From positions 1-64,000 of the forward strand of contig NZ_JAATOT010000007.1 of the NCBI RefSeq assembly GCF_011806455.1: a DNA stretch of 64,000 nt, given 5' to 3'. Positions within the stretch are counted from its first letter, which is position 1. Every line of letters starts with the position of its first letter. The stretch is from Celeribacter sp. HF31 (GTDB lineage Bacteria; Pseudomonadota; Alphaproteobacteria; Rhodobacterales; Rhodobacteraceae). The notes under the pieces are model-generated. The model was not told the DNA's origin, ran no database searches, and worked only from the letters and a program-made list of their open reading frames with translations. Of this stretch, positions 1 through 64,000 are shown piece by piece. A program made the translations under genes and the position numbers.

Positions 1-2
1 AC

Positions 3-92
3 ACCGGGTCTTTGGGCGACACCTCCACGCTGGCTGAGCCCGCCGTCGTCGAGGAGCTGATCGCGAATTCGCTGTACCAAAAATCTGCGTGA
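3..92 (+). CDS. acs: Acetyl-CoA synthetase, C-terminal fragment
   Basis: This is the final 29 codons of a gene that begins before the window. The peptide reads LGDTSTLAEPAVVEELI, which matches the conserved C-terminal tail of AMP-forming acetyl-CoA synthetase (LGDTSTLADP-VV in the family). Acs activates acetate to acetyl-CoA in the cytoplasm through acetyl-AMP. The next two genes encode a DUF4212/symporter pair that commonly sits beside acs, which supports the call. Nothing can be said about the catalytic domain because it lies outside the window. Confidence 0.75.
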   Translation, partial: TGSLGDTSTLAEPAVVEELIANSLYQKSA

Positions 93-120
93 CATTTTCG
101 CAGATATGGTAGGCTATTAG

Positions 121-148
121 CATCACCCCCACGAAATGAGGGGTGATG
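121..148. repeat. 9-bp inverted repeat after acs
   Basis: CATCACCCC at 121-129 pairs with GGGGTGATG at 140-148 across a 10-base loop. It starts 29 bases after the acs stop. No T-run follows on either strand, so it is not a textbook intrinsic terminator. It may end acs transcription weakly or protect the mRNA 3' end. The rest of the 93-296 gap holds the leader of the next gene. Confidence 0.5.
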
Positions 149-296
149 CGCCCTCACCCCAAGGGAACGCCAGAAACGGGAAACTGGAGTGAGATGGCAA
201 AAAGAGCGGGTCCCGCGAGGAGGCGGGGGTCGTGATTTAAAGGACCCGAATGGTTTCAAAAGCCTCGGGTTTGGGACAAAAGGGAGGACCGCACTC

Positions 297-554
297 ATGG
301 CGGAAAATTCAGAAAACAATGCCTATTGGTCGGCCAACAAGCGGATCATCGGCATCTCATTGGTGATTTGGTTCATCTGTTCTTTCGGCTTCGGCATTCT
401 GCTGCGCCCGATGCTTGCGGGCATCAAAATCGGCGGCACGGATCTCGGCTTCTGGTTCGCCCAGCAAGGCTCGATCCTCGTGTTCCTCGTGCTCATTTTC
501 ACCTACGCGGCGAAGATGAACAAACTCGACAAGCAACATGGCGTGGACGAATAA
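297..554 (+). CDS. DUF4212 small membrane subunit of symporter
   Basis: An 85-residue protein with two predicted membrane helices (about residues 16-36 and 50-72) joined by a short loop containing GGTDLGFWFAQQGS. This is the DUF4212 pattern, a family found immediately upstream of VC_2705-type sodium:solute symporters and thought to be an accessory subunit. The ATG at 297 was chosen because AGGGAGG lies at 281-287; longer in-frame extensions upstream are basic and glycine-rich and do not look like membrane protein. The stop is 12 bases before the symporter start, so the two are co-transcribed and probably translated together. Its biochemical role is unproven. Confidence 0.85.
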   Translation: MAENSENNAYWSANKRIIGISLVIWFICSFGFGILLRPMLAGIKIGGTDLGFWFAQQGSILVFLVLIFTYAAKMNKLDKQHGVDE

Positions 555-566
555 GGAGCATCATCA

Positions 567-2306
567 ATGGATCAGTTTACCCTCAACCTTATCGTTGTGG
601 GCGCGACCTTTGCGCTCTACATCGGTATCGCGATCTGGGCCCGCGCGGGTTCCACATCTGAATTCTATGCGGCGGGCCGGGGCGTACACCCCGTCGTCAA
701 CGGCATGGCCACGGGCGCGGACTGGATGTCTGCGGCCTCCTTTATCTCCATGGCGGGGATCATCTCTTTCGGCGGCTACAACACCTCGGCCTACCTGATG
801 GGGTGGACCGGCGGCTACGTTTTGCTCGCTATGCTGATCGCGCCTTACCTGCGCAAATTCGGCAAATTCACCGTGCCCGAGTTCATCGGCGACCGTTTTT
901 ATAGCCAAACGGCCCGCACCGTGGCCGTGATCTGCCTCATCACCGCGTCCCTGACCTACGTGATTGGCCAGATGACCGGCGTTGGCGTCGCGTTCTCGCG
1001 TTTCCTCGAAGTGGACAACACCACCGGGCTCCTGATTGGCGCGGCCATCGTGTTCTTCTACGCCGTCATCGGCGGCATGAAAGGCATCACCTACACCCAG
1101 GTGGCACAATACGTCGTGTTGATCACCGCCTACACCATCCCGGCGATCTTCATCTCGCTCAAGCTGACCGGCAACCCGGTCCCGCCGCTTGGCCTGTTCG
1201 CAGACGCCAAGTCCACCGGCCTGCCGATCCTCGAGACGCTGAACGGCATGCTCGAAGACCTGGGCTTTGCGGAATACACCCGTCAGACCGACACCACGCT
1301 GAACATGTTCCTGTTCACCGTGTCGCTGATGATCGGCACTGCGGGTCTGCCGCACGTGATCGTGCGCTTCTTCACCGTGCCGACCGTGGCGGATGCCCGG
1401 TCTTCGGCCGGTTGGGCGCTTGTGTTCATCGCGCTTCTCTACCTCACCGCTCCGGCTGTGGGCGCCATGGCGCGCGTCAACCTGATCGACACCTTCTACC
1501 CGAATGGCACGCAGAGCGAAGCTGTGTCCCTCGACGCGATCGAGAACAGTGAAAGCCTCGACTGGGTGCGCAACTGGGAACAAACCGGTCTGCTGGCCTT
1601 TGATGACAAGAACGGCGACGGTCTGATCGAGTACAACGGCTCTGCCGACAACGAGTTGACCGTGAACCGCGACATCATCACGTTGGCGAACCCGGAAATC
1701 GCGAACCTGCCGGGTTGGGTGATTGCTCTGGTCGCGGCTGGTGGTCTTGCTGCTGCTCTGTCGACCGCAGCCGGTCTGTTGATGGCGATCTCTTCCGCTG
1801 TCTCTCACGACCTCATCAAGTCGCAGATCAACCCCTCCATCTCGGAAAAAGGCGAGCTGATGTCGGCGCGTGTCTCCATGGCCGTGGCCATCGTGATCGC
1901 GACCTACCTGGGCCTCAACCCTCCGGGCTTTGCGGCGCAAACCGTGGCTCTGGCCTTCGGTCTGGCAGCATCGTCGATCTTCCCGGCACTCCTGATGGGC
2001 ATCTTCTCGAAGCGCGTGAACAACAAGGGCGCCGTGGCCGGCATGATCGCTGGTCTCGCTGTGACCGTTGTTTACATCTTCCTGCACAAGGGCTGGTTCT
2101 TCATCCCGGGCACCAACTCCTTTGACGACAGCGATCCGCTTCTGCTGTCGATCAAATCGACCTCCTTTGGGTCCATCGGTGCTCTGGTGAACTTCGTCGT
2201 GGCCTATGTGGTGTCCAACGCCTCGGATGAGCCGCCGGCGGAAATCCAGGAACTCGTCGAAAGCGTCCGCATCCCGCGCGGTGCTGGCGGAGCCGTCGAC
2301 CACTAA
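567..2306 (+). CDS. Sodium:solute symporter, VC_2705 subfamily (acetate-type)
   Basis: A 579-residue inner-membrane transporter of the SSS family with about 13 helices. The N-terminal half carries the family pattern SEFYAAGRGVHPVVNGMATGADWMSAASFI, shared with acetate permease ActP, followed by a G-rich helix and the conserved IGGMKGITYTQ segment near residue 170. A hydrophilic stretch at about residues 310-375, rich in D, E and N, interrupts the membrane region and is characteristic of this subfamily. Its partner is the DUF4212 protein immediately upstream. Position after acs makes acetate or another short monocarboxylate the likely substrate, co-transported with sodium, but substrate is inferred from context only. 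Confidence 0.88.
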   Translation: MDQFTLNLIVVGATFALYIGIAIWARAGSTSEFYAAGRGVHPVVNGMATGADWMSAASFISMAGIISFGGYNTSAYLMGWTGGYVLLAMLIAPYLRKFGKFTVPEFIGDRFYSQTARTVAVICLITASLTYVIGQMTGVGVAFSRFLEVDNTTGLLIGAAIVFFYAVIGGMKGITYTQVAQYVVLITAYTIPAIFISLKLTGNPVPPLGLFADAKSTGLPILETLNGMLEDLGFAEYTRQTDTTLNMFLFTVSLMIGTAGLPHVIVRFFTVPTVADARSSAGWALVFIALLYLTAPAVGAMARVNLIDTFYPNGTQSEAVSLDAIENSESLDWVRNWEQTGLLAFDDKNGDGLIEYNGSADNELTVNRDIITLANPEIANLPGWVIALVAAGGLAAALSTAAGLLMAISSAVSHDLIKSQINPSISEKGELMSARVSMAVAIVIATYLGLNPPGFAAQTVALAFGLAASSIFPALLMGIFSKRVNNKGAVAGMIAGLAVTVVYIFLHKGWFFIPGTNSFDDSDPLLLSIKSTSFGSIGALVNFVVAYVVSNASDEPPAEIQELVESVRIPRGAGGAVDH

Positions 2307-2347
2307 AAAGGTTTGGGCTGGCGTCATCGCCAGTCCATCTTCATATT

Positions 2348-2379
2348 GGGCGCGGGGGTCATCTTCCGCGCCCTTTTTT
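2348..2379 (+). terminator. Intrinsic terminator after the symporter gene
   Basis: GGGCGCGG (2348-2355) pairs perfectly with CCGCGCCC (2366-2373) across a 10-base loop and is followed by six T residues (2374-2379). It lies between the symporter stop and the next start (2406), so the downstream signalling genes probably receive only read-through or use their own promoter. Confidence 0.8.
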
Positions 2380-2405
2380 GAACCGCTTTTTCCGGGAGGC
2401 CAGCG

Positions 2406-4223
2406 ATGAGCGCCACAGCCAAGATCATCGACTTCCTTCAGATCACCCACCCTTATGACGTCCTGCCACAAAGTGAATTGGCCGAGCTTGCCACCGGGTT
2501 CTCGCGCAAGACCTATGCCGAAGGTGAGGTGATCTACGCCCATGGCGAATTGCTCGAGGGCCTCTATCTGATCAAGGACGGCACTGTCGAAATCACCGAC
2601 GCCAATGGCGCGCAGATGTCGCTGTTGCAAAAGTCGAACCATTTCGGCGAGCGCGGGCTTTTGCGTGACGGCATGGCGGCGACCACAGCGACGGCGGCCT
2701 CTGCCTGTACGGTGCTGTTGCTCACGCCCGAGGCCTTCAAATCCGAAGTCTCCGCGAACCCTGAATTTGCCCGCTACTTCAATCGCGGCCAGGCCCGACC
2801 CAAAGCGGCCTCAGGCCTCATGACCCAACATGTTTCCGATCTCATGGCGAAGGCGCCGGTGAGCTGTGCGGAGACGACACCGATTGCCGAGTGCGCGCAG
2901 CTCATGCGCGACGCGAAAGTGTCCTCCGTCGCGGTGACCGAGGGCGAGCGCCTCCTGGGCCTCGTCACCGTGCGCGACATGACGAACAAGGTGCTGGCCG
3001 AGGGCAAAGACACCGCCCTGCCCGTTTCCGCCATCATGGCGAAAGACCCGATCACGCTCACCCCCGGCGCGCTTGGCACCGATGTGATCCACGTCATGCT
3101 GGAGAACCACATCGGGCACCTGCCCATCGTCGAAGGCGGCAAGCTGGTCGGCATGGTCACCCAGACAGACATCACGCGGTTCTTTGGATCGAGCCAGACC
3201 CAAATGGTCTTCGATCTGAGCAAGGCCGAAAGCATCGCCGATATGGCCGCCGTCACCGCGCGCCTGCCCGAGTTTCTCATGCAGCTCGTCGGCAGCCATC
3301 TGGCCCATGATGTGGTGACGCGCAAAATCACCGACATCGCCGATATCGTCACGCGGCGCCTGCTCAAAATGGCCGAAGAAGACTTCGGCCCCGCCCCCGT
3401 GCCATACCTCTGGGCCGCCTGCGGCTCCCAAGGCCGACGCGAACAGACCGGCGTGTCGGATCAGGACAATTGCTTGATCATCGACAACGCGGCGACGGAC
3501 GCGGACATGGACTACTTCCGCAAATTGGCACGCTTTGTCTGCGACGGGTTGGACGCCTGCGGCTATGTCTATTGCCCGGGCGATATGATGGCGATGGCCG
3601 ACCGCTGGTGCCAACCCCTCTCGGTTTGGGAGAGCTATTTCAACAAATGGATCGCGGCACCGGACAATGAGGCACAGATGCTGGCTTCTGTCATGTATGA
3701 CCTGCGCCCCATCGCGGGGGACGAGAGCCTGTTCACGCCCTTGCAGAAAACCGCTCTGGAGGCCGCGGCGAAAAATTCGATCTTCGTCGCGCATATGATT
3801 TCGAACTCTCTGAAACACACGCCGCCTCTGGGACTGCTCAGGGGCTTTGCGACGATCAAATCCGGCGAGCATCGCAATCGGCTCGACATGAAAGCCAACG
3901 GCGTCGTCCCCATCGTCGATTTGGGCCGGGTCTACGCGCTTCAGGGCAAGCTGACCGCCGCCAACACCCGCGCGCGGATCGAAGGCGCGATCGAAGCCGG
4001 GGTGATTTCGGAAACCGGCGGCAAGGACCTCTTGGCCGCCTATGACATGATCGCCACTGCGCGCCTCGAACATCAGGCCGAACAGGTCCGCAGCGGCCGC
4101 AAACCCGACAATTTCCTGAGCCCTTCGGCGCTTCCGGCGTTTGAACGCTCCCACCTGCGCGATGCCTTCGTCATCGTGCGCACCATGCAATCTTTGCTCG
4201 GATCATCCTCCGCGCGCTCATAA
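2406..4223 (+). CDS. cNMP-binding/CBS/DUF294 nucleotidyltransferase protein
   Basis: A 605-residue soluble regulator. Residues about 15-125 form a cyclic-nucleotide-binding-type beta roll (GEVIYAHGELLEGLYLIKDG, then the FGERGLL segment). Residues about 140-260 hold two CBS motifs that usually bind adenine nucleotides. Residues about 290-430 are a DUF294 nucleotidyltransferase domain with GSQGRREQ and SDQDN, the metal- and nucleotide-binding signature, and the rest is the DUF294 C-terminal helical domain. This architecture is commonly found next to DUF4212/symporter pairs, so a role in sensing energy or nucleotide state and controlling uptake is plausible. The target of nucleotidylation is unknown. 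The ribosome site is GGGAGG about ten bases before ATG 2406. Confidence 0.85.
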   Translation: MSATAKIIDFLQITHPYDVLPQSELAELATGFSRKTYAEGEVIYAHGELLEGLYLIKDGTVEITDANGAQMSLLQKSNHFGERGLLRDGMAATTATAASACTVLLLTPEAFKSEVSANPEFARYFNRGQARPKAASGLMTQHVSDLMAKAPVSCAETTPIAECAQLMRDAKVSSVAVTEGERLLGLVTVRDMTNKVLAEGKDTALPVSAIMAKDPITLTPGALGTDVIHVMLENHIGHLPIVEGGKLVGMVTQTDITRFFGSSQTQMVFDLSKAESIADMAAVTARLPEFLMQLVGSHLAHDVVTRKITDIADIVTRRLLKMAEEDFGPAPVPYLWAACGSQGRREQTGVSDQDNCLIIDNAATDADMDYFRKLARFVCDGLDACGYVYCPGDMMAMADRWCQPLSVWESYFNKWIAAPDNEAQMLASVMYDLRPIAGDESLFTPLQKTALEAAAKNSIFVAHMISNSLKHTPPLGLLRGFATIKSGEHRNRLDMKANGVVPIVDLGRVYALQGKLTAANTRARIEGAIEAGVISETGGKDLLAAYDMIATARLEHQAEQVRSGRKPDNFLSPSALPAFERSHLRDAFVIVRTMQSLLGSSSARS

Positions 4224-4241
4224 CAAAGAGGGTCAAACCCC

Positions 4242-4745
4242 ATGCTTCTCGAATTTATCGCCACCATTTCCGCAGGCGTCGGTGCCGCCGGGATCATCCT
4301 TGCGCTGCAAAAACTCTTGCGCCTGCCGATGCCGAAATGGGCGATGCCCGCCGCCGCCGGTCTCGCCATGCTGGCCTTTACGATCTGGTCGGACTACTCG
4401 TGGTTCTCGCGCGCCGAACAAGGGCTTGGCGAGAGCAAGATCACCGCCATGACCGTCGACAAGCGCCAGATCTGGCGGCCCTGGACCTTCGTGTTCCCGG
4501 TCACCACACAGTTCATCGCCTTGGACAAAGAAGGCGCCAAGGTCGACGGCGCCATGGTGGAAACCGACATGTATCTTTTGGCCCGCCGCTCCGAAAGCGC
4601 CATCGTGCCGGTGGCTTTCGACTGCCTCCTGTCGCGCCGCGCCGACACCGTCGGCTTGCCGGAGGGCGATCTCTCGGGCGCGACATGGTATGACATGGAC
4701 GAGAATGAACCGATATTGCGGACGGCTTGCGATGAGTTGAGGTAG
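4242..4745 (+). CDS. Conserved hypothetical membrane-anchored protein
   Basis: A 167-residue protein that I do not recognise as a named family. Residues 1-25 and about 33-52 form two hydrophobic helices, after which the chain is soluble: it holds DKRQIWRPWTFVFPVTTQFIALD, a strand-rich segment and two cysteines (CLLSRR and TACDEL). Topology suggests an anchored domain on one face of the inner membrane. It starts 18 bases after the nucleotidyltransferase gene and is followed 27 bases later by the receiver gene, so it is likely part of the same signalling transcript. No function is assigned. Confidence 0.75.
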   Translation: MLLEFIATISAGVGAAGIILALQKLLRLPMPKWAMPAAAGLAMLAFTIWSDYSWFSRAEQGLGESKITAMTVDKRQIWRPWTFVFPVTTQFIALDKEGAKVDGAMVETDMYLLARRSESAIVPVAFDCLLSRRADTVGLPEGDLSGATWYDMDENEPILRTACDELR

Positions 4746-4772
4746 CATCATCAGAAGGGGAGGAGGAGACAT

Positions 4773-5162
4773 ATGGCAGATCAAAAGCGCATCCTTCTGG
4801 TTGAGGATGAGGACAATATCGCCATCGCCATCGAGGTGTTGTTGACCCGCGCGGGCTATGAGCTTTTGCGCGTGTCCCATGGTGATCAGGCTCTCCCCAA
4901 TATTCGCGCGCAAAAGCCCGATCTCGTGCTTCTTGACGTGACGCTTCCGGGGCTGTCGGGCTATGAAGTTTGCCAGCGTCTGCGCCGCGATGCCGAATTG
5001 GCCCACATCCCCGTATTGATGATGTCCGCGCGCGCCTCCGAGGCCGAACAGCGCAAAGGCGTGGCCATGGGCGCGAATGCCTTTTTGACGAAACCCTTTG
5101 CCATGAGTGATCTTTTGGGCTCCGTCGCTCGCCTGATCGCAGGAGGTGCGCATGAAAATTGA
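4773..5162 (+). CDS. Stand-alone receiver-domain response regulator
   Basis: A 129-residue single CheY-like receiver with no output domain. The acidic pocket is the ED-D cluster near residues 11-14, the phospho-acceptor is D55 in LLDVTLPG, the switch Ser is S85 in MMSAR, and the conserved Lys is K107 in TKPF; all are intact. A strong purine-rich ribosome site (GGGGAGGAGGAG) precedes ATG 4773. The end overlaps the next gene by 11 bases, indicating translational coupling to the sensor-exonuclease protein. It presumably acts by protein contact, and the neighbouring kinase-like protein looks unable to phosphorylate it, so the phosphodonor is unknown. Confidence 0.9.
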   Translation: MADQKRILLVEDEDNIAIAIEVLLTRAGYELLRVSHGDQALPNIRAQKPDLVLLDVTLPGLSGYEVCQRLRRDAELAHIPVLMMSARASEAEQRKGVAMGANAFLTKPFAMSDLLGSVARLIAGGAHEN

Positions 5163-7254
5163 ACACTGGTCTTTGCGGCTACGGGTCTTTCTATTTTTCG
5201 CCTTTCTTGCCATCGTCGCGATCTCCGGCGAGGCCGTCGGGCTTTACCTCGGCTTTGCCCGGATGGACAACCCCGGCGCCATAGACGGGTTTGTCTTTGC
5301 CGGCGTGATCGCGGGCTTTGCCACGTTGGCCGTGGTGGCCTGGGTCTGGTTCCTGTTCGACGAACACCTCGCCCGCCCGATCCAGCGGCTCGCGGGTGGC
5401 ATGCTGGCGCGGGCGCATGCAGATGTCGATGACTCTCTGGACGAGAAAACCGCGCGATATCTGGGCGACTTGGCCCCCGCCGCGCGCGCGGTGACGGAAA
5501 ACCTCACCGCCACGCGCAACAAACTGGCCGAAAGCGTCGCGCAGGAAACCACCCGGCTCATCGAGGAAAAGGAAAAGCTCACAGCACTTTCTGCCGAGAT
5601 GCCGCTTGGGATCGTGCTTGTCTCCGGCCATCACAAGATCGCGTTCTATAATGGTGCGGCCGCCGATCTCATGTCTGCCGATCACGCCCCCGGCCTCGAT
5701 CATTCGATTTTCGATTTCCTGCGCGCGCGTCCGATTCAATCGGCCTACACGCGGCTTTGCGCGGGCGAAGGCGGCGATGGGCATGTGCTGCCCCTGACGG
5801 TTGCCACCACGCATGGCGGCGAGGTGCTCTCCGCCCGCATGCGCCTGATGCATGCTCCGAATGAGGGCGACATCACGCCGCCCTATGTGCTGACGCTCGA
5901 TGATGTGACCTCTGACCTCACGGTCCATGCCGAACGCGAGAAACTCCTGTCGCGCCTGTTCGCGACGCTGCGCCCCTCCATCGCCTCTCTGCAAACCACG
6001 CTGGCCGCGCGCGACGCCGACGACAGCCTGCGCAGCGATCCGCGTCTTGACCGCGCTTTGGTCGATGAGATGGAGAAACTGACCCGCGTCATCGCCACGC
6101 TCGACGATCAATATGAGGCGGGCAAAGCGAACTGGTGGCCGATGGCCCAAGTGCGCAGTGCCGAGTTGTGCGATGCGCTCTCTGCGCAGTTGCAACAAGA
6201 TGACATTCCGCTGGCTGCTGATGCCTCCGACGCCATGGCGCTCACCTTGGATGCGGTTCAGATCATCACGCTTCTGTCCCATATCGCCCGACACATCACC
6301 CGCACCGGCGGCCGCGCGCTGTCGTTTTTGATCAGCCGCGACGAGGGCGGTGGCGCGATGCTGGCGCTGGGGTGGAGTGGCGATCCCTTGTCGGTCGATC
6401 TGTTGGAAAGCTGGCTGTCTGAGACCCTCGACGTGGGCCTCGTCGACATGAGCGGACGCGATATTCTGGAGGCTCATGGCACGGAGATCTGGCCCGAATT
6501 CGGTCGCGCGTCGCGCGCGGTTCTGAAACTTCCGATCCGCGAAGCCCGTCGTTTGCGCCGCACCTTGGGCGATGGCCGTCGTGCCGTGACCTATGACTTT
6601 GATCTTCTATCGAAAACCCCACCAAAAGAGTTGATGGACACACCGCTCTCGGACCTGTCTTATGTGGTCTTTGACACGGAAACCACCGGACTGTTGCCGT
6701 CCCAAGGCGACGAGATTTGCCAGATCGCCGCGCTCCGTGTGGTGAATGGCAAGGTGATCGAGACCGAAGCCCTCGACCAGCTTGTGAACCCCGGTCGCAC
6801 CATTCCGAAATCCGCCACGGAGGTGCATCACATCACCAACGCCATGGTGAAGGACGCGCCCAAAATCGACGTGGCCGGACGGCAATTGCACAGCTTTGCC
6901 AGAGGTGCCGTGTTGGTCGCCCATAACGCGCCGTTTGATTTGGAATTCCTGCGCCGTCACGAGGCCGAGATCGGCGCGAAATTCACCAATCCCGTGCTCG
7001 ACACCGTGCTTTTGTCCGCCATCGTTTTTGGCCAATCCGAAGAGCACACGCTCGATGCGATCTCCAAACGTCTCGGCGTCAAAATCCCGCCAGAGGCACG
7101 TCACACCGCCATGGGGGACACGATTGCGACGGCGGATGTGTTTATCAAATTGCTGCGCATGGCCGAGGAAAAAGGCATCCGCACCTTTGGCGATGCCCTC
7201 ACGGAGATGCGCAAACACAAACGGCTTTTGCAAGATGCCAATGAGCCCGCGTAG
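5152..7254 (+). CDS. Membrane sensor-like protein fused to DnaQ-type exonuclease
   Basis: A 700-residue fusion. Two membrane helices lie at about residues 7-28 and 44-66 with a short external loop, then a HAMP-like linker, a coiled coil, a PAS-like domain (about 140-265) and a helical segment that resembles a histidine-kinase core. No phospho-acceptor His is seen where an H-box is expected (residues about 265-290, RLFATLRPSIASLQ), and I cannot find N or G boxes. From about residue 500 a DEDDh 3'-5' exonuclease follows: FDTETTG (about 506), HNAPFD (about 591) and HTAMGD (about 651), complete for catalysis. ATG 5152 is preceded by AGGAGG at 5141-5146. A PolC/epsilon-like exonuclease is often found in acetate symporter loci; the fused degenerate sensor is the unusual part. 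Substrate unknown. Confidence 0.85.
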   Translation: MKIEHWSLRLRVFLFFAFLAIVAISGEAVGLYLGFARMDNPGAIDGFVFAGVIAGFATLAVVAWVWFLFDEHLARPIQRLAGGMLARAHADVDDSLDEKTARYLGDLAPAARAVTENLTATRNKLAESVAQETTRLIEEKEKLTALSAEMPLGIVLVSGHHKIAFYNGAAADLMSADHAPGLDHSIFDFLRARPIQSAYTRLCAGEGGDGHVLPLTVATTHGGEVLSARMRLMHAPNEGDITPPYVLTLDDVTSDLTVHAEREKLLSRLFATLRPSIASLQTTLAARDADDSLRSDPRLDRALVDEMEKLTRVIATLDDQYEAGKANWWPMAQVRSAELCDALSAQLQQDDIPLAADASDAMALTLDAVQIITLLSHIARHITRTGGRALSFLISRDEGGGAMLALGWSGDPLSVDLLESWLSETLDVGLVDMSGRDILEAHGTEIWPEFGRASRAVLKLPIREARRLRRTLGDGRRAVTYDFDLLSKTPPKELMDTPLSDLSYVVFDTETTGLLPSQGDEICQIAALRVVNGKVIETEALDQLVNPGRTIPKSATEVHHITNAMVKDAPKIDVAGRQLHSFARGAVLVAHNAPFDLEFLRRHEAEIGAKFTNPVLDTVLLSAIVFGQSEEHTLDAISKRLGVKIPPEARHTAMGDTIATADVFIKLLRMAEEKGIRTFGDALTEMRKHKRLLQDANEPA

Positions 7255-7255
7255 G

Positions 7256-7855
7256 TCAGATTAGCGCACGAATTTTGCCGACCGCCTCGCGGTGATCGAA
7301 AAACGGCACATGGTCTGGCGGCATGTCTTTGTGGAGGGCCGCCTCGACTTCGGCCAGAACAACACGCGTGACAAAAGGCAGATCAAACGCCCGCGCGCCC
7401 TCCAACGTCACCCATTGCAGAAGCGACAGCTCATCCTCGGCACGGGAGAAATCATCCGGGTCATTGGCGATATCCTCGGCCTTGATCAGGAAGAACCGCG
7501 CATCGAACCGGCGCGGGCGGCCCGGCGGCGTGATGGCGCGAAAGATGAACTCCGCCTCGCGGGTTTCCTTGAGCAACAATCCGGTTTCTTCGCGCAATTC
7601 CCGCACCGCTGCCGTGACCAAAGCCGATGCCAATTCCGGCGAGGCCTCCGCCGACAATCGGCGCAGGGTTTGCGGGTCCAGTACCACGGGGGCCGCGAAA
7701 TCTTCGGCATCCACTGCGCCACCGGGAAAAACGAATTTGCCGGGCATGAACACGGCACTGCGCCCCCGTTGCCCCATCAACACGCGAGGCCCCTCTGCGC
7801 CGTCGCGCAAGAGAACCACCGTGGCGGCATCGCGAATGGGAACATTTGTCATCAT
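7256..7855 (-). CDS. NUDIX hydrolase, NUDT8/NUDT19-like
   Basis: A 199-residue NUDIX protein. The box is split, as in the NUDT19-type group: GGAVDAED near residue 45 and, after an insertion, AAVRELREETGLLL near residue 90, giving the REXXEEXG metal-binding helix. Such enzymes cleave nucleoside diphosphates linked to another moiety, often CoA derivatives, but substrate cannot be read from this sequence. The start is ATG at 7855, with a second Met directly after it. It is convergent with the exonuclease gene (stops nearly touching) and lies 20 bases after the type I secretion adaptor gene, so it may ride on that transcript. Confidence 0.82.
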   Translation of the reverse strand: MMTNVPIRDAATVVLLRDGAEGPRVLMGQRGRSAVFMPGKFVFPGGAVDAEDFAAPVVLDPQTLRRLSAEASPELASALVTAAVRELREETGLLLKETREAEFIFRAITPPGRPRRFDARFFLIKAEDIANDPDDFSRAEDELSLLQWVTLEGARAFDLPFVTRVVLAEVEAALHKDMPPDHVPFFDHREAVGKIRALI

Positions 7856-7875
7856 GACATCAGCCTAGCGATCCG

Positions 7876-9045
7876 TCAGGGTTCGCGGAAGGCCTCGCGT
7901 GATTTGTAGAGCGGTTTCAGCAGATATTGCAAAAAGGTTTTCGAGCCGGTGTGCAATTCGACCTGCGCGCGCATGCCGGGGCGGATCTCGATCCGCTGTT
8001 GCCGCTCCGTGAGGCTGTCGAGATCGACGGTGGCGGTCACCCGATAATAGGGCTGCGCGTTCGGATCACGTTCGTCTTTGAAGGTGTCGGCGGAGACCAC
8101 CTGAACCTTGCCCTTGAGCGCGCCGTAGATGGTGTAATCATAGGCCGAAAGCTTGATCGTCGCGTCTTGTCCCGGCTCAATATGGGCGATGTCTTCGGGC
8201 CGCACCTGTGCCTCGATGAACAGCTCTTCGTCGACGGGAATGATCTGGACCAATTCCTCGCCCGGACGGATCACGCCGCCGATGGTGGTCACCGTCAGGT
8301 TGTTGACGATGCCGCGCATGGGCGCCGTAATCACGGTACGATCCAATTGATCATTCGCCAGCGTCAGCGCCTGTTTCACCGACGCAATTTCCTTGAGCGT
8401 ATCGGAATATTCCTCGGCGCGCTGCAAATCGGCCTGTGTCACGATCTCATTATATTTGAGCTGCGCGTCCGAATGTGCCTTGCGTGCGCGGGTCACCTCG
8501 ATCAGAGCAACCACGTTTTTTTGCAGCATATCTTCCATCAGGGACCGCTCGTTTTCGGCCTGTTGGAGCACCGCCATGGCGCCGTCTTTACGGGCGAGAT
8601 AATCGGCGACGCGAGCGCTCAAAAGCGCTTGCTCAGAAGCCACGACATCGGACGCACGCGCGGCCAGATCATCGGACACATCAAAGGCCCCCTCACCCGC
8701 CATCTCCGCCTCAAGCCGCAGTTGACGCACATTCAAAGCATCAAGCTTTTCCTGAAGATCATCGGCGGAGGTGCGAAACTCCGTGCCTTGCAAACGCGCA
8801 AGCACCTGTCCCTGCGCAACCTCTTGGCCCTCATGCACCAAAAGCTCGGACAGGATACCGCCTTCGAGGTTCTGCACGATCTGCGGGCGGGAGCTTGAGA
8901 TCATCTGACCGTCTGAGCGCACGATCTCATCGACCCGCGCAATCGCCGCCCAGAGCAGGAACGCCAACACGATCAGCCCCACGATGCGGATCACCCAACC
9001 AGGACGATCCATGTCGCGATCCAGCATGTCGTCGAGCGTGACCAT
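7876..9045 (-). CDS. Type I secretion periplasmic adaptor, HlyD family
   Basis: A 389-residue membrane fusion protein. One N-terminal membrane helix (about residues 17-37) is followed by a biotinyl-lipoyl-like beta segment (GGILSELLVHEGQEVAQGQVLARL), a long alpha-helical hairpin (about 90-230) and a beta-barrel with RPGMRAQVELHTGSKTFLQYLLKPL at the C terminus, the classic HlyD/LapC ending. It bridges the inner-membrane ABC exporter and the outer-membrane factor. Its ATG overlaps the stop of the exporter gene, showing coupling. It is the fourth gene of the operon starting with the adhesin. Confidence 0.92.
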   Translation of the reverse strand: MVTLDDMLDRDMDRPGWVIRIVGLIVLAFLLWAAIARVDEIVRSDGQMISSSRPQIVQNLEGGILSELLVHEGQEVAQGQVLARLQGTEFRTSADDLQEKLDALNVRQLRLEAEMAGEGAFDVSDDLAARASDVVASEQALLSARVADYLARKDGAMAVLQQAENERSLMEDMLQKNVVALIEVTRARKAHSDAQLKYNEIVTQADLQRAEEYSDTLKEIASVKQALTLANDQLDRTVITAPMRGIVNNLTVTTIGGVIRPGEELVQIIPVDEELFIEAQVRPEDIAHIEPGQDATIKLSAYDYTIYGALKGKVQVVSADTFKDERDPNAQPYYRVTATVDLDSLTERQQRIEIRPGMRAQVELHTGSKTFLQYLLKPLYKSREAFREP

Positions 9046-11729
9046 TACGCTTGCCCGCCAGGACTTTGGGATTTCGACAGATGCGCCATGACCTGATCAC
9101 GCGGGCCATCTACCACCATGCGACCGCCCTTGAACACCATCGTGCGGTCCGCCAGCCCGACGATGGGCATACGATGCGTCGCGATCACGGCGGTGCGGCC
9201 CGAAAGCCAAGACTTCAAACGGGTCACCAAGGCGGTTTCAAGCGCCTGATCCAAGGCTGCGGTGGGTTCATCGAGCAGGCACACAGACGGGTTCTGCAAC
9301 CAAAGCCGTGCCCAGCCGATGGATTGCCTCTGCCCGACCGAAAGCCCTTCGCCGCCGTCGCGAATTTCGAGATCGAGCCCGCGGTGATGCCCACGGACAA
9401 AAGCACCAAGCCCCGCGAAATCCAGCGCGGCCAAAAGACGGTCGTCATTGCGTTCCAGACCGCTCAGATCGAGGTTGTCTCGCAGGCTCCCGGCAAAGAG
9501 CCGCACATCTTGGCCGAGATAGCCGACAGAGCGGCGAATGTCGCGCGGGTCGATCTGACTCATCTCTGCGCCATCGAGCAGCACACGCCCCTGCGTCGGC
9601 GCATAAAGCCCCGCAAGCAGTTTGAGAAATGTGCTTTTCCCGGATCCATTGGCGCCCAGAACCGCCACAATCTGTCCCGGTTTGACATCAACGGCCGGCA
9701 GATCCAACGTCGGCGCACCTTCCGGGTCATAGCGAAACTGCGTCTCGCGCAGGGCATAGGCGCCGGTGATCTCAGCGCGTCGCAGGAAGTTGCGATCCTC
9801 GCCCGAATCTTGCGGCGCGGTCGCGATCGCATCCAGCCCATCGAGCGCGGTTTTGACATTGGTCCACCGCGCCATGGTGCCCGAAAGCTGCGTCAGAGGC
9901 GCCAAAGTGCGCGAGGTCAAAATGCCGGTGGCGATGATCGTCCCCACGGTGAATTCACCCGCAAAAACAAGGTAAGTCCCGGCCACAACGGCCAGAACAT
10001 AGGTGAGCTGTTGCACCGCTTGCGACCAGAAGGTCAACACGCCTGCCAACTTGCGTTGCTCCGAAGATTTCGCGGCGGACAAGAGGTTCAGCTCGTCCCA
10101 GATGCGGCGCACGCGCTCTTCGCCGCGCTGGGTCTTGATCGTGTCCAATTCGAAAACGGCTTCGTGCAGCAAACGTGTCGCTTTGGCCGAGGCGCCTTGG
10201 GTCTCCTGCGTCAGACGCATCATGCGTTTTTGCATGAAATAGCCGGGGACGACCATGATCACCGCGCCTAGGCCCAAGATGATCACCACCGGCCCGGCGA
10301 TAGACGCCACCAAGGCGAAGAACAGGAAAATAAAGGGAATATCGGCGACAGAACCGATGGTGGAAGCGGTAAAGAATTCGCGCACCGAGCCGAATTCCCG
10401 CATCGCAGAGAATAGCCCTGTCGGCGTGGTCGGACGTGCATCCGAGCGCATCCCCAGGAGCCGCGACATCAACATGGATTGCACGCGCATCTCGATCTGA
10501 CGCCCGGCACCGTCCATCAATCGCGAACGAGCGAGTTTCAAAACCGCCTCGAAACCGATGGCCAAAGCGGCCCCCAGCGCCAACACCCAAAGCGTCGCCT
10601 GCGATTGATGCGGGATCACGCGGTCATAAACCTGGAGCGAGAACATCGCGACCGCGACGGCCAGCATATTGGCCACCAGAGAGCCCAGAGCGATCTCGCC
10701 GATCTGACGTTTGAACGCACCAAATTGGCCCCAAAACCAATGCTGTTTTGATATTTCAGGCACATAACTGGCGGCAATTGTCTCAAGCGACTTTCCGGCC
10801 CGCACCGCGACACCGGAGAAGAACGGCGCGAATTCGGTCAGAGGCACCTCGGCGCGCTGATCCGGCGCGCTTTGATCGAAGAGGGTGAGAACCTGGCCTT
10901 TTTGTTTCAGAACCAAAACCACATGACCCGAGGACATATAGGCCAGAGCGGGCCAGAATTTCGCACTCAAAGATGTTGGTCGCGCCACCTCGGCCTTGAG
11001 CCCCGTCATCTCCAACGCGCGGGCCATCGCCTCGGGCGTAACATCGTCGCCCGTCTGATCGGCGAAACTTTCCAACAGGTCGGAGACCATCGCGCGTTGA
11101 CCAAACTGTGCTGCCATATGGGCGACAAGCTCGGCGCGCTGGATGTGGCGACGCGAGAAAACCGGCTGAGGACGCGGCGCAGGCTCTGGAGCACTTTCGA
11201 CCGCGCGCTGTGCGGGCGCTTCAACGATCTCTTGGGGTGCAGGGGCCGGCGCAGGACCAGGGGCTTGCGTTTCGGGGAGCGCAGCAGCTTGCGCCTGTGT
11301 CGCCTCCACCTGACGCGCTTTGGCGGCGGCTTTCACCTCGGCCTTGACCTCTGCCGCATCGCGTTTCGGTTTGCGGGTCGCATCGGCAGCTTTGCGGGCC
11401 TTTTGCAACCGCTCGGCCTTGGCGGCCTCCCGTGCCAAACGCTCTTCTTCGCGCGCCTTGGCGCTCGCGTCTTCGCGGGCACGGGCCTCGGCGGCGGCTT
11501 CAGCGGCCTTCGCACGCAGGGCCTCTTTGGCCGCGCGCTTTTTCTCGGCCAAAGGATCGGCGGATGTCGATGCAGGCGCAGCGCGTGTGACCGGTTTCAC
11601 CTCCGTCTTCGGCGCGCCAAGATGCACCGTCAATGGCGCTTTCGGCGCTTTGACCTCGTTCGACACATCCGTCGGCACAGAAGGCTTCGCGGAGGTGAGT
11701 TTAAAGGCGAGTTTCGGGGCTTTGCTCAA
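9045..11729 (-). CDS. Type I secretion ABC exporter with long N-terminal extension
   Basis: An 894-residue permease-ATPase. Residues about 1-190 are a low-complexity, Ala/Lys/Glu-rich, probably coiled or disordered extension not found in the usual 700-720 residue LapB/HlyB proteins. Residues about 190-325 resemble the C39-like domain, but the usual Cys position is not occupied, so it is a docking, non-peptidase domain. The ABC membrane domain (about 340-620) has six helices, and the ATPase follows with GANGSGKST, LSVGQRQ and VCLLDEPTAALD. It powers one-step export of the adhesin encoded upstream. Its first codons overlap the end of the outer-membrane factor gene by 4 bases. Confidence 0.92.
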   Translation of the reverse strand: MSKAPKLAFKLTSAKPSVPTDVSNEVKAPKAPLTVHLGAPKTEVKPVTRAAPASTSADPLAEKKRAAKEALRAKAAEAAAEARAREDASAKAREEERLAREAAKAERLQKARKAADATRKPKRDAAEVKAEVKAAAKARQVEATQAQAAALPETQAPGPAPAPAPQEIVEAPAQRAVESAPEPAPRPQPVFSRRHIQRAELVAHMAAQFGQRAMVSDLLESFADQTGDDVTPEAMARALEMTGLKAEVARPTSLSAKFWPALAYMSSGHVVLVLKQKGQVLTLFDQSAPDQRAEVPLTEFAPFFSGVAVRAGKSLETIAASYVPEISKQHWFWGQFGAFKRQIGEIALGSLVANMLAVAVAMFSLQVYDRVIPHQSQATLWVLALGAALAIGFEAVLKLARSRLMDGAGRQIEMRVQSMLMSRLLGMRSDARPTTPTGLFSAMREFGSVREFFTASTIGSVADIPFIFLFFALVASIAGPVVIILGLGAVIMVVPGYFMQKRMMRLTQETQGASAKATRLLHEAVFELDTIKTQRGEERVRRIWDELNLLSAAKSSEQRKLAGVLTFWSQAVQQLTYVLAVVAGTYLVFAGEFTVGTIIATGILTSRTLAPLTQLSGTMARWTNVKTALDGLDAIATAPQDSGEDRNFLRRAEITGAYALRETQFRYDPEGAPTLDLPAVDVKPGQIVAVLGANGSGKSTFLKLLAGLYAPTQGRVLLDGAEMSQIDPRDIRRSVGYLGQDVRLFAGSLRDNLDLSGLERNDDRLLAALDFAGLGAFVRGHHRGLDLEIRDGGEGLSVGQRQSIGWARLWLQNPSVCLLDEPTAALDQALETALVTRLKSWLSGRTAVIATHRMPIVGLADRTMVFKGGRMVVDGPRDQVMAHLSKSQSPGGQA

Positions 11730-13057
11730 ATCGACGCCCCATCTGCCAGAGCCCCGTTGACGCGGGCGATTTCCAACTCGGTCAAGGCAATTTCATATTT
11801 CAGATCAATGTGTTTCAACTCTTCGCGGATCATCTGTTCGTAGACGTTCAAAACGTCCATGACGGATTTCTGCCCGGCCTCGAATTGATCCTGGAAAATG
11901 CGGTAATTGGCGCGGGTCTGTTGCACCAGATCGGCGGCATCGCGTTCCTGACGTCGCAGCGCCGTGAGGTGATTGGTCAGCCGCGCATCCCGGCGGGCGG
12001 CGGTTTCACGGGCCTTGTCGATGGCCGCGGTGGCCGCCGCCTCACGCGCCCGGCTGGCTTCCATTTCGGCGGAGGTGCCAAGGCCGAGGCCCGCACCCGC
12101 ATAGTCCACAGACGAGCTGTTGCCCTGCCCCAAAAGCGTTGAGGCGCTGAGCGTCGGCAGCATGGCGGCCCGTTGCGCTTGAGCTTCGGCGACGGCACGT
12201 TTGGCCTCGGCCTCGGCCCGCAAAACCTCAAGAGAGGTCAACCCCGAGGGCGGCAAAGCCACCCCGGTTGCCTGATCCAAAGCCGGCAAAGCGGCCCCAC
12301 CGGTCAGCGCCGCCAATTCGGCGCGCGCGCTGTCTTCGGCCTCGCGGTGGGTGCGCGCCTCATGTTCCATTTCCGAGATGATCGAGCGCACGACACGCTG
12401 ATCCGACAGGCTCGACGCACCGCCTTTGACGCGCTCCGTCACCACGCGGTTGAACTCATGCATCCGGCCCAGCCCGCGCTCGGCCATACCAGCCTTTTCG
12501 CGCGCTTCCGAGATGGTGATATAGAGCGTCAGCCCCTCGTAGAGCCGGTCGTTCATGTCCTGCGACAGAGCGACGGCAGAGACCTCGACGTCGGCTGCGG
12601 CAAAGGCGCGTTCGGCCCGGCGCTTGCCATTGTCGTAAAGCGTCATATCAACCAAAAGCCCGGCGGCCACCTGTCCCAGCGCATCGAGCGAGATCGAGGG
12701 CCCAATGGTGGGCAGCCAGTTCTTGGACCGGGCGACAGCGCGCATTTTGGACGCCCGCAATTCGGCCTCGGCCACCCCCGAAGAGGTGGAGAGCACGGCC
12801 TCGGCGACCCTGTCGTAGGCAGAGCCATCCCGCAAAACGGAACGCCGCGCGAGAAGATCGGAGATGATCGGAGAATTCGTGTCGGTGTTGGCGGCTGTCA
12901 GGCTTGGGGTCGTGCTGTTGCTGGCGGTCCCTTCACCTTTTAGGGCAGCGACAGGTTTGATGTCAGACAGCCCGCCCAGCATGCCGGAGGAGCCGACACA
13001 GGCCGACAGGCACATTGCCGCACCGATCAGGATGCTGAGCTGTGTCCGAACTGTCAT
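11726..13057 (-). CDS. TolC-family outer-membrane factor, predicted lipoprotein
   Basis: A 443-residue protein with the long helical repeats of the outer-membrane efflux (TolC/LapE) family; two related halves are visible, each with Ala/Arg-rich helices. The N terminus has a signal with lipobox LSAC, predicting lipidation at Cys 20 and anchoring in the outer membrane. It forms the exit channel for the type I system. It follows the adhesin gene by 59 bases and overlaps the exporter gene, so order in the transcript is adhesin, channel, exporter, adaptor. Family membership is clear; lipidation is predicted from motif only. Confidence 0.88.
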   Translation of the reverse strand: MTVRTQLSILIGAAMCLSACVGSSGMLGGLSDIKPVAALKGEGTASNSTTPSLTAANTDTNSPIISDLLARRSVLRDGSAYDRVAEAVLSTSSGVAEAELRASKMRAVARSKNWLPTIGPSISLDALGQVAAGLLVDMTLYDNGKRRAERAFAAADVEVSAVALSQDMNDRLYEGLTLYITISEAREKAGMAERGLGRMHEFNRVVTERVKGGASSLSDQRVVRSIISEMEHEARTHREAEDSARAELAALTGGAALPALDQATGVALPPSGLTSLEVLRAEAEAKRAVAEAQAQRAAMLPTLSASTLLGQGNSSSVDYAGAGLGLGTSAEMEASRAREAAATAAIDKARETAARRDARLTNHLTALRRQERDAADLVQQTRANYRIFQDQFEAGQKSVMDVLNVYEQMIREELKHIDLKYEIALTELEIARVNGALADGASI

Positions 13058-13085
13058 TGCCTATGCCCCCACGTGCCTTCGGTCT

Positions 13086-13105
13086 GGCGGGGGATGTCCC
13101 CCGCC
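13086..13105 (-). repeat. Strong hairpin between adhesin and channel genes
   Basis: GGCGGGGG (13086-13093) pairs with CCCCCGCC (13098-13105) across four bases, in the 59-base gap after the adhesin stop. No T-run follows in the direction of transcription, so it is more likely an mRNA-stabilising or attenuating hairpin than a full terminator. It would suit an operon in which the abundant cargo is made in excess of the export machine. Confidence 0.6.
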
Positions 13106-13116
13106 AAATTTTGCTC

Positions 13117-16100
13117 TTACGGCAGAACCACCTCGATATCGTGATCGACCAGCACCTGATCATCGCCCAGCGTATAGATGTCGTAGGTCTGCCCGTCGAT
13201 CAGAGCGGACTGCCCCGTCACCGACGCCCCTTCGAGCACCACACGGTCGTCTTCGCCGCCATGGATGGTCAAGGTGCCCTCCTCGCCGATCAGTCGGTCC
13301 AGATCGGCGGCGGAGAGCGTCACTTCGCCCCCGTTGACGAATTGCAGATCGATCGCACCGAGGTCGAACTGCTCAAGCCCCGCATTGTCGATGTCGACCT
13401 CGAAATAGGCGCCGTCGGGACGTTCATTCGTGGTGTCGAGCACCAAAAGCGTGTCCGAGCTGTTGCCCGCAGCATCCTCGGAGGCGATCACGATCTGGTC
13501 GCCGTTCGAGACGTTGGAGCCGAAGTTCAGCAGCGTCTCAGAGCCGAGATCGTAATCCGCATGGGTGATTTCAGAAGACGAACCGTCCTCGTCCAAGGCG
13601 TAGACAGAGATGTCATCATCGGTCTCGGAGATCGAGATCGAGCGGACCCCATCGACGCCGCGCGTGACAGACTCGACCAGAGGCGCCTCGATGTCGGTGT
13701 CAACGGTGATGGTGGAGGTCTCGGAGCGCGTGTTGCCCGCCGCATCCGTGGCTTCGATCAGCACGTTGGCCTCGTAAGAGCCCTCCGCGATCTCGCCCGG
13801 CGCGTAAGACACTGTCCAGCTGCCGTCCTGCGCCACAGAGGCCAGACGGCGCACGCCACCCATCGTGACATAGACGGTCGAGCCCGGTTCGACATAGCCC
13901 GTGAGCGTCGCGCCGGATTGCATCTCGGCCAGGTTCAGGAACGGATCGCCATTGGCATCGCCCGAGAAGCCCAAAGCATTGACGAAAGTGTCATAGCTGA
14001 TCGTCTCGCTGAGAGACGAGGTGTTGCCCGCCGGGTCGGTGGCCGAGATCACGACATTGGCCGCGCCCTCGCCGGACGGCAGGGCCGAGGCCGGAAGCGT
14101 CGCGCTCCAGTTGCCAGCCGCATCGACGGCGGCCATGTAGTTTTGACCTTGGAACGACAGGGTGACGGTGGAGCCAACCTCGACGGTGCCGGAAAGCGCC
14201 ACGCCAGAGGCCGCCTCTGCGGCATTGACGATACCATCGGCGCCGCCCTGGAGGCCGGTTTCCGCGAAATTCGACACATAGGTGTCGATCTCCACGGCGG
14301 ATTGAACCGTCGTCGCGTTGCCCGCGCCATCGGTCAGCGTCGCGGTGACAGTGCTGTCATATTCGCCGGACACGATCTCGGAGGCCGCGAAGAAGGCCGC
14401 GTAGGTGCCCCCCGAGGTCGAGGTGACCGTATGAGATACACCAGCCAGCGTGACGGTGACCGTCTCGCCCGGCGTCGCCGTGCCGGTGATCCAGACCCCA
14501 TCGGAGGCCTCGGAGGCGTTGATGACATTGTCGCCCTCGATGGGCGTGGTCAGGGTGATGTTGCCCGCAACCGTGTCGACATGAACCACGCTGGTGGTGG
14601 TCGCCGTGTTGCCGGCCGCATCGGCGGAGACGGCGGTGAGCGTTGTGTCATATTCGCCGCCCGCAATCGTGCCCGCCGCGTAGCTCGCGGTCCAGTTGCC
14701 GGAGGCATCTGCGACGGTCGTCACCGAGACACCGGCCAGCGTCACGACCACGGTCGCGCCGGCTTCGGCGGTGCCGGTAAAGCTCATCGACTGTTGGCTC
14801 TCGGAGAGGTTCACGGTCTCGTCGCCGCCGGAATGACCCGCATCGATGGCGACGCCTGTTACGGTGTCGATGTCGAAAGTTCCGGTCGCGGAGGTGCTGT
14901 TGCCCGCCAGATCGGTGGAGGTCGCGGTGACTTCCGTGCTGTAGGTGCCGTCCGGCAGGGTGCCGTTTTCATAGGTCACGGACCAGGTGCCGTCCTCGCC
15001 CACAGTGGTCGTGCGGCTCACGCCCTCAACCGTCACGGTGACAGACGCACCCGCCTCGCCCGTACCGGTCAGGGTCACGCCCGCCGCCATTTCTGCGGCG
15101 TTGACCATGCCGTCGCCGCCCGTGCCGCCATCGACAGTCAGGTTGGTTTCGAGGTCGATCAGAATGTCATGCGTATAGGTCGCGGCATTGCCATAGGCGT
15201 CGGTGACCGTCGCGGTGACCGTGCTGTCATAGGTGCCGGACGGCAGAGTGCTGCCGTCGAAGGTGACCGTCCAGGTGCCGTCTTCAGCCACGGTGGTTTG
15301 CAAGGTCTGGCCTTCCAGCTCGACCACCACGGTGGCGCCGGCTTCGGATTGGCCGGAGATCAACACATCGTCGCTGGCCTCACTGATATTGACGACATCG
15401 TCGCCTTCGACGGTGTCAAAGCTCAGGTCCTCGGCTTCGGTGTCGACGATCAGCGTGTCGGTCACGGTGGTCGTGTTGCCCGCCTCGTCGATGGCCGTCA
15501 CGGTGACGCCGGTGGTATATTCGCCGGTGTCGATGGTGCTGCTGTCAAACGTGGTCGTCCAGGTGCCGTCCTCGCCGATCACCACGGTCTGCGAGGTGCC
15601 GTTGATCTCGACCGTGACGGAGGCGCCCACTTCGCCCTCGCCGGAAATCGTGTAGCTGCCGCCATCGTAGATCTCGCCATTCACATAGTCGTCGGTGCTT
15701 TCGACACCCGACAGGATGCTGACATCCGGCGGCGTCGTGTCGGGGGTGCCACCGCCGCCATTGCCGTCCTCGTCGAGCAAATCGTCCACCACCGCAACAC
15801 CGGCCACACCCGCGGCCGCGGTTCCAAGACCAAGCCAACCGAGCCCCGCCGCAGCCACGGGGGCCACGACCGGCTCGACCCGTTCGAGATCGAGGAAGGC
15901 CAGTTGATCGTATTCGCTCCATTTGCCCGTCAGATCGATGTCCATATAGCTCGCAACGAGATCCCCCTCGCCCTCGGCCATGAAATCGACTTTGGTCATC
16001 ATGCCATGTTCCGACAGCAACAGCTCATGTTCGCCGTCGAAATAGCCGTCCAGCACGATCACCTTGCCGCCGATCAGCTCGATCACGAGATCGTCGCCCT

Positions 16101-16254
16101 GGCGCACATAGCCAGAGATCGCCGCACTCGACATGTTAAGGGAGATATCTTCCACTGCCTGAACCGAAAGGGTTTCACTGGGACCGGAAAGGGAAAGCGT
16201 GCCTGAGGTTACTGTGCCCGCTTGATCGCGGACGAAATATTGTATGCCCAACAT
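13117..16254 (-). CDS. BapA-prefix adhesin with seven Ig-like repeats
   Basis: A 1045-residue acidic surface protein, the probable cargo of the adjacent type I secretion system. Residues 1-130 match the BapA/LapF-type prefix domain, followed by a hydrophobic Ala/Gly-rich stretch (about 131-155) and a D/G linker. Residues about 174-857 hold seven tandem Ig-like repeats of roughly 97 residues, each with a D-x-(V/I)NxxE calcium-type loop, an E-x-G-x-x-V strand, an (D/S)G-x-W strand and a closing D-xAGN. A distinct C-terminal region follows and probably carries the secretion signal. No GGXGXD RTX nonapeptides are seen. The stop TAA is at 13117-13119. Confidence 0.88.
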   Translation of the reverse strand: MLGIQYFVRDQAGTVTSGTLSLSGPSETLSVQAVEDISLNMSSAAISGYVRQGDDLVIELIGGKVIVLDGYFDGEHELLLSEHGMMTKVDFMAEGEGDLVASYMDIDLTGKWSEYDQLAFLDLERVEPVVAPVAAAGLGWLGLGTAAAGVAGVAVVDDLLDEDGNGGGGTPDTTPPDVSILSGVESTDDYVNGEIYDGGSYTISGEGEVGASVTVEINGTSQTVVIGEDGTWTTTFDSSTIDTGEYTTGVTVTAIDEAGNTTTVTDTLIVDTEAEDLSFDTVEGDDVVNISEASDDVLISGQSEAGATVVVELEGQTLQTTVAEDGTWTVTFDGSTLPSGTYDSTVTATVTDAYGNAATYTHDILIDLETNLTVDGGTGGDGMVNAAEMAAGVTLTGTGEAGASVTVTVEGVSRTTTVGEDGTWSVTYENGTLPDGTYSTEVTATSTDLAGNSTSATGTFDIDTVTGVAIDAGHSGGDETVNLSESQQSMSFTGTAEAGATVVVTLAGVSVTTVADASGNWTASYAAGTIAGGEYDTTLTAVSADAAGNTATTTSVVHVDTVAGNITLTTPIEGDNVINASEASDGVWITGTATPGETVTVTLAGVSHTVTSTSGGTYAAFFAASEIVSGEYDSTVTATLTDGAGNATTVQSAVEIDTYVSNFAETGLQGGADGIVNAAEAASGVALSGTVEVGSTVTLSFQGQNYMAAVDAAGNWSATLPASALPSGEGAANVVISATDPAGNTSSLSETISYDTFVNALGFSGDANGDPFLNLAEMQSGATLTGYVEPGSTVYVTMGGVRRLASVAQDGSWTVSYAPGEIAEGSYEANVLIEATDAAGNTRSETSTITVDTDIEAPLVESVTRGVDGVRSISISETDDDISVYALDEDGSSSEITHADYDLGSETLLNFGSNVSNGDQIVIASEDAAGNSSDTLLVLDTTNERPDGAYFEVDIDNAGLEQFDLGAIDLQFVNGGEVTLSAADLDRLIGEEGTLTIHGGEDDRVVLEGASVTGQSALIDGQTYDIYTLGDDQVLVDHDIEVVLP
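13684..15735 (-). repeat. Seven tandem Ig-like repeats in the adhesin
   Basis: Seven degenerate in-frame units of about 290 bases each encode Ig-like domains of the adhesin. They are diverged at the DNA level, with a shared core including the codons for the motif AGNT or AGNS at each unit end. Boundaries are approximate. Divergence makes recent array expansion unlikely. Confidence 0.75.
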
Positions 16255-16263
16255 CGTACCAAT

Positions 16264-16348
16264 TCACTTTTGCTCGATAGGTGAACCGCACTTCATTTTA
16301 AACGGTGCGGTTGACTGCTTGTTTCGGCGTCAGATTACACAAAAGTGA
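16264..16348 (-). other. Nested inverted repeats in the adhesin leader
   Basis: In the 238-base gap upstream of the adhesin, TCACTTTTG (16264-16272) can pair with CAAAAGTGA (16340-16348), enclosing a second stem, AACCGCAC (16284-16291) with GTGCGGTT (16305-16312). The gap also has an AT-rich part at about 16380-16410 that could hold the promoter. The gap contains no gene. The nested stems may be a structured 5' leader or a protein-binding site; I recognise no known riboswitch consensus in it. Confidence 0.4.
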
Positions 16349-16492
16349 TTCGCTCGCTAGGGGAGAAATACCTCGTCCGTCTTAATTTTAACAAAAATAA
16401 CACAAAATCAACGGCAGGTTGTGCCCGACTTTGCAAAATATAGCGTAGCTTCCCAAATCTAGACTCCAGAACCGCACAACAGCTTGCGACCC

Positions 16493-18931
16493 TTAAACTG
16501 CGGCCCGCATCCGACGCAGCCGAAGCGCATTGGACACCACAAAGACCGACGACATCGCCATCGCGCCCGCGCCCAACATGGGCGACAATTGCAGCCCGAA
16601 GGACGGGTAAAGCACGCCAGCGGCCACGGGAATGAGCGCGGCGTTATAGGCGAAGGCCCAGAACAGGTTCTGGCGAATGTTGCCCATGGTTTTGCGGCTG
16701 ACATCCACGGCGGTGACCACAGCGCTCGGATCACCGCCCATGAGCACCACATCCGCCGCCTCGATGGCCACATCGGTGCCGGTGCCGACTGCGATACCGA
16801 CATCCGCCGAGGCCAGCGCGGGCGCATCGTTGATCCCGTCGCCGACAAAACCCACGGCACCATGGCTTTCTTTCAGGGCCGCGACGGTTTTCGCTTTGCC
16901 TTTCGGCAGAACTTCGGCCTCGACATGATCAATGCCGAGATCGCGCGCCACGGCCTCCGCCGCGCGGCGCGTGTCGCCGGACACCATCGCCACTTTGATG
17001 CCGCGGGCATGAAGCGCCTCAATGGCTTTGCGCGACGCCGGACGGATCGGATCGGAAATGCCAAGAACCATCGCAGCCACGCCGTTTCGCGCCACAAGAA
17101 CCGGAGTGCGACCTTGGTCGGCCAGATCGGCCAGCGGCGCTTCAAAGGCCGTGACGTCGATCTTTTCGCGGGTCATTAGACGCATGTTACCGACCAAAAG
17201 CGAGACCTCTCCGATCTCCGCCTTGATGCCGTGGCCTGCAATCGCGCGAGCCTTGTCCACCTCCGGCAGGTTAAGTCCGCGGGCCTCGGAGGCGCGTTCG
17301 ATGGCACGGGCAATCGGGTGTTCGGATTTTGCCTCGACGGCAGCCACTTCGGCCAAAAGCGCGGCCTCGTCGCCCACCAGCGTCACAAGATCGGTGACAT
17401 CCGGGCGGCCTTCGGTCAGCGTGCCGGTCTTATCAAAAGCGATGACTTTCACCTCTTGCAGCCCTTGCAGCGCGTCACCTTTGCGGAACAAGACGCCAAG
17501 CTCAGCGGCGCGCCCCGTCCCCACCATGATCGAGGTCGGCGTCGCCAGCCCCATCGCGCAGGGACAGGCGATGATCAGAACCGCAACGCCTGCGACCAGA
17601 GCATGCGCCAGCGCGGGCTCCGGCCCGACGGCAAACCAGATCACAACGGTCACGGCGGCCAACGCCATCACGGCAGGCACAAAATACATTGTCACCTTAT
17701 CCACCATCGACTGGATCGGCAGCTTAGCGCCCTGCGCCTCTTCGACCATGCGGATGATCTGTGCCAGCATCGTGTCCGCACCGACTTTTTCCGCGACATA
17801 GGTCATCGCGCCCTCGCGGTTGACCGTACCGGCAATCACCGGGCTGCCTTCGGTCTTGGCGACCGGGATCGGTTCGCCCGAGATCATCGCCTCATCGACA
17901 TGGCTCTCGCCCGTGAGCACCTTGCCATCCACCGCGATTTTTTCGCCCGGACGCAGGTGTAGCACATCGCCCACAACGACCTCTTCGATCGGCAGTTCGA
18001 TCACCTCGCCGTCGCGCTCGACCCGCGCGGTTTTGGCCCGCATGCCCGCGAGTTTGCGAATGGCCTCGCCGGTTTGTCCTTTGGCGCGTGCTTCCAGAAA
18101 GCGGCCCAGAAGGATCAGGGTGACGATGACGGCGGCGGCTTCGAAATAGACGTTCTGTGCGCCCATCGGCACGATCTGCGGCCAGAAAGTCACGACGGTC
18201 GAATAGACAAAGGCCGCGCCAGCGCCCAGCGCAACGAGCGCGTTCATATCCGGCCCGCCCTTCAACAGAGACGGAATGCCTTTGGCGAAAAACACCCGCC
18301 CCGGCACGGCCAGAACCACAGCGGTCAAAGCAAATTGCACCATGCGCCAGAGCCACTCCGGCACGGTCATCATCCACCAGTGATGCAGCGCCGGGATCAG
18401 ATGCCCGCCCATTTCAATGATGAAAATCGGCAAGGTGGGCGCGGCAGCGAGGATCAATTTCGATTTGAGCGCGCGGGCCTCATCGGCTTTGCGGTTCTCC
18501 GGCGCGGCGTCGCGGTCGATGCGCGGCTTGGCCTCATACCCCGCTTTCGCGATGGCTTTTGTCAGGCTCTCGACATCCTGAACGCCACTTAAATAGCTAA
18601 CCGTCGCCGTCTCTGCCGCCAGATTGACGGAGGCCTCCGTGACGCCCTCTTCCTGCGCCAAGGCGCGTTCAACACGGCCAACACAAGACGCGCAGGTCAT
18701 GCCATGGACATCGAACACCAACTCCTCGACGCGGGCCGGATAGCCCGCTTTGTCCAGCACCGTCACCAGATCGGAGACCTTCACCGCATCGTCAAAGGAC
18801 ACCTCCGCCGTCTCGGTCGCGAGGTTCACATTGGCACGCGTGACACCTTCGGTGCCTGTGAGCGCGCGTTCGACGCGGCCCACGCAAGAGGCGCAGGTCA
18901 TACCTTCGACGGAAAGACGGGTGCTGTGCAT
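16493..18931 (-). CDS. copA: Copper-exporting P1B-type ATPase
   Basis: An 812-residue inner-membrane ATPase that exports Cu(I). Two N-terminal heavy-metal domains each have MTCASCVGRVERAL (near residues 10 and 77). The membrane domain carries CPC in the sixth helix (about residue 457), the CopA-type ion site, then the phosphorylation motif DKTGTLTEG (about 500), SEHPIARAI and GDGINDAPALA. The set is complete. It is divergent from a copper chaperone gene across 111 bases. The start at 18931 gives the first metal domain directly at the N terminus. Silver export is also possible for this family; zinc or cadmium is unlikely given CPC with two such metal domains. Confidence 0.95.
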   Translation of the reverse strand: MHSTRLSVEGMTCASCVGRVERALTGTEGVTRANVNLATETAEVSFDDAVKVSDLVTVLDKAGYPARVEELVFDVHGMTCASCVGRVERALAQEEGVTEASVNLAAETATVSYLSGVQDVESLTKAIAKAGYEAKPRIDRDAAPENRKADEARALKSKLILAAAPTLPIFIIEMGGHLIPALHHWWMMTVPEWLWRMVQFALTAVVLAVPGRVFFAKGIPSLLKGGPDMNALVALGAGAAFVYSTVVTFWPQIVPMGAQNVYFEAAAVIVTLILLGRFLEARAKGQTGEAIRKLAGMRAKTARVERDGEVIELPIEEVVVGDVLHLRPGEKIAVDGKVLTGESHVDEAMISGEPIPVAKTEGSPVIAGTVNREGAMTYVAEKVGADTMLAQIIRMVEEAQGAKLPIQSMVDKVTMYFVPAVMALAAVTVVIWFAVGPEPALAHALVAGVAVLIIACPCAMGLATPTSIMVGTGRAAELGVLFRKGDALQGLQEVKVIAFDKTGTLTEGRPDVTDLVTLVGDEAALLAEVAAVEAKSEHPIARAIERASEARGLNLPEVDKARAIAGHGIKAEIGEVSLLVGNMRLMTREKIDVTAFEAPLADLADQGRTPVLVARNGVAAMVLGISDPIRPASRKAIEALHARGIKVAMVSGDTRRAAEAVARDLGIDHVEAEVLPKGKAKTVAALKESHGAVGFVGDGINDAPALASADVGIAVGTGTDVAIEAADVVLMGGDPSAVVTAVDVSRKTMGNIRQNLFWAFAYNAALIPVAAGVLYPSFGLQLSPMLGAGAMAMSSVFVVSNALRLRRMRAAV

Positions 18932-19042
18932 TTTGTGGCTCTGGATTTTGGAACAAGTTTGGCTACATATTTAGGTCAATGCATGCGTGGAGGCGAGGGC
19001 GCCCCCGCATAAACCTACGATTTCTCTCAGAAAGGTGACATT

Positions 19043-19243
19043 ATGTCTGTCTTTTCCGTCCCCGACATGAGCTGTGGCCATTGCAAGGCCTCGATCACCG
19101 AAGCGCTGGAGGCCATCGACGACACGGTCGAGATCGACGCCGATATGGACGCGCGCGAGATCGACGTGTTTTCCGAAGCGGGCGACGAGGCCATTCTGGT
19201 CGCGCTGAAAAACGCGGGCTACCCGGCAACGCTCAAATCCTGA
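19043..19243 (+). CDS. copZ: Heavy-metal-associated copper chaperone
   Basis: A 66-residue single HMA domain. The metal-binding motif is MSCGHC near residue 10, followed by the helix KASITEALEAIDDTVEIDAD and a C-terminal GYPATLKS strand, a complete ferredoxin-like fold. It is acidic, as CopZ proteins are, and would hand Cu(I) to CopA, encoded divergently. AAAGGTGA at 19031-19038 is a good ribosome site for ATG 19043. The 111-base shared intergenic region probably holds a copper-responsive promoter, but I could not find a convincing CueR operator. Confidence 0.9.
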   Translation: MSVFSVPDMSCGHCKASITEALEAIDDTVEIDADMDAREIDVFSEAGDEAILVALKNAGYPATLKS

Positions 19244-19322
19244 TCTTGCCCCTTCCGGCCCATTGCAACCCCTTCCGCGCCACGCGATAAAGGGGTGAAC
19301 ACGGGATCGGAGGGCGCAGGTC

Positions 19323-20075
19323 ATGGCAGAAGCGGGTCTTTGGACGGGAACAGAGCTGCGGCTCTGGGACTTGAATCACCCAAAGGCTGCTCCGCAGACT
19401 GTTTCGCTGCCGGATGGTTTCTCGGAAGAGACCAGCCCAAACCTCATTGCAGGCACTCATGCGGCGCCACGCCCCCTGCCCTGCGCGGCTCTGCCCGAAA
19501 CTTTGGCGTCCGGCACCATTCCCCCGCTCATGCAGACCAATCCCCTGACCGTCACCCGCGGCGAAGAGGTCGCCATGGCGGGGTTCATTGCGCTCAATCC
19601 CAAATTCGACGGCATCCTCTGTTTGCCCGGAGCGCAAAGCACGCTTTGGGCGCATGTGAGCGCCGAAGAGATCGTCTCCATGCGACGATTTCTGACCGGG
19701 GCGATGGTGTCGGGCGCGCTTAACGCGGAACTGACACGGGCAGACGAGGACGCCTTCAAAGACGCGCTCTCCGACACGATGTCCCGCCCGGAAAACGCCG
19801 CCTTGAGGTTGGCGAGTGCGCAGGCGGAAATGTCGCAAAACGGCATGAGCAAAGCCGAAGCCGCGTCCCGCGCCAGCGCCGCTTTGATCGGCGCGGAATT
19901 GGCGGCGACACGGGCCTATTGGCTTGGGCAATCCGTGGCGATTATCGGTGCGCCCCTGCCCAGCGCGCCTTACCTTCTCGCCTTGGAAAGCCAATTCGTT
20001 CCGGTGGTTCTCGCCGATGAAACCGAGATGTACCGCGCGGGCTTCCAATTGGCCCGAGATCGGATCAGCGGATGA
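19323..20075 (+). CDS. Degenerate 2-dehydro-3-deoxygalactonokinase-like protein
   Basis: A 250-residue relative of DgoK (COG3734), which normally phosphorylates 2-keto-3-deoxygalactonate with ATP and is about 300 residues long. The family core is visible: TRGEEVAMAGFIALNP, GILCLPGAQSTLWAHV and FLTGAMVSGAL, and a C-terminal half with QSVAIIGAP and YRAGFQLA. The N-terminal phosphate loop, normally DWGT, is changed to LWTGT near residue 6, and sequence between it and the core is shortened. Activity is therefore doubtful. It overlaps the aldose epimerase gene (ATGA), so both work in one sugar-related unit. Confidence 0.72.
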   Translation: MAEAGLWTGTELRLWDLNHPKAAPQTVSLPDGFSEETSPNLIAGTHAAPRPLPCAALPETLASGTIPPLMQTNPLTVTRGEEVAMAGFIALNPKFDGILCLPGAQSTLWAHVSAEEIVSMRRFLTGAMVSGALNAELTRADEDAFKDALSDTMSRPENAALRLASAQAEMSQNGMSKAEAASRASAALIGAELAATRAYWLGQSVAIIGAPLPSAPYLLALESQFVPVVLADETEMYRAGFQLARDRISG

Positions 20076-21067
20076 AGGCCCAATTCGGCAAGCTCCGCGA
20101 CGGGCGGACCGTCGATGCCATCACGCTCTCAGCAGGCGATCTTTCCACCACGATCCTAACCTATGGTGCCATTCTCAACGACGTGCGGCTGCGCGGCGTG
20201 CCCTATGGCTTGACGCTGGGCAGCCCAGAGATCGCCGCCTATGAACACGGACCGATGAATTACTTCGGCGCCATTGTCGGCCCGGTCGCCAATCGCATCG
20301 CCGAGGCGCAGGCCATGCTGGACAGTGAGATCTTGCAGTTCGACGCCAACGAAGGGCCGACCACGTTGCACGGCGGACACCACGGGCTTTATACCGAGCT
20401 GTGGGGGATCGCGAGTCTGACGGCGACCTCCCTGACGCTCACCCTGACCCTGCCCCACGGCAAGGGCGGCTTTCCTGGTAAACGTCTCTTGACCGCGCGC
20501 TATACGGTGTCGGCGCCCGCCACTTTGACGCTTGAGCTGACGGCCACGACGGATGCGCCGACGCTGATGAATCTGGCCAATCATTCCTATTGGAACTTGG
20601 ACGGCACGCCGACCACCGATGGGCATCGGCTACAGGTCTTTGCGGATCGTTACCTGCCGATCGATGCGCGGATGATCCCGACGGAGATCACAGCGGTCGC
20701 CGGCACGGGCTTCGATCTTCGCGAGGGGCGCGTGCTCAGCCCGTCGGATGCCCAGCGCTATGATCACAATTTCTGCCTCTCGGACACGCGTGGCACGATG
20801 AAGCCCGCTGCCGTGTTGCGCGGCACCTCTGACATAGAGATGCGGATGGACACGACCGAGCCGGGGCTACAGGTGTTTGACGCCGCCCCCATTGGCAGCG
20901 GCGATTTTCCCGGTCATCGTGGCGTGCCGGAGATCGGCTTTTGCGGTGTGGCGCTGGAGGCGCAGGGCTGGCCGGATGCGCCGAACCGCCCCGAATTCCC
21001 CTCCGTCAGGCTCGACCCGAATGAGACCTACCGGCAGGAAACACGCTGGCAGTTCTCGAAAAAATAA
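20072..21067 (+). CDS. galM: Aldose 1-epimerase (mutarotase)
   Basis: A 331-residue galactose mutarotase-family protein that interconverts alpha and beta anomers of aldoses in the cytoplasm. Family features are FGAIVGPVANRIAEA, LHGGHHGLY with the first active-site His, NHSYWNLDG with the second, and the C-terminal GVALEAQGWPDAPN containing the catalytic Glu. Length is typical. The start overlaps the stop of the DgoK-like gene by 4 bases. Which sugar it serves here is not shown by the context. Confidence 0.9.
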   Translation: MKAQFGKLRDGRTVDAITLSAGDLSTTILTYGAILNDVRLRGVPYGLTLGSPEIAAYEHGPMNYFGAIVGPVANRIAEAQAMLDSEILQFDANEGPTTLHGGHHGLYTELWGIASLTATSLTLTLTLPHGKGGFPGKRLLTARYTVSAPATLTLELTATTDAPTLMNLANHSYWNLDGTPTTDGHRLQVFADRYLPIDARMIPTEITAVAGTGFDLREGRVLSPSDAQRYDHNFCLSDTRGTMKPAAVLRGTSDIEMRMDTTEPGLQVFDAAPIGSGDFPGHRGVPEIGFCGVALEAQGWPDAPNRPEFPSVRLDPNETYRQETRWQFSKK

Positions 21068-21086
21068 GGCGGGGAAATTCCCGCCT
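21059..21086 (-). terminator. Terminator of the uraH-puuD unit
   Basis: AGGCGGG (21067-21073) pairs with CCCGCCT (21080-21086). Read on the minus strand it is followed by T A then six T residues (21066 down to 21059), a proper intrinsic terminator for puuD. It overlaps the last base of galM, so it sits exactly between two convergent units and may also act on the plus strand, although the T-run is poor there. Confidence 0.75.
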
Positions 21087-21103
21087 CATCTTCCTGTCTC
21101 ACC

Positions 21104-22333
21104 TTAAAGCGCGCCCTCGTACCATTTGCGAATGGCCGCGCGGCTGTCATCATCGAGATACATATAGCTGCCCGCCGGCGGCATCGCATGGGTCACCCCG
21201 GCCTGAAGCCAGATCTCTTTTGCCAGCGTCGCCACCTGCTGCGTGGTCTCCAAACGAATGCCCTTGGGCGGAGAGGCCATGCCCTCCCAATAGGGCTCTT
21301 TCGCGTGGCACATCGAACAATTGGTGACGACGATGTCATGCACATCCTCGAAGCCTTCAGCAGTCGCGAATTTCTGTGCCATCGGGCCAAGGGCCGCCTC
21401 GTCTTCGCCGTCGTCCTGCATGTAAATGCCAGCGGTCGAGAGCCACATCACGATCAGGAACAGACCGACAGTGGCCCCCCAGGTCCACCACAGCATCCCC
21501 TTGCGCGCATGCATGGTGTTGAAGAAATGCCGAATGGTGACACCCATCAGGAACACGAGGGCCGCGATAATCCAGTTGTATTTCGACGCAAAGGCCAGCG
21601 GGTAGTGGTTCGAGAGCATCATGAACAACACCGGCAGGGTCAGGTAATTGTTGTGTGTCGAACGCTGCTTGGCGATCTTGCCGTATTTCGGATCGGGGGT
21701 GCGCCCTGCCTTCAGGTCCGCGACAACGATTTTCTGGTTCGGAATGATGATGAAGAACACATTGGCGCTCATCACCGTGGCGGTAAACGCGCCCAGATGC
21801 AGAAACGCCGCGCGGCCCGAGAAGACCTGCGTATAGCCCCAGGCCATCGCCACGAGGATGATGTAGAGAAATATCATCAGCCGTGTGTTGTCATCGCCGA
21901 ATTTGGATTTGCACAGAAGATCATAGAGAATCCAGCCGATCGACAGCGACACGATGGAGACAATCACCGCCACCCAAGGCGCCATTTCCAAGACGTTCGG
22001 ATCGACGAGATACAGTTCTGCGCCCAGGTAATAGACCACAGCCATGAGGGCCGCCCCCGAAAGCCAGGTGGCGTAGCTTTCCCATTTGAACCACACCAGA
22101 TCCTCGGGCATCCGCGCCGGGGCAACCATGTATTTCTGGATGAAATAGAAGCCGCCGCCATGGACCTGCCACTCCTCGCCAGAGACGCCCTGGCGCCGGT
22201 CGGAAGACGGATGCAGCCCCAGATCGAGCGCGATGAAATAGAAAGACGAGCCGATCCACGCAATCGCGGTGATCACATGGACCCAGCGCAGGGCAAATTC
22301 GGCCCATTCCCAGAAAATCGGTAATAAACTCAT
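21104..22333 (-). CDS. puuD: Membrane urate hydroxylase with cytochrome c domain
   Basis: A 409-residue PuuD-type urate oxidase that converts urate to 5-hydroxyisourate. It has eight or so membrane helices, with conserved WVHVITAIAWIGSSFYFIALD at the N terminus and HGGGFYFIQKY near residue 50. The C-terminal periplasmic domain has one heme c site, CSMCH near residue 345, and a distal MPP segment with the ligand Met, so electrons pass to the respiratory chain rather than to oxygen with peroxide release. It follows uraH directly, with one base between stop and start, and so acts in the same operon. Confidence 0.93.
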   Translation of the reverse strand: MSLLPIFWEWAEFALRWVHVITAIAWIGSSFYFIALDLGLHPSSDRRQGVSGEEWQVHGGGFYFIQKYMVAPARMPEDLVWFKWESYATWLSGAALMAVVYYLGAELYLVDPNVLEMAPWVAVIVSIVSLSIGWILYDLLCKSKFGDDNTRLMIFLYIILVAMAWGYTQVFSGRAAFLHLGAFTATVMSANVFFIIIPNQKIVVADLKAGRTPDPKYGKIAKQRSTHNNYLTLPVLFMMLSNHYPLAFASKYNWIIAALVFLMGVTIRHFFNTMHARKGMLWWTWGATVGLFLIVMWLSTAGIYMQDDGEDEAALGPMAQKFATAEGFEDVHDIVVTNCSMCHAKEPYWEGMASPPKGIRLETTQQVATLAKEIWLQAGVTHAMPPAGSYMYLDDDSRAAIRKWYEGAL

Positions 22334-22334
22334 C

Positions 22335-22694
22335 TTAACTCCCCCGGTAGGTCGAATAGCTGAAGGGCGATAGCAAAAGCGGCACGTGATAATGACTGTC
22401 GGGGTCGTTGATCCCGAAGCGGATCGGAATTTGATCGAGGAACAGCGGCTCTTCGCCCGCTTGACCCGTGCGTTTCAAATAATCGCCCGCGAAAAAGATC
22501 AGCTCATAGGTGCCGGTTTGGAATTTCTCCGCCGGCAGGATCGGCGCATCTGTGCGCCCGTCGCCGTTGGTGACGGCGGTCGCGATTTTCTTGTGGCTGT
22601 TGCCGGACACGCGATAAAGCGCGATCTCGATCCCCTCGGCCGGGAGGCCCTTGGCCGTGTCGAGAACATGGGTGGTTAAAAAACCGGACGTCAT
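22335..22694 (-). CDS. uraH: 5-hydroxyisourate hydrolase
   Basis: A 119-residue transthyretin-like protein with the three family signatures: LTTHVLDTAKGLPAEG at the N terminus (catalytic His), the middle segment GRTDAPIL, and the C-terminal YSTYRGS tetrapeptide region. It hydrolyses 5-hydroxyisourate to OHCU (2-oxo-4-hydroxy-4-carboxy-5-ureidoimidazoline) as a tetramer. I chose ATG at 22694; a TTG at 22709 would add five residues. It is the first gene of the minus-strand unit and is divergent from puuE across 150 bases. No periplasmic signal is present, so it is cytoplasmic. Confidence 0.93.
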   Translation of the reverse strand: MTSGFLTTHVLDTAKGLPAEGIEIALYRVSGNSHKKIATAVTNGDGRTDAPILPAEKFQTGTYELIFFAGDYLKRTGQAGEEPLFLDQIPIRFGINDPDSHYHVPLLLSPFSYSTYRGS

Positions 22695-22775
22695 GGAGAA
22701 GCTGCCCAAATTGTTAGCGTTTCATTGCAAGACTGTCGGAAAGCTTTGAGCGCGGCAACAATCATTCTCGCCAGA

Positions 22776-22785
22776 TTGCATACAA
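22776..22785. promoter_or_regulatory. Candidate operator between divergent purine genes
   Basis: TTGCATACAA is a dyad of the TTG-N4-CAA type seen with many GntR-family regulators, placed between uraH and puuE. It could control both units. No regulator gene is in this part of the window, so the assignment is tentative. Confidence 0.25.
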
Positions 22786-22844
22786 AAGAGTATTCGATAT
22801 TCACAAGCCTACCAATTAGTCAAAAAACACGAAGGCCAAAGGAA

Positions 22845-24272
22845 ATGCCGAAAAATCCACCGCGTTATGTTCGCAACATGTCTGGCTATGGCGCGAAGGC
22901 CCCCGATCCGCAGTGGCCGGGTGGGGCGAAAGTCGCGGTGCAATTCGTGTTGAACTATGAGGAAGGCGGCGAGAACTGTGTCCTGCATGGCGATGAGGCG
23001 TCCGAGGCCTTTCTGTCGGACATTGCCGGGGCCGCACAGTGGCGTGGCCAGCGCCACTGGAACATGGAATCCATCTACGAATATGGCGCGCGCGCCGGGT
23101 TCTGGCGGCTGCATCGCCTGTTCACCGGGGCGGAAATCCCGGTGACGATCTACGGCGTGGCCACTGCCCTCGCACGCTCCCCCGAACAGGTCGCCGCGAT
23201 GCAGGACGCGGGCTGGGAGATCGCATCCCATGGCCTCAAATGGGTCGAACACAAGGACATGCCCGAAGACGAAGAGCGCGCCGCGATTGCCGAGGCCGTG
23301 CGTCTCCACGAGGAAGTCACAGGCGAGCGCCCCTATGGCTGGTACACCGGACGCTGTTCCGAGAACACCGTGCGTCTGGTATCTGAGGAGGGCGGGTTTG
23401 ACTATGTGTCCGACACCTATGACGACGACCTGCCCTATTGGCTCGAAGTCGGCGACCGCGATCAGCTGATCATCCCCTATACGCTTGAAGCCAACGATAT
23501 GCGCTTTGCCACGGCGCCGGGCTATATCACCGGCGAGCAGTTCTTTACCTATCTCAAGGACGCCTTCGATGTGCTCTATGCCGAAGGCACGGAAAACACG
23601 CCGAAGATGATGAACATCGGGCTGCATTGTCGCCTTATTGGCCGTCCGGGCAAATTGGCAGGGCTCAAGAAGTTCATCGAGTATATCAAAGGCTTCGACG
23701 ATGTCTGGACGCCGCGGCGCATCGACATCGCGAAACATTGGGCCGCGACCCATCCGCATCGGCGCAAAGCCAAGCCGTCTCAGATGTCCAAAGACGATTT
23801 CGTCGCCAAATTCGGGGCCATCTTCGAGCATTCTCCTTGGGTCGCGGAACGGGCCTGGGGGCTGGAACTCGGCCCCGCGCATGACACCTGGATCGGCGTG
23901 CATTCCGCGCTCTGCCGCGCCTTCCGTTCGGCTTCCGTGGCGGAAAAGGACGGCGTGTTGATCGCGCATCCCGACTTGGCCGGAAAACTCGCGCAGGCCA
24001 AGCGCCTCACCGCCGAGAGCACCTCGGAACAGGCCTCTGCGGGCCTTGACGCCTTGACCGACGACGAGCGCGCCACCTTCGAGCGGCTCAACAGGGAATA
24101 TACTGAAAAATTCGGCTTCCCCTTTATCATCGCCGTGAAAGACAATACCAAGGAGACAATCCTCGCGGCCTTCCACGCCCGGCTGGAACACTCCAGAGAC
24201 GAAGAATTCAAAACGGCCTGCCAGCAGGTCGAACGGATCGCGTGGCACCGTTTGCAGGATATGGACCTCTAA
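22845..24272 (+). CDS. puuE: Allantoinase PuuE fused to OHCU decarboxylase
   Basis: A 475-residue bifunctional enzyme. Residues about 1-310 are a polysaccharide-deacetylase-type PuuE allantoinase (WPGGAKVAVQFVLNYEEGGE, then GWEIASHGLKW and GWYTGRCSENTVRLV). Residues about 310-475 are a UraD-like OHCU decarboxylase domain: FGAIFEHSPWVAERAW, HPDLAGKLAQAKRLT and FGFPFIIAVK, with the HPDL active-site His. It converts OHCU to S-allantoin and then allantoin to allantoate in one chain. ATG 22845 was chosen because homology begins at PPRYVRNMSGYG; a 40-residue upstream extension is non-conserved in appearance. allE follows after nine bases. Confidence 0.9.
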   Translation: MPKNPPRYVRNMSGYGAKAPDPQWPGGAKVAVQFVLNYEEGGENCVLHGDEASEAFLSDIAGAAQWRGQRHWNMESIYEYGARAGFWRLHRLFTGAEIPVTIYGVATALARSPEQVAAMQDAGWEIASHGLKWVEHKDMPEDEERAAIAEAVRLHEEVTGERPYGWYTGRCSENTVRLVSEEGGFDYVSDTYDDDLPYWLEVGDRDQLIIPYTLEANDMRFATAPGYITGEQFFTYLKDAFDVLYAEGTENTPKMMNIGLHCRLIGRPGKLAGLKKFIEYIKGFDDVWTPRRIDIAKHWAATHPHRRKAKPSQMSKDDFVAKFGAIFEHSPWVAERAWGLELGPAHDTWIGVHSALCRAFRSASVAEKDGVLIAHPDLAGKLAQAKRLTAESTSEQASAGLDALTDDERATFERLNREYTEKFGFPFIIAVKDNTKETILAAFHARLEHSRDEEFKTACQQVERIAWHRLQDMDL

Positions 24273-24281
24273 GAGACCCCG

Positions 24282-25112
24282 ATGAGCTACGAATACACCT
24301 ATTGCGCCCCCACGGGCGGCCTGCCCGATCAGAACAACCACGCCCGCGAACGCGCCGTGTTCACCAACTCCTATGCCGTCATACCGCATGGGGTGATGTC
24401 GGATATCGTGGTGAGCTATCTGCCCGGCTGGGATAAAACCCGCGCCTGGACTTTGGCCCGTCCGCTCACCGGTTTTGCCGAAACCTTCGCGCAGCTGATC
24501 GTCGAGGTCTCGCCCGGTGGCGGTTCGACCGACCCCGAGCCCGATCCGATGGCGGAATGCGTGCTCTTTGTGCTGGCTGGCCACATGCGCATCACCATCG
24601 GCGCACGGGCCTATCAGCTCGACCCGGGCGGCTATGTCTTCATCGCGCCGGGCGACAAATACACCGTGCAAAACGACCATGACACGCCCGCGACCTTCGT
24701 TTGGATTCGCAAGCGCTACGAACCCGCGCCGGGGATCGACGCGCCCGAAAGCTTTGTCACCGCCGATATGGAAAAACCGCCGATCGAGATGCCCAATACC
24801 TCGGGCTATTGGTCCACCTCGCGCTTCGTCGATCCGCATGACCTGCGCTATGATTTCCACGTCAATATCGTGACCTTCCTGCCCGGCGGCACCATTCCTT
24901 TCGCGGAGACCCATGTGATGGAGCACGGTCTCTACGTGCTTCAGGGCCGTGGCGTTTACCTTTTGAACCAAGACTGGGTCGAGGTCTCAGAGGGCGATTT
25001 CCTCTGGCTGCGCGCCTTCTGCCCGCAGGCCTGTTATGCCGCCGGTCGCCGCCCCTTCCGCTACCTGCTCTACAAAGACGTGAACCGTCACGCGAAGCTG
25101 GAGCTGGGGTGA
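24282..25112 (+). CDS. allE: (S)-ureidoglycine aminohydrolase
   Basis: A 276-residue bicupin enzyme of the YlbA/UGHY family that releases ammonia from (S)-ureidoglycine to give (S)-ureidoglycolate. Two cupin domains are visible: residues about 65-150 with AECVLFVLAGHMRITIG and GDKYTVQN, and residues about 185-275 with the manganese-binding pattern FAETHVMEHGLYVLQGRG (H, E, H) and EGDFLWL. It lies nine bases after puuE and seven before allA, so it is the middle gene of the plus-strand purine unit. Confidence 0.92.
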   Translation: MSYEYTYCAPTGGLPDQNNHARERAVFTNSYAVIPHGVMSDIVVSYLPGWDKTRAWTLARPLTGFAETFAQLIVEVSPGGGSTDPEPDPMAECVLFVLAGHMRITIGARAYQLDPGGYVFIAPGDKYTVQNDHDTPATFVWIRKRYEPAPGIDAPESFVTADMEKPPIEMPNTSGYWSTSRFVDPHDLRYDFHVNIVTFLPGGTIPFAETHVMEHGLYVLQGRGVYLLNQDWVEVSEGDFLWLRAFCPQACYAAGRRPFRYLLYKDVNRHAKLELG

Positions 25113-25119
25113 GCTGTAG

Positions 25120-25608
25120 ATGACACGCAGCATCACAACAGAGCCACTCACACCGGAGGCCTTCGCGCCTTATGGTGATGTGATCGACGCCAAAGGCGCG
25201 CCGGACAAGGTCATCAACCAAGGCAAATGCGGGCGCTACCACGACCGCGCCTTGATCGATGTGACGCCGGACACCGGCGGGCGCGTCGGCGTGTCGGTGT
25301 TTCACGCCGAGTTGCGGGAGTTTCCCTACACGCTCGACCTGATCGAGCGTCACCCGGAAGGCTCTCAGTGCTTTGTGCCGATGTCTGCCGATCCGTTCCT
25401 GATCATCGTCTCCGATGGCCCCGACGCCCCGCCCCGCGCGTTTCTCAGCGACGGCACGCAGGCGATCAATTTTCACAAGGGCACATGGCATGGCGTTCTG
25501 ACCCCGCTGTCCGGCAACGGCCTGTTCGCCGTGATCGACAGAATCGGCGAAACCGCCAACCTCGAAGAGCATTGGTTCGCGACGCCGTGGCTGGTCACGC
25601 AGGGCTGA
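25120..25608 (+). CDS. allA: Ureidoglycolate lyase
   Basis: A 162-residue cupin-type AllA protein that splits (S)-ureidoglycolate to glyoxylate and urea. Signature features are LTPEAFAPYGDVIDA at the N terminus, LIERHPEGSQCFVPM with the metal and substrate residues in the middle, and FHKGTWHGVLTPLSG with conserved His in the C-terminal third. Length equals the family norm. It is the last gene of the unit; the urea it makes could be re-used through urease. A Met tRNA follows 96 bases downstream. Confidence 0.93.
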   Translation: MTRSITTEPLTPEAFAPYGDVIDAKGAPDKVINQGKCGRYHDRALIDVTPDTGGRVGVSVFHAELREFPYTLDLIERHPEGSQCFVPMSADPFLIIVSDGPDAPPRAFLSDGTQAINFHKGTWHGVLTPLSGNGLFAVIDRIGETANLEEHWFATPWLVTQG

Positions 25609-25664
25609 TCCCGCCTTGTTTTACGCAGGTTGCAGCAATCTGCAATTTTCGGGCAATTTCCCTC

Positions 25665-25693
25665 TTGACCCTCTGAGCCGATCCGTCTACCTA
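25665..25693 (+). promoter_or_regulatory. Likely promoter of the Met tRNA
   Basis: TTGACC (25665-25670) and TACCTA (25688-25693) are separated by 17 bases and end 11 bases before the tRNA, matching a sigma-70 type promoter with a short leader. Confidence 0.55.
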
Positions 25694-25704
25694 CGCGGCA
25701 CTTC

Positions 25705-25781
25705 GGCGGAGTAGCTCAGTTGGTTAGAGCAGCGGAATCATAATCCGCGTGTCGGGGGTTCAAGTCCCTCCTCCGCTACCA
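25705..25781 (+). tRNA. tRNA-Met (CAT)
   Basis: A complete 77-base cloverleaf with encoded CCA. The acceptor stem is GGCGGAG with CTCCGCT, the D loop holds AGTTGGTTA, the anticodon stem is GCGGA/TCCGC with loop ATCATAA and anticodon CAT at 25739-25741, and the T arm has GGGGG-TTCAAGT-CCCTC. The G1:U72 pair and the body fit elongator Met. A CAT anticodon is also used by tRNA-Ile2 after lysidine modification; I consider that less likely here. It is not the initiator, which lacks this acceptor end and has three G:C pairs in the anticodon stem. Confidence 0.9.
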
Positions 25782-25961
25782 TATCCCCTCAGCAAGACCC
25801 TGGAATGATGTCGCTTTTCGAAAAGCTTCAATCTGTTCCCACCATTTTTCCACACTTTGGGCAATGGTTCACCTCCTGAACATTCTCCGAGTTCTCGAAA
25901 GAGTCCGCGCTTTTAAGAGGCGCCTGACCTGCATTTCATGGCTGTCTGATCATGAGCATTC

Positions 25962-25995
25962 AAAATCCACGCGGTGGATGCCGCCCCACCGCGTG
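25962..25995 (-). terminator. Terminator of the polyamine-type ABC operon
   Basis: CACGCGGTGG (25968-25977) pairs perfectly with CCACCGCGTG (25986-25995). Read on the minus strand it is followed by GATTTT (T residues at 25962-25965). It begins about ten bases after the stop of the solute-binding gene. The rest of the 25782-26005 gap shows nothing recognisable. Confidence 0.75.
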
Positions 25996-26005
25996 ACGCT
26001 CGGGC

Positions 26006-27073
26006 TTATCCGCGCACGCGCGACCAGATGCGATCATAGGCGCGGGTGGCCTCTTCCGAACACAGTTTGCCGAAATGAATCTCCGCATCGGCAGGCGGTG
26101 TGAATTCCGGCGCCTCGGCGACAGCGGCATCGAGATAGGCCAGACCACCCGGCATGCCATTCGGCGAGCCGGTGTAGGCCGACAGGATCGCAGCGTTTTC
26201 AGGCGCCATCAGGAAGTTGATAAAGCTCTTGGCATTTTCGGGATGCGCCGCCGTGGTCGGGATCACGACATTGTCCGCCCAGCCGTAAACGCCCTCTTTC
26301 GGATAGAGGTATTGCAACGTCTCCTTTTCGCCGCGCGCCTGATAGGCCGCCCCGCTCCAGGCCTGCGCCGCGACCACCTCGCCCGAACCGAGCAATTCGG
26401 CCACACCGGAGGCGTCATAGACTTTCACATAGGGTTTCTGTGCCATCAACAGATCGGAAACGGCCTGAAGATCCTCGGGCGCGGCGCTGCATTGCTCTTT
26501 GCCGAGATAGACCATCGCGAGATTGATCACTTCGGAGGCGGACCCCGACATGCCGATCTTGCCCTTCAAGTCTTCGGGCGGCTCGAACACCACCGAGAGG
26601 CTGTCGAGCGGTCCGGAGTAAACGCCCGTATCGACACTGACCGAGGTGGTGCCCCAGTTCCAGACCACCGAATAGACATTGCCCACATCCCAATCGGGCG
26701 TCTTCCAGTTCGCGCCAAGGTTCACGTAATTCAGCATCTCGCTGGCGTGGATTTCCTGAACGAGGCCCTGTTCGATCATGATCGGCACGAAATCCGCCGA
26801 GGCGACGGCGATGTCATAGCCCGATGACCCTGCGGTCAGCTTGGCCAAAAGCGTTTCGTTGCTATCGTAAGTGTCGAGCGTCACCTGGATGCCCGTCTCG
26901 CTTTCGAACTTCTCGACAAGCTCTGGCGCAATGTAGCCCGCCCAGTTGAAGATCGTCAGCTCCTTGGCCTCGTCAGACTGGGCCGCGGTGGCTAAGACCG
27001 CTGTCGCAACGAGGATGGAGGAGGATCGAAGGCAGCGGTGGAGGTGTGTCTCGGGAGTCATCTTGGCAGTCAT
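26006..27073 (-). CDS. Polyamine-type ABC substrate-binding protein
   Basis: A 355-residue PotD/PotF-like periplasmic binding protein. A hydrophobic signal ends near LATAAQS-DEA, then the family opening ELTIFNWAGYIAPELVEKFESETGI follows. The core contains GYDIAVASADFVPIMI, VYSVVWNWGTTSVSVD and GWADNVVIPTTAAHPENAKSFINFLM, all typical of the spermidine/putrescine group. Substrate cannot be read directly, and the catabolic neighbours suggest that it may not be a polyamine. It is the last gene of the operon and overlaps the potC-like gene by 4 bases. Confidence 0.88.
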   Translation of the reverse strand: MTAKMTPETHLHRCLRSSSILVATAVLATAAQSDEAKELTIFNWAGYIAPELVEKFESETGIQVTLDTYDSNETLLAKLTAGSSGYDIAVASADFVPIMIEQGLVQEIHASEMLNYVNLGANWKTPDWDVGNVYSVVWNWGTTSVSVDTGVYSGPLDSLSVVFEPPEDLKGKIGMSGSASEVINLAMVYLGKEQCSAAPEDLQAVSDLLMAQKPYVKVYDASGVAELLGSGEVVAAQAWSGAAYQARGEKETLQYLYPKEGVYGWADNVVIPTTAAHPENAKSFINFLMAPENAAILSAYTGSPNGMPGGLAYLDAAVAEAPEFTPPADAEIHFGKLCSEEATRAYDRIWSRVRG

Positions 27074-27900
27074 GGCGTTGTGGTCTCCTGTTGGGAAATA
27101 TTTTTTGATTTTGGCGCCCTGCGTGGGCGATTGAGGCCCTGCGCCACGGCGGCGAGGACCAGAGAGACGACCAGAAGGAGGGTCGAGATTGCATTGACTT
27201 CGGGGGTGATGCCGCGCCGGATCATGCCGTAAACATAGACCGGAAGCGTCGTCGTCCCGGCATCGCCCAAAAGCGCGCTGAGCACGAAATCATCGAGCGA
27301 GACGACAAAGGACAAAAGCGCACCACTGACGATCCCCGGCGCCAGAAGCGGCAGGGTCACGCGGCGAAACACCGCGACGGGTGGCGCGTAAAGATCGCGG
27401 GCGGCGTTTTGCAAGCCATCGCCAAGCCCCTGAAGCCGCGCGCGGATCGGCATCATGGCGAAGGGGATGCAAAACACGATATGGGCGAGGATCAGATTGC
27501 CCAGACCCAGCCGGAGATGAATGCTGGCGAAGAACACCAGCGTGGTGACGGCGGTGACGATCTCCGGCACGATCAGCGGCAGTGCGACAAGGCCAGCCAT
27601 GAAACCACTGCGCCGCGTCGAGAGCGTTTCGAGCGTGAGGGCCGTCAGGGTCGCAATCGCCGTGGCCACAAGCGTCGCAACGGTGGCGACGAGAAGACTG
27701 TTCACCGCCGCGCGTCGGATGTCGTCATTGACCAGCACCGCGCGGAACCACCGCAGCGACAGCCCGTCCCAAACCGTCACAAGCGTGCCACCGTTGAACG
27801 CATAGACCCCCAACACCAAAAGCGGCGCGTAGAGAAAGGCCAGCATGACAAAGGCATAGGGGCCAAGACCGGGAGACCTGCGCCAGCGCTGCGACATCAT
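27070..27900 (-). CDS. ABC permease, PotC-like
   Basis: A 276-residue inner-membrane permease with six helices. The EAA-type cytoplasmic loop is LQNAARDLYA...VTLPLLAPG near residue 180, where the ATPase docks. LIVPEIVTAVTTLVFFASI and FVVSLDDFVLSALLGDAGTTTLPVYVYGMIRRGITPEVNA are characteristic of PotC/YdcV proteins. The first ATG at 27900 overlaps the TGA of the upstream permease frame (ATGA), the usual arrangement, which confirms where the intact PotB frame should have ended. It pairs with the frameshifted PotB-like protein. Confidence 0.9.
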   Translation of the reverse strand: MMSQRWRRSPGLGPYAFVMLAFLYAPLLVLGVYAFNGGTLVTVWDGLSLRWFRAVLVNDDIRRAAVNSLLVATVATLVATAIATLTALTLETLSTRRSGFMAGLVALPLIVPEIVTAVTTLVFFASIHLRLGLGNLILAHIVFCIPFAMMPIRARLQGLGDGLQNAARDLYAPPVAVFRRVTLPLLAPGIVSGALLSFVVSLDDFVLSALLGDAGTTTLPVYVYGMIRRGITPEVNAISTLLLVVSLVLAAVAQGLNRPRRAPKSKNISQQETTTP

Positions 27901-28767
27901 CGGCGCCCTCCCCGACGGGCCGCGCCCGCCCAGAGCAGGAGAAGGATCGCCGCCGTCAAAAGCGTCGACAGCGCCGCACCAAAGGGCCAGTTGCGACCGC
28001 TGGTGAACTGGATCTGGATCAGGTTGCCGATCATCAGATGCTGGCCGCCGCCCAAGAGATCGGGGATGATGTAATAGCCGATCGCGGGCGCCAGAACCAT
28101 GAGCGCCCCCCCCGCGCAGCCCCGGAAGCGCCAGAGGCAGGATGATCCGTGTAAAGACCTGCCACCGCCTTGCGTAGAGATCAAAGCCTGCGTCGATCAC
28201 CCGCGGATCGATCCGCTCCAACGCGGCATAGACCGGCAGCACCATGAAGGGCAGGAAGTTGTAGACGAGGCCCAAAAGGATCGCCCCGTTGTTGTACATC
28301 AGGCCCAAAGGCGCCTCGGTGAGACCCAGCCCCTGAAGCCCCTGATTGATCAACCCCTGATCGCGCAGCAAAAGCACCCAGCAATAGGTGCGGATCAGGC
28401 TGTTCACCCAAAACGGCAGGGTGATCAGGAAAATAAGCCGCATGCGCAGGGCCTTCGGACGGGTCGCCACATACCAGGCCAGCGGAAGTGCCAGGAGCGC
28501 GCAAAGCACGGTGGTCGCCCCCGCAAGGCCGATGGAGCGCAGGAAAATCCGCAGATAGAGCGGGTCGAACGTGAGGCTGTCGTCCCAGTCGCGCTGGAAC
28601 ACAAGCTGCACATAGGCCGCCACGCTGAATGGTCCTTCGACGCCCCCGTAAGTGCCCGCAGTCAAAAAAGAATAGACCACCGCATAGCCCAAGGGCACCA
28701 GCATGAAGACCCCGATGATCAGCGCCGCGGGCAGAAGCGAGAGAACCGTGGAGCCGCGTCGAGTCAT
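27897..28767 (-). pseudogene. ABC permease, PotB-like, frameshifted in a G run
   Basis: The gene starts at ATG 28767 (MTRRGSTVLSLLPAALI) and encodes a normal PotB permease for about 217 residues, up to LPLALPGLRGG. A run of eight C on the plus strand (28106-28113; eight G in the message) then moves the frame by +1. Removing one G restores ALMVLAPAIGYYIIPDLLGG, which continues in the other frame to a TGA at 27899-27897 that overlaps the PotC start. As written, translation runs on out of frame into the potC gene. A true mutation, a phase-variable tract or a homopolymer sequencing error would all look like this. Without repair the importer lacks one permease. Confidence 0.85.
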
Positions 28768-28768
28768 G

Positions 28769-29779
28769 TCACTGCTCCAGCCAAAGCTGGGCGCTGTCGT
28801 CCCAGTCGAGATGGACCACCTGCCCCAGGGACAGAGGCTCCCACGAGGGCTCAAGACAGTGCAGCATTAAGCCGGTCACATGGGTCACGGTCAACTCATA
28901 GCCCCGGCCCAGAAACCGGCGTTCTGTGACGACGCCCGACACCCGCCCGGCGCCCGGTCGAACCGTCACCGCCTCGGGCCGGACCATGATCACGCCTGTC
29001 GCAGGACCATCGTTCAAAAGCTCCGCAGGGATCAGATTGGCCTCGCCCAGAAAATCCGCGACAAAGCTGTTCGCGGGCCGGTGGTAAAGCTCTTCGGGAC
29101 TGGCCACCTGACGCAGCTTGCCATAGCGCAAGACGGCGATCCGGTCGGAGAGCGACAGCGCCTCCTCCTGATCGTGGGTGACCATGATAAAGGTGATGCC
29201 CGCCTCGCGATGCAGCCGCGCCAATTCGCCCTGCATCTCTTTGCGCAGCTTGAGATCGAGCGCCGACATCGGCTCATCGAGCAAAAGCACACGCGGCTCC
29301 GGCCCCAGCGCACGGGCCAGCGCGGTGCGTTGTTGTTGCCCGCCTGACAGTTCCTGCGGGAACCGCGTGCCGAAGCCCGCGAGCCCGACAAGCTCCAACA
29401 CCTCCGCCACCCGCCGATCCGCTTTGGCGCGCGGCCAGCCCAGCATCTCAAGGCCAAAGCGGATATTTCCAGCCACCGTCATATGCGGGAAGAGCGCGAA
29501 ATTCTGGAACACCGTGTTGACCGGGCGGGCATAGGGCGGCACGCGGGTCACGTCTTTGCCGTCGATGAACACCGCGCCATAGGTCGGATCCTGAAAACCG
29601 CCGATCAGCTGAAGCAAACTGGTCTTGCCACAGCCGGAGGGCCCCAGAAGCGTAAAAAATTCCCCGGTCCGGATCTGAAGATGGACATCGTCAAGCGCCG
29701 TCACATCGCCATATTCGAGGCGAATGCGATTGAGGCTGACAATGATGTCCTCACCAGAGATCGGGGGCTGTTGCATCAT
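28769..29779 (-). CDS. ABC ATP-binding protein, PotA-like
   Basis: A 336-residue ATPase of the spermidine/putrescine group. Walker A is [11 protein letters not shown] near residue 40, the Q loop follows, the signature is [15 protein letters not shown] near 135, Walker B is [12 protein letters not shown], and the switch His is in [14 protein letters not shown]. The C-terminal TOBE-type domain starts near residue 240. It overlaps the aldo/keto reductase gene upstream by 4 bases and is separated from the PotB-like start by one base, so the whole set is a tight operon. Confidence 0.92.
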
Positions 29780-30807
29780 GCCTCGCTCGAGATGTGCCAG
29801 AGGTTGATGCCAAGGTCCTTGGCCTCACCGTCGATCAACGACAATTCCTCGTCCGAGAAATCCAGATTGGCGCAGGCCGCGAGGTTTTCTTCGAGCTGGC
29901 GGACACTGGAGGCTCCGATCAGGGCCGAGCTGACCACAGGAGTGCGCAGGGTCCAGGACAGCGCCATCTGCGCGAGGCTCTGCCCGCGCGCCTTGGCGAT
30001 TTCGGTCAGGGCGCGGATATGCGCAAACGTGGTCTCGTTCAGAAACTCCGGTCGCAAAGAGCCATCCTTGGCCCCGCGCGAATCCTCGGGAATGCCGTTC
30101 AGATAGCGCGTGGTCAACAGCCCCTGCGCCAGCGGCGAAAAGGCGATGAGACCGATGCCCAGCGCCTCCGCCGTCTCGGTCAACCCGGCCTCGATCCAGC
30201 GATTGAACATTGAATAGGAGGGCTGATGGATCAAAAGCGGCGTGCCCATGTCTTTGAGAATGGCCACCGCCTCGCGGGTACGTTCGGGCGAATAGCTCGA
30301 AATCCCGGCATAAAGCGCCTTGCCGCTTTGAACCGCGTGATGCAGCGCGCCCATGGTTTCCTCAAGCGGCGTCTCGGGATCGAAGCGATGCGAGTAGAAG
30401 ATATCAACATAGTCGAGCTTCATGCGTTTGAGCGACTGATCGAGGCTCGCCAGCATGTATTTGCGCGAGCCCCATTCGCCATAGGGCCCCGGCCACATGT
30501 CATAGCCCGCCTTGGTCGAGATCACCATTTCATCGCGATAGGCGGCGAAATCTTCGATCAGGATGCGGCCGAAATTCTCCTCGGCGCTGCCATAGGGCGG
30601 GCCGTAATTGTTCGCGAGATCGAAATGCGTCACACCGAGATCAAAGGCCCGGCGCAAAATCGCGCGTTGGGTCTCAAACGGTGTGACGTCACCGAAATTC
30701 TGCCACAGTCCAAGGGAAATCGCCGGAAGCTTGAGCCCGCTGCGCCCGACCCGGCGATAGGGGGTTGGTTCATAGCGATGGTCTGAAGCGACATAGGGGG
30801 ATGTCAT
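29776..30807 (-). CDS. Aldo/keto reductase, YghZ/Gpr-like
   Basis: A 343-residue NADPH-dependent reductase with the AKR tetrad: Asp in [12 protein letters not shown], Tyr in the same segment, Lys in [15 protein letters not shown] and His in [30 protein letters not shown] is characteristic of the E. coli YghZ group, which reduces L-glyceraldehyde 3-phosphate and methylglyoxal. Overlap with the ABC ATPase gene suggests that it acts on an aldehyde or ketone made from the imported compound. A 224-base gap without recognisable gene separates it from the monooxygenase gene. Confidence 0.9.
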
Positions 30808-31031
30808 TGGGGGCTCTCCTTTTGGGCGGGGTTGGGCCAGGATCGGTCAAAGTGCGGCAAGGATGTGATCGCCCGCCCCACCCCCGTGAGGCAAGCGACA
30901 TGGGATGCGGCGTGTCGCGCCTTGATGGAAACGCACAAGAGGCGCGTCGTTTTTCATGGCAATGCCCCGAGAACGGGCAGAGACGGTTTGATCAGTCACC
31001 TCGCGATGACGCCTGGGCAAAAAGGTCTGGC

Positions 31032-32393
31032 TCATGCGCTCCCCCCCGGCGTCCAGCGCATCTGTGCCGCCGGGTGACTTTCCGGAAGCCGGGCCTGCCC
31101 CTGCCCGAACAGCCGTTCGCGGAAGGTGGACGGGTGGCGTTCCCGCCGCATCAATCCCATACGCTGAAGCTGCGGCACCACATCGCGGATCAGATCGGCA
31201 TAGGAGCCGGGCGAAACAAAGGGCGTAAAGTTGAACCCGTCGAGACCGGTTTCCGCCACGATCTCGGCGATCTCTTCGGCGGCTTCTTTGCCCGTCCCCG
31301 TCACGATCAATTCGCGCATGCCCCGACGCAGGAAATCCGCCACGGCCTCCTCGACCGCGACACCTTTGTAGCGCTCGACCTGGGTCTGACTGCCCTCGGT
31401 TGTCACATCCGAGAACGAGCCTTTGGGGGCCAGTTTGGCCAGATCGACGCCGGTCATCATGGCGTAATAGGCGCGCATCGCCTCCGGATCGATCCAGGAC
31501 AGATATTCCTCAAGCCGCTCTTCGGCATGGGCCCGGCTCAGCCCCGTCACTACGGTAAGCCCGGAGATCGCCTTGATCGCATCGGCGCCGCGTCCGTTGT
31601 CTTTGGCGCGTTGGCGCAGGTCGTCGATCTGCTCACGCAGCATGGCGCGATCCTTGCCCTGCACAAAGATCACCTCGGCATTGGCCGCCGCAAAGCCGCG
31701 GCCCTTCGACGAGGCCCCCGCCTGCACCAGAACCGGCGTGCGTTGCGGCGAGGGTTCACAGTTGAAATAGCCCTGACAGGTGAAATGCGTGCCGTGATGA
31801 TCGATGGCATGTACCTTGCGCGGGTCGGCGTAGATCCGGCGCGCCTTGTCCGCGATCACAGCGCCTTTTTCCCAGGAACCCTCGAACAGCTTGTAGCTCA
31901 GCTCGAGATATTCCTGCGCCATGTCGTAGCGCGCATCATGTGGAACCTGCTTTGTCCCGAACAGGCGCGAGACGACGGCGCTGCTCGTGGTGACCACATT
32001 CCAGGCCACGCGCCCCTTGGTCAGGTGATCGAGCGTCGCGAAACGGCGGGCGTTGGCGTAGGGCGGCTCGAAACTCGTGGAGGAGGTGCAAATGAAATTG
32101 AGGTCTTTCGTCACGGCGGACAGTGCCGGGATCAAAAGCATCGGATCGTTTTTCGGCAATTCCACCGCCTGCTCGAAGGTGGCGTCGGGCACCTCGCCGT
32201 TCAGATCCGGGTAGCCATAGGAATCGGCCAGAAACAGAAAATCGAAATAGCCGCTTTCCAGAAGCTTCGCCAATTCGGTCCAATAGGACAGGTCCTTGTA
32301 GCGGAAGGTGGTCTGTTCGGGATGCGCCCAGAGACCCTGACTGGTCAGGTTCACCTGATTGATCTCGAAAGCCCCCAGAATGATCTGTTTCAT
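31032..32393 (-). CDS. NtaA/DmoA-family flavin-dependent monooxygenase
   Basis: A 453-residue bacterial-luciferase-fold monooxygenase of the NtaA/SnaA/DszA/DmoA group, which uses FMNH2 from a separate reductase to oxidise nitrogen or sulfur compounds. Diagnostic segments are LTKGRVAWNVVTT near residue 130, DARYDMAQEYLELSYKLFEGSW and the FTCQGYFNCEPSPQRTPVLVQAGAS segment. Length matches the family (about 440-455). No flavin reductase gene is in the cluster. It follows the ADA-like gene by nine bases, so the two are co-translated. The substrate is unknown. Confidence 0.88.
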   Translation of the reverse strand: MKQIILGAFEINQVNLTSQGLWAHPEQTTFRYKDLSYWTELAKLLESGYFDFLFLADSYGYPDLNGEVPDATFEQAVELPKNDPMLLIPALSAVTKDLNFICTSSTSFEPPYANARRFATLDHLTKGRVAWNVVTTSSAVVSRLFGTKQVPHDARYDMAQEYLELSYKLFEGSWEKGAVIADKARRIYADPRKVHAIDHHGTHFTCQGYFNCEPSPQRTPVLVQAGASSKGRGFAAANAEVIFVQGKDRAMLREQIDDLRQRAKDNGRGADAIKAISGLTVVTGLSRAHAEERLEEYLSWIDPEAMRAYYAMMTGVDLAKLAPKGSFSDVTTEGSQTQVERYKGVAVEEAVADFLRRGMRELIVTGTGKEAAEEIAEIVAETGLDGFNFTPFVSPGSYADLIRDVVPQLQRMGLMRRERHPSTFRERLFGQGQARLPESHPAAQMRWTPGGSA

Positions 32394-32402
32394 CGCAATC
32401 TC

Positions 32403-33452
32403 CTACCTTATCCAATCCTCGATATCGGCCAACAAAGCCTCGCGGGTGGCGAGGCTCATCCCCGTGGCCCGCGCGCCGGCACGGGCAAATTCGGCCAGCT
32501 CCGCATCCGTCATGCTCCAGACATGGCGCGCCACCTCGAACTGGGCGGTGACCCCGGCGCCGAACCACAGTGAATCATCGGCGTTGAGCGTCACCGGCAC
32601 GCCCGCGCGCAGCAATTTTGGTGCCGGGTGATGCGCCATATCGGGCACCACGCCGAGCCGCAGATTGGAGATCGGGCAAACGTCGCAAACGATCTGATCG
32701 TCGGCCAGGCGTTTGACCGTGTCCTCGGACTCGATGGCCCGAAACCCATGGGCAATCCGTGTGGCGCCCAACTCATCGAGCGCCTCTTCGACACAGTCCG
32801 CACCGCCAGTCTGGCCCGCGTGGCTGATGACCGGCAGACCCACGGCCTGCGCGATCTGGGCCGAGCTGCGAAACCGGCGCAGGTTGCCCGGCTCCAGAAA
32901 CCCAGCGGTGCCAAGACCGTTCACGCCCCGCCCGGCGTATTTCGCGGCAATCCTTGCCAGTTCCCCGGCGATCTCAAAATCCGCATCCGTGTTGATCGTC
33001 ACCAGAGCACCGATCTCGACGCCACTGTCCGCCGCCGCCTCGGCAAAGGCCATCAACATCGCGCGCGTCACCTGTTCGAGCGAGCCCAGCCGAGGTGCGT
33101 AAAGCTGCGGCTCGATGGCGGGTTCGATGTAACGCACCCCCTCGCGCGCCTCGCTCAGGATCAGCGCCCGGCAGAGCATCGCCAGATCGTCGAGCGAGCG
33201 GACAAGGTGCGGCACCTGCCCATAGGCATCGAAAAACGCCCAGACATCCGTGAACGCTTCGGGCACGCGAAAATCGATCCCGGACTTGCGCGCCAGTGCC
33301 TCGACCGCATCCAGCGGATAGGAACCGTCGAGATGCACATGGAGATGCGTCTTCGGCAGGTCACAAAGCGAGCGTTGCCGCGGGGGCGCGGCCTGGGGCA
33401 AAATATCATCGTGCATTGGTGCGTCTCGTGTCGGCGGGCAAGCGTCCGTCAC
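32403..33452 (-). CDS. Adenosine deaminase-like amidohydrolase with altered motif
   Basis: A 349-residue protein of the adenosine/AMP deaminase superfamily. Zinc ligands are present: HLHVHLDGS near residue 36, a His in PVISHAGQ, RIAHGFRA and LNADDSLWFG with the paired Asp. In true adenosine deaminases the middle motif is HAGE, whose Glu protonates the purine N; here it is HAGQ. Either substrate or mechanism differs. The GTG at 33452 was kept as start; an ATG at 33416 is an alternative. It is the first gene of the minus-strand catabolic operon, divergent from a LysR regulator gene. Confidence 0.83.
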   Translation of the reverse strand: MTDACPPTRDAPMHDDILPQAAPPRQRSLCDLPKTHLHVHLDGSYPLDAVEALARKSGIDFRVPEAFTDVWAFFDAYGQVPHLVRSLDDLAMLCRALILSEAREGVRYIEPAIEPQLYAPRLGSLEQVTRAMLMAFAEAAADSGVEIGALVTINTDADFEIAGELARIAAKYAGRGVNGLGTAGFLEPGNLRRFRSSAQIAQAVGLPVISHAGQTGGADCVEEALDELGATRIAHGFRAIESEDTVKRLADDQIVCDVCPISNLRLGVVPDMAHHPAPKLLRAGVPVTLNADDSLWFGAGVTAQFEVARHVWSMTDAELAEFARAGARATGMSLATREALLADIEDWIR

Positions 33453-33520
33453 CTCTCTTATTGTGAAGAAGGCTAAAGGGACTCGACGCAGGCGGCGACT
33501 TCGGATTTAGTCACCGCATA

Positions 33521-33533
33521 TAAGCGCGAATTA
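33521..33533. promoter_or_regulatory. Candidate LysR binding site
   Basis: TAAGCGCGAATTA matches the T-N11-A rule with TAA/TTA dyad ends. It lies in the 121-base gap between the divergent ADA-like and LysR genes, about 40 bases before the regulator start, the usual place for LysR autoregulation and divergent activation. Confidence 0.4.
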
Positions 33534-33573
33534 TGAGCGCGCGCCCAGATCAACCGCCACAACGACATCTCTC

Positions 33574-34473
33574 ATGACCGATATTGATCTTCGATTGCTG
33601 CGCTTTTTTGTCACCGCCGTGGACTGTGCCACCTTCTCGGCCGCCGCGCGCGAATTGGGCGTGACGCAACCCGCGCTCAGCCAGGGCGTGAAGCGGCTCG
33701 AAGATCTCGTCGGCGCCCAGATCATCGACAGATCGCCCCAGGGCTCCGCCCGCCCCTTTCGCCTCACCCCCGTCGGGCAACTTCTCTATGACGATGCCAC
33801 CGAGCTTTTGGCCCGCGCGGGCTCCGTGCTCAATCGCGCCCGCGCCAATGCCACGCGCACGGTCTTGCGCGTCGCCTTCGGGACGAGCACCCCGAGCGCC
33901 TTGATCGAACCTCTGTTGGCACTGGCAGGTAAACGCGAAGAGCTTGATCTTCAGCTCCATTTCATGGGCTGGGGGGACGAATACGACGCGCTTTTGCGGG
34001 GCGATGTCGATATGATTTTCACCCATTCCGCGCCGCTGATCGACGTTCCCGACTGGGTCACGACAGCCGTCGCCCGCGTCCCGCGCGTCGCCGTTTTCGC
34101 CCGCAATCATACCCTCGCCGCCCATCCTCATTTGACCATGTCAGACATCGAAGACGAGCCGATTGTCGATGCGCTGGCCGACCGCGATTTCTGGATCGTG
34201 AACCCGAGACCCAGCGGCAAAGCCCCTCGCACCGTGGGGCCGCGCGCCCGCAGTGTCGATGAGATGCTGACCTTCGTGGCGACGGGCACTGGTATGGGGA
34301 TCACATGCCGCACGGTGGCCGAAAAACATGCCTGGCCGAACATCGCCTATGTGCCGATCGAAGATATCGAGCCAACCGATGTCTTCACCGTCCGCCGCGC
34401 CGCCCCGCCCGGGACGCCCTCTGCGGGCTTTTTTGCCGCCTATGAAGCACAGTGTGACGGGCTCCTGCCCTGA
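33574..34473 (+). CDS. LysR-family transcriptional regulator
   Basis: A 299-residue regulator with an N-terminal winged helix (residues 4-62: RLLRFFVTAVDCATFSAAARELGVTQPALSQGVKRLED) and a periplasmic-binding-like effector domain (about 90-295). It is divergent from the catabolic cluster on the minus strand and is the best candidate for its activator, responding to the imported compound or an intermediate. It is followed after 73 bases by the pqi genes, which look unrelated. The effector is unknown. Confidence 0.92.
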   Translation: MTDIDLRLLRFFVTAVDCATFSAAARELGVTQPALSQGVKRLEDLVGAQIIDRSPQGSARPFRLTPVGQLLYDDATELLARAGSVLNRARANATRTVLRVAFGTSTPSALIEPLLALAGKREELDLQLHFMGWGDEYDALLRGDVDMIFTHSAPLIDVPDWVTTAVARVPRVAVFARNHTLAAHPHLTMSDIEDEPIVDALADRDFWIVNPRPSGKAPRTVGPRARSVDEMLTFVATGTGMGITCRTVAEKHAWPNIAYVPIEDIEPTDVFTVRRAAPPGTPSAGFFAAYEAQCDGLLP

Positions 34474-34546
34474 TCCCACCTTTCGCGCAGGCCACGACCC
34501 TGCGTAACCGCTTTTCGTTGCGCCAAGTTGCGAGTAACATCACGCC

Positions 34547-35194
34547 ATGTCTGCGCCCGCACCCTCCCATCGAGACATCGACCCCGACAGGATGATCGCC
34601 TGCCCGGCCTGTGACGCTTTGCTGGTCGACCGGGATGTGGCGATGGGCGATACCGCCTCTTGCCCGCGCTGCGGAACAGTGATCGAGGCGCCGCGCCCGC
34701 TGGCGATGACCCGGATCATCATGCTGGCTCTGGCCGCGCTCATTTTAATGATCGCCGCCGTGTTCTTTCCGTTTCTGGAACTGGGCGCGGCGGGCATGGT
34801 GCGACGCAGTTCGCTTTTGGACACGGTGATGGCCTTTGCGACCGGACTAACAGCCCCCTTGACCATTGCCATGGCGGCACTGATCGTGATCCTCCCCGTG
34901 ACACGGTTTCTCACCCTTCTATATGTGTTGGGACCGATGGCCTTTGGCTGGCGCCCCGCGCGTCATGCCGCAGGCGCCTTTCGTCTGGCCGAAGCGCTCA
35001 GGCCCTGGGCCATGGCGGAGGTCTTTATCGTCGGCGTCGCCGTGGCGCTGGTCAAAGTGGCGGGGCTGGCGCATGTCTCTTTGGGGCCTGCGTTCTGGGC
35101 CTTTGTGGCCTTGGTCATCGTGACCGTGTTGAAAGATAATTTTATGAGCAGAGTGACCGTTTGGAAAACACTGGACGCCCGCCGCACATCCTGA
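34547..35194 (+). CDS. pqiA: PqiA-like integral membrane protein, first copy
   Basis: A 215-residue membrane protein with an N-terminal zinc ribbon (CPACDALL...CPRCGTVIEAP, residues 19-45) and four membrane helices. E. coli PqiA is one protein with two such halves; here each half is a separate gene. PqiA supports the PqiB tunnel that spans the periplasm and helps to move lipids between membranes. The start is ATG 34547. Its end overlaps the second copy by 34 bases. Confidence 0.85.
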   Translation: MSAPAPSHRDIDPDRMIACPACDALLVDRDVAMGDTASCPRCGTVIEAPRPLAMTRIIMLALAALILMIAAVFFPFLELGAAGMVRRSSLLDTVMAFATGLTAPLTIAMAALIVILPVTRFLTLLYVLGPMAFGWRPARHAAGAFRLAEALRPWAMAEVFIVGVAVALVKVAGLAHVSLGPAFWAFVALVIVTVLKDNFMSRVTVWKTLDARRTS

Positions 35195-35790
35195 CCGCGC
35201 GTGACGCGGGCCTTGTCGGCTGCACGCATTGCGGCAAGGTGCATCCGCCCTCTGCGGCGGTCTGTGGCCGGTGTGGCGCAGCACTTCATGCGCGCGACAT
35301 CGCCAATCTGCAAAAGGTCTGGGCCTGGCTGATCGCCGGGATGGTGGTCTATATCCCCGCCAATCTTTACCCGATGCTTTCGACCGCCAGCCTCGGCCAC
35401 ACCACCGAGAACACCATTCTGGGCGGCGTGATCGAGCTGATGCATCATGGCTCTTACGGGGTGGCCGCCATCGTCTTTGTCGCCTCGATCATCATTCCGG
35501 TCGCCAAATTCATCGCCATCGCCTTTCTCGGCCTGACCACCACGCGACGGGTCCGCATGTCGGCGCATCATCGTCACGTGCTGTTCGAAGTGGTTGAGTT
35601 CATCGGGCGCTGGTCGATGATCGATGTCTTTGTTGTCGCCATCCTCTCCTCTCTGGTAAGGCTGGATTTCGCCGCGACGATCACACCGGGGATCGCCGCG
35701 ATCAGTTTCGCGCTCTCTGTGGCCTTCACCATGATGGCGGCCCTGAGTTTCGATGAACGCCTGATTTGGGATGCTTTGGAAGATGAGTGA
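35161..35790 (+). CDS. pqiA: PqiA-like integral membrane protein, second copy
   Basis: A 209-residue protein with a zinc ribbon (CTHCGKVHPPSAAVCGRCGAAL, two CxxC pairs) and four helices, including KVWAWLIAGMVVYIPANLYPML, which resembles the PqiA family signature. The start is a TTG at 35161, inside the preceding gene, inferred because it is the first start in frame and leaves the zinc ribbon complete. It is the C-terminal half equivalent of a canonical PqiA. The stop overlaps the pqiB start. Confidence 0.85.
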   Translation: MENTGRPPHILTARDAGLVGCTHCGKVHPPSAAVCGRCGAALHARDIANLQKVWAWLIAGMVVYIPANLYPMLSTASLGHTTENTILGGVIELMHHGSYGVAAIVFVASIIIPVAKFIAIAFLGLTTTRRVRMSAHHRHVLFEVVEFIGRWSMIDVFVVAILSSLVRLDFAATITPGIAAISFALSVAFTMMAALSFDERLIWDALEDE

Positions 35791-37909
35791 CACAAATGAG
35801 CAAAAGCCCGACACCGGCCCCGCAGACCTGGTGATCTCGCCGCCCAAACGCAGCTTTTGGCGCAATCTTTCCTATGTTTGGCTGGTGCCTCTCGCGGCGC
35901 TCGTCGTCACGCTCTTCATCGCTTGGCAAAGCTGGGCCGAACGCGGGCAGAGGATCGAAATTCTGTTCGAAAACGCCGCAGGGATCACGGCGGATGAAAC
36001 CACATTGCGCTATCGTGACGTCGAAATCGGCATCGTCGAGGATGTGAAATTCGCGCCTGATCTGGCCTCCGTCGTCATCGGCGCGCGGATCGACCGCACC
36101 GTCGCCGCCTCGCTGCCTGAAGATGCGCAATTCTGGATTGTCCGCCCTGAAGTCTCCGCCAGCGGCATCACTGGCCTCTCCACCGTGCTCTCGGGCGCCT
36201 ATATCCAGGCCGCTTTCGATCCCGTGCCCGAGGCGAAAGCCACGCGTTTTACCGGCCTTGAGGACACGCCGCTGATCCTGCCCGGCATGCGCGGCACGAA
36301 AGTGACGCTGCGCACCGACTCCGGCACCCAGCTCACCCCCGGCGCGCCGATCTTTCACCAGGGCATTGAGGTTGGCAAAATCGAAACCCCGCGCCTGACA
36401 GAAAGTGGCGAGGGCGTCATGGTCGATGCCTTCATCAACGCGCCTTATGATCGCCGCCTGACCAGTGCCGCGCGGTTCTGGCAAGTCTCCGGCTTTTCGG
36501 TCAACATCGGCCCCAGTGGGCTGAACCTCTCGATCGGCTCGATTGCCAGCCTTGTGCGCGGCGGCATCGCCTTTGACACGGTGGTCTCCGGCAGTGAACC
36601 GATCCGCAGCGGGCAGGTGTTCGATCTTTACGACGACGAAGACACAGCGCGCGCCAGCGTGTTCCGCGAGGAAATCGAGAATCCGGTCGATCTGACCGTC
36701 GAATTCGACGAATCCGTCAGCGGTCTGACGGCGGGCTCTTCCGTGGTCTATAAAGGCGTCAAGATCGGCTCGGTGTCCTTCCTCGGCGCCTTCATCGAAG
36801 AGCGCAATAACAGCCAAGAGGTCGTGCTGCGCTCGGTGATCTCCATCGATCCGCAGCGGCTGGGCCTCGATGCCGAAGCCCCGACCGCCGAGGTGATCGC
36901 CTTTTTCGCCAATGCCGTCAAAAACGGGCTGCGGGCGCGTTTGGCGACGCAGAGCATCTTTAGCCGCTCTTTGGTGGTCGAGCTGGTAGAATTGCCTGAT
37001 GCCGCACCGGACACTCTGGGCATTTTCGCGGAAACTGCGCCGCTCCTACCCTCTGTCGCCTCCGATCTGCCGGATGTCGGCGCCACCGCCGAGGGGCTTT
37101 TGCAGCGCGTGAACGACCTGCCGGTCGAGGAGTTGTTGGATCAAACCATCGCGACACTCGCAGCCGTTGAGAGCCTCGCGGGGGATGAAAACCTGCGCGC
37201 GGCGCCCGATGCCTTTGTCGCGCTTTTGGATGACGCGCGCGGCCTCATCGGCAGCCCGGAGACCCAGGCCCTGCCCGCTGAGTTGAACACCGCCGTCTCG
37301 GAACTGCGCGCCGTCGCGGAACAGCTGCGCCAGGCCGATGCGGTGAACCGCCTTGTCGCCGCTCTGGACGCCGCAGAAGAAGCCGCCACCTCCGTCACGG
37401 ATGTCGCGGCCAATATCGACACGGCGACCGAGACCCTGCCCGCTCTGATCGCGGATTTGCAGGCGCTCACCGAAAAAGCCAATGCGCTTGAGGTCGAACA
37501 ATTCCTCGCCGCCGCCTCCGCCTTTCTCGAAGGCGCGGATCGGTTGATCGACACGCCCGACATGCGCGCGCTTCCGGCCAGCCTCACGGGCGCGTTGGAT
37601 GAGGCGCGCGAGGCTTTGGCGGAATTGCGCGAGGGCGGCTTGATCGAGAACACAAACGCCACGCTGGCCTCCGCGCGCGAAGCGGCCTCGGCGGTCGAAG
37701 ATGCCACCGCGAATCTGCCCGAACTGTCGCGGCGGATCGAGGCGCTGGTGGCCGAGGCCGAGCGCACCCTGTCGGATTACGGGTCGCAATCCAGTTTCAA
37801 TCGCGAGACGATCTCGTCGCTGCGCGAAGTGCGCGCCGCGGCAGAAGCGCTCAGCAAACTCGCCCGCGCCATCGAGCGCAATCCCAATTCCCTCTTGTTT
37901 GGACGGTGA
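35783..37909 (+). CDS. pqiB: PqiB-like MCE-domain protein
   Basis: A 708-residue protein with one N-terminal membrane helix (about residues 28-48) and three MCE domains in the periplasm: about 52-140, 165-265 and 290-390, each opening with a segment such as RIEILFENAAGITAD or VDLTVEFDESVSGL. The C-terminal third is a long Ala/Glu/Asp-rich helical needle (about 420-700). E. coli PqiB stacks MCE rings and a needle into a periplasm-spanning tube for lipid transport; the same arrangement is seen here. ATG 35783 was chosen over 35771 because it overlaps the preceding stop (ATGAGTGA). Confidence 0.9.
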   Translation: MSDTNEQKPDTGPADLVISPPKRSFWRNLSYVWLVPLAALVVTLFIAWQSWAERGQRIEILFENAAGITADETTLRYRDVEIGIVEDVKFAPDLASVVIGARIDRTVAASLPEDAQFWIVRPEVSASGITGLSTVLSGAYIQAAFDPVPEAKATRFTGLEDTPLILPGMRGTKVTLRTDSGTQLTPGAPIFHQGIEVGKIETPRLTESGEGVMVDAFINAPYDRRLTSAARFWQVSGFSVNIGPSGLNLSIGSIASLVRGGIAFDTVVSGSEPIRSGQVFDLYDDEDTARASVFREEIENPVDLTVEFDESVSGLTAGSSVVYKGVKIGSVSFLGAFIEERNNSQEVVLRSVISIDPQRLGLDAEAPTAEVIAFFANAVKNGLRARLATQSIFSRSLVVELVELPDAAPDTLGIFAETAPLLPSVASDLPDVGATAEGLLQRVNDLPVEELLDQTIATLAAVESLAGDENLRAAPDAFVALLDDARGLIGSPETQALPAELNTAVSELRAVAEQLRQADAVNRLVAALDAAEEAATSVTDVAANIDTATETLPALIADLQALTEKANALEVEQFLAAASAFLEGADRLIDTPDMRALPASLTGALDEAREALAELREGGLIENTNATLASAREAASAVEDATANLPELSRRIEALVAEAERTLSDYGSQSSFNRETISSLREVRAAAEALSKLARAIERNPNSLLFGR

Positions 37910-37914
37910 CAGAA

Positions 37915-38496
37915 ATGCTTCGTTTTCTCCCCCTCGCTCTTCTTGCGCTGACTGCATGTGGCGGCACCGAACCGCGCTATCTGATCGACAGCGCGCCCAC
38001 AGAGACCACGGCCGAGACCGCTCAGGTGCGGATGCAGGTGGCGACGCTGGAGATGCGTGAGGTCTCCTTGCCCGCCTATGCCGAAGAGTCGCAGATTTTG
38101 ATCGAAGGTGCCGATGGTGCCCTGACGCCTTTGGACAATGCGCTTTGGGCCGACGAGCCGCGCCGGGCCGTGACCCTGCGTCTGGCGGAGGCGATTTCGC
38201 GGGGCGGCTCCGCCACGGTCGCCGCCGAGCCTTGGCCGCTTGAGACGCCCGCCCAGGCCGCCGTGCATGTGCAGGTTTCCGATATGGTCGCGCGGGCGCC
38301 GGGACAATCAGGGGGACAATTTGACCTGAAAGGCCAGTTTGCGATTTCCTCTTATGACCATGTTGTGCGAGAACGGATCAGACGGTTCGACATCTCTGTG
38401 CCGATGCCGGACGCGAGCCCCGCAGGCATTGCGCGCGCCTCGGGTCAAGCGCTGCAAAATTTGGCGATTGAGATCACCCAAGAGCTGCGTCGGTGA
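37915..38496 (+). CDS. pqiC: PqiC-family outer-membrane lipoprotein
   Basis: A 193-residue lipoprotein. The signal MLRFLPLALLALTAC ends in a lipobox (LTAC), predicting lipidation of Cys 15. The mature part fits the PqiC/ABC-auxiliary lipoprotein family: RYLIDSAP, the VRMQVATLEMREVSLPAYA strand and DNALWADEPRRAVTLRLAEA. In E. coli PqiC anchors the PqiB needle tip to the outer membrane. ATG 37915 is preferred; a GTG at 37906 overlapping the pqiB stop would add three residues. It is the last gene of the pqi unit. Confidence 0.87.
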   Translation: MLRFLPLALLALTACGGTEPRYLIDSAPTETTAETAQVRMQVATLEMREVSLPAYAEESQILIEGADGALTPLDNALWADEPRRAVTLRLAEAISRGGSATVAAEPWPLETPAQAAVHVQVSDMVARAPGQSGGQFDLKGQFAISSYDHVVRERIRRFDISVPMPDASPAGIARASGQALQNLAIEITQELRR

Positions 38497-38536
38497 TTTG
38501 TCCCCGATTAAATTCCTGTCAAGCGATATCTACATA

Positions 38537-38567
38537 TTGACACCAGACCACCTCAGGAAGCTATATG
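38537..38567 (+). promoter_or_regulatory. Probable promoter of nrdHIEF
   Basis: TTGACA (38537-38542) is a consensus -35 and TATATG (38562-38567) a fair -10, separated by 19 bases; CTATAT one base earlier gives 18. It lies just before the cobalamin riboswitch. I looked for paired NrdR boxes here and saw no convincing match. Confidence 0.5.
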
Positions 38568-38573
38568 ATGTTG

Positions 38574-38757
38574 CTTCGGTTCCATCGACTCGCGTCGGTG
38601 GCTAAGAGGGAAGATCGGTGTAAATCCGGCACTACCCCCGTAACTGTAAGCGGTGAGCGCGGTTGAAAACGCCACTGGGGCCGCCCTTTGAAAGGGTTCC
38701 TGGGAAGGCCAGCCAAGCCATGATCCGCGAAGTCAGGAGACCTGCCAAAGCGGAACA
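38574..38757 (+). ncRNA. Cobalamin riboswitch (B12 element) of nrd operon
   Basis: The leader has the conserved core of the B12 element: AGAGGGAAGATCGGTGTAAAT near 38605, then CCGG, a GCCACTGG segment at 38671-38678, GGGAAGGCC at 38702-38710 and the end box GTCAGGAGACCTGCC at 38732-38746. A closing stem GTTCC (38579-38583) pairs with GGAAC (38752-38756). The following 74 bases to the nrdH start include CGAAC/GTTCG (38764-38778) that may act in the expression platform. Binding of adenosylcobalamin normally reduces expression, so class Ib reductase should be made when B12 is scarce. No T-run was seen, so translational control is likely. Confidence 0.9.
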
Positions 38758-38830
38758 GAACCACGAACGGAGGGTTCGGGGGCGCGGGGTTTTCCGCTGT
38801 CCTCGGCACGACACAAGAGGACAAAGAGCA

Positions 38831-39079
38831 ATGACCGCCCAGACCGCGACCATCACCGACACCATCATCGTTTACTCGAAACCCGCCTGCGTGCAATGCA
38901 CCGCCACAACGCGCGCGCTTGACGCCAAAGGCATCAGCTACGATGTGATCGACCTGACCCAGGACGACGACGCCATGTCCCATGTGACCGGCCTCGGTTA
39001 CCGTCAGGCGCCTGTTGTCGTCGCCGGTGACGATCACTGGTCCGGCTTTCGCCCCGACATGATCGCACGCCTGTCCTGA
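38831..39079 (+). CDS. nrdH: NrdH glutaredoxin-like electron donor
   Basis: An 82-residue redoxin with active site CVQC near residue 20 in [23 protein letters not shown] and the C-terminal GYRQAPVVV and [10 protein letters not shown] segments that define NrdH. It reduces the class Ib ribonucleotide reductase disulfide in place of thioredoxin. AGAGGACAAAGAGCA before ATG 38831 provides the ribosome site. Upstream in-frame codons belong to the riboswitch and are not coding. nrdI follows four bases after the stop. Confidence 0.93.
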
Positions 39080-39083
39080 TCCG

Positions 39084-39547
39084 ATGTCAGACGTGTGTCC
39101 AGAGGCATCGCTGCCGACCTGCTTTCCGGATATCGTCTATTATTCTTCCACCTCGGAAAACACCCTGCGCTTCGTCGAAAGGCTCGGCCTTCCGGCGAAA
39201 CGCATTCCGATCTCTCCGAAGGTGACAGGGCCGGTGATCGACCGGCCTTTCGTCCTGATCTGTCCGACCTATGCGGATGGCGAGGGACGCGGCGCGGTTC
39301 CGAAACAGGTGATCCGCCTCTTGAACGATCCCGACACCCGCGCACTGCTGCGCGGCGTGATCGGGTCTGGAAACCGAAATTTCGGCACTTTGTTTGCCAG
39401 CGCGGGCGATGTGATCGCCCGGAAATGCAATGTCCCGCTCTTGTACAAATTCGAGCTGGCGGGATTTGACAACGACATCGCGCGGGTTCGCGCCGGATTG
39501 GAACAGATGGGCCGGAACCTCGGCCTCGCACAAATGGGGGATGCGCC

Positions 39548-39566
<19 letters not shown>
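39084..39566 (+). CDS. nrdI: NrdI flavodoxin-like activator
   Basis: A 160-residue flavodoxin-like protein. The FMN phosphate loop is YYSSTSENT near residue 20, followed by [19 protein letters not shown] and [16 protein letters not shown], typical of NrdI. It generates the oxidant needed to load the manganese-tyrosyl cofactor of NrdF. It overlaps nrdE by 19 bases, which shows tight translational coupling. The first 14 residues before the fold are less conserved, so a later start cannot be excluded. Confidence 0.92.
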
Positions 39567-42692
<3,126 letters not shown>

Positions 42693-42711
42693 TCTCGGGC
42701 ATCGCAGACAC

Positions 42712-42742
42712 AAAACGGCAGGCCGCGAAGCCTGCCGTTTTT
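42712..42742. terminator. Bidirectional terminator after nrdF
   Basis: AAAACGGCAGGC (42712-42723) pairs with GCCTGCCGTTTT (42730-42741) across six bases, with five T after it on the plus strand (42738-42742) and four T on the minus strand. It sits between nrdF and the convergent ABC ATPase gene and can stop both. Confidence 0.88.
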
Positions 42743-42759
42743 CATTTGTATTTAAGCCC

Positions 42760-43770
42760 TTAGCGGATCGCCAAACCCGCCTCGTCAAACAGATGCGTGC
42801 GGCCCTCGCCGAATTTCAGCCCGACCTTTTCGCCCGGCTGATGCGGCGCGTCGCCCAAATCGCGAATGGTCATCTGCCCCGCGCCATTCTCCGCATCGAC
42901 GATAATGTAGGTGTCGGCGCCCAAGTATTCGACCACGTCGACCACTCCATCGAGATCGCCCTCGCCGGGCGCAACGATGGAGATGTGCTCAGGACGAATG
43001 CCCAGATCTTTGCCCTTGTCACCAAGCCCTGTTGAGGCCGCCGGGATGACGTTCATTTTCGGGCTGCCGATAAACTGCGCCACGAAGAGGTTGCCGGGGC
43101 GCTCGTACAGCTCTTTCGGCGAGCCGACCTGCGCGATCTTACCCGCCTCCAACACGACGATCCGGTCGGCGAGCGTCATCGCCTCGACCTGATCGTGGGT
43201 CACATAGATCATCGTGGATTTCAGCGAGCGGTGCAGTTTGGCAAGCTCGTAGCGCATCTCGACCCGCAGCGCCGCGTCGAGGTTCGACAGAGGTTCATCG
43301 AACAGAAACGCCGTGGGGTCACGCACGATGGAACGCCCGATAGCAACCCGCTGACGCTGCCCGCCGGAGAGGTCTTTCGGGCGTCGGTCGAGATAGTCGT
43401 CGAGCTTCAAAACCCGCGCGGCCTCGTCGACCTTTTGCTTGATCACATCCTTCGGCTCACCGGCGGCTTTGAGCGCAAAGCCCACATTGTCGCGCACCGA
43501 CATATGCGGATAAAGCGCGTAAGACTGGAACACCATCGCGAGACCCCGCTTCGACGGCGGCTCGGCGGTGGCATCCCGCTCGCCCACGAAAATCTTGCCG
43601 CGAGAGGTCTCTTCCAGCCCCGCGATCATCCGCAACAGCGTGGATTTCCCACAGCCGGACGGCCCCACGAAAATGATGAATTCGCCCTCGTCGATCTTGA
43701 GATCAACGCCCTTGATCACCTGCACATCGCCGAACCATTTCTCGACGGCCTGTAGCTCAATGCTCGACAT
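42760..43770 (-). CDS. Sugar ABC transporter ATPase, UgpC/MsmK-like
   Basis: A 336-residue ATPase of the CUT1 carbohydrate group. Walker A is GPSGCGKSTLLRMIAG near residue 37, the signature is LSGGQRQRVAIGRSIV near 134, Walker B is FLFDEPLSNLDA, and the C-terminal TOBE/OB part contains LGIRPEHISIVAPGEG. It energises the two permeases upstream in the same operon. The start is just after a glycoside hydrolase gene (three-base gap), so it is the last gene of the LacI-controlled unit. Confidence 0.93.
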   Translation of the reverse strand: MSSIELQAVEKWFGDVQVIKGVDLKIDEGEFIIFVGPSGCGKSTLLRMIAGLEETSRGKIFVGERDATAEPPSKRGLAMVFQSYALYPHMSVRDNVGFALKAAGEPKDVIKQKVDEAARVLKLDDYLDRRPKDLSGGQRQRVAIGRSIVRDPTAFLFDEPLSNLDAALRVEMRYELAKLHRSLKSTMIYVTHDQVEAMTLADRIVVLEAGKIAQVGSPKELYERPGNLFVAQFIGSPKMNVIPAASTGLGDKGKDLGIRPEHISIVAPGEGDLDGVVDVVEYLGADTYIIVDAENGAGQMTIRDLGDAPHQPGEKVGLKFGEGRTHLFDEAGLAIR

Positions 43771-43773
43771 CGC

Positions 43774-45045
43774 TTACTCCTTCCCAGTCTGTTGCGGGGC
43801 ACGGGTCTGACCGCACCACGTCAGCCAGACGGCAGCCGTCCAGCCAAAGGAGGCCCCGCCACAGGGCGTGCCATCCATCGGATCGTAATATTCCCAAAAA
43901 CCACCGCCCTCGATGAGGCGCGCGGTCTCGTCACGTAGCCGCGCTTCGGCCTCTGTGCGGCCCATGTCCTTGAGCCCCATGGCGATGAGCGAATTGACCA
44001 CCGGCCATGTCGGCCCGCGCCAATAACGCCGCGGCTCGAACCGTTCACTGTCCGGGTCGGCAGACGGAATGCCGTAGGACACCTTGTCCCAAATCCGCGC
44101 GAAATGCGCGTCCAGCGCCGGGCGCGAGACGCCCGCGAGATAGGACAAAAACGCCCCCGATCCCAAAACATTCGCGAACTTTCCAGTCCGCATATCATAG
44201 GCGTCGAACCAGCCTTTTTCGGCGTTCCACATCTTGTCGAGCCCCTCGCGGAGCTGCGCCTCTTGCGCCTGCAAATGGGTGACATCTTCGCCCAAGATAC
44301 GGCCCAAGGCGATCAGGTCAGAGAAGGCCCGCAGGAGCACGAAGCTGATCCCCGGATCGGCCATCAGAAACGGGCCGTTCTCGACCATCTCGCGGTCATC
44401 CCAATTCACGGAACGGCCAAAGGCCAGGATCGCCAGATAGCGGTCGTAATCCCATTTCTGCGGGCGTTCCTCCACCTTCACATGGGTGGTGTCGCGGCGC
44501 AGGTAGGGATCGTCCTCATTGATCGCGATGCCCTCCATGCCGAGGTCCCAATCAGGGCAGTTGTCCCGCCCGCTCTCCCACGGATGGATGATGGCGACAG
44601 GCCCGTCTTTGCAGCGTTCCCTGATCCACCAATCGTGCCAGGCGACCAGCTTCGGATAGAGCGATTTCACATGCGGCAGGCCCGCTTCCGGGTCCATGTC
44701 ATAGATTTTCCGAATGAGCGTCGCGGCCACAGGCGGCTGCGAGATGCCCGAGGTCGGCGGCTCATGGGTGGCGCCCCAGACCTTGGGCCCCGGAAAGTAA
44801 TCCGGGTCGACCTTGTGGAAAATGATATGCGGCACCATGCCGGTGTCCCATTGCGAGGCGAACAACAGATGCACCTCCTGCCACGCCCGCGCCATGTCGA
44901 AAGTGGCATATCCCCAGGCAGAAAACATGCTGTCCCAATTCCACTGATAAGGATAAAGCCGCGCGGTCGGGATGGTGTAGCCGCCACGATCATTGCCCAA
45001 AAGGACATCGCGGGCGGCTTGGTCGATGGGGTTTTGATGTGTCAT
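43774..45045 (-). CDS. MGH1-type glycoside hydrolase (mannosyl/glucosylglycerate-like)
   Basis: A 423-residue alpha/alpha-barrel glycosidase in the GH63-related group of mannosylglycerate and glucosylglycerate hydrolases. YPYQWNWDSMFSAWGYATFD near residue 33, HPWESGRDNCPDWD near 155 (candidate acid) and FWEYYDPMDGTPCGGASFGWTAAVWL near the C terminus (candidate base) match that family. No signal peptide is seen, so the substrate is cut after import. The substrate may be mannosylglycerate, glucosylglycerate or glucosylglycerol, all marine compatible solutes; sequence alone does not decide. It overlaps the second permease gene by 4 bases. Confidence 0.8.
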   Translation of the reverse strand: MTHQNPIDQAARDVLLGNDRGGYTIPTARLYPYQWNWDSMFSAWGYATFDMARAWQEVHLLFASQWDTGMVPHIIFHKVDPDYFPGPKVWGATHEPPTSGISQPPVAATLIRKIYDMDPEAGLPHVKSLYPKLVAWHDWWIRERCKDGPVAIIHPWESGRDNCPDWDLGMEGIAINEDDPYLRRDTTHVKVEERPQKWDYDRYLAILAFGRSVNWDDREMVENGPFLMADPGISFVLLRAFSDLIALGRILGEDVTHLQAQEAQLREGLDKMWNAEKGWFDAYDMRTGKFANVLGSGAFLSYLAGVSRPALDAHFARIWDKVSYGIPSADPDSERFEPRRYWRGPTWPVVNSLIAMGLKDMGRTEAEARLRDETARLIEGGGFWEYYDPMDGTPCGGASFGWTAAVWLTWCGQTRAPQQTGKE

Positions 45046-46253
45046 CCTTTAACGCTCCCGGCTGTCAGGCCTTTGGTCATGAATTTCTCAAGCCCCAAGA
45101 ACAGCGCCATGATCGGCACGGTGGCGATCACCGAGCCTGCCATGAGGTGTTGCCGTGGGATTTCCGACGAGTTGAGCGAGGCGATCCCGCGCGTCAGGGT
45201 AAATTTCGACGGATCGTCCAAGAGCATGAAGGCCAAGAGGAACTCGTTCCACGCGATCATGAAGACGTAGAGCGACACGGAGGCGAGTGCCGGAAGGCTG
45301 AGCGGCAGGGTGATTTTCCAGATCACCTGAAGCCGCGAGAGACCATCCATCAGCCCGGCTTCTTCGATCTCTGCGGGCAGGCCGCGGAAGTAGCCTTGCA
45401 GCATATACAAAGCCACCGGGATCGTCGTCACCGGGTAGATCATCACGATGCCGGTGATCGAATTGCGCAGCCCCATCATCGAAAAGGCGATGTAGATCGG
45501 CAACGCCAGAACGATCATCGGCACCATATAGATCAAGAGGATAGACCGCGAAAACGCCGCCTGCCCCCGGAACCGAAGACGCGCCACGGCATAGGCACCG
45601 GGGATCGCGAACAGGAGCGTGATGAACACGGTCAGCACGGAAATGTAGAACGACGTCCACATATAGGAGCCGAAATTGAACTCCGTGATCAGTTCGACAT
45701 AGGACCGGAACAGGCCCCAGCCCTGCGACAGATCAATGGAGAAATCCAAGGGGTTCTGCATCAGTTGCGCCTGATTTTTCAGGCTGGTCATCACCATCAC
45801 ATAGAAGGGAATGACCACGATGGCGGTGAAGAAGATATAGCCAAAGCCCCGGAGCGTGCGGATCACAGCCTCCTCGAATTCATGGCGGGTGAGCGCACCC
45901 AGGGTCAGCTCTTCGACGAAGACCTTGAGCGGCCAACCGATGCCGATCCCCATGAACACAGCCGCCGCAACGCGCGCCACCGAGGACACGTTGCCGGTCA
46001 AAACCGGACCGATCCCAAGCGACAGGGCAATAAAATAGACCACAGAGAGCACGGCAGAGGCGACCAAAGTCGTCCCGCCCCAGACAAGCGCCAATCCCGT
46101 GGGAATGCCAAAGATCACGGACCACGTCAGGGAAGGCCGGAACGCCTCGCCGGTGGCGAAACTCATCGCCACGGCGACGGTCACCGCGATGACGAAGGTC
46201 CACAAAACGCCCAAGGCGGGGCCGGTGAGATATCCAAAACGGAGGTGTTTCAT
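45042..46253 (-). CDS. Sugar ABC permease, MalG-like with extra N-terminal helices
   Basis: A 403-residue permease. Usual MalG-type proteins have about 280-300 residues and six helices; that part is residues about 125-403, with the EAA motif EIEEAGLMDGLSRLQVIWKITLPLSLPA. Residues about 1-120 add three or four more hydrophobic segments (for example LGVLWTFVIAVTVAVAMSF and VFGIP-type helices) that I do not see in standard CUT1 permeases. It overlaps the DUF11-bearing permease upstream by 4 bases and the hydrolase downstream by 4 bases. Confidence 0.88.
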   Translation of the reverse strand: MKHLRFGYLTGPALGVLWTFVIAVTVAVAMSFATGEAFRPSLTWSVIFGIPTGLALVWGGTTLVASAVLSVVYFIALSLGIGPVLTGNVSSVARVAAAVFMGIGIGWPLKVFVEELTLGALTRHEFEEAVIRTLRGFGYIFFTAIVVIPFYVMVMTSLKNQAQLMQNPLDFSIDLSQGWGLFRSYVELITEFNFGSYMWTSFYISVLTVFITLLFAIPGAYAVARLRFRGQAAFSRSILLIYMVPMIVLALPIYIAFSMMGLRNSITGIVMIYPVTTIPVALYMLQGYFRGLPAEIEEAGLMDGLSRLQVIWKITLPLSLPALASVSLYVFMIAWNEFLLAFMLLDDPSKFTLTRGIASLNSSEIPRQHLMAGSVIATVPIMALFLGLEKFMTKGLTAGSVKG

Positions 46254-47497
46254 AGCCCTTCCTCCTTCGACATGAATTTGAAGAAGAACACGGAGAACAA
46301 CAGCAGACAGGCAAAGATCACCACGGCCACCGCAGCGCCCGCGCCGATGTTCGACACAGCAAAGGCCTGTTCATAGACATTCACAGTCAAAACGCGCGTT
46401 CCCGCGTTGCCGCCGGTCAAAAGGAAAATGTCGTCGAACTTGTTGAACGTCCAAATGAAGCGCAACAGGAAGAGCACCGACAAAATACCCAAAAGCTGCG
46501 GCATACTGAGATACCAAAATTGCTGGAACGGCGAGGCGCCATCCATATCGGCGGCCTCATACATATCGGTCGAGATCGACTGCATCCGGGCGAGGATGAA
46601 GAGGAACGACAGCGGGAAATAACGCCAGATCTCAAACAGCGTCACCATGATCAGCGCCAAGGGCCGCTCGCCAAAGAAGTTGATCGCCTGATCCGTCACC
46701 CCCATCTGCACCAAAAGCGCATTGGCAGAGCCGGAGAAGGGATCGAAAAGCAAAATCCACGCAAAGGCCACCGCGATCACCGGCGCCACATAGGGAAAGA
46801 GGTAGAGCCCGCGCAGAATGCCCTGTCCTTTGAAGGAGTGATTGAGCAGCAAGGAGGCGAAAAGCCCCATGACCAGCGCCCCCACCGTGCCGAAGACCGT
46901 GTAAAACAGGGTTACTCCAAGGACGTTAAAGAACTCGCCGCCGTCAAACACGGACACAAAGTTCTTTAAGGTGAACTCATTGTTGGTGAGCACGAAAGAG
47001 GCTTTGCCATCGACCTGAACCGGCGTGTCCTCGACATCGCTATCCGTATCGAACCAGGCCTGCTCGGTCACGACAGGGATGTTCAGTGTCTCACGATAGC
47101 CGCCCTCCCAATCGCCCAGATCGCAGGACAACAGGCCTTCGGCGATCTCGCAGCGCGGGTCCAACTCACCCGCCAATGTCAGCCCCTCGGGCCAAGCGTC
47201 TTGCAATGTCACGCCGGTGATTTCGGAACTCGGGGACGAGTTGCGCAGCCGGTATCGGAGCGTCGCCTCATCGCCCGCTGCCGCAGGGCGCCCGCGCAGG
47301 TCTTCGCGCACAACCGTGTCCGGCGCCCGCAAATCCGACAATGAGACGGGTTTCACGGAAATCCAGAAGATCGCCAAAAGCGGCAGGATCACGACCAGTG
47401 AAACGGCGAGGATGGTGGGGGTCAAAAGGCCCCAGGCAAGGCGCGCCTCGGAACGGGCCAAAGGCCCGGCCCCGCGCGGAGGTCCGATGTCCGACAT
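46250..47497 (-). CDS. Sugar ABC permease, MalF-like with DUF11-like insertion
   Basis: A 415-residue permease. After the first membrane helix (about residues 20-45) there is a periplasmic insertion of about 140 residues. Its first part (about 60-130) looks like a DUF11-type beta domain: GDEATLRYRLRNSSPSSEITGVTLQDAWP, then a Cys pair in DPRCEIAEGLLSCDLGDWEGG. The remaining five helices and the EAA motif MYEAADMDGASPFQQFWYLSMPQL are normal CUT1 features. The ATG at 47497 is preferred; a GTG about 48 bases further upstream would add 16 residues. It is the second gene of the operon. Confidence 0.88.
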   Translation of the reverse strand: MSDIGPPRGAGPLARSEARLAWGLLTPTILAVSLVVILPLLAIFWISVKPVSLSDLRAPDTVVREDLRGRPAAAGDEATLRYRLRNSSPSSEITGVTLQDAWPEGLTLAGELDPRCEIAEGLLSCDLGDWEGGYRETLNIPVVTEQAWFDTDSDVEDTPVQVDGKASFVLTNNEFTLKNFVSVFDGGEFFNVLGVTLFYTVFGTVGALVMGLFASLLLNHSFKGQGILRGLYLFPYVAPVIAVAFAWILLFDPFSGSANALLVQMGVTDQAINFFGERPLALIMVTLFEIWRYFPLSFLFILARMQSISTDMYEAADMDGASPFQQFWYLSMPQLLGILSVLFLLRFIWTFNKFDDIFLLTGGNAGTRVLTVNVYEQAFAVSNIGAGAAVAVVIFACLLLFSVFFFKFMSKEEGL

Positions 47498-47558
47498 GGA
47501 AAACTCCCTGTCTGTTCTGAAAGAGAGGGGGTGCGCACACCGCACCCCCGATAAGCGC

Positions 47559-48908
47559 TTATTCGATCGCGCCCAGTTCGGCGTTCATCTCGGCCACGGC
47601 CGCGGCCGCGTCGATTTCACCGTCGATATACTCACGCACCACGCGGTTGATGACCTGAGAGTTGATCATCTTGGAGGCGAGCGTCAGTTGACCTTCGGTC
47701 ACGCCCCACCGCTGCGCCACGTCGAGACCGGCGACGATCTCGTCGATCATGTCCTGCGCGTAAAGTTCGCCCAAAGGCGCTTTGCGATCCACACCGACCG
47801 GAAGTTCGGCCCATTCCTTGGCGAACAACTCCGGGTCATCTGCCGTGCCACGACGCACCGGGAACTTGCCCTCGGGCGCGATGGACAGCGTCTGGGTATA
47901 GCCCTCATCCATGGAATACATCACGAATTCCTCGGCCGCATCCGTATCTGCATCCGACGTGATGCCGAAATAGCGGATGTCGCCCCAGGCCGCGCCGTCC
48001 GGGTTGGACGGGCCGGAGAAGGTCGTCACGATGCCGGTTTTCGACGCCAATTCGCCGGAAGTCGGATCGTCGTTGATGGTCGGCGGAGCACTGTCGCGCA
48101 GGCCGGCCAGCTCATCGAGGATGAAGGGCGACCAGATGATCATTGCCGCATTGCCGGAGAAATAAAGCGTGCGGGACTGATCCCAATAGAGATCACCCGG
48201 AGGCGAGGCATTGGCGATGGCCTTATAGAAATCAAGCACTTCGGTGGTTTTCGCCTCATCCAAAGGCGCGAAACCGCCCTCGTCCACCGGGCTCACACCA
48301 TTGGCGAGGAAGACATGTTCCAACACCTGCGACATGAAGTTTTCGTCCACTTTCGTCGCGGCAACGAAGCCATACATTTCCGGCGGGTTGTGCAGTTTTT
48401 CGAGAGCCGCTTCGACAGCCGCATAAGACGTCGGTGCCTCAAGGCCTGCTTCGTCGAAGAGGTCTTTGCGGTAGACGATCATCTGCGTCCAGCCATCGAC
48501 CGGCACGGAGGCATAGCCGTCATCCATCGCCGCCATGCCCAAAGCGCCGGAGGCAAAGGTGTCGACGCCCAGCTCTTCGATCACATCGGTGGCCGCGTCC
48601 ATATCGAGGATCCCGGCCTCGGCCCAAGGCAGCGCATATTGCAGCGGGTGATAGATCACATCGGGCAGGTCACCTGCGGCAAAGGCGGCTGTGGCGCGGG
48701 TGCCAAGCTCGGATTCTGTCACCGGGATCACCTCGACCGCCGTGCCGGTTTTCTCTTCGAACGCTTTCGCCATTTCTTCTTGCTTTGCAAGGCGATCCGG
48801 CTGTTCCTCGGTGGTCCAGAACCGCAATGTATCAGCACTTGCCGCAAAGCTGGTCAGTGCCAGCGCGGTCGCCGCACTTGTCAGAAGGATGTGTTTTTTC
48901 AGTGTCAT
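47559..48908 (-). CDS. Sugar ABC substrate-binding protein
   Basis: A 449-residue periplasmic protein of the CUT1 extracellular solute-binding family. The signal MTLKKHILLTSAATALALTSFAASA ends before DTLRFWTTEEQPDR. The N-terminal lobe contains FAAGDLPDVIYHPLQYALPW, and the hinge and binding cleft contain DGWTQMIVYRKDLFDEAGLEAPTSY. No lipobox is seen. It is the first structural gene after the LacI regulator, 62 bases upstream of the MalF-like permease. The bound sugar is unknown. Confidence 0.92.
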   Translation of the reverse strand: MTLKKHILLTSAATALALTSFAASADTLRFWTTEEQPDRLAKQEEMAKAFEEKTGTAVEVIPVTESELGTRATAAFAAGDLPDVIYHPLQYALPWAEAGILDMDAATDVIEELGVDTFASGALGMAAMDDGYASVPVDGWTQMIVYRKDLFDEAGLEAPTSYAAVEAALEKLHNPPEMYGFVAATKVDENFMSQVLEHVFLANGVSPVDEGGFAPLDEAKTTEVLDFYKAIANASPPGDLYWDQSRTLYFSGNAAMIIWSPFILDELAGLRDSAPPTINDDPTSGELASKTGIVTTFSGPSNPDGAAWGDIRYFGITSDADTDAAEEFVMYSMDEGYTQTLSIAPEGKFPVRRGTADDPELFAKEWAELPVGVDRKAPLGELYAQDMIDEIVAGLDVAQRWGVTEGQLTLASKMINSQVINRVVREYIDGEIDAAAAVAEMNAELGAIE

Positions 48909-48932
48909 CGCTCTCTCCCTGAGTTGATGCAT

Positions 48933-50054
48933 TTAATCGTTACGAATGGGATCGGCCGTCAGGCGGATCACATGTTGCGCCAGCTCTTCTGGCATCTTGC
49001 CCGGACGCCCCGTCGAGCCCCCCGGACGAAAATCTGCCGCGATCAGCTCCTGCTGAAGCGGGGCGTTCAGGTCGCGGAGCCGCGCCATGAGCATTGCGCC
49101 CAAAGCGGCCCCGGCTTTTCGGTTGTCGACGGCAAAGGTGGCCAAACGCGGCCACATCGCCTGCGCCTCCGGCGAGCCGTCATAACCCACGATCGACAGG
49201 TCAGAGCCGATCTGGAGCCCCATCTCATGGGCGACATCATAAACCCCGCGCGCCAAAGTGTCGGTGGCACAGAGAATGGCGGTGGGCGGTTGCTCCAGAG
49301 CCAAAAGTTGGCGCGTGGCCTTGGCGGCTTCTTCCGGGTCGAGCACCTCTTCGATCATCAGAGCCGGATCGAACGCCAGCCCCTCTTGCGCAAGCCCCGT
49401 GCGATAGCCGTCGCGGCGCAGATGCGCATAGGCGTAGTGACTGGCGGAGCCGATATAAGCGATCCGCTCATGACCAAGCTGCGCAAGCCAGGTCACAGCC
49501 TCGACCATCGACACTTCGCTCTGAGCATCAAAATAGGATGTTTCTACGTGATTTTTGCTGCGCCCATAGCAAATATAAGGCGCATCTTCGCGATCCAGAA
49601 AGGCGATGCGCGGATCGTCCCACAACACACGTGGCAAGATGAACCCATCGGCTTTGCGGTGCAAAATCAGGTCGCGCATGATCCGCAAGGTGTCGCCTTC
49701 GCTCTCGGAGGTCGCGATCGTCAACGTCCAACCCTCAGCGGAAGCGGCCTGCGTCAACCCGGCGAGGAATTCGGCCAGAAACGGCGCGTGGGCATCATGT
49801 TCGGACAGTTCGATCACAAGACCCAGAGAACAGCTGCGCCCGGTCTTGATCGCCTGCGCCTGGCTCAGCGGGCGATAGCCCATCGCCTGGGCGGCACGAA
49901 TGACGCGAATGCGGGTGGTTTCGGAAATATCCGGGTAGCCGTTCAAAGCACGGGAGACCGTTCCCTTCGTCAGGCTCAGCGCCTGAGAAAGATCGGTGAT
50001 CGTCACCCGCGCGTTGTCGCGGGAGCGTCGATCCGGTTTTACGTCTGACCTCAC
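48933..50054 (-). CDS. LacI-family transcriptional repressor
   Basis: A 373-residue regulator. The N-terminal HTH is DLSQALSLTKGTVSRALNGYPDISETTR (about residues 20-48), the hinge helix region follows, and residues about 75-340 form the sugar-binding core with LACI-type segments (LGLVIELSEHD, AWSGYD-like VGYDGSPEA). It sits at the head of the importer operon with the solute-binding gene 24 bases downstream, and a perfect operator palindrome lies 30 bases upstream of its start. It probably represses its own operon until the solute is present. Confidence 0.92.
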   Translation of the reverse strand: MRSDVKPDRRSRDNARVTITDLSQALSLTKGTVSRALNGYPDISETTRIRVIRAAQAMGYRPLSQAQAIKTGRSCSLGLVIELSEHDAHAPFLAEFLAGLTQAASAEGWTLTIATSESEGDTLRIMRDLILHRKADGFILPRVLWDDPRIAFLDREDAPYICYGRSKNHVETSYFDAQSEVSMVEAVTWLAQLGHERIAYIGSASHYAYAHLRRDGYRTGLAQEGLAFDPALMIEEVLDPEEAAKATRQLLALEQPPTAILCATDTLARGVYDVAHEMGLQIGSDLSIVGYDGSPEAQAMWPRLATFAVDNRKAGAALGAMLMARLRDLNAPLQQELIAADFRPGGSTGRPGKMPEELAQHVIRLTADPIRND

Positions 50055-50084
50055 CTGATTCGCCTCCTCCCTCTCACAAGAAAC

Positions 50085-50102
50085 GCCGAAACCGGTTTCG
50101 GC
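50085..50102. promoter_or_regulatory. LacI-type operator palindrome
   Basis: GCCGAAACCGGTTTCGGC is a perfect 18-bp palindrome with the AAACCGGTTT core typical of LacI-family operators. It lies 31 bases upstream of the LacI start, in the operon promoter region, so the repressor likely controls itself and the downstream importer. Confidence 0.75.
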
Positions 50103-50123
50103 AACGTGTTTTTATCAAATAGT

Positions 50124-50165
50124 CCATTTTGGCATTGCAGCAAAAATGCTGCGGCGCCAAAATGG
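50124..50165. repeat. Long two-part inverted repeat after urtE
   Basis: CCATTTTGGC (50124-50133) pairs with GCCAAAATGG (50156-50165), and inside it GCAGCA (50137-50142) pairs with TGCTGC (50147-50152). It begins 25 bases after the urtE stop on the minus strand. It could be the terminator of the urt operon, although no T-run follows, or a site overlapping the LacI promoter. Confidence 0.45.
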
Positions 50166-50190
50166 AAGCTATTGATTGTGAGGGAAAAAT

Positions 50191-50889
50191 TCAGGCGATG
50201 CGGAAGACCTTGGCCGCCTCTTCCTTGGACATATCGGCCTTGTCATGGGTTGAGGTCACACGCCCCCGCTCCATGAAAACAAGGCTGTCGGCGAGGTCGT
50301 AAGCGAACTCGAAATACTGCTCCACCAGCACGATCGCCATGTCGCCCCGGTCGCGCAAAAGCGAGATCACGCGACCGATCTGCTGGATGATATTGGGCTG
50401 AATCCCCTCGGTCGGCTCATCCAAGAGCAAGAGCTTCGGCTTGATGATCAACGCGCGGGCGATGGCCAATTGCTGTTGCTGACCGCCGGACAAATCGCCG
50501 CCGCGCCGGTTCATGAACTCCTTGAGGATCGGGAACAGCTCGAAGATTTCATCGGGGATGACATGTTCGGATTTTGGTAGACAGGTGAACCCGCTCTCAA
50601 GGTTTTCCCGCACCGTCAAAAGCGGAAAGATCATCCGCCCCTGCGGCACCACGGCGAGGCCCTTTTTCGCCAGTTCGTGCGCGGGCGCACGCCCGACATC
50701 TTCGCCATCGAGCATCATCGAGCCCCCGGAACGCGGATGGGTGCCGGAGATCGCCTTGAGCAAGGAGGTTTTGCCAACGCCGTTGGTGCCCATGACACAG
50801 GTCACCTTTCCGGCCTCGGCCGAAATATCCACGTCATAGAGGATTTGCGAGCCACCATAGTGGAGAGAGAGGTTTTTCACATCGAGCAT
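50191..50889 (-). CDS. urtE: Urea ABC transporter ATPase UrtE
   Basis: A 232-residue ATPase of the LivF type. Walker A is GTNGVGKTSLLKAISG, the signature is LSGGQQQQLAIARALI and Walker B is LLLLDEPTEGIQPN; TEGIQPNIIQQIGRVI is characteristic of UrtE rather than LivF. It is the last gene of urtABCDE. The start follows the urtD stop by 12 bases. It provides, with UrtD, the energy for urea import. Confidence 0.93.
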   Translation of the reverse strand: MLDVKNLSLHYGGSQILYDVDISAEAGKVTCVMGTNGVGKTSLLKAISGTHPRSGGSMMLDGEDVGRAPAHELAKKGLAVVPQGRMIFPLLTVRENLESGFTCLPKSEHVIPDEIFELFPILKEFMNRRGGDLSGGQQQQLAIARALIIKPKLLLLDEPTEGIQPNIIQQIGRVISLLRDRGDMAIVLVEQYFEFAYDLADSLVFMERGRVTSTHDKADMSKEEAAKVFRIA

Positions 50890-50901
50890 GGTTATCTCTC
50901 C

Positions 50902-51651
50902 TTATCGACCCAGATAGACGTCAATTACGTCCTGGTTTTGCGTCACGTGATCGAGCGAGCCTTCGGCCAGAACCGATCCCTCGTGCAGCACGGTGACCTT
51001 GCAGTCGAGGCGCCGGACGAACTCCATATCGTGTTCGACCACCACCACAGCGCGGGTTTTCGCGGCCTCTTTCAGGATGTCCGTCGTGTGCTCGCGCTCG
51101 CCCAAGGTCATCCCGGCGGCGGGTTCATCGACCAGCAAAAGCTTCGGGTCCTGCGCCAAGAGCATGCCGATCTCCAGCCATTGCTTTTGACCATGCGACA
51201 GCTCGCCGGATTTGCGCTCCAACTGATCGGACAGACCGATCTCGGAGGCCAGTTCCTCGACCTTCGCGAGGTCTTTGAACTTTGGCCGAAAGAACAGAAC
51301 CTTCAGCGGATTGCGGTCATTCTTGACCGCCATCAGCAGATTTTCGAACACCGTCTGGTCCTCGAACACCGTCGGGCGCTGAAATTTGCGGCCAATCCCG
51401 GCGCGCGCAATCTTGGCCTCGTTCATGCCGATCAGATTGCGCGACAGCTCGCCCCAGAGGACCTTGCCCTCATCGGGTTTCGTCTTTCCGGTCACGATGT
51501 CCATGAAGGTCGTCTTGCCCGCCCCGTTGGGCCCGATGATGGCGCGCATCTCGGCGGGACCGATCTCAAAGGACAGGTTGTTGATCGCCTTGAACCCATC
51601 GAAAGAGACGGAAATGCCGGAGACTTCGAGAAGTGTGCCTGTGTTGCTCAT
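50902..51651 (-). CDS. urtD: Urea ABC transporter ATPase UrtD
   Basis: A 249-residue ATPase of the LivG type. The motifs are GPNGAGKTTFMDIVTGKTKPDEG, LSHGQKQWLEIGMLLAQDPKLLLVDEPAAGM and the switch VVVVEHDMEFV. HGQKQWLEIGMLL is diagnostic of UrtD. ATG 51651 was chosen; upstream codons lie inside urtC and do not look like ATPase sequence. It overlaps the urtC stop by 4 bases. Confidence 0.93.
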   Translation of the reverse strand: MSNTGTLLEVSGISVSFDGFKAINNLSFEIGPAEMRAIIGPNGAGKTTFMDIVTGKTKPDEGKVLWGELSRNLIGMNEAKIARAGIGRKFQRPTVFEDQTVFENLLMAVKNDRNPLKVLFFRPKFKDLAKVEELASEIGLSDQLERKSGELSHGQKQWLEIGMLLAQDPKLLLVDEPAAGMTLGEREHTTDILKEAAKTRAVVVVEHDMEFVRRLDCKVTVLHEGSVLAEGSLDHVTQNQDVIDVYLGR

Positions 51652-52874
51652 TTCTCCGCCTCCTCTTCGCGCAGGCTGCCTTTGTCGGGACCAAGCGGCA
51701 GGCCATGCCGGTTCGGCGACATGCGATGCGTGATCAGATCGAACAATCCGCCGATGCCTTTGGGGGCAAACAGGGTGACGAGCACGAAGGACAGGCCCAG
51801 AAGCACAAGCCACCAATCGACCCATTTGATCGTGTAGAACCCGAGGTTGATGTCGGGCGCTTGCCCGCCGGTGAAATAGGTCGAGACCAGCGAGACGAAC
51901 CCGGCGCCGATCGCCGCGCCGTAGATGCGGCCACGTCCACCGATGGCAACCCAGACCGCGAGGTAGATCGAGGCGATGGGGGCGATCTCGGCGGGGTTGA
52001 TGATGCCCGCTTGCGGATAATAAAGCGCGCCACCGATGGCCGCGATCACGGCGGTGAGGGTGAAGATGAAAAGTTTGAAGCCTTCGACCGAATAGCCCAG
52101 GAACCGCACCCGCGCCTCGTCGTCGCGGATGCCGCGAATGACGGAGCCGAATTTGCCGGAGACGATGAAGGCGGCGATCAGATAGGTGAGCAAGAGCGCG
52201 AAAGCCGAGGCCCAGAAGAACCAGATCGAGATATTGTCCTGCGAGATCGCATCCGCGCCGGGCAGGTTTTGCAGGCCCGAGAGACCGTTGTTGCCGCGCA
52301 AGCCGCTGTCATTTTGAAAGAGGTAAAGCGAGAGCGCGAGGGTCATTGCCTGGGTCAGGATCGACAGGTAGACGCCCGTGACCCGCGAGCGGAAGGCCAG
52401 CCAGCCGAAGACAAGCGCGAGGAGGCCGGGCACCAGCACGACCAAGGCGATCTGCGCCCAGAAACTATGCGCAAACGTCCAGATCAGTGGGAAATCCGAC
52501 GAGCCGACGACACCGAAAATCTGCGTCCCGATGGCGTCCGAGATTTCCGAGGGCGTGGGTGGCAGGGCGGCGTTGGCCATGCTCTCAACCACGATGATCT
52601 CGGTGCGCGCATACATCAGCCACATGCCGATCATATAGCCGCCCAGCCCGAAGAAGGCGAAATGGCCCAAGGAGAGGATGCCCGTGTAGCCCCAGACCAG
52701 ATCCATCGCGATGGCCACGAGCGCGAGGCAGAGTGTCTTGCCCAAGGTCTTGACGAAAGAGGTCGAAAGCGCTCCCGTGCCATAGGCCTCCGACATGAAG
52801 GTGACGGCGAGAGTGAAGATCGCGAGGAGCCCGATGAACACCATAAGGGAAGGGTTTTTCTTGAACATCGTCAT
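51648..52874 (-). CDS. urtC: Urea ABC permease UrtC
   Basis: A 408-residue LivM-type permease with about ten helices. GYTGILSLGHFAFFGLGGYMIGMWLMY near residue 70 and AFIVSGKFGSVIRGIRDDEARVRFLGYSVEGFKLFIF in the second half are urea-permease signatures. ATG 52874 gives MTMFKKNPS, and another Met two codons later is an alternative. It pairs with UrtB to form the channel. Confidence 0.92.
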   Translation of the reverse strand: MTMFKKNPSLMVFIGLLAIFTLAVTFMSEAYGTGALSTSFVKTLGKTLCLALVAIAMDLVWGYTGILSLGHFAFFGLGGYMIGMWLMYARTEIIVVESMANAALPPTPSEISDAIGTQIFGVVGSSDFPLIWTFAHSFWAQIALVVLVPGLLALVFGWLAFRSRVTGVYLSILTQAMTLALSLYLFQNDSGLRGNNGLSGLQNLPGADAISQDNISIWFFWASAFALLLTYLIAAFIVSGKFGSVIRGIRDDEARVRFLGYSVEGFKLFIFTLTAVIAAIGGALYYPQAGIINPAEIAPIASIYLAVWVAIGGRGRIYGAAIGAGFVSLVSTYFTGGQAPDINLGFYTIKWVDWWLVLLGLSFVLVTLFAPKGIGGLFDLITHRMSPNRHGLPLGPDKGSLREEEAEK

Positions 52875-52878
52875 GTCT

Positions 52879-54831
52879 TTAATCCCCCGCCGCACGGCCC
52901 TTGAGGGCGATGATGCCCTTGGGTCGGAACTGAATGAAAATGATGATGAAAACGATCATATAGGTCTGCGCCGCCAATGTGTTCGACGGGTTGAACCATT
53001 CGATGCCCTTTTGCAGGAAGCCGATCATGGTGGCGCCCAAGAGCGTGCCCCAGATGTTGCCAACGCCGCCGACGACCACGGTCATGAAGCTTTGGACGAT
53101 GTAGTCGGAGCCCAGCTCGGAGGTGACTTTGGCGTAGAGACCGATGGCCACACCAGCAATGCCCGCAATGCCAGAGCCGAGGCCGAAGGTCAGCATATTC
53201 ACCTTATCGGGGTTGATGCCCATCGACGCCGCCATACGCGGATTTTGCGTCACGGCGCGGGTCTCAAGGCCCAAACGGGTTTTCTTCATGATGAAGAGGA
53301 ACACGCCCAGGAAGATCAGCGCGAGGATGAAGATCGCGATACGGATGTAGGAAATCGACACAACGTCGTTGAAGGACAAAGCGCCATCAAGCCACCCCGG
53401 AGAGGTCAGCGGGCGGGCCTGAGTGCCAAAGATGTTTTTCGCCAACTGTTGCAGTGCAATGGAGACGCCGAAGGTCGCCAAAAGCGTCTCCAGAGGCCGG
53501 TTGTAAAGCCAGCGAATGATCAGCCGCTCCATCGCCACCCCGGCGGCAAAGGTGACGGCAAAGGCCAGAGGGATCGCGAGGAGGATCGAGACGGTGTAAT
53601 CCGGCACGATCTGTTGCACGACATAGCCGGTGTAGGCGCCCATCATGATGAATTCGCCATGCGCCATGTTGATCACGCCCATGACGCCGAAGGTGATCGC
53701 CAACCCGATGGCAGCGAGGAAATAGATCGAGGCCAGAGAGAGACCATCGAGAGAAAGATCGAAAAACTGGTTCAGGCCTACGGCACGATTGATCGACGCA
53801 AGCGTCGCCTCGGCGGCATCGGTGACGGCCTTTGAGGGTTCATCATAAACCTCGGCAAACTTCGCGCTGGCGACGGCCGCCTCCATCGTGAAATCCGGAT
53901 CGAAAGCGGGCGCCACACCCTCTTGCGCCAGCGCCGCATAGGCGCGGTCGCGCGCGTCCTGCGTGTTCAACTCGGCCAAAGGCACACCGGCAACGGCGCC
54001 ATTTTCGATATGGCTCTCCAACGCGGCTTTACGCTCCGCCAAACTGGGTTGCGGTTCGATCACCCCGGCAGACACCAAAAGGTCATAGCCCTCTGAGACG
54101 GTTAAGTCAGGCGACCCGGCGCGCAGCTCGCGTTTGACGTTGGCGCTCTCGGGCAGCCCCTCCGCGGGGACGATTTTCGTCGTCAGAACCGGGTTGAGGG
54201 CAGCCCGCGCGTCGAGAGACAGCGAGCCTTTGAAGCCTTCGATGGCCTTTACGCGTGCCGCGTCATCCGGGTCGAAAGAAATGGTCAACAACCGTTCGGT
54301 GGTTTCTTTGAGAGCTTTGATCTCAGGATTGGTCTCCCCCTCAATCGACGCGCGCAATGGCGCGAGGTGTGAGGCCTCGCCGTCACGTTGAATCGCCAAT
54401 AAAGCCTCACGACGGCGTTCAGCATCGGGATCGTTCAACTGGAACTGCACCAAAGCCGCGCCGATCATCGCGCGGATGCCGGAGTTCGGTTTCAATTGCT
54501 CCAAATCGCCTTTGTCCGCCGTGCCGACACTTTCGCCCGTGGCAAAGTCGATCAGCTCATAGGTGGAACTGTCGACCCGTTCCGCCTTGAAAAACAGCCC
54601 ATCGCTTTCCCGTTGCCACATGTCCTTGGCTTGCCAGGCCTGCAGCACATCCTGCGCCGCAGGCAGGCCGGAGCCCGCGATGGCGTCAATCGCCGGAGCA
54701 ATGGTTTTACGTGACGATTGGGCGATGACCTCGGCGTGCTCTTGCAGCACATCCTGAATGGTTCGATCCTGCGCCTGTGCCGCAAGGCTACAGGTGAGCA
54801 GCAGGCAAGCTGCAATAAGGCTGCGAAGCAT
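52879..54831 (-). CDS. urtB: Urea ABC permease UrtB with large N-terminal domain
   Basis: A 650-residue permease. A cleavable signal (MLRSLIAACLLLTCSLAAQA) leads into a periplasmic helical domain (about residues 22-370) rich in Ala and Glu, then the LivH-type permease (about 375-650) with FFDLSLDGLSLASIYFLAAIGLAITFGVMGVINMAHGEFIMMGAYTGYVV cut across the first helices. Proteobacterial UrtB proteins usually have such an N-terminal region, but this one is somewhat longer than most I know. Its job is not established. It lies 66 bases after the urtA stop. Confidence 0.9.
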   Translation of the reverse strand: MLRSLIAACLLLTCSLAAQAQDRTIQDVLQEHAEVIAQSSRKTIAPAIDAIAGSGLPAAQDVLQAWQAKDMWQRESDGLFFKAERVDSSTYELIDFATGESVGTADKGDLEQLKPNSGIRAMIGAALVQFQLNDPDAERRREALLAIQRDGEASHLAPLRASIEGETNPEIKALKETTERLLTISFDPDDAARVKAIEGFKGSLSLDARAALNPVLTTKIVPAEGLPESANVKRELRAGSPDLTVSEGYDLLVSAGVIEPQPSLAERKAALESHIENGAVAGVPLAELNTQDARDRAYAALAQEGVAPAFDPDFTMEAAVASAKFAEVYDEPSKAVTDAAEATLASINRAVGLNQFFDLSLDGLSLASIYFLAAIGLAITFGVMGVINMAHGEFIMMGAYTGYVVQQIVPDYTVSILLAIPLAFAVTFAAGVAMERLIIRWLYNRPLETLLATFGVSIALQQLAKNIFGTQARPLTSPGWLDGALSFNDVVSISYIRIAIFILALIFLGVFLFIMKKTRLGLETRAVTQNPRMAASMGINPDKVNMLTFGLGSGIAGIAGVAIGLYAKVTSELGSDYIVQSFMTVVVGGVGNIWGTLLGATMIGFLQKGIEWFNPSNTLAAQTYMIVFIIIFIQFRPKGIIALKGRAAGD

Positions 54832-54897
54832 GAAATGTCTTTCCAAGCGGGAGGAAGAGAGGGCGAGACCCGCCCTCTCCGAATGCGTCAGATCAGC

Positions 54898-56193
54898 TTA
54901 GTAGTTGGATTTGAGCTGAACGCAGGTCTCGGTCTCGGTGTTGTACATCCCACAGCCGAGGTCTTTCCAATCGGATTTGAGCACGGCGCTTTCCGGCAGA
55001 TAGTCGGTCCAGGCGTCACCCGGCACTTCTGGGGTCTGGGAGATGATGTCGAACTGACCGTCTTCGAGGATCTCACCGATCAGCACCGGTTTCGACAGGT
55101 GATGGTTCACGTTCATGATGGCGGTGCCCCCGGTGAGGTTCGGGAATTCCTGACCGTACATCTCGGCGCGCACGGCATCGACATCGGTGGAACCGGCGGC
55201 TTCGACGGCGTTCACCCACATGTTGAAGCCGATGTAATGCGCTTCCATCGGGTCGTTGGTCACACGCGAGTCATCTCCGATATAGGCATGCCAGGCGTCG
55301 ATGAAGGCAGCGTTTTCCGGCGTGTCGGCGGACATGAAATAGTTCCAGGCGGCGAGGTGACCGACGAGGTTGGAGGTGTCGAGACCCGACAGTTCCTCTT
55401 CGCCCACGGAGAAGGCCACAACCGGGATGTCATCGGCAGACACGCCAGCCGCGGCGAGTTCTTTATAGAAGCCGATGTTCGCGTCGCCGTTGATGGTGGA
55501 GATCACGCCGACTTTCTTGCCGTCCGCGCCCAGCGCCACGACGTCGGCCACGATCTTGGACCAGTCAGAATGGCCGAAGGGCGTGTAGTTCACGAAGATG
55601 TCTTCTTCCGCGATGCCTTTGTCTTTCAGATAGGCTTCGAGGATGTTGTTCGTGGTGCGCGGATAGACGTAGTCGGTGCCGAGCAGAGCGAATTTTTCAA
55701 CGCCAAGCTCATCGAGGAAATAATCCGTGGCCGGGATCGCCTGTTGGTTCGGAGCAGCGCCGGTGTAGAACACGTTCTTGGACGATTCCTCGCCCTCGTA
55801 CTGCACCGGGTAAAACAGCAGGCCGTTGAGCTCTTCGATCACCGGCAGCACGGATTTGCGCGACACGGAGGTCCAGTTGCCGAAGATCACATCGACATCA
55901 TGCACGGTCAGAAGCTCGCGCGCTTTTTCCGCGAACAGCGGCCAGTCGGAAGCCGGGTCGACCACGACGGCTTCGATCTCGCAGCCCAGAACACCGCCCT
56001 TGGCGTTCTGCTCGTCGACGAGCATCAGCATTGTGTCTTTCAGCGTGGTTTCCGAAATGGCCATCGTCCCCGACAGCGAATGCAGCACGCCCACTTTCAC
56101 CGGGCAATCGGCAGCCATCGCGCCGGAGGCGATTGCGGTGCTTGCAAACAGAGCAGAGGCCAGAGTGGCTTTGAATTGAGTTTTCACTTCCAT
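54898..56193 (-). CDS. urtA: Urea ABC substrate-binding protein UrtA
   Basis: A 431-residue periplasmic binding protein of the amide-urea group. The signal ends at ALA-type GAMA before ADCPVKVGVLHSLSGTMAISETTLKD; that opening and FGNWTSVSRKSVLPVIEELNGLLFYPVQYEGEESS are strongly diagnostic of UrtA. The start MEVKTQF is at 56193. It is the first gene of the urt operon; its promoter should lie in the gap to 56715. Urea taken up can feed urease, which is not in the window. Confidence 0.94.
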   Translation of the reverse strand: MEVKTQFKATLASALFASTAIASGAMAADCPVKVGVLHSLSGTMAISETTLKDTMLMLVDEQNAKGGVLGCEIEAVVVDPASDWPLFAEKARELLTVHDVDVIFGNWTSVSRKSVLPVIEELNGLLFYPVQYEGEESSKNVFYTGAAPNQQAIPATDYFLDELGVEKFALLGTDYVYPRTTNNILEAYLKDKGIAEEDIFVNYTPFGHSDWSKIVADVVALGADGKKVGVISTINGDANIGFYKELAAAGVSADDIPVVAFSVGEEELSGLDTSNLVGHLAAWNYFMSADTPENAAFIDAWHAYIGDDSRVTNDPMEAHYIGFNMWVNAVEAAGSTDVDAVRAEMYGQEFPNLTGGTAIMNVNHHLSKPVLIGEILEDGQFDIISQTPEVPGDAWTDYLPESAVLKSDWKDLGCGMYNTETETCVQLKSNY

Positions 56194-56715
56194 GTTCCCT
56201 TGTTGGAAGCCGCAGAACTGTCACGCTTCTCACGAATGAGATATCCATCTTTTTGTTTTTTATGGATAAAACGCCAACAGCCCCCTTATGCAGCGTTAAA
56301 GATTTACATCTCTTGCGCCTCCGCCGAAAAGGCTTTGACGCATGTCCCCGCGGCGGGTGGTGATCCGTTTGACCGCTCGGTCGAAGGCTCCCCGCGCACC
56401 GCACAGGCAGTCTGATGTTCACCCAAACGCGCACACAAGACTGTATACAAGCGAACAGCGTGCAAATGGGTCAGGTCGCAAAAACCGCCCAAATTTTAGT
56501 CACACAAAGCCGCTGATGACGCATTGCTGCGCGCCTCCAAAATCAGGTCCGACCACATATGTGAGGGCACGAATCCATCGCGCGCACCGCTGGTTACGCC
56601 AGAAAATAAGGCTCTAAACACAAAATTAGGAGCTTGCTGCCATGGTCCACTCAACCGGTTCGATGCCCGGACCGCGCACCGACGTGAACACAATGACTGG
56701 AAAGTGTTGGATCAG
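56194..56715. other. Intergenic region between urtA and the chemoreceptor
   Basis: 522 bases without a gene I can support. Near urtA, ATCCAT (56243-56248) can pair with ATGGAT (56262-56267) in an AT-rich patch in the urt leader. I found no clear sigma-54 (GG-N10-GC) site that would show NtrC control. The chemoreceptor promoter is probably within 56400-56700, but no confident -35/-10 pair stands out. The reading frame of the chemoreceptor is open from 56524; I judge this part non-coding because it does not resemble a membrane-protein N terminus. Confidence 0.5.
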
Positions 56716-59520
56716 ATGACGACGACGCATGATTTGAAACATCGTATTGGCAACATTTTCGGCTCTGTCGCCGCTAAGATTCTCGGGATCTTATTTGCGC
56801 TCGTGGGCACAACTCTCGCGGCCATTCTGGTCTCCGGTTCCCTGATCTCCACGATCAACGATGAGGCCGAAACTTTGGTCACCTCGTCGCTACCGCCCCT
56901 GGAAACCGCTTCTGAGATTTCCAATGCGGTCTCGTCGCTGAAGGATACCGTGAACACATTGTTGATCACGAACTCCTACTTGGCGATTCAAAGCGCGTTG
57001 AACGATGTTGAGGCCGCAAGTGCGCATCTTCAAAGTCACATGCAAGAAGTAGATCATGCAAAATATCCAGGCCTTGACGAAGAAATGGCAACACTTGCCA
57101 GCAATCTTTTGACCCTGGAACAAGCGCGGGCGCAGGAGCTTGAGGCGCAAAAAATGAACATGCAGGCGCTTGCAGATTTGAGTCAGGGTGCCCGTGCGCT
57201 GAGCGATGACCTGCAGGCTCGTATTGAAAGTGCCTCATTTTCGCTCCTGCTGGCGGGCAACACCGCCACCTCGAAATCAAGCCGCAACCTGAGCCATTTG
57301 CTCAAACGTGATGTTGACGCGCTGAAACTCGCCCTGATGCTGAAAGCCGAACTTAACCTTTCCGTTGGCCTGACACAGGCTTTGCTCGAGACCAATGATT
57401 TCGGCCTGCGCACAGAACTTCATGATAAGGCGCTCGCGGGACAGGCCCGCATCGAGACGATCCTGAGCGATATGCAAAAGAACAAAGCGGCCAAAGGCTA
57501 TGTCGAAACGCTGCGTGAAGCCTTGGCTTTTCCCGCCGAATTTCTCGCCTTGGCACCGTCTGAAATGAAAATTCGCGCGCGCCTTTTGCATACGGCGCAA
57601 AACGATCTCGATGCCGAAGTGTCCCAAATTGTCGAGCAAACGCTGATCACTCTGGACAAAGAAAGTGCCGAAGCCATGGACACCAATGAGGCCGTGCTCA
57701 AAGGCCTCCTGGACACAGATGTGCGTCGCATCACCGATTTGGCGCGCATCGACACCACCATTAAAACCGTTCTGATCAAAGCCATGCAAGGTGCCGCATC
57801 CAACAACAGCGGTTACATTCAGGCGCTTCAGTTCGAAATCGATGAGATCACGCCCAAACTCGAAGCGGATATCGCCAATCTGCCCAGTGAGCTCCACGCG
57901 ATCCTGTCTTCCGTTTTGGCTCAGGTGGATCCCGAAACCGGTCTGCTCGCGACCCGTCTTAAAACCCTGACGGCGCGTAGCGAAGGTTTCCTTGCCACAT
58001 CTGCCGTCTCTGAGGATCTTCTGAAGATTTCCGAGATCGTCGTGCAGATTTCCAGCGATTCCATTGCCGACATCTCGTCAGCGAGTCAGGTTCTGATGTC
58101 AACCGCACAGGGTGCGTCGAAAACCATGGGGGGCATCACCGCCTTCGCCATCGCTATTGTTCTGGCGGCACCTATCCTGACCTATCTCTTCATCATGCGA
58201 CCGCTCAGCGCCGTCACAGCAAGCACCGAACGTCTTGCTGTTGGGGAAATGTCCGAAATCAAGCGTGTCGGCGGTCGTTACGGCGAGATCGCGCGACTGT
58301 TCTCCGCCCTCACCGTGTTCCGCAACAACTTGGTCGAAAAGGAGCGTATGGAGGCGGAAACCGCTGAGCGCAAACTGAGAGAAGCTGAGGCGAAGGCCCA
58401 AGCCGCAGAAGACGCGCGTGCTCGGGACGCCGCCGAGCAAGAGCGCAAACTTGAACAGGAGCGCCGGGAAAGAGAACAAGAAGCCCGTGCAGAAGCCGAA
58501 CGCCGCAAACTCGAAGACGCCGCCGAAGCGGAACGCAAAGCCCGTCATGCCGAACAAACGATGGTTGTCGATGCTTTGGCCGACGGTTTGCGTCGGCTGT
58601 CCAAAGGCGACGTGCGCCTGACAATCGATCAGGTCTTCCCCGAAGGGTATGAGCAATTGCGTCAGGATTACAACGCTGCGGTCCTGTCCCTGAGATCCGT
58701 GGTCGAAAAACTTTCGGGCACATCGCAAACAATCCACACAAATTCGAGCGAAATTTCGAATGCCGCAAACGATCTCTCGCAACGCACGGAACGCGCTGCC
58801 TCGATGTTGGGCGAAACCGCCTCGGCTCTGACCGAATTGACTGCCGCAGTCAAATCCGCAGCCGATGGAGCAGCCTCTGCCAATGACACGGTAAGCGGTG
58901 CGAAAGCCAATGCGCAAAACGCAAGCACCGTCGTGCAACAAGCGATCTCTGCCATGGATGCGATTTCCGACTCCTCAGACAAGATTTCGAAAATCATCTC
59001 CGTCATTGACGACATCGCGTTCCAGACAAACCTTCTTGCCCTCAACGCTGGTGTGGAAGCGGCCCGTGCTGGCGATGCAGGTCGTGGCTTTGCCGTCGTG
59101 GCCTCCGAAGTTCGCGCATTGGCACAAAGATCGTCCGAGGCAGCCCGCGAGATCAACGCCTTGATTTCCGTTTCGGGGCAAGAAGTCGGACGCGGTGTCA
59201 CCCTCGTCGATCAAACCGGTGAAGCCCTGCGCTCCATTGTTCAGGATGTTTCCGTGATCTCCACACATATGGCGGAAATCGCCACCTCTGCCGAACAGCA
59301 ATCTGCGGGAATTTCCGAAATCAACAGCGCCGTTGCCAATCTCGACCAAACCACACAACAGAACGCGGCCATGTTCGAGCAAACGACAGCCGCAAGCTTC
59401 TCGCTCGCACATGAAGCTTCTACTTTGAACGATATCGTCGCGCAGTTCGTTTTGAACGACACAGACGTGGATCAACGTTCGTTGGATGATGACGAGGAGC
59501 CTGTGTCCATGGCATCATAG
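56716..59520 (+). CDS. Methyl-accepting chemotaxis protein with long coiled-coil insert
   Basis: A 934-residue chemoreceptor. One membrane helix (about residues 20-45), a large helical periplasmic sensor region (about 46-470), a second helix (about 472-498), a HAMP domain, an extended Arg/Glu/Ala-rich coiled coil (about 540-615), a further HAMP-like segment, and the signalling domain (about 670-920) with the hairpin tip [47 protein letters not shown]. No C-terminal pentapeptide for CheR/CheB is seen. ATG 56716 follows a weak ribosome site. Ligand is unknown, and no che genes are near. Confidence 0.9.
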
Positions 59521-59531
59521 ATCCCTCTCAG

Positions 59532-59579
59532 GGGGCAAAAGGGTGATGCCAGAATACGCAGTTGCCAGACTTTTGCCCC
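59532..59579. repeat. Inverted repeat after the chemoreceptor gene
   Basis: GGGGCAAAAG (59532-59541) pairs with CTTTTGCCCC (59570-59579) across 28 bases, just after the stop. There is no T-run, so terminator function is uncertain. Confidence 0.45.
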
Positions 59580-59680
59580 TGAATGAATTCATATGCAAAA
59601 AATACAATCTGGATATGTTCTCACGTCATGGAATCTGGATAAAACCTTGATATGTCTCAAGGAAGATAAACGACACATGG

Positions 59681-59694
59681 GTGCAACTGCACCT
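59681..59694. promoter_or_regulatory. Dyad upstream of the MaoC-Pta gene
   Basis: GGTGCA-AC-TGCACC is a short dyad 32 bases before the GTG start of the phosphotransacetylase fusion gene. It may be a regulator site. No -35/-10 pair could be assigned with confidence. Confidence 0.25.
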
Positions 59695-59726
59695 AGTCAA
59701 ATATCCCAGCACAGCAAGGATTGCAC

Positions 59727-61112
59727 GTGACCATATTCCAGAACGTCCCATTCGATCAGCTTCAGGTCGGAATGGAAGCCGAGGTCCGACGCCTATGCGT
59801 CGCAGATGACCTTTACGTCTTCGCCCATGCCTCCGGAAACCTGAACCCAATGCACCTTCCTCACGAAGATGGTGATAAGGATGGCAAACCCGAAGCCGTC
59901 GCACCGTCTTTTTGGGTCGGCTCTCTCATTTCAGCAGTGCTGGGCAACAATCTTCCCGGCCCAGGAACGCTCTATAAATCTCAGAACCTGAAATTTCTCG
60001 GGCGCGCGCATGCTGGCGACGAGTTGATCGCCAAAGTCAAACTGATCCATAAGGGCGATGCACGAAGCGCAATTTTCGAAACGACTGTGTCTCTCACCGA
60101 CGGCACCCTCTTGGTCGAAGGCGAAGCCGAAGTGATCGCGCCTGCCACATCCGAAAGCTTCGACATTCATGATGTCCCTGGGCTGACCGTCGAAAGCCAT
60201 CGCCACTTCGACAAGCTACTCGACATGACTGCAGATTTACCCGCAACCCGCATGGCTGTGGTCGCCCCGGAAGAGCCGAATTCACTACGCGGCGCCATGA
60301 TGGCGGCCGAACACAATCTGATCACGCCCATTCTATTGGGCGATCAGGATAAAATTCGCACGACAGCTAAAGAACTTGGGATGTCCCTCGACGGCATCGA
60401 ATTGATCCATTGCGCAACACACCGCGAAGCCGCGCAACTGGCCGTCACCATGGTCCGCGAAGCCCGCGCCAGTGCGATTATGAAGGGCCACCTGCATACG
60501 GACGATCTCTTGCGTCCCATCCTAAGCTCGAATGGCGGCCTCAAAACCGGGCGACGTCTCAGCCATATTTTTGTAATGGATGTGCCCGGTCTCGATCATC
60601 TTTTGATGGTTTCGGATGCCGCGATCAATATAGCCCCAGACCTGCCGACCAAAGTCGACATTGTACAAAACGCGATCGATCTGGCGATCAGCCTCGGCAT
60701 TGAAACGCCGAAAGTCGGCGTCCTCTCCGCCGTTGAAACCGTCAATCCGAAGATTCCGTCGACCTTGGATGCGGCAGCGCTTTCAAAAATGGCGGACCGC
60801 GACCAGATCAAGGGCGGGATTGTGGACGGCCCGCTGGCCATGGACAATGCGGTCAGCCTGACCGCGGCAAAGACCAAGGGCCTCAGAGGCGTTGTCGCAG
60901 GACATGCTGAAATTCTGGTCGTCCCGAACCTCGAAAGCGGCAATATGCTCGCCAAGGAATTGACTTTCATCGCGCATGCCGAAGCCGCAGGTGTCGTGAT
61001 CGGCGCGCGGTGTCCAATTGTTTTGAACTCGCGGTCTGACAGTGACAAATCCCGCCTGGCCTCCTGTGCCGTCGCGGCCCTTCACGCCAAACGCGCGCGG
61101 GAGATCACCTGA
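59727..61112 (+). CDS. pta: MaoC-type hydratase fused to phosphate acetyltransferase
   Basis: A 461-residue bifunctional protein. Residues about 1-140 are a MaoC-like hot-dog domain (YVFAHASGNLNPMHLP, and SLISAVLGNNLPGPGTLYKSQNLKFLGRAHAGD), the rest a phosphotransacetylase (Pta) with MAAEHNLITPILLGD, SAIMKGHLHTDDLLRPIL and GVLSAVETVNPKIPSTLDAA. It interconverts acetyl-CoA and acetyl phosphate; the MaoC domain may act on enoyl-CoA. GTG 59727 was chosen because AAGGA (59716-59720) is six bases upstream; a TTG at 59721 is too close. The stop overlaps ackA (TGATG). Confidence 0.9.
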   Translation: MTIFQNVPFDQLQVGMEAEVRRLCVADDLYVFAHASGNLNPMHLPHEDGDKDGKPEAVAPSFWVGSLISAVLGNNLPGPGTLYKSQNLKFLGRAHAGDELIAKVKLIHKGDARSAIFETTVSLTDGTLLVEGEAEVIAPATSESFDIHDVPGLTVESHRHFDKLLDMTADLPATRMAVVAPEEPNSLRGAMMAAEHNLITPILLGDQDKIRTTAKELGMSLDGIELIHCATHREAAQLAVTMVREARASAIMKGHLHTDDLLRPILSSNGGLKTGRRLSHIFVMDVPGLDHLLMVSDAAINIAPDLPTKVDIVQNAIDLAISLGIETPKVGVLSAVETVNPKIPSTLDAAALSKMADRDQIKGGIVDGPLAMDNAVSLTAAKTKGLRGVVAGHAEILVVPNLESGNMLAKELTFIAHAEAAGVVIGARCPIVLNSRSDSDKSRLASCAVAALHAKRAREIT

Positions 61113-62275
61113 TGGGGCAACGCATTCTCACGATCAACGCGGGCTCATCTTCGGTCAAATTCGCGCTCTACACCTCTGGCGAAACGCCTGATTGTCTGGC
61201 GCAAGGTCTGGTACAAGGCATCGGGTCCACCCCCAGTTTCAGGTTCAAATCCGGGGGGCCGGCGGACACAAAACTCATCGACGCGAAAGATCAGACACAA
61301 GCGCTTGAAATCATTCTCCAAGAAATTACGCCTCTGCTCGACGGCCAGGATGTTGCAGGCGTCGGGCACCGGATCGTCCATGGCGGCCCCCTGCGCGCCA
61401 CGCCCACGGAATTGACCGACGACGTACTGGCAGATCTGGCGACCTTCAACCCGCTGGCCCCGTTGCACCAGCCACACAACCTGTCGGCGGTCGAGGCGGC
61501 GAAAGAGGCTTTCCCTTACGCGCTGCAAATCGGCTGTTTCGACACCGCATTTCACCGCAATCATCCCTGGGAAAACGACATCTACGCCATCCCGCGCAAA
61601 TATTACCAACAGGGTGTGAAGCGCTACGGCTTTCACGGGCTGAGCTACGATTATGTCTCGCACCAACTCGTGCGGGATCACCCCGAGCTGCATGGCAAGC
61701 GGATCATCATGTGCCATTTGGGCAGCGGCGCCTCGATTTGCGCGGTCAACAACGGGGTGTCTATCTCATCCTCCATGGGATTTTCCCCGCTCGATGGCAT
61801 CCCGATGTCCACACGTTCCGGGCATCTCGACCCAGGCATCCTTTTGTACCTCATGGAGACAGAGGGCATGACGGCCAAGGACCTGACCCACATGCTCTAT
61901 TACGAATCCGGGCTTTTGGGCCTGTCCGGCATCAGCCATGACATGCAGGTGCTCGAGGCTTCGGACGAACAAGGCGCCAAGGATGCGGTCGAGTATTTTG
62001 TCTACCGTGTGCGACGCGAGATCGGCGCCATGGCGGCGACACTTTCGGGCATTGATGCGCTGGTGTTCTGTGGCGGCATCGGGGAAAATTCACCGAACAT
62101 TCGCCTTCAGATCATCGAACGGCTCGGCTTTTTGGGCATCGAACCCGATGTCGAAACCAACGCCCGAAACGCCACCCTGATTTCCAAAGGCGCCACGCCT
62201 GTCTTCGTTCTGCCAACGGACGAAGAACAGGTGATCGCCAATGCCGTGGCCAAGGCGCTTGTTCCTGCGCACTGA
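61112..62275 (+). CDS. ackA: Acetate kinase
   Basis: A 387-residue kinase of the ASKHA fold that turns acetyl phosphate and ADP into acetate and ATP. The opening ILTINAGSSSVKFALY, GVGHRIVHGG, RYGFHGLSYDYVS, the phosphate loop CHLGSGAS and the GIGENS segment near residue 330 are all present. The start is ATG 61112, overlapping the pta stop by one base. With the upstream fusion enzyme it completes the Pta-AckA pathway. Acetate made here could be recovered through the symporter and Acs encoded at the other end of the window. Confidence 0.95.
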   Translation: MGQRILTINAGSSSVKFALYTSGETPDCLAQGLVQGIGSTPSFRFKSGGPADTKLIDAKDQTQALEIILQEITPLLDGQDVAGVGHRIVHGGPLRATPTELTDDVLADLATFNPLAPLHQPHNLSAVEAAKEAFPYALQIGCFDTAFHRNHPWENDIYAIPRKYYQQGVKRYGFHGLSYDYVSHQLVRDHPELHGKRIIMCHLGSGASICAVNNGVSISSSMGFSPLDGIPMSTRSGHLDPGILLYLMETEGMTAKDLTHMLYYESGLLGLSGISHDMQVLEASDEQGAKDAVEYFVYRVRREIGAMAATLSGIDALVFCGGIGENSPNIRLQIIERLGFLGIEPDVETNARNATLISKGATPVFVLPTDEEQVIANAVAKALVPAH

Positions 62276-62284
62276 ACGCTTGAT

Positions 62285-64000
62285 TCAGCTCTCTGCGCTC
62301 CGCAACACACGTGCGGGGCGCACCCGCATGGCGCGCCATGAGAACAAGAGCGACGTCAAAGACGTCACGAAAACGCCACCCAAAATGATCCACAGCGCAG
62401 CCCCAAGCGACAAGGAGAAATCGGCCTCCATCACGAAATGGATCACCGCCCAGGCCGCCGTCGCCCCAGTGACCAAGGCCACGATCCCCGCGCCCAAGCC
62501 AAGGATCAACGCGCGCAACGCAAAACTCGCCAAAATCCGTGCCCGCCGCGCGCCCAAGGTTTTCAACACCGCCGCCTCATAGCGCCGACGCTCCTCGCCT
62601 GCCGCCGCCGTGCCGATCAAAACCACGGCGCCGGTCACCAGCGTCGCAATCGCACCCAGTGTTGTAGCACTCGCAATGCTTTGCAACACGGAGACCACGC
62701 GGTCGATGGCATCACGGACGCGGATCGTCGTGATGTTCGGATAGGCCCGCGCCAGATCGCGGATCAGGGGGGCTTCGGCCTCTTCTTCGGCATAGATCGT
62801 CGCGATCCATGTGTGCGGCGCACCTGCGAGGGCGACCGGATTCATGGTCAAGACAAAGCCCATTCCGGCGCCGGAGAAATCCACATTGCGAAACGAAGTG
62901 ATCGTCCCGGTGATGTCGCGCCCGAGGATGTTAACCGTCATCTCATCGCCGAGTTTCAAGCCCATTTCTGCGGCTTCTTCGGCGGCAAAACTGATCTGCG
63001 GCGTGCTGTCCTCAGCGCGCCACCACGTGCCTTTTGCCACCTCTGTATTGTCAGGCGGTGTCTCTGCGTAAGTGATACCGCGATCTCCGCGCAGCACCCA
63101 GTGAGGACCCGCGACCTCTTGGGCATCACGACCATTGATCTGGGTGATCAGCCCTCTGAGCATCGGCGCACTTTCGAACCGGGTCACGTCGGGATCACCT
63201 GTGACCCGCGCGGTGAGACCCTCGATCTGATCGGGCTGAATGTCGACGACATAATAGGAGGGGGCGCGTTCCGGCAGTTCCTGCGCAATCGCGCCGCGCA
63301 TATTGGCGTCGATCTGACCGATGGCCGAAAGCACCGTGAGACCGAGCCCGAGAGAAAGCACGACGGAGACGGCTTCGCCCCCCGGTCCGCCGATAGACCC
63401 AAGAGCCAAACGCAGGGGCAGAGGCGCGCCCCGCCAACGTGACAGGCGGCGCGCAATCGCAGTCAGGGCACGGCCCGCCAAGACGAGGAACACAAAGGAG
63501 ACGGCCAGCCCGGCGAAGGCCCAGAGCACGAGGCTTTTGCTGTCGGAAAAACTGACCGCCACACCGATAAGGAGGGCAATCAGCAAGACAATCGCCACGA
63601 GATAAGGCCAACGTGGCCAGCCCTTAAGGCCGAAAAACGCATCACGATAGAGAGCCGCCGGGCGAATGCGCTCGGCTCGCGCGAGGGGCCACAGCACGAA
63701 AATCGCGCTGGCGAGAAAGCCGTAGAGTGCGGCCTCGACGAGGGGCATGAGATGCGGCGTCGCCTCGACCGGAACCGGCAGTAGCGTGCGGATGATCGGG
63801 AAGGCAATCAGCGGCAGCAGGGCCCCGATGATAAGCCCGCCCAGAATGGCAAAGCCCGACAGGGTGCCGATCTGAAACGCATAAGCGAGAAAGATCGTGC
63901 GTCGCTCGGCCCCCAGAGTTTTCAGCGTGGCGATGACCGAGATTTTCCGATCAAGATAGGCGCGCACGGCGGCGGAGACCCCGACACCGCCGACGGCCAA
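62285..64000 (-). CDS. FtsX-type ABC permease (YbbP-like), partial
   Basis: The C-terminal 571 residues of a large permease; the N terminus is beyond the window end. It has FtsX-type four-helix blocks (opening AVGGVGVSAAVRAYLDRKISVIATLKTLGA, closing with ATTLGAIATLVTGAVVLIGTAAAGEERRRYEAAVLKTLGA), a soluble middle domain and a last pair of helices ending in SLLFSWRAMRVRPARVLRSAES. Two ATLKTLGA/AVLKTLGA repeats are typical of the YbbP group, a large (about 840 residue) permease with a YbbA ATPase, thought to act in lipid or lysophospholipase-related transport. It converges on ackA with a nine-base gap. Confidence 0.85.
   Translation of the reverse strand: MAVGGVGVSAAVRAYLDRKISVIATLKTLGAERRTIFLAYAFQIGTLSGFAILGGLIIGALLPLIAFPIIRTLLPVPVEATPHLMPLVEAALYGFLASAIFVLWPLARAERIRPAALYRDAFFGLKGWPRWPYLVAIVLLIALLIGVAVSFSDSKSLVLWAFAGLAVSFVFLVLAGRALTAIARRLSRWRGAPLPLRLALGSIGGPGGEAVSVVLSLGLGLTVLSAIGQIDANMRGAIAQELPERAPSYYVVDIQPDQIEGLTARVTGDPDVTRFESAPMLRGLITQINGRDAQEVAGPHWVLRGDRGITYAETPPDNTEVAKGTWWRAEDSTPQISFAAEEAAEMGLKLGDEMTVNILGRDITGTITSFRNVDFSGAGMGFVLTMNPVALAGAPHTWIATIYAEEEAEAPLIRDLARAYPNITTIRVRDAIDRVVSVLQSIASATTLGAIATLVTGAVVLIGTAAAGEERRRYEAAVLKTLGARRARILASFALRALILGLGAGIVALVTGATAAWAVIHFVMEADFSLSLGAALWIILGGVFVTSLTSLLFSWRAMRVRPARVLRSAES

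Follow-up and report, generated by a model that had tools for sequence, protein, structure and literature searches.

A nucleotidyltransferase, a receiver and a membrane-anchored exonuclease encoded beside a DUF4212-type symporter suggest an on/off switch for nutrient uptake in Celeribacter

How might nutrient uptake be controlled where a sodium/solute symporter is encoded beside a nucleotidyltransferase, a stand-alone receiver and a membrane sensor that ends in an exonuclease? The question is raised by the first part of a 64,000-nucleotide stretch of DNA from Celeribacter sp. HF31 (contig NZ_JAATOT010000007.1), which is referred to here as the window. All features described lie on the + strand. 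The symporter is encoded by a gene for the DUF4212 small subunit (TIGR03647; 300..554), matched above cut-off by Pfam and NCBIfam, and by a gene for a VC_2705-family sodium/solute symporter (TIGR03648; 567..2306), assigned to SSF by Pfam and scoring 822 bits where the cut-off is 320.75. In the gap that follows the symporter genes and precedes the regulatory ones (2314..2373), a consensus scan revealed two terminator-like hairpins, at 2314-2337 and 2348-2373, with a T6 tail after the second; the terminator-like stem has 11 pairs, 9 of which are G-C. Since the hairpins separate the symporter gene from the DUF294 gene, the regulatory genes may form a separate or attenuated unit, with the reservation that a hairpin alone is no proof of function.

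Using Pfam, we identified a cNMP-binding domain, two CBS domains, a DUF294 nucleotidyltransferase domain (PF03445, E 2.7e-44; about 3261-3668) and a DUF294_C domain (PF10335, E 1.4e-43) in the 2406..4223 protein. These profiles and the paired Asp of its GSQGRREQ...SDQDN motif place it in the GlnD/GlnE-like DUF294 class. In the loci that were fetched, 148 DUF294 frames cover this motif, which was intact in 139 of them. The following gene (4242..4745) codes for a conserved membrane protein that has two helices and a beta domain but no Pfam match; its relatives were found as 108 frames over 112 loci. Alignment of 27 sequences revealed that Cys128 is invariant and Cys163 nearly so. The AlphaFold2 (AF2) model of this protein has a mean pLDDT of 96.8, and comparison of the protein with the PDB returned a best match of just E 0.48. 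The stand-alone receiver (4773..5162; Response_reg, E 1.5e-26 by Pfam) retains its active-site residues, among them the phospho-acceptor Asp. Its gene overlaps the next one (5146..7254) by 17 nt or 11 nt, depending on whether the latter starts at GTG 5146 or at ATG 5152.

The 5146..7254 gene encodes a membrane PAS pseudo-histidine-kinase fused to a DEDDh exonuclease. In the AF2 model (mean pLDDT 88.8), two N-terminal helices, a membrane anchor and its continuing helix (residues 8-37 and 43-89; 5173..5418), are followed by a PAS domain (model residues 153-251; 5608..5904), which is matched by PAS-family Pfam models in relatives. The model further contains a DHp alpha-1-like helix (5908..6018), also defined by the alignment of relatives, a DHp alpha-2-like helix (6040..6135) and a degenerate CA (ATP-binding) domain (6145..6552), delimited by the model, Foldseek, motif search and an alignment read by eye. 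The exonuclease domain (6664..7143) was recognized by Pfam as RNase_T (E 1.1e-35). A first-pass annotation, made from the letters alone, had described this protein as two helices, a PAS-like domain, a kinase-like core and a complete exonuclease, overlapping an intact receiver gene in one unit with a cNMP/CBS/DUF294 nucleotidyltransferase; Pfam, AF2, Foldseek and the catalytic residues bear out this description.

The motifs FDTETTG, HNAPFD and HTAMGD are all found in the 5146..7254 protein. Its five catalytic residues, D510, E512, D598, H653 and D658 (numbered from the 5146 start), are invariant in 45 family members and again in a second, partly different set of 55 sequences; with the profile PF00929, they make it a member of the DEDDh exonucleases. 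The domain is nearest to the exonuclease domains of PolC and DnaQ: a PDB sequence search matched 2p1j (E 1.6e-22), and a VIA structure match to 9qpc covered 192 residues with a Z of 24.8 and an rmsd of 1.8. Fold, catalytic residues and nearest solved sequences are thus those of the DnaQ/PolC type, whereas the window's enzyme differs from that type in being membrane-anchored and joined to a sensor. DEDDh enzymes act on nucleic acids and dinucleotides, and dinucleotide hydrolases are among them; we know of no DEDDh enzyme with a protein substrate.

Relatives of the 5146..7254 protein occur in alpha-, beta- and gammaproteobacteria and in Desulfuromonadales, and the whole gene set is present in Rhodobacter capsulatus. 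In a class sample of 190 genomes, 36 of which contained a total of 39 DUF294 loci, the exonuclease lay within 10 kb of DUF294 in at least 34 of the 39; in 24 of the 39, it was nearby and DUF4212 lay within 12 kb. The recurrence of DUF294 proteins and exonucleases beside DUF4212 symporters, asserted in the first-pass annotation, is therefore real. DUF294 was absent nearby in 9, and SSS in 14, of the 49 loci with 6 kb available on both sides. Of genomes with no DUF294 near the fusion gene, 11 were searched, and all 11 hold a DUF294 gene elsewhere, compared to 36 of the 190 genomes sampled from the class. A DUF294-exonuclease-SSS-DUF4212 arrangement was also seen in a Pseudomonas genome; it is not the P. 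putida pair discussed below, and its exonuclease scores are weak (51 and 59 bits). Moreover, we found six single-chain RNase_T-CBS-DUF294-DUF294_C proteins, each of which has the complete DEDDh set of five residues as well as a GS(G/A)GRGESLL..DQDN motif.

The occurrence of the pair next to symporters has in part been published before. A nucleotidyltransferase-type/exonuclease pair near acetate-type transporters was studied genetically in P. putida. In the available portion of that report, deletion of the exonuclease gene pp_0353 delayed growth on pyruvate without abolishing it, resembling deletion of the transporter, and deletion of the nucleotidyltransferase-type gene caused no such delay (PMC9927547). 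The accessible text of a second study treats pp_0354 as the homologue of PFLU5625 (PMC8402216), a P. fluorescens protein with cAMP-binding, CBS and nucleotidyltransferase domains for which nucleotidylation was predicted as the mode of action in the excerpts of a third (PMC5715377). As far as the available parts of these papers report, neither in P. putida nor in P. fluorescens did nucleotidyltransferase-type mutants show a phenotype in the conditions used, as would be expected of an off-switch but also of a gene with no role. In the pp_0354-pp_0353 operon, part of the MxtR/ErdR (CrbS/CrbR) regulon and located beside actP in some species, a regulatory CBS protein gene adjoins an RNase_T exonuclease gene (PMC9927547, PMC8402216, excerpts). 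The window carries the same CrbS/CrbR-type arrangement of a nucleotidyltransferase-type gene, an exonuclease gene and a nearby SSS transporter. However, its symporter is of the DUF4212 type, and the Pseudomonas exonuclease is described in those excerpts without a receiver or a membrane PAS-pseudokinase part. The first-pass annotation had called the system undescribed: this stands for the pseudokinase/receiver layer, on which our literature search found no paper, and falls for the pair, in view of the P. putida and Pflu5625 reports. The same search found no substrate for DUF294 nucleotidyltransferases or their exonuclease partners.

GlnD and GlnE transfer nucleotidyl groups to nitrogen-regulation proteins and remove them again; their known targets are proteins, and GlnD performs the removal step with an HD domain. 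The window's nucleotidyltransferase is of their class, and the six exonuclease-DUF294 fusions resemble the union of both directions in one chain. Unlike in GlnD, the candidate for removal here is a DEDDh exonuclease and not an HD domain. These fusions and the published genetics of the related pair support the view that nucleotidyltransferase and exonuclease oppose each other. The idea of adding and removing, put forward in the first-pass annotation, thus gains a new argument from the single-chain proteins, while we still only infer that a nucleotide is attached or a signal made.

According to our model, to which we give a probability of about 0.4, the locus encodes a reversible uptake switch, in which the nucleotidyltransferase would turn transport off, the exonuclease would restore it, and the receiver and the PAS domain would gate the exonuclease. 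We infer both what the substrate is and in which direction control acts. Ligands sensed by the cNMP-binding and CBS domains of the DUF294 protein would be adenine or cyclic nucleotides. The protein would lower uptake by attaching a nucleotide to a target, most probably a symporter-complex protein or a symporter regulator. The DEDDh domain would cut the phosphodiester and reverse the modification, as the HD domain of GlnD does, a step with indirect support. A protein target is favored over RNA because DUF294_C was grouped with GlnD/GlnE in the available text of PMC3710099. Several points speak against the model: DEDDh enzymes have no protein substrate known to us, some loci have no DUF294 or SSS nearby, and short exonuclease forms do without the pseudokinase/receiver layer.

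Alternatively, the exonuclease could trim or degrade mRNAs for transporters or central metabolism, with the DUF294 protein as an independent regulator encoded in the operon by chance. The fold and sequence of the domain, nearest to nucleic-acid exonucleases, agree with this, and the P. putida authors speculated on an mRNA role (PMC9927547, excerpts). However, DUF294 linkage in at least 34 of 39 loci and the six fusions point to a common substrate or pathway, and the exonuclease phenotype, as given in those excerpts, parallels transporter loss; we regard this alternative as unlikely. Distinctly unlikely, in our view, is a scheme in which DUF294 activity yields a small nucleotide signal or an RNA tail, the exonuclease destroys the product, and cNMP-binding and CBS domains read the signal and control the symporter. 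Such domains do occur within the DUF294 protein, dinucleotide hydrolases are known among DEDDh enzymes, and the exonuclease-DUF294 fusion in six genomes would suit a signal as well. Yet the sensing domains lie within the enzyme, none was identified in the transporter, and DUF294_C groups with GlnD/GlnE, which are known to act on proteins.

In this lineage, the exonuclease would be the output of the membrane PAS protein, and comparative evidence suggests that its core has lost the His and the ATP boxes and kept the docking DHp helices. At the level of sequence profiles, neither HisKA nor HATPase matched the core significantly; HATPase_c was hit in one of 45 members, at E 0.15. Foldseek searches with the AF2 model, conversely, matched PAS-DHp-CA histidine kinases (top E 2.7e-16), including WalK, LOV-kinases, ThkA-TrrA and DivL; the TM-scores by query are low (0.14 to 0.22) because the domain arrangement differs along the 700-residue chain. 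The His position is Ala in the window's protein; in 100 receiver-bearing relatives it is D (40), E (35), A (11), H (2) or another residue (12), and the Arg at His+3 is kept in 96. The remaining motif is absent from the two relatives with His, so that alignment and motif search found a canonical His motif in none of the 100. When the 100 sequences were scanned for either DxGxG[IVFL] or G[TS]G[LM]G[LMI], 2 matched, both off the G1 place: one (L159) in the DHp part, the other (L141) close to the core's C-terminal end. By eye, the divergent L141 retains a G2-like stretch. The N, G1 and G2 boxes of the CA domain were not recognizable by motif search and on reading the alignment, the loss of the N box being judged by eye. 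The core thus has the fold of an active HisKA/HATPase_c kinase and neither its phospho-accepting His nor its ATP boxes; it looks dead from model and sequence, as the first-pass annotation had read it. Of the two results that this annotation would have taken as a refutation, a normal, active core and a lack of conserved linkage in relatives, neither was obtained.

We then asked what ties the receiver to this core. Its phospho-acceptor Asp is kept in 99 of 100 aligned receivers. An adjoining receiver was found in 99 of 111 loci with a DHp alpha-1-like helix versus 0 of 63 without. Seven independent, supported branches provided contrasts, of which on average 5.8 agreed and none was opposite (median sign-test p 0.03). 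The reverse pairing gave 10 contrasts, with 4.9 in agreement and 5.1 showing no difference (p 0.06). Under a stricter assignment, five loci with an unmatched or weakly matched alpha-1 were either left out or assigned to the group that has it: the receiver then adjoined 0 of 59 loci without alpha-1 and 99 of the 111 or 115 loci with it, and only 5 supported contrasts remained (3.9 agreeing, none opposite, median p 0.125). In 100 pairs, and with the other domains controlled, receiver distance correlated with that of DHp alpha-1 (0.41), alpha-2 (0.39) and CA (0.20), and not with that of the PAS/membrane part (-0.01). Because of this co-loss and co-divergence, the receiver probably docks on the pseudokinase core via the DHp helices, so that the docking proposed in the first-pass annotation finds support in comparative sequence data. 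The 42 short exonuclease forms lack both core and receiver; the pseudokinase/receiver layer is therefore dispensable.

That receiver and core never touch, the receiver being merely co-encoded and serving another partner, appears quite improbable: 12 of the 111 alpha-1 loci (five of them in Desulfuromonadales) lack an adjoining receiver, and the stricter assignment leaves too few contrasts for significance, but no receiver adjoins a locus without the helix under either assignment, and receiver divergence tracks the DHp helices specifically. An ordinary two-component kinase, degenerate in look and with the exonuclease attached by chance, is disfavored to the point of being scarcely credible: the Foldseek matches and the G2-like stretch of L141 speak for it, and the missing His motif speaks against it, as do the DEDDh residues invariant in both sets, which imply that the fusion was selected.

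The closest parallel to the gating step is DivL-DivK of Caulobacter, where, in the available text, DivL reads DivK~P through the normal receiver-docking face (PMC4211667). Like DivL, the window's protein combines PAS with a kinase fold devoid of kinase activity, here by sequence and model, and has a phosphorylatable single-domain receiver as partner. Unlike DivL, which controls the kinase CckA and carries Tyr in place of the His (PMC4211667, excerpts), the family has mostly Asp or Glu there, and its output is the joined exonuclease; the DivL-type Tyr is absent among the 100 sequences, which speaks against orthology with DivL. By analogy with DivK~P/DivL, the receiver, phosphorylated elsewhere, would dock on the DHp helices and, with the PAS signal, set the exonuclease on or off. 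The full claim, that the exonuclease de-nucleotidylates and that the phosphorylated receiver, docked on a dead histidine kinase, controls it by allostery so as to switch nutrient uptake reversibly, is more tentative than the switch itself and somewhat doubtful.

Together, the gene set suggests an on/off switch for nutrient uptake, and DUF294 nucleotidyltransferases with exonuclease partners recur beside acetate/pyruvate-type symporters. The fusions, and the fact that only one of the two kinds of P. putida mutant has a defect, reduce the matter to whether loss of the nucleotidyltransferase suppresses the exonuclease defect. If the model is true, the receiver/pseudokinase layer would be a widespread case of a dead kinase serving as a receiver-reading input that gates a non-kinase enzyme, and two-component signaling would have an output other than transcription, cyclic-dinucleotide turnover or protein phosphorylation.

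The genes of the system lie on the plus strand of the window. DUF4212, the small symporter subunit (300-554), and a VC_2705-type SSS symporter (567-2306) are followed by a cNMP/CBS/CBS/DUF294/DUF294_C protein (2406-4223), a 167-amino-acid membrane protein (4242-4745), a stand-alone receiver (4773-5162) and a long fusion (5146 or 5152 to 7254). A convergent NUDIX gene comes next after the fusion gene. Two consecutive terminator-like hairpins (2314-2373) separate the symporter gene from the DUF294 gene, and the second of these (2348-2373), whose stem has 9 G-C pairs and which ends in a T6 tract, lies between the two symporter genes and the remaining four. As the first-pass annotation had noted, the receiver gene overlaps the fusion gene; the overlap is 11 or 17 nt, which suggests that the two may be translated in a coupled manner. 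The product of 4242-4745 consists of two helices and a beta domain, with Cys128 invariant and Cys163 near-invariant, and may include a disulfide-bonded periplasmic domain. It accompanies the system at 108 of 112 loci (108 frames matched over 112 loci). It had no match in Pfam, and comparison with the PDB gave nothing convincing (best E value of 0.48), which does not by itself imply a new fold. Separately, 7876-13057 on the minus strand holds what by eye is a type I secretion-like set: an HlyD-like protein, an ABC transporter that begins with a long Ala/Lys-rich stretch and a TolC-like protein.

We modeled the fusion with AlphaFold2, using 55 family sequences as input (mean pLDDT of 88.8). From the N terminus, the model shows two helices followed by a third, long one; then a PAS domain, a pair of DHp-like helices and a CA-like domain; and, at the C terminus, the exonuclease. 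In Foldseek searches, the first part of the protein retrieved PAS-containing histidine kinases, including WalK, LOV-kinases, ThkA complexed with its receiver and DivL (rank 43), with strong E values and low TM-scores; the last part retrieved PolC/DnaQ-type exonucleases. The VIA rows were uninformative on the kinase part because the exonuclease domain took up all of them. The core had been described from the sequence as kinase-like in the absence of H and G boxes, and both halves of that description were borne out. Although kinase-like in fold, the core is nearly invisible to sequence profiles: HATPase_c was matched in only 1 of 45 relatives, with an E value of 0.15. Among 100 receiver-bearing relatives, the residue at the His position is Asp in 40, Glu in 35, Ala in 11, His in 2 and another residue in 12, and the two with His lack the remainder of the motif; the Arg at His+3 is retained in 96. 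A search of 100 relatives for G1 or G2 boxes gave two matches, neither at the G1 place. With the His motif missing, the ATP boxes degenerate and HATPase_c barely matched, we rejected an active kinase core. The exonuclease is complete, as first proposed: none of its five DEDDh residues varies in alignments of 45 and of 55 family members. By eye, the CA domain of L141, a divergent relative of the long kind that has a receiver gene next to it, keeps a G2-like stretch; L141 is perhaps nearer to the ancestral active kinase.

The fusion is not private to the genus of the window, a possibility that we discarded since relatives occur across the family and in other phyla. A search of 41 genomes from the genus and its relatives found full-length fusions in 18 genomes besides that of the window; the tally of 39 of 41 genomes in that search takes in ordinary DnaQ matches. 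At the family level, 138 of 295 genomes matched at an E value of 1e-25, long and short forms pooled. Named genomes yielded at least 352 confirmed loci, and the best 80 of these cover Rhodobacter capsulatus, Gemmobacter, Paracoccus, Ruegeria (short form), Azoarcus, Hydrogenophaga, Ectothiorhodospira, a Pseudomonas, Desulfuromonadales and two Bacteroidota bins. In two Bacteroidota bins (L210 and L217), the kinase core is unmatched, about 152 residues lie between PAS and exonuclease, and no receiver is adjacent.

The relatives fall into three kinds: those with a whole core, those in which the first 36 to 46 or so core positions (DHp alpha-1) are unmatched, and short forms. In L128 to L132, the PAS-exonuclease spacing is 20 to 40 residues below the usual, indicating that alpha-1 is truly missing there. 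The 42 short forms examined, which were chosen from listings and not at random (40 from the family-level search and two from the genus-level search), have 24 to 63 residues between the PAS part and the exonuclease. Across all loci with sufficient upstream DNA, an adjacent receiver was present in 102 of 114 with a whole core, in none of the 11 that lack the first helix and in 1 of 58 with the core unmatched. In this sole exception, L213, a region the size of a core is present but escapes the model; because the core model came from Rhodobacteraceae proteins, "no core" outside that family can mean too diverged.

For the phylogenetic analysis, 192 loci were classified for the receiver. L153 and L223 were kept out of the tree, their exonuclease stretch being short. 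Thirteen further loci were removed by hand: copies of genomes already included (L144, L145, L174, L181 and L182), loci truncated by the end of their contig (L054, L160, L196, L197, L203 and L206), L190 (a broken frame, with the receiver 1,574 nt upstream) and L216 (no in-frame N-terminal part and no receiver). No helix class was given to L140, L213 or L222, where a core-sized region is unmatched; L213 has an adjacent receiver, and there is none in the available DNA of the other two. In the tree set, a receiver accompanied 99 of 111 loci with alpha-1 versus 0 of 63 without it. Supported branches gave seven independent contrasts, 5.8 of which agreed on average and none of which was opposite (median p of 0.03); reverse pairing gave 10 contrasts, 4.9 agreeing and none opposite (median p of 0.06). 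Thus, the pattern is clean, yet the independent events are few.

Divergence of the receiver followed the same helices. With the other domains controlled, its partial correlation was 0.41 with DHp alpha-1, 0.39 with alpha-2 and 0.20 with CA, values reached in 0 of 2,000 permutations for all three, and -0.01 with the PAS/membrane part. The phospho-acceptor Asp is present in 99 of 100 receivers. Co-occurrence and co-divergence are both as expected if the receiver docks on the DHp helices, and it probably does dock on the dead core, as the first-pass annotation had proposed. The alternative, that receiver and pseudokinase core are not in contact, draws on the stricter helix assignment: with the doubtful loci among those called without alpha-1 set aside (L142, L186, L192, L214 and L223, the last outside the tree), only five supported contrasts remain, 3.9 agreeing and none opposite (p of 0.125). 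However, the receiver is absent from every locus without alpha-1 under that assignment also (99 of 111 versus 0 of 59), and its divergence is tied to the DHp helices, so we consider a lack of contact unlikely, although the smaller number of contrasts made us rate it slightly higher, and the uptake switch proposed below slightly lower, than before. In L047 to L049, the receivers are 37 to 44% identical to that of the window, other proteins of these loci are 51 to 88% identical, and the conserved Arg of the DHp motif is also gone.

Docking of this kind would resemble DivL. In the accessible part of PMC4211667, DivK~P is bound by the same DHp face, where four of five mutations weaken binding, and a Tyr-to-His change in DivL leaves it unweakened. 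By comparison, the fusion would carry its receiver-docking face on the DHp domain as well.

The association of DUF294 proteins, DnaQ-like exonucleases and DUF4212 symporters, which the first-pass annotation had mentioned, was recovered in a sample of 190 alphaproteobacterial genomes. DUF294 gave 39 matches above 100 bits, in 36 genomes; weaker matches, mostly in frames of about 800 to 1,200 amino acids, look like GlnE/GlnD by length. Since the exonuclease profile also catches ordinary DnaQ (184 of 190 genomes match), linkage was counted only from matches near DUF294. The input comprised 34 exonuclease matches (the strongest and those on DUF294 contigs, ordinary DnaQ omitted) and 42 of 43 DUF4212 matches, one below the cutoff being omitted. 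An exonuclease lay within 10 kb of DUF294 at no fewer than 34 of the 39 loci, a lower bound because the exonuclease matches listed are incomplete and a partial match about 1 kb from DUF294 in genome G026 falls outside the 34. DUF4212 lay within 12 kb at 25 of 39, and both partners were found at 24 of 39; viewed from the symporter, DUF294 lies within 12 kb of 23 of 42 DUF4212 loci. Around 49 named loci (6 kb on either side), DUF294 occurred at 40, SSS at 35 and both at 33. Where DUF294 was not near the fusion gene, a strong match was found elsewhere in all 11 genomes searched (best match of at least 135 bits). In one Pseudomonas genome DUF294 and the exonuclease are paired twice, and one pair adjoins SSS and DUF4212.

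Moreover, six genomes from six alphaproteobacterial families (L224 to L229) encode both domains in one frame of 712 to 753 amino acids, with the Pfam order RNase_T, CBS, DUF294 and DUF294_C. These proteins retain the complete set of five DEDDh residues together with a GS(G/A)GRGESLL..DQDN motif, the exonuclease occupies the place of the cNMP domain in the DUF294 protein of the window, and five of the six adjoin DUF4212-SSS genes. A seventh candidate (G159, both frames 500 long) proved to be two separate frames and was dropped. On gene linkage and fusion, we conclude that the exonuclease and the nucleotidyltransferase are partners. Locus L231 combines DUF4212-SSS and a pair of DUF294 genes with the receiver and the full fusion.

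The first-pass annotation had called this system undescribed, which holds in part. In the literature searched, with subscription papers largely outside it, we found nothing on the pseudokinase-exonuclease fusion or its receiver, nothing on exonuclease-DUF294 single chains and no paper on DUF4212; PMC7698356 names DUF294 but is uninformative for this system. However, papers on Pseudomonas already link a nucleotidyltransferase-type protein to an exonuclease and to acetate-type transporters. In Pseudomonas putida, deletion of the exonuclease gene pp_0353 delays growth on pyruvate, as loss of the transporter does; according to the part of PMC9927547 available, complementation works and deletion of pp_0354 is without the effect of the exonuclease mutant. 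Excerpts of PMC8402216 regard pp_0354 as a homologue of PFLU5625, for which the accessible part of PMC5715377 gives cAMP-binding, CBS and nucleotidyltransferase domains and predicts nucleotidylation as its action.

The authors of PMC9927547, in the portion available, speculate that the exonuclease acts in mRNA decay. We favor protein nucleotidylation, because DUF294_C is placed in a group with GlnD/GlnE (PMC3710099, in part). Since the pp_0353 and pp_0354 mutants differ, the nucleotidyltransferase may be an off-switch for the transporter that the exonuclease reverses: without reversal the transporter would stay off, and without the off-switch nothing would be lost. In the lineage of the window, the exonuclease would further have been put under PAS and receiver control, with acetyl phosphate, at a guess, as the phosphodonor for the receiver. 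We give this uptake switch, with nucleotidyltransferase set against exonuclease and gated by receiver and PAS, a tentative probability of roughly 40%. If the exonuclease is indeed a de-nucleotidylase, the mechanism would be new.
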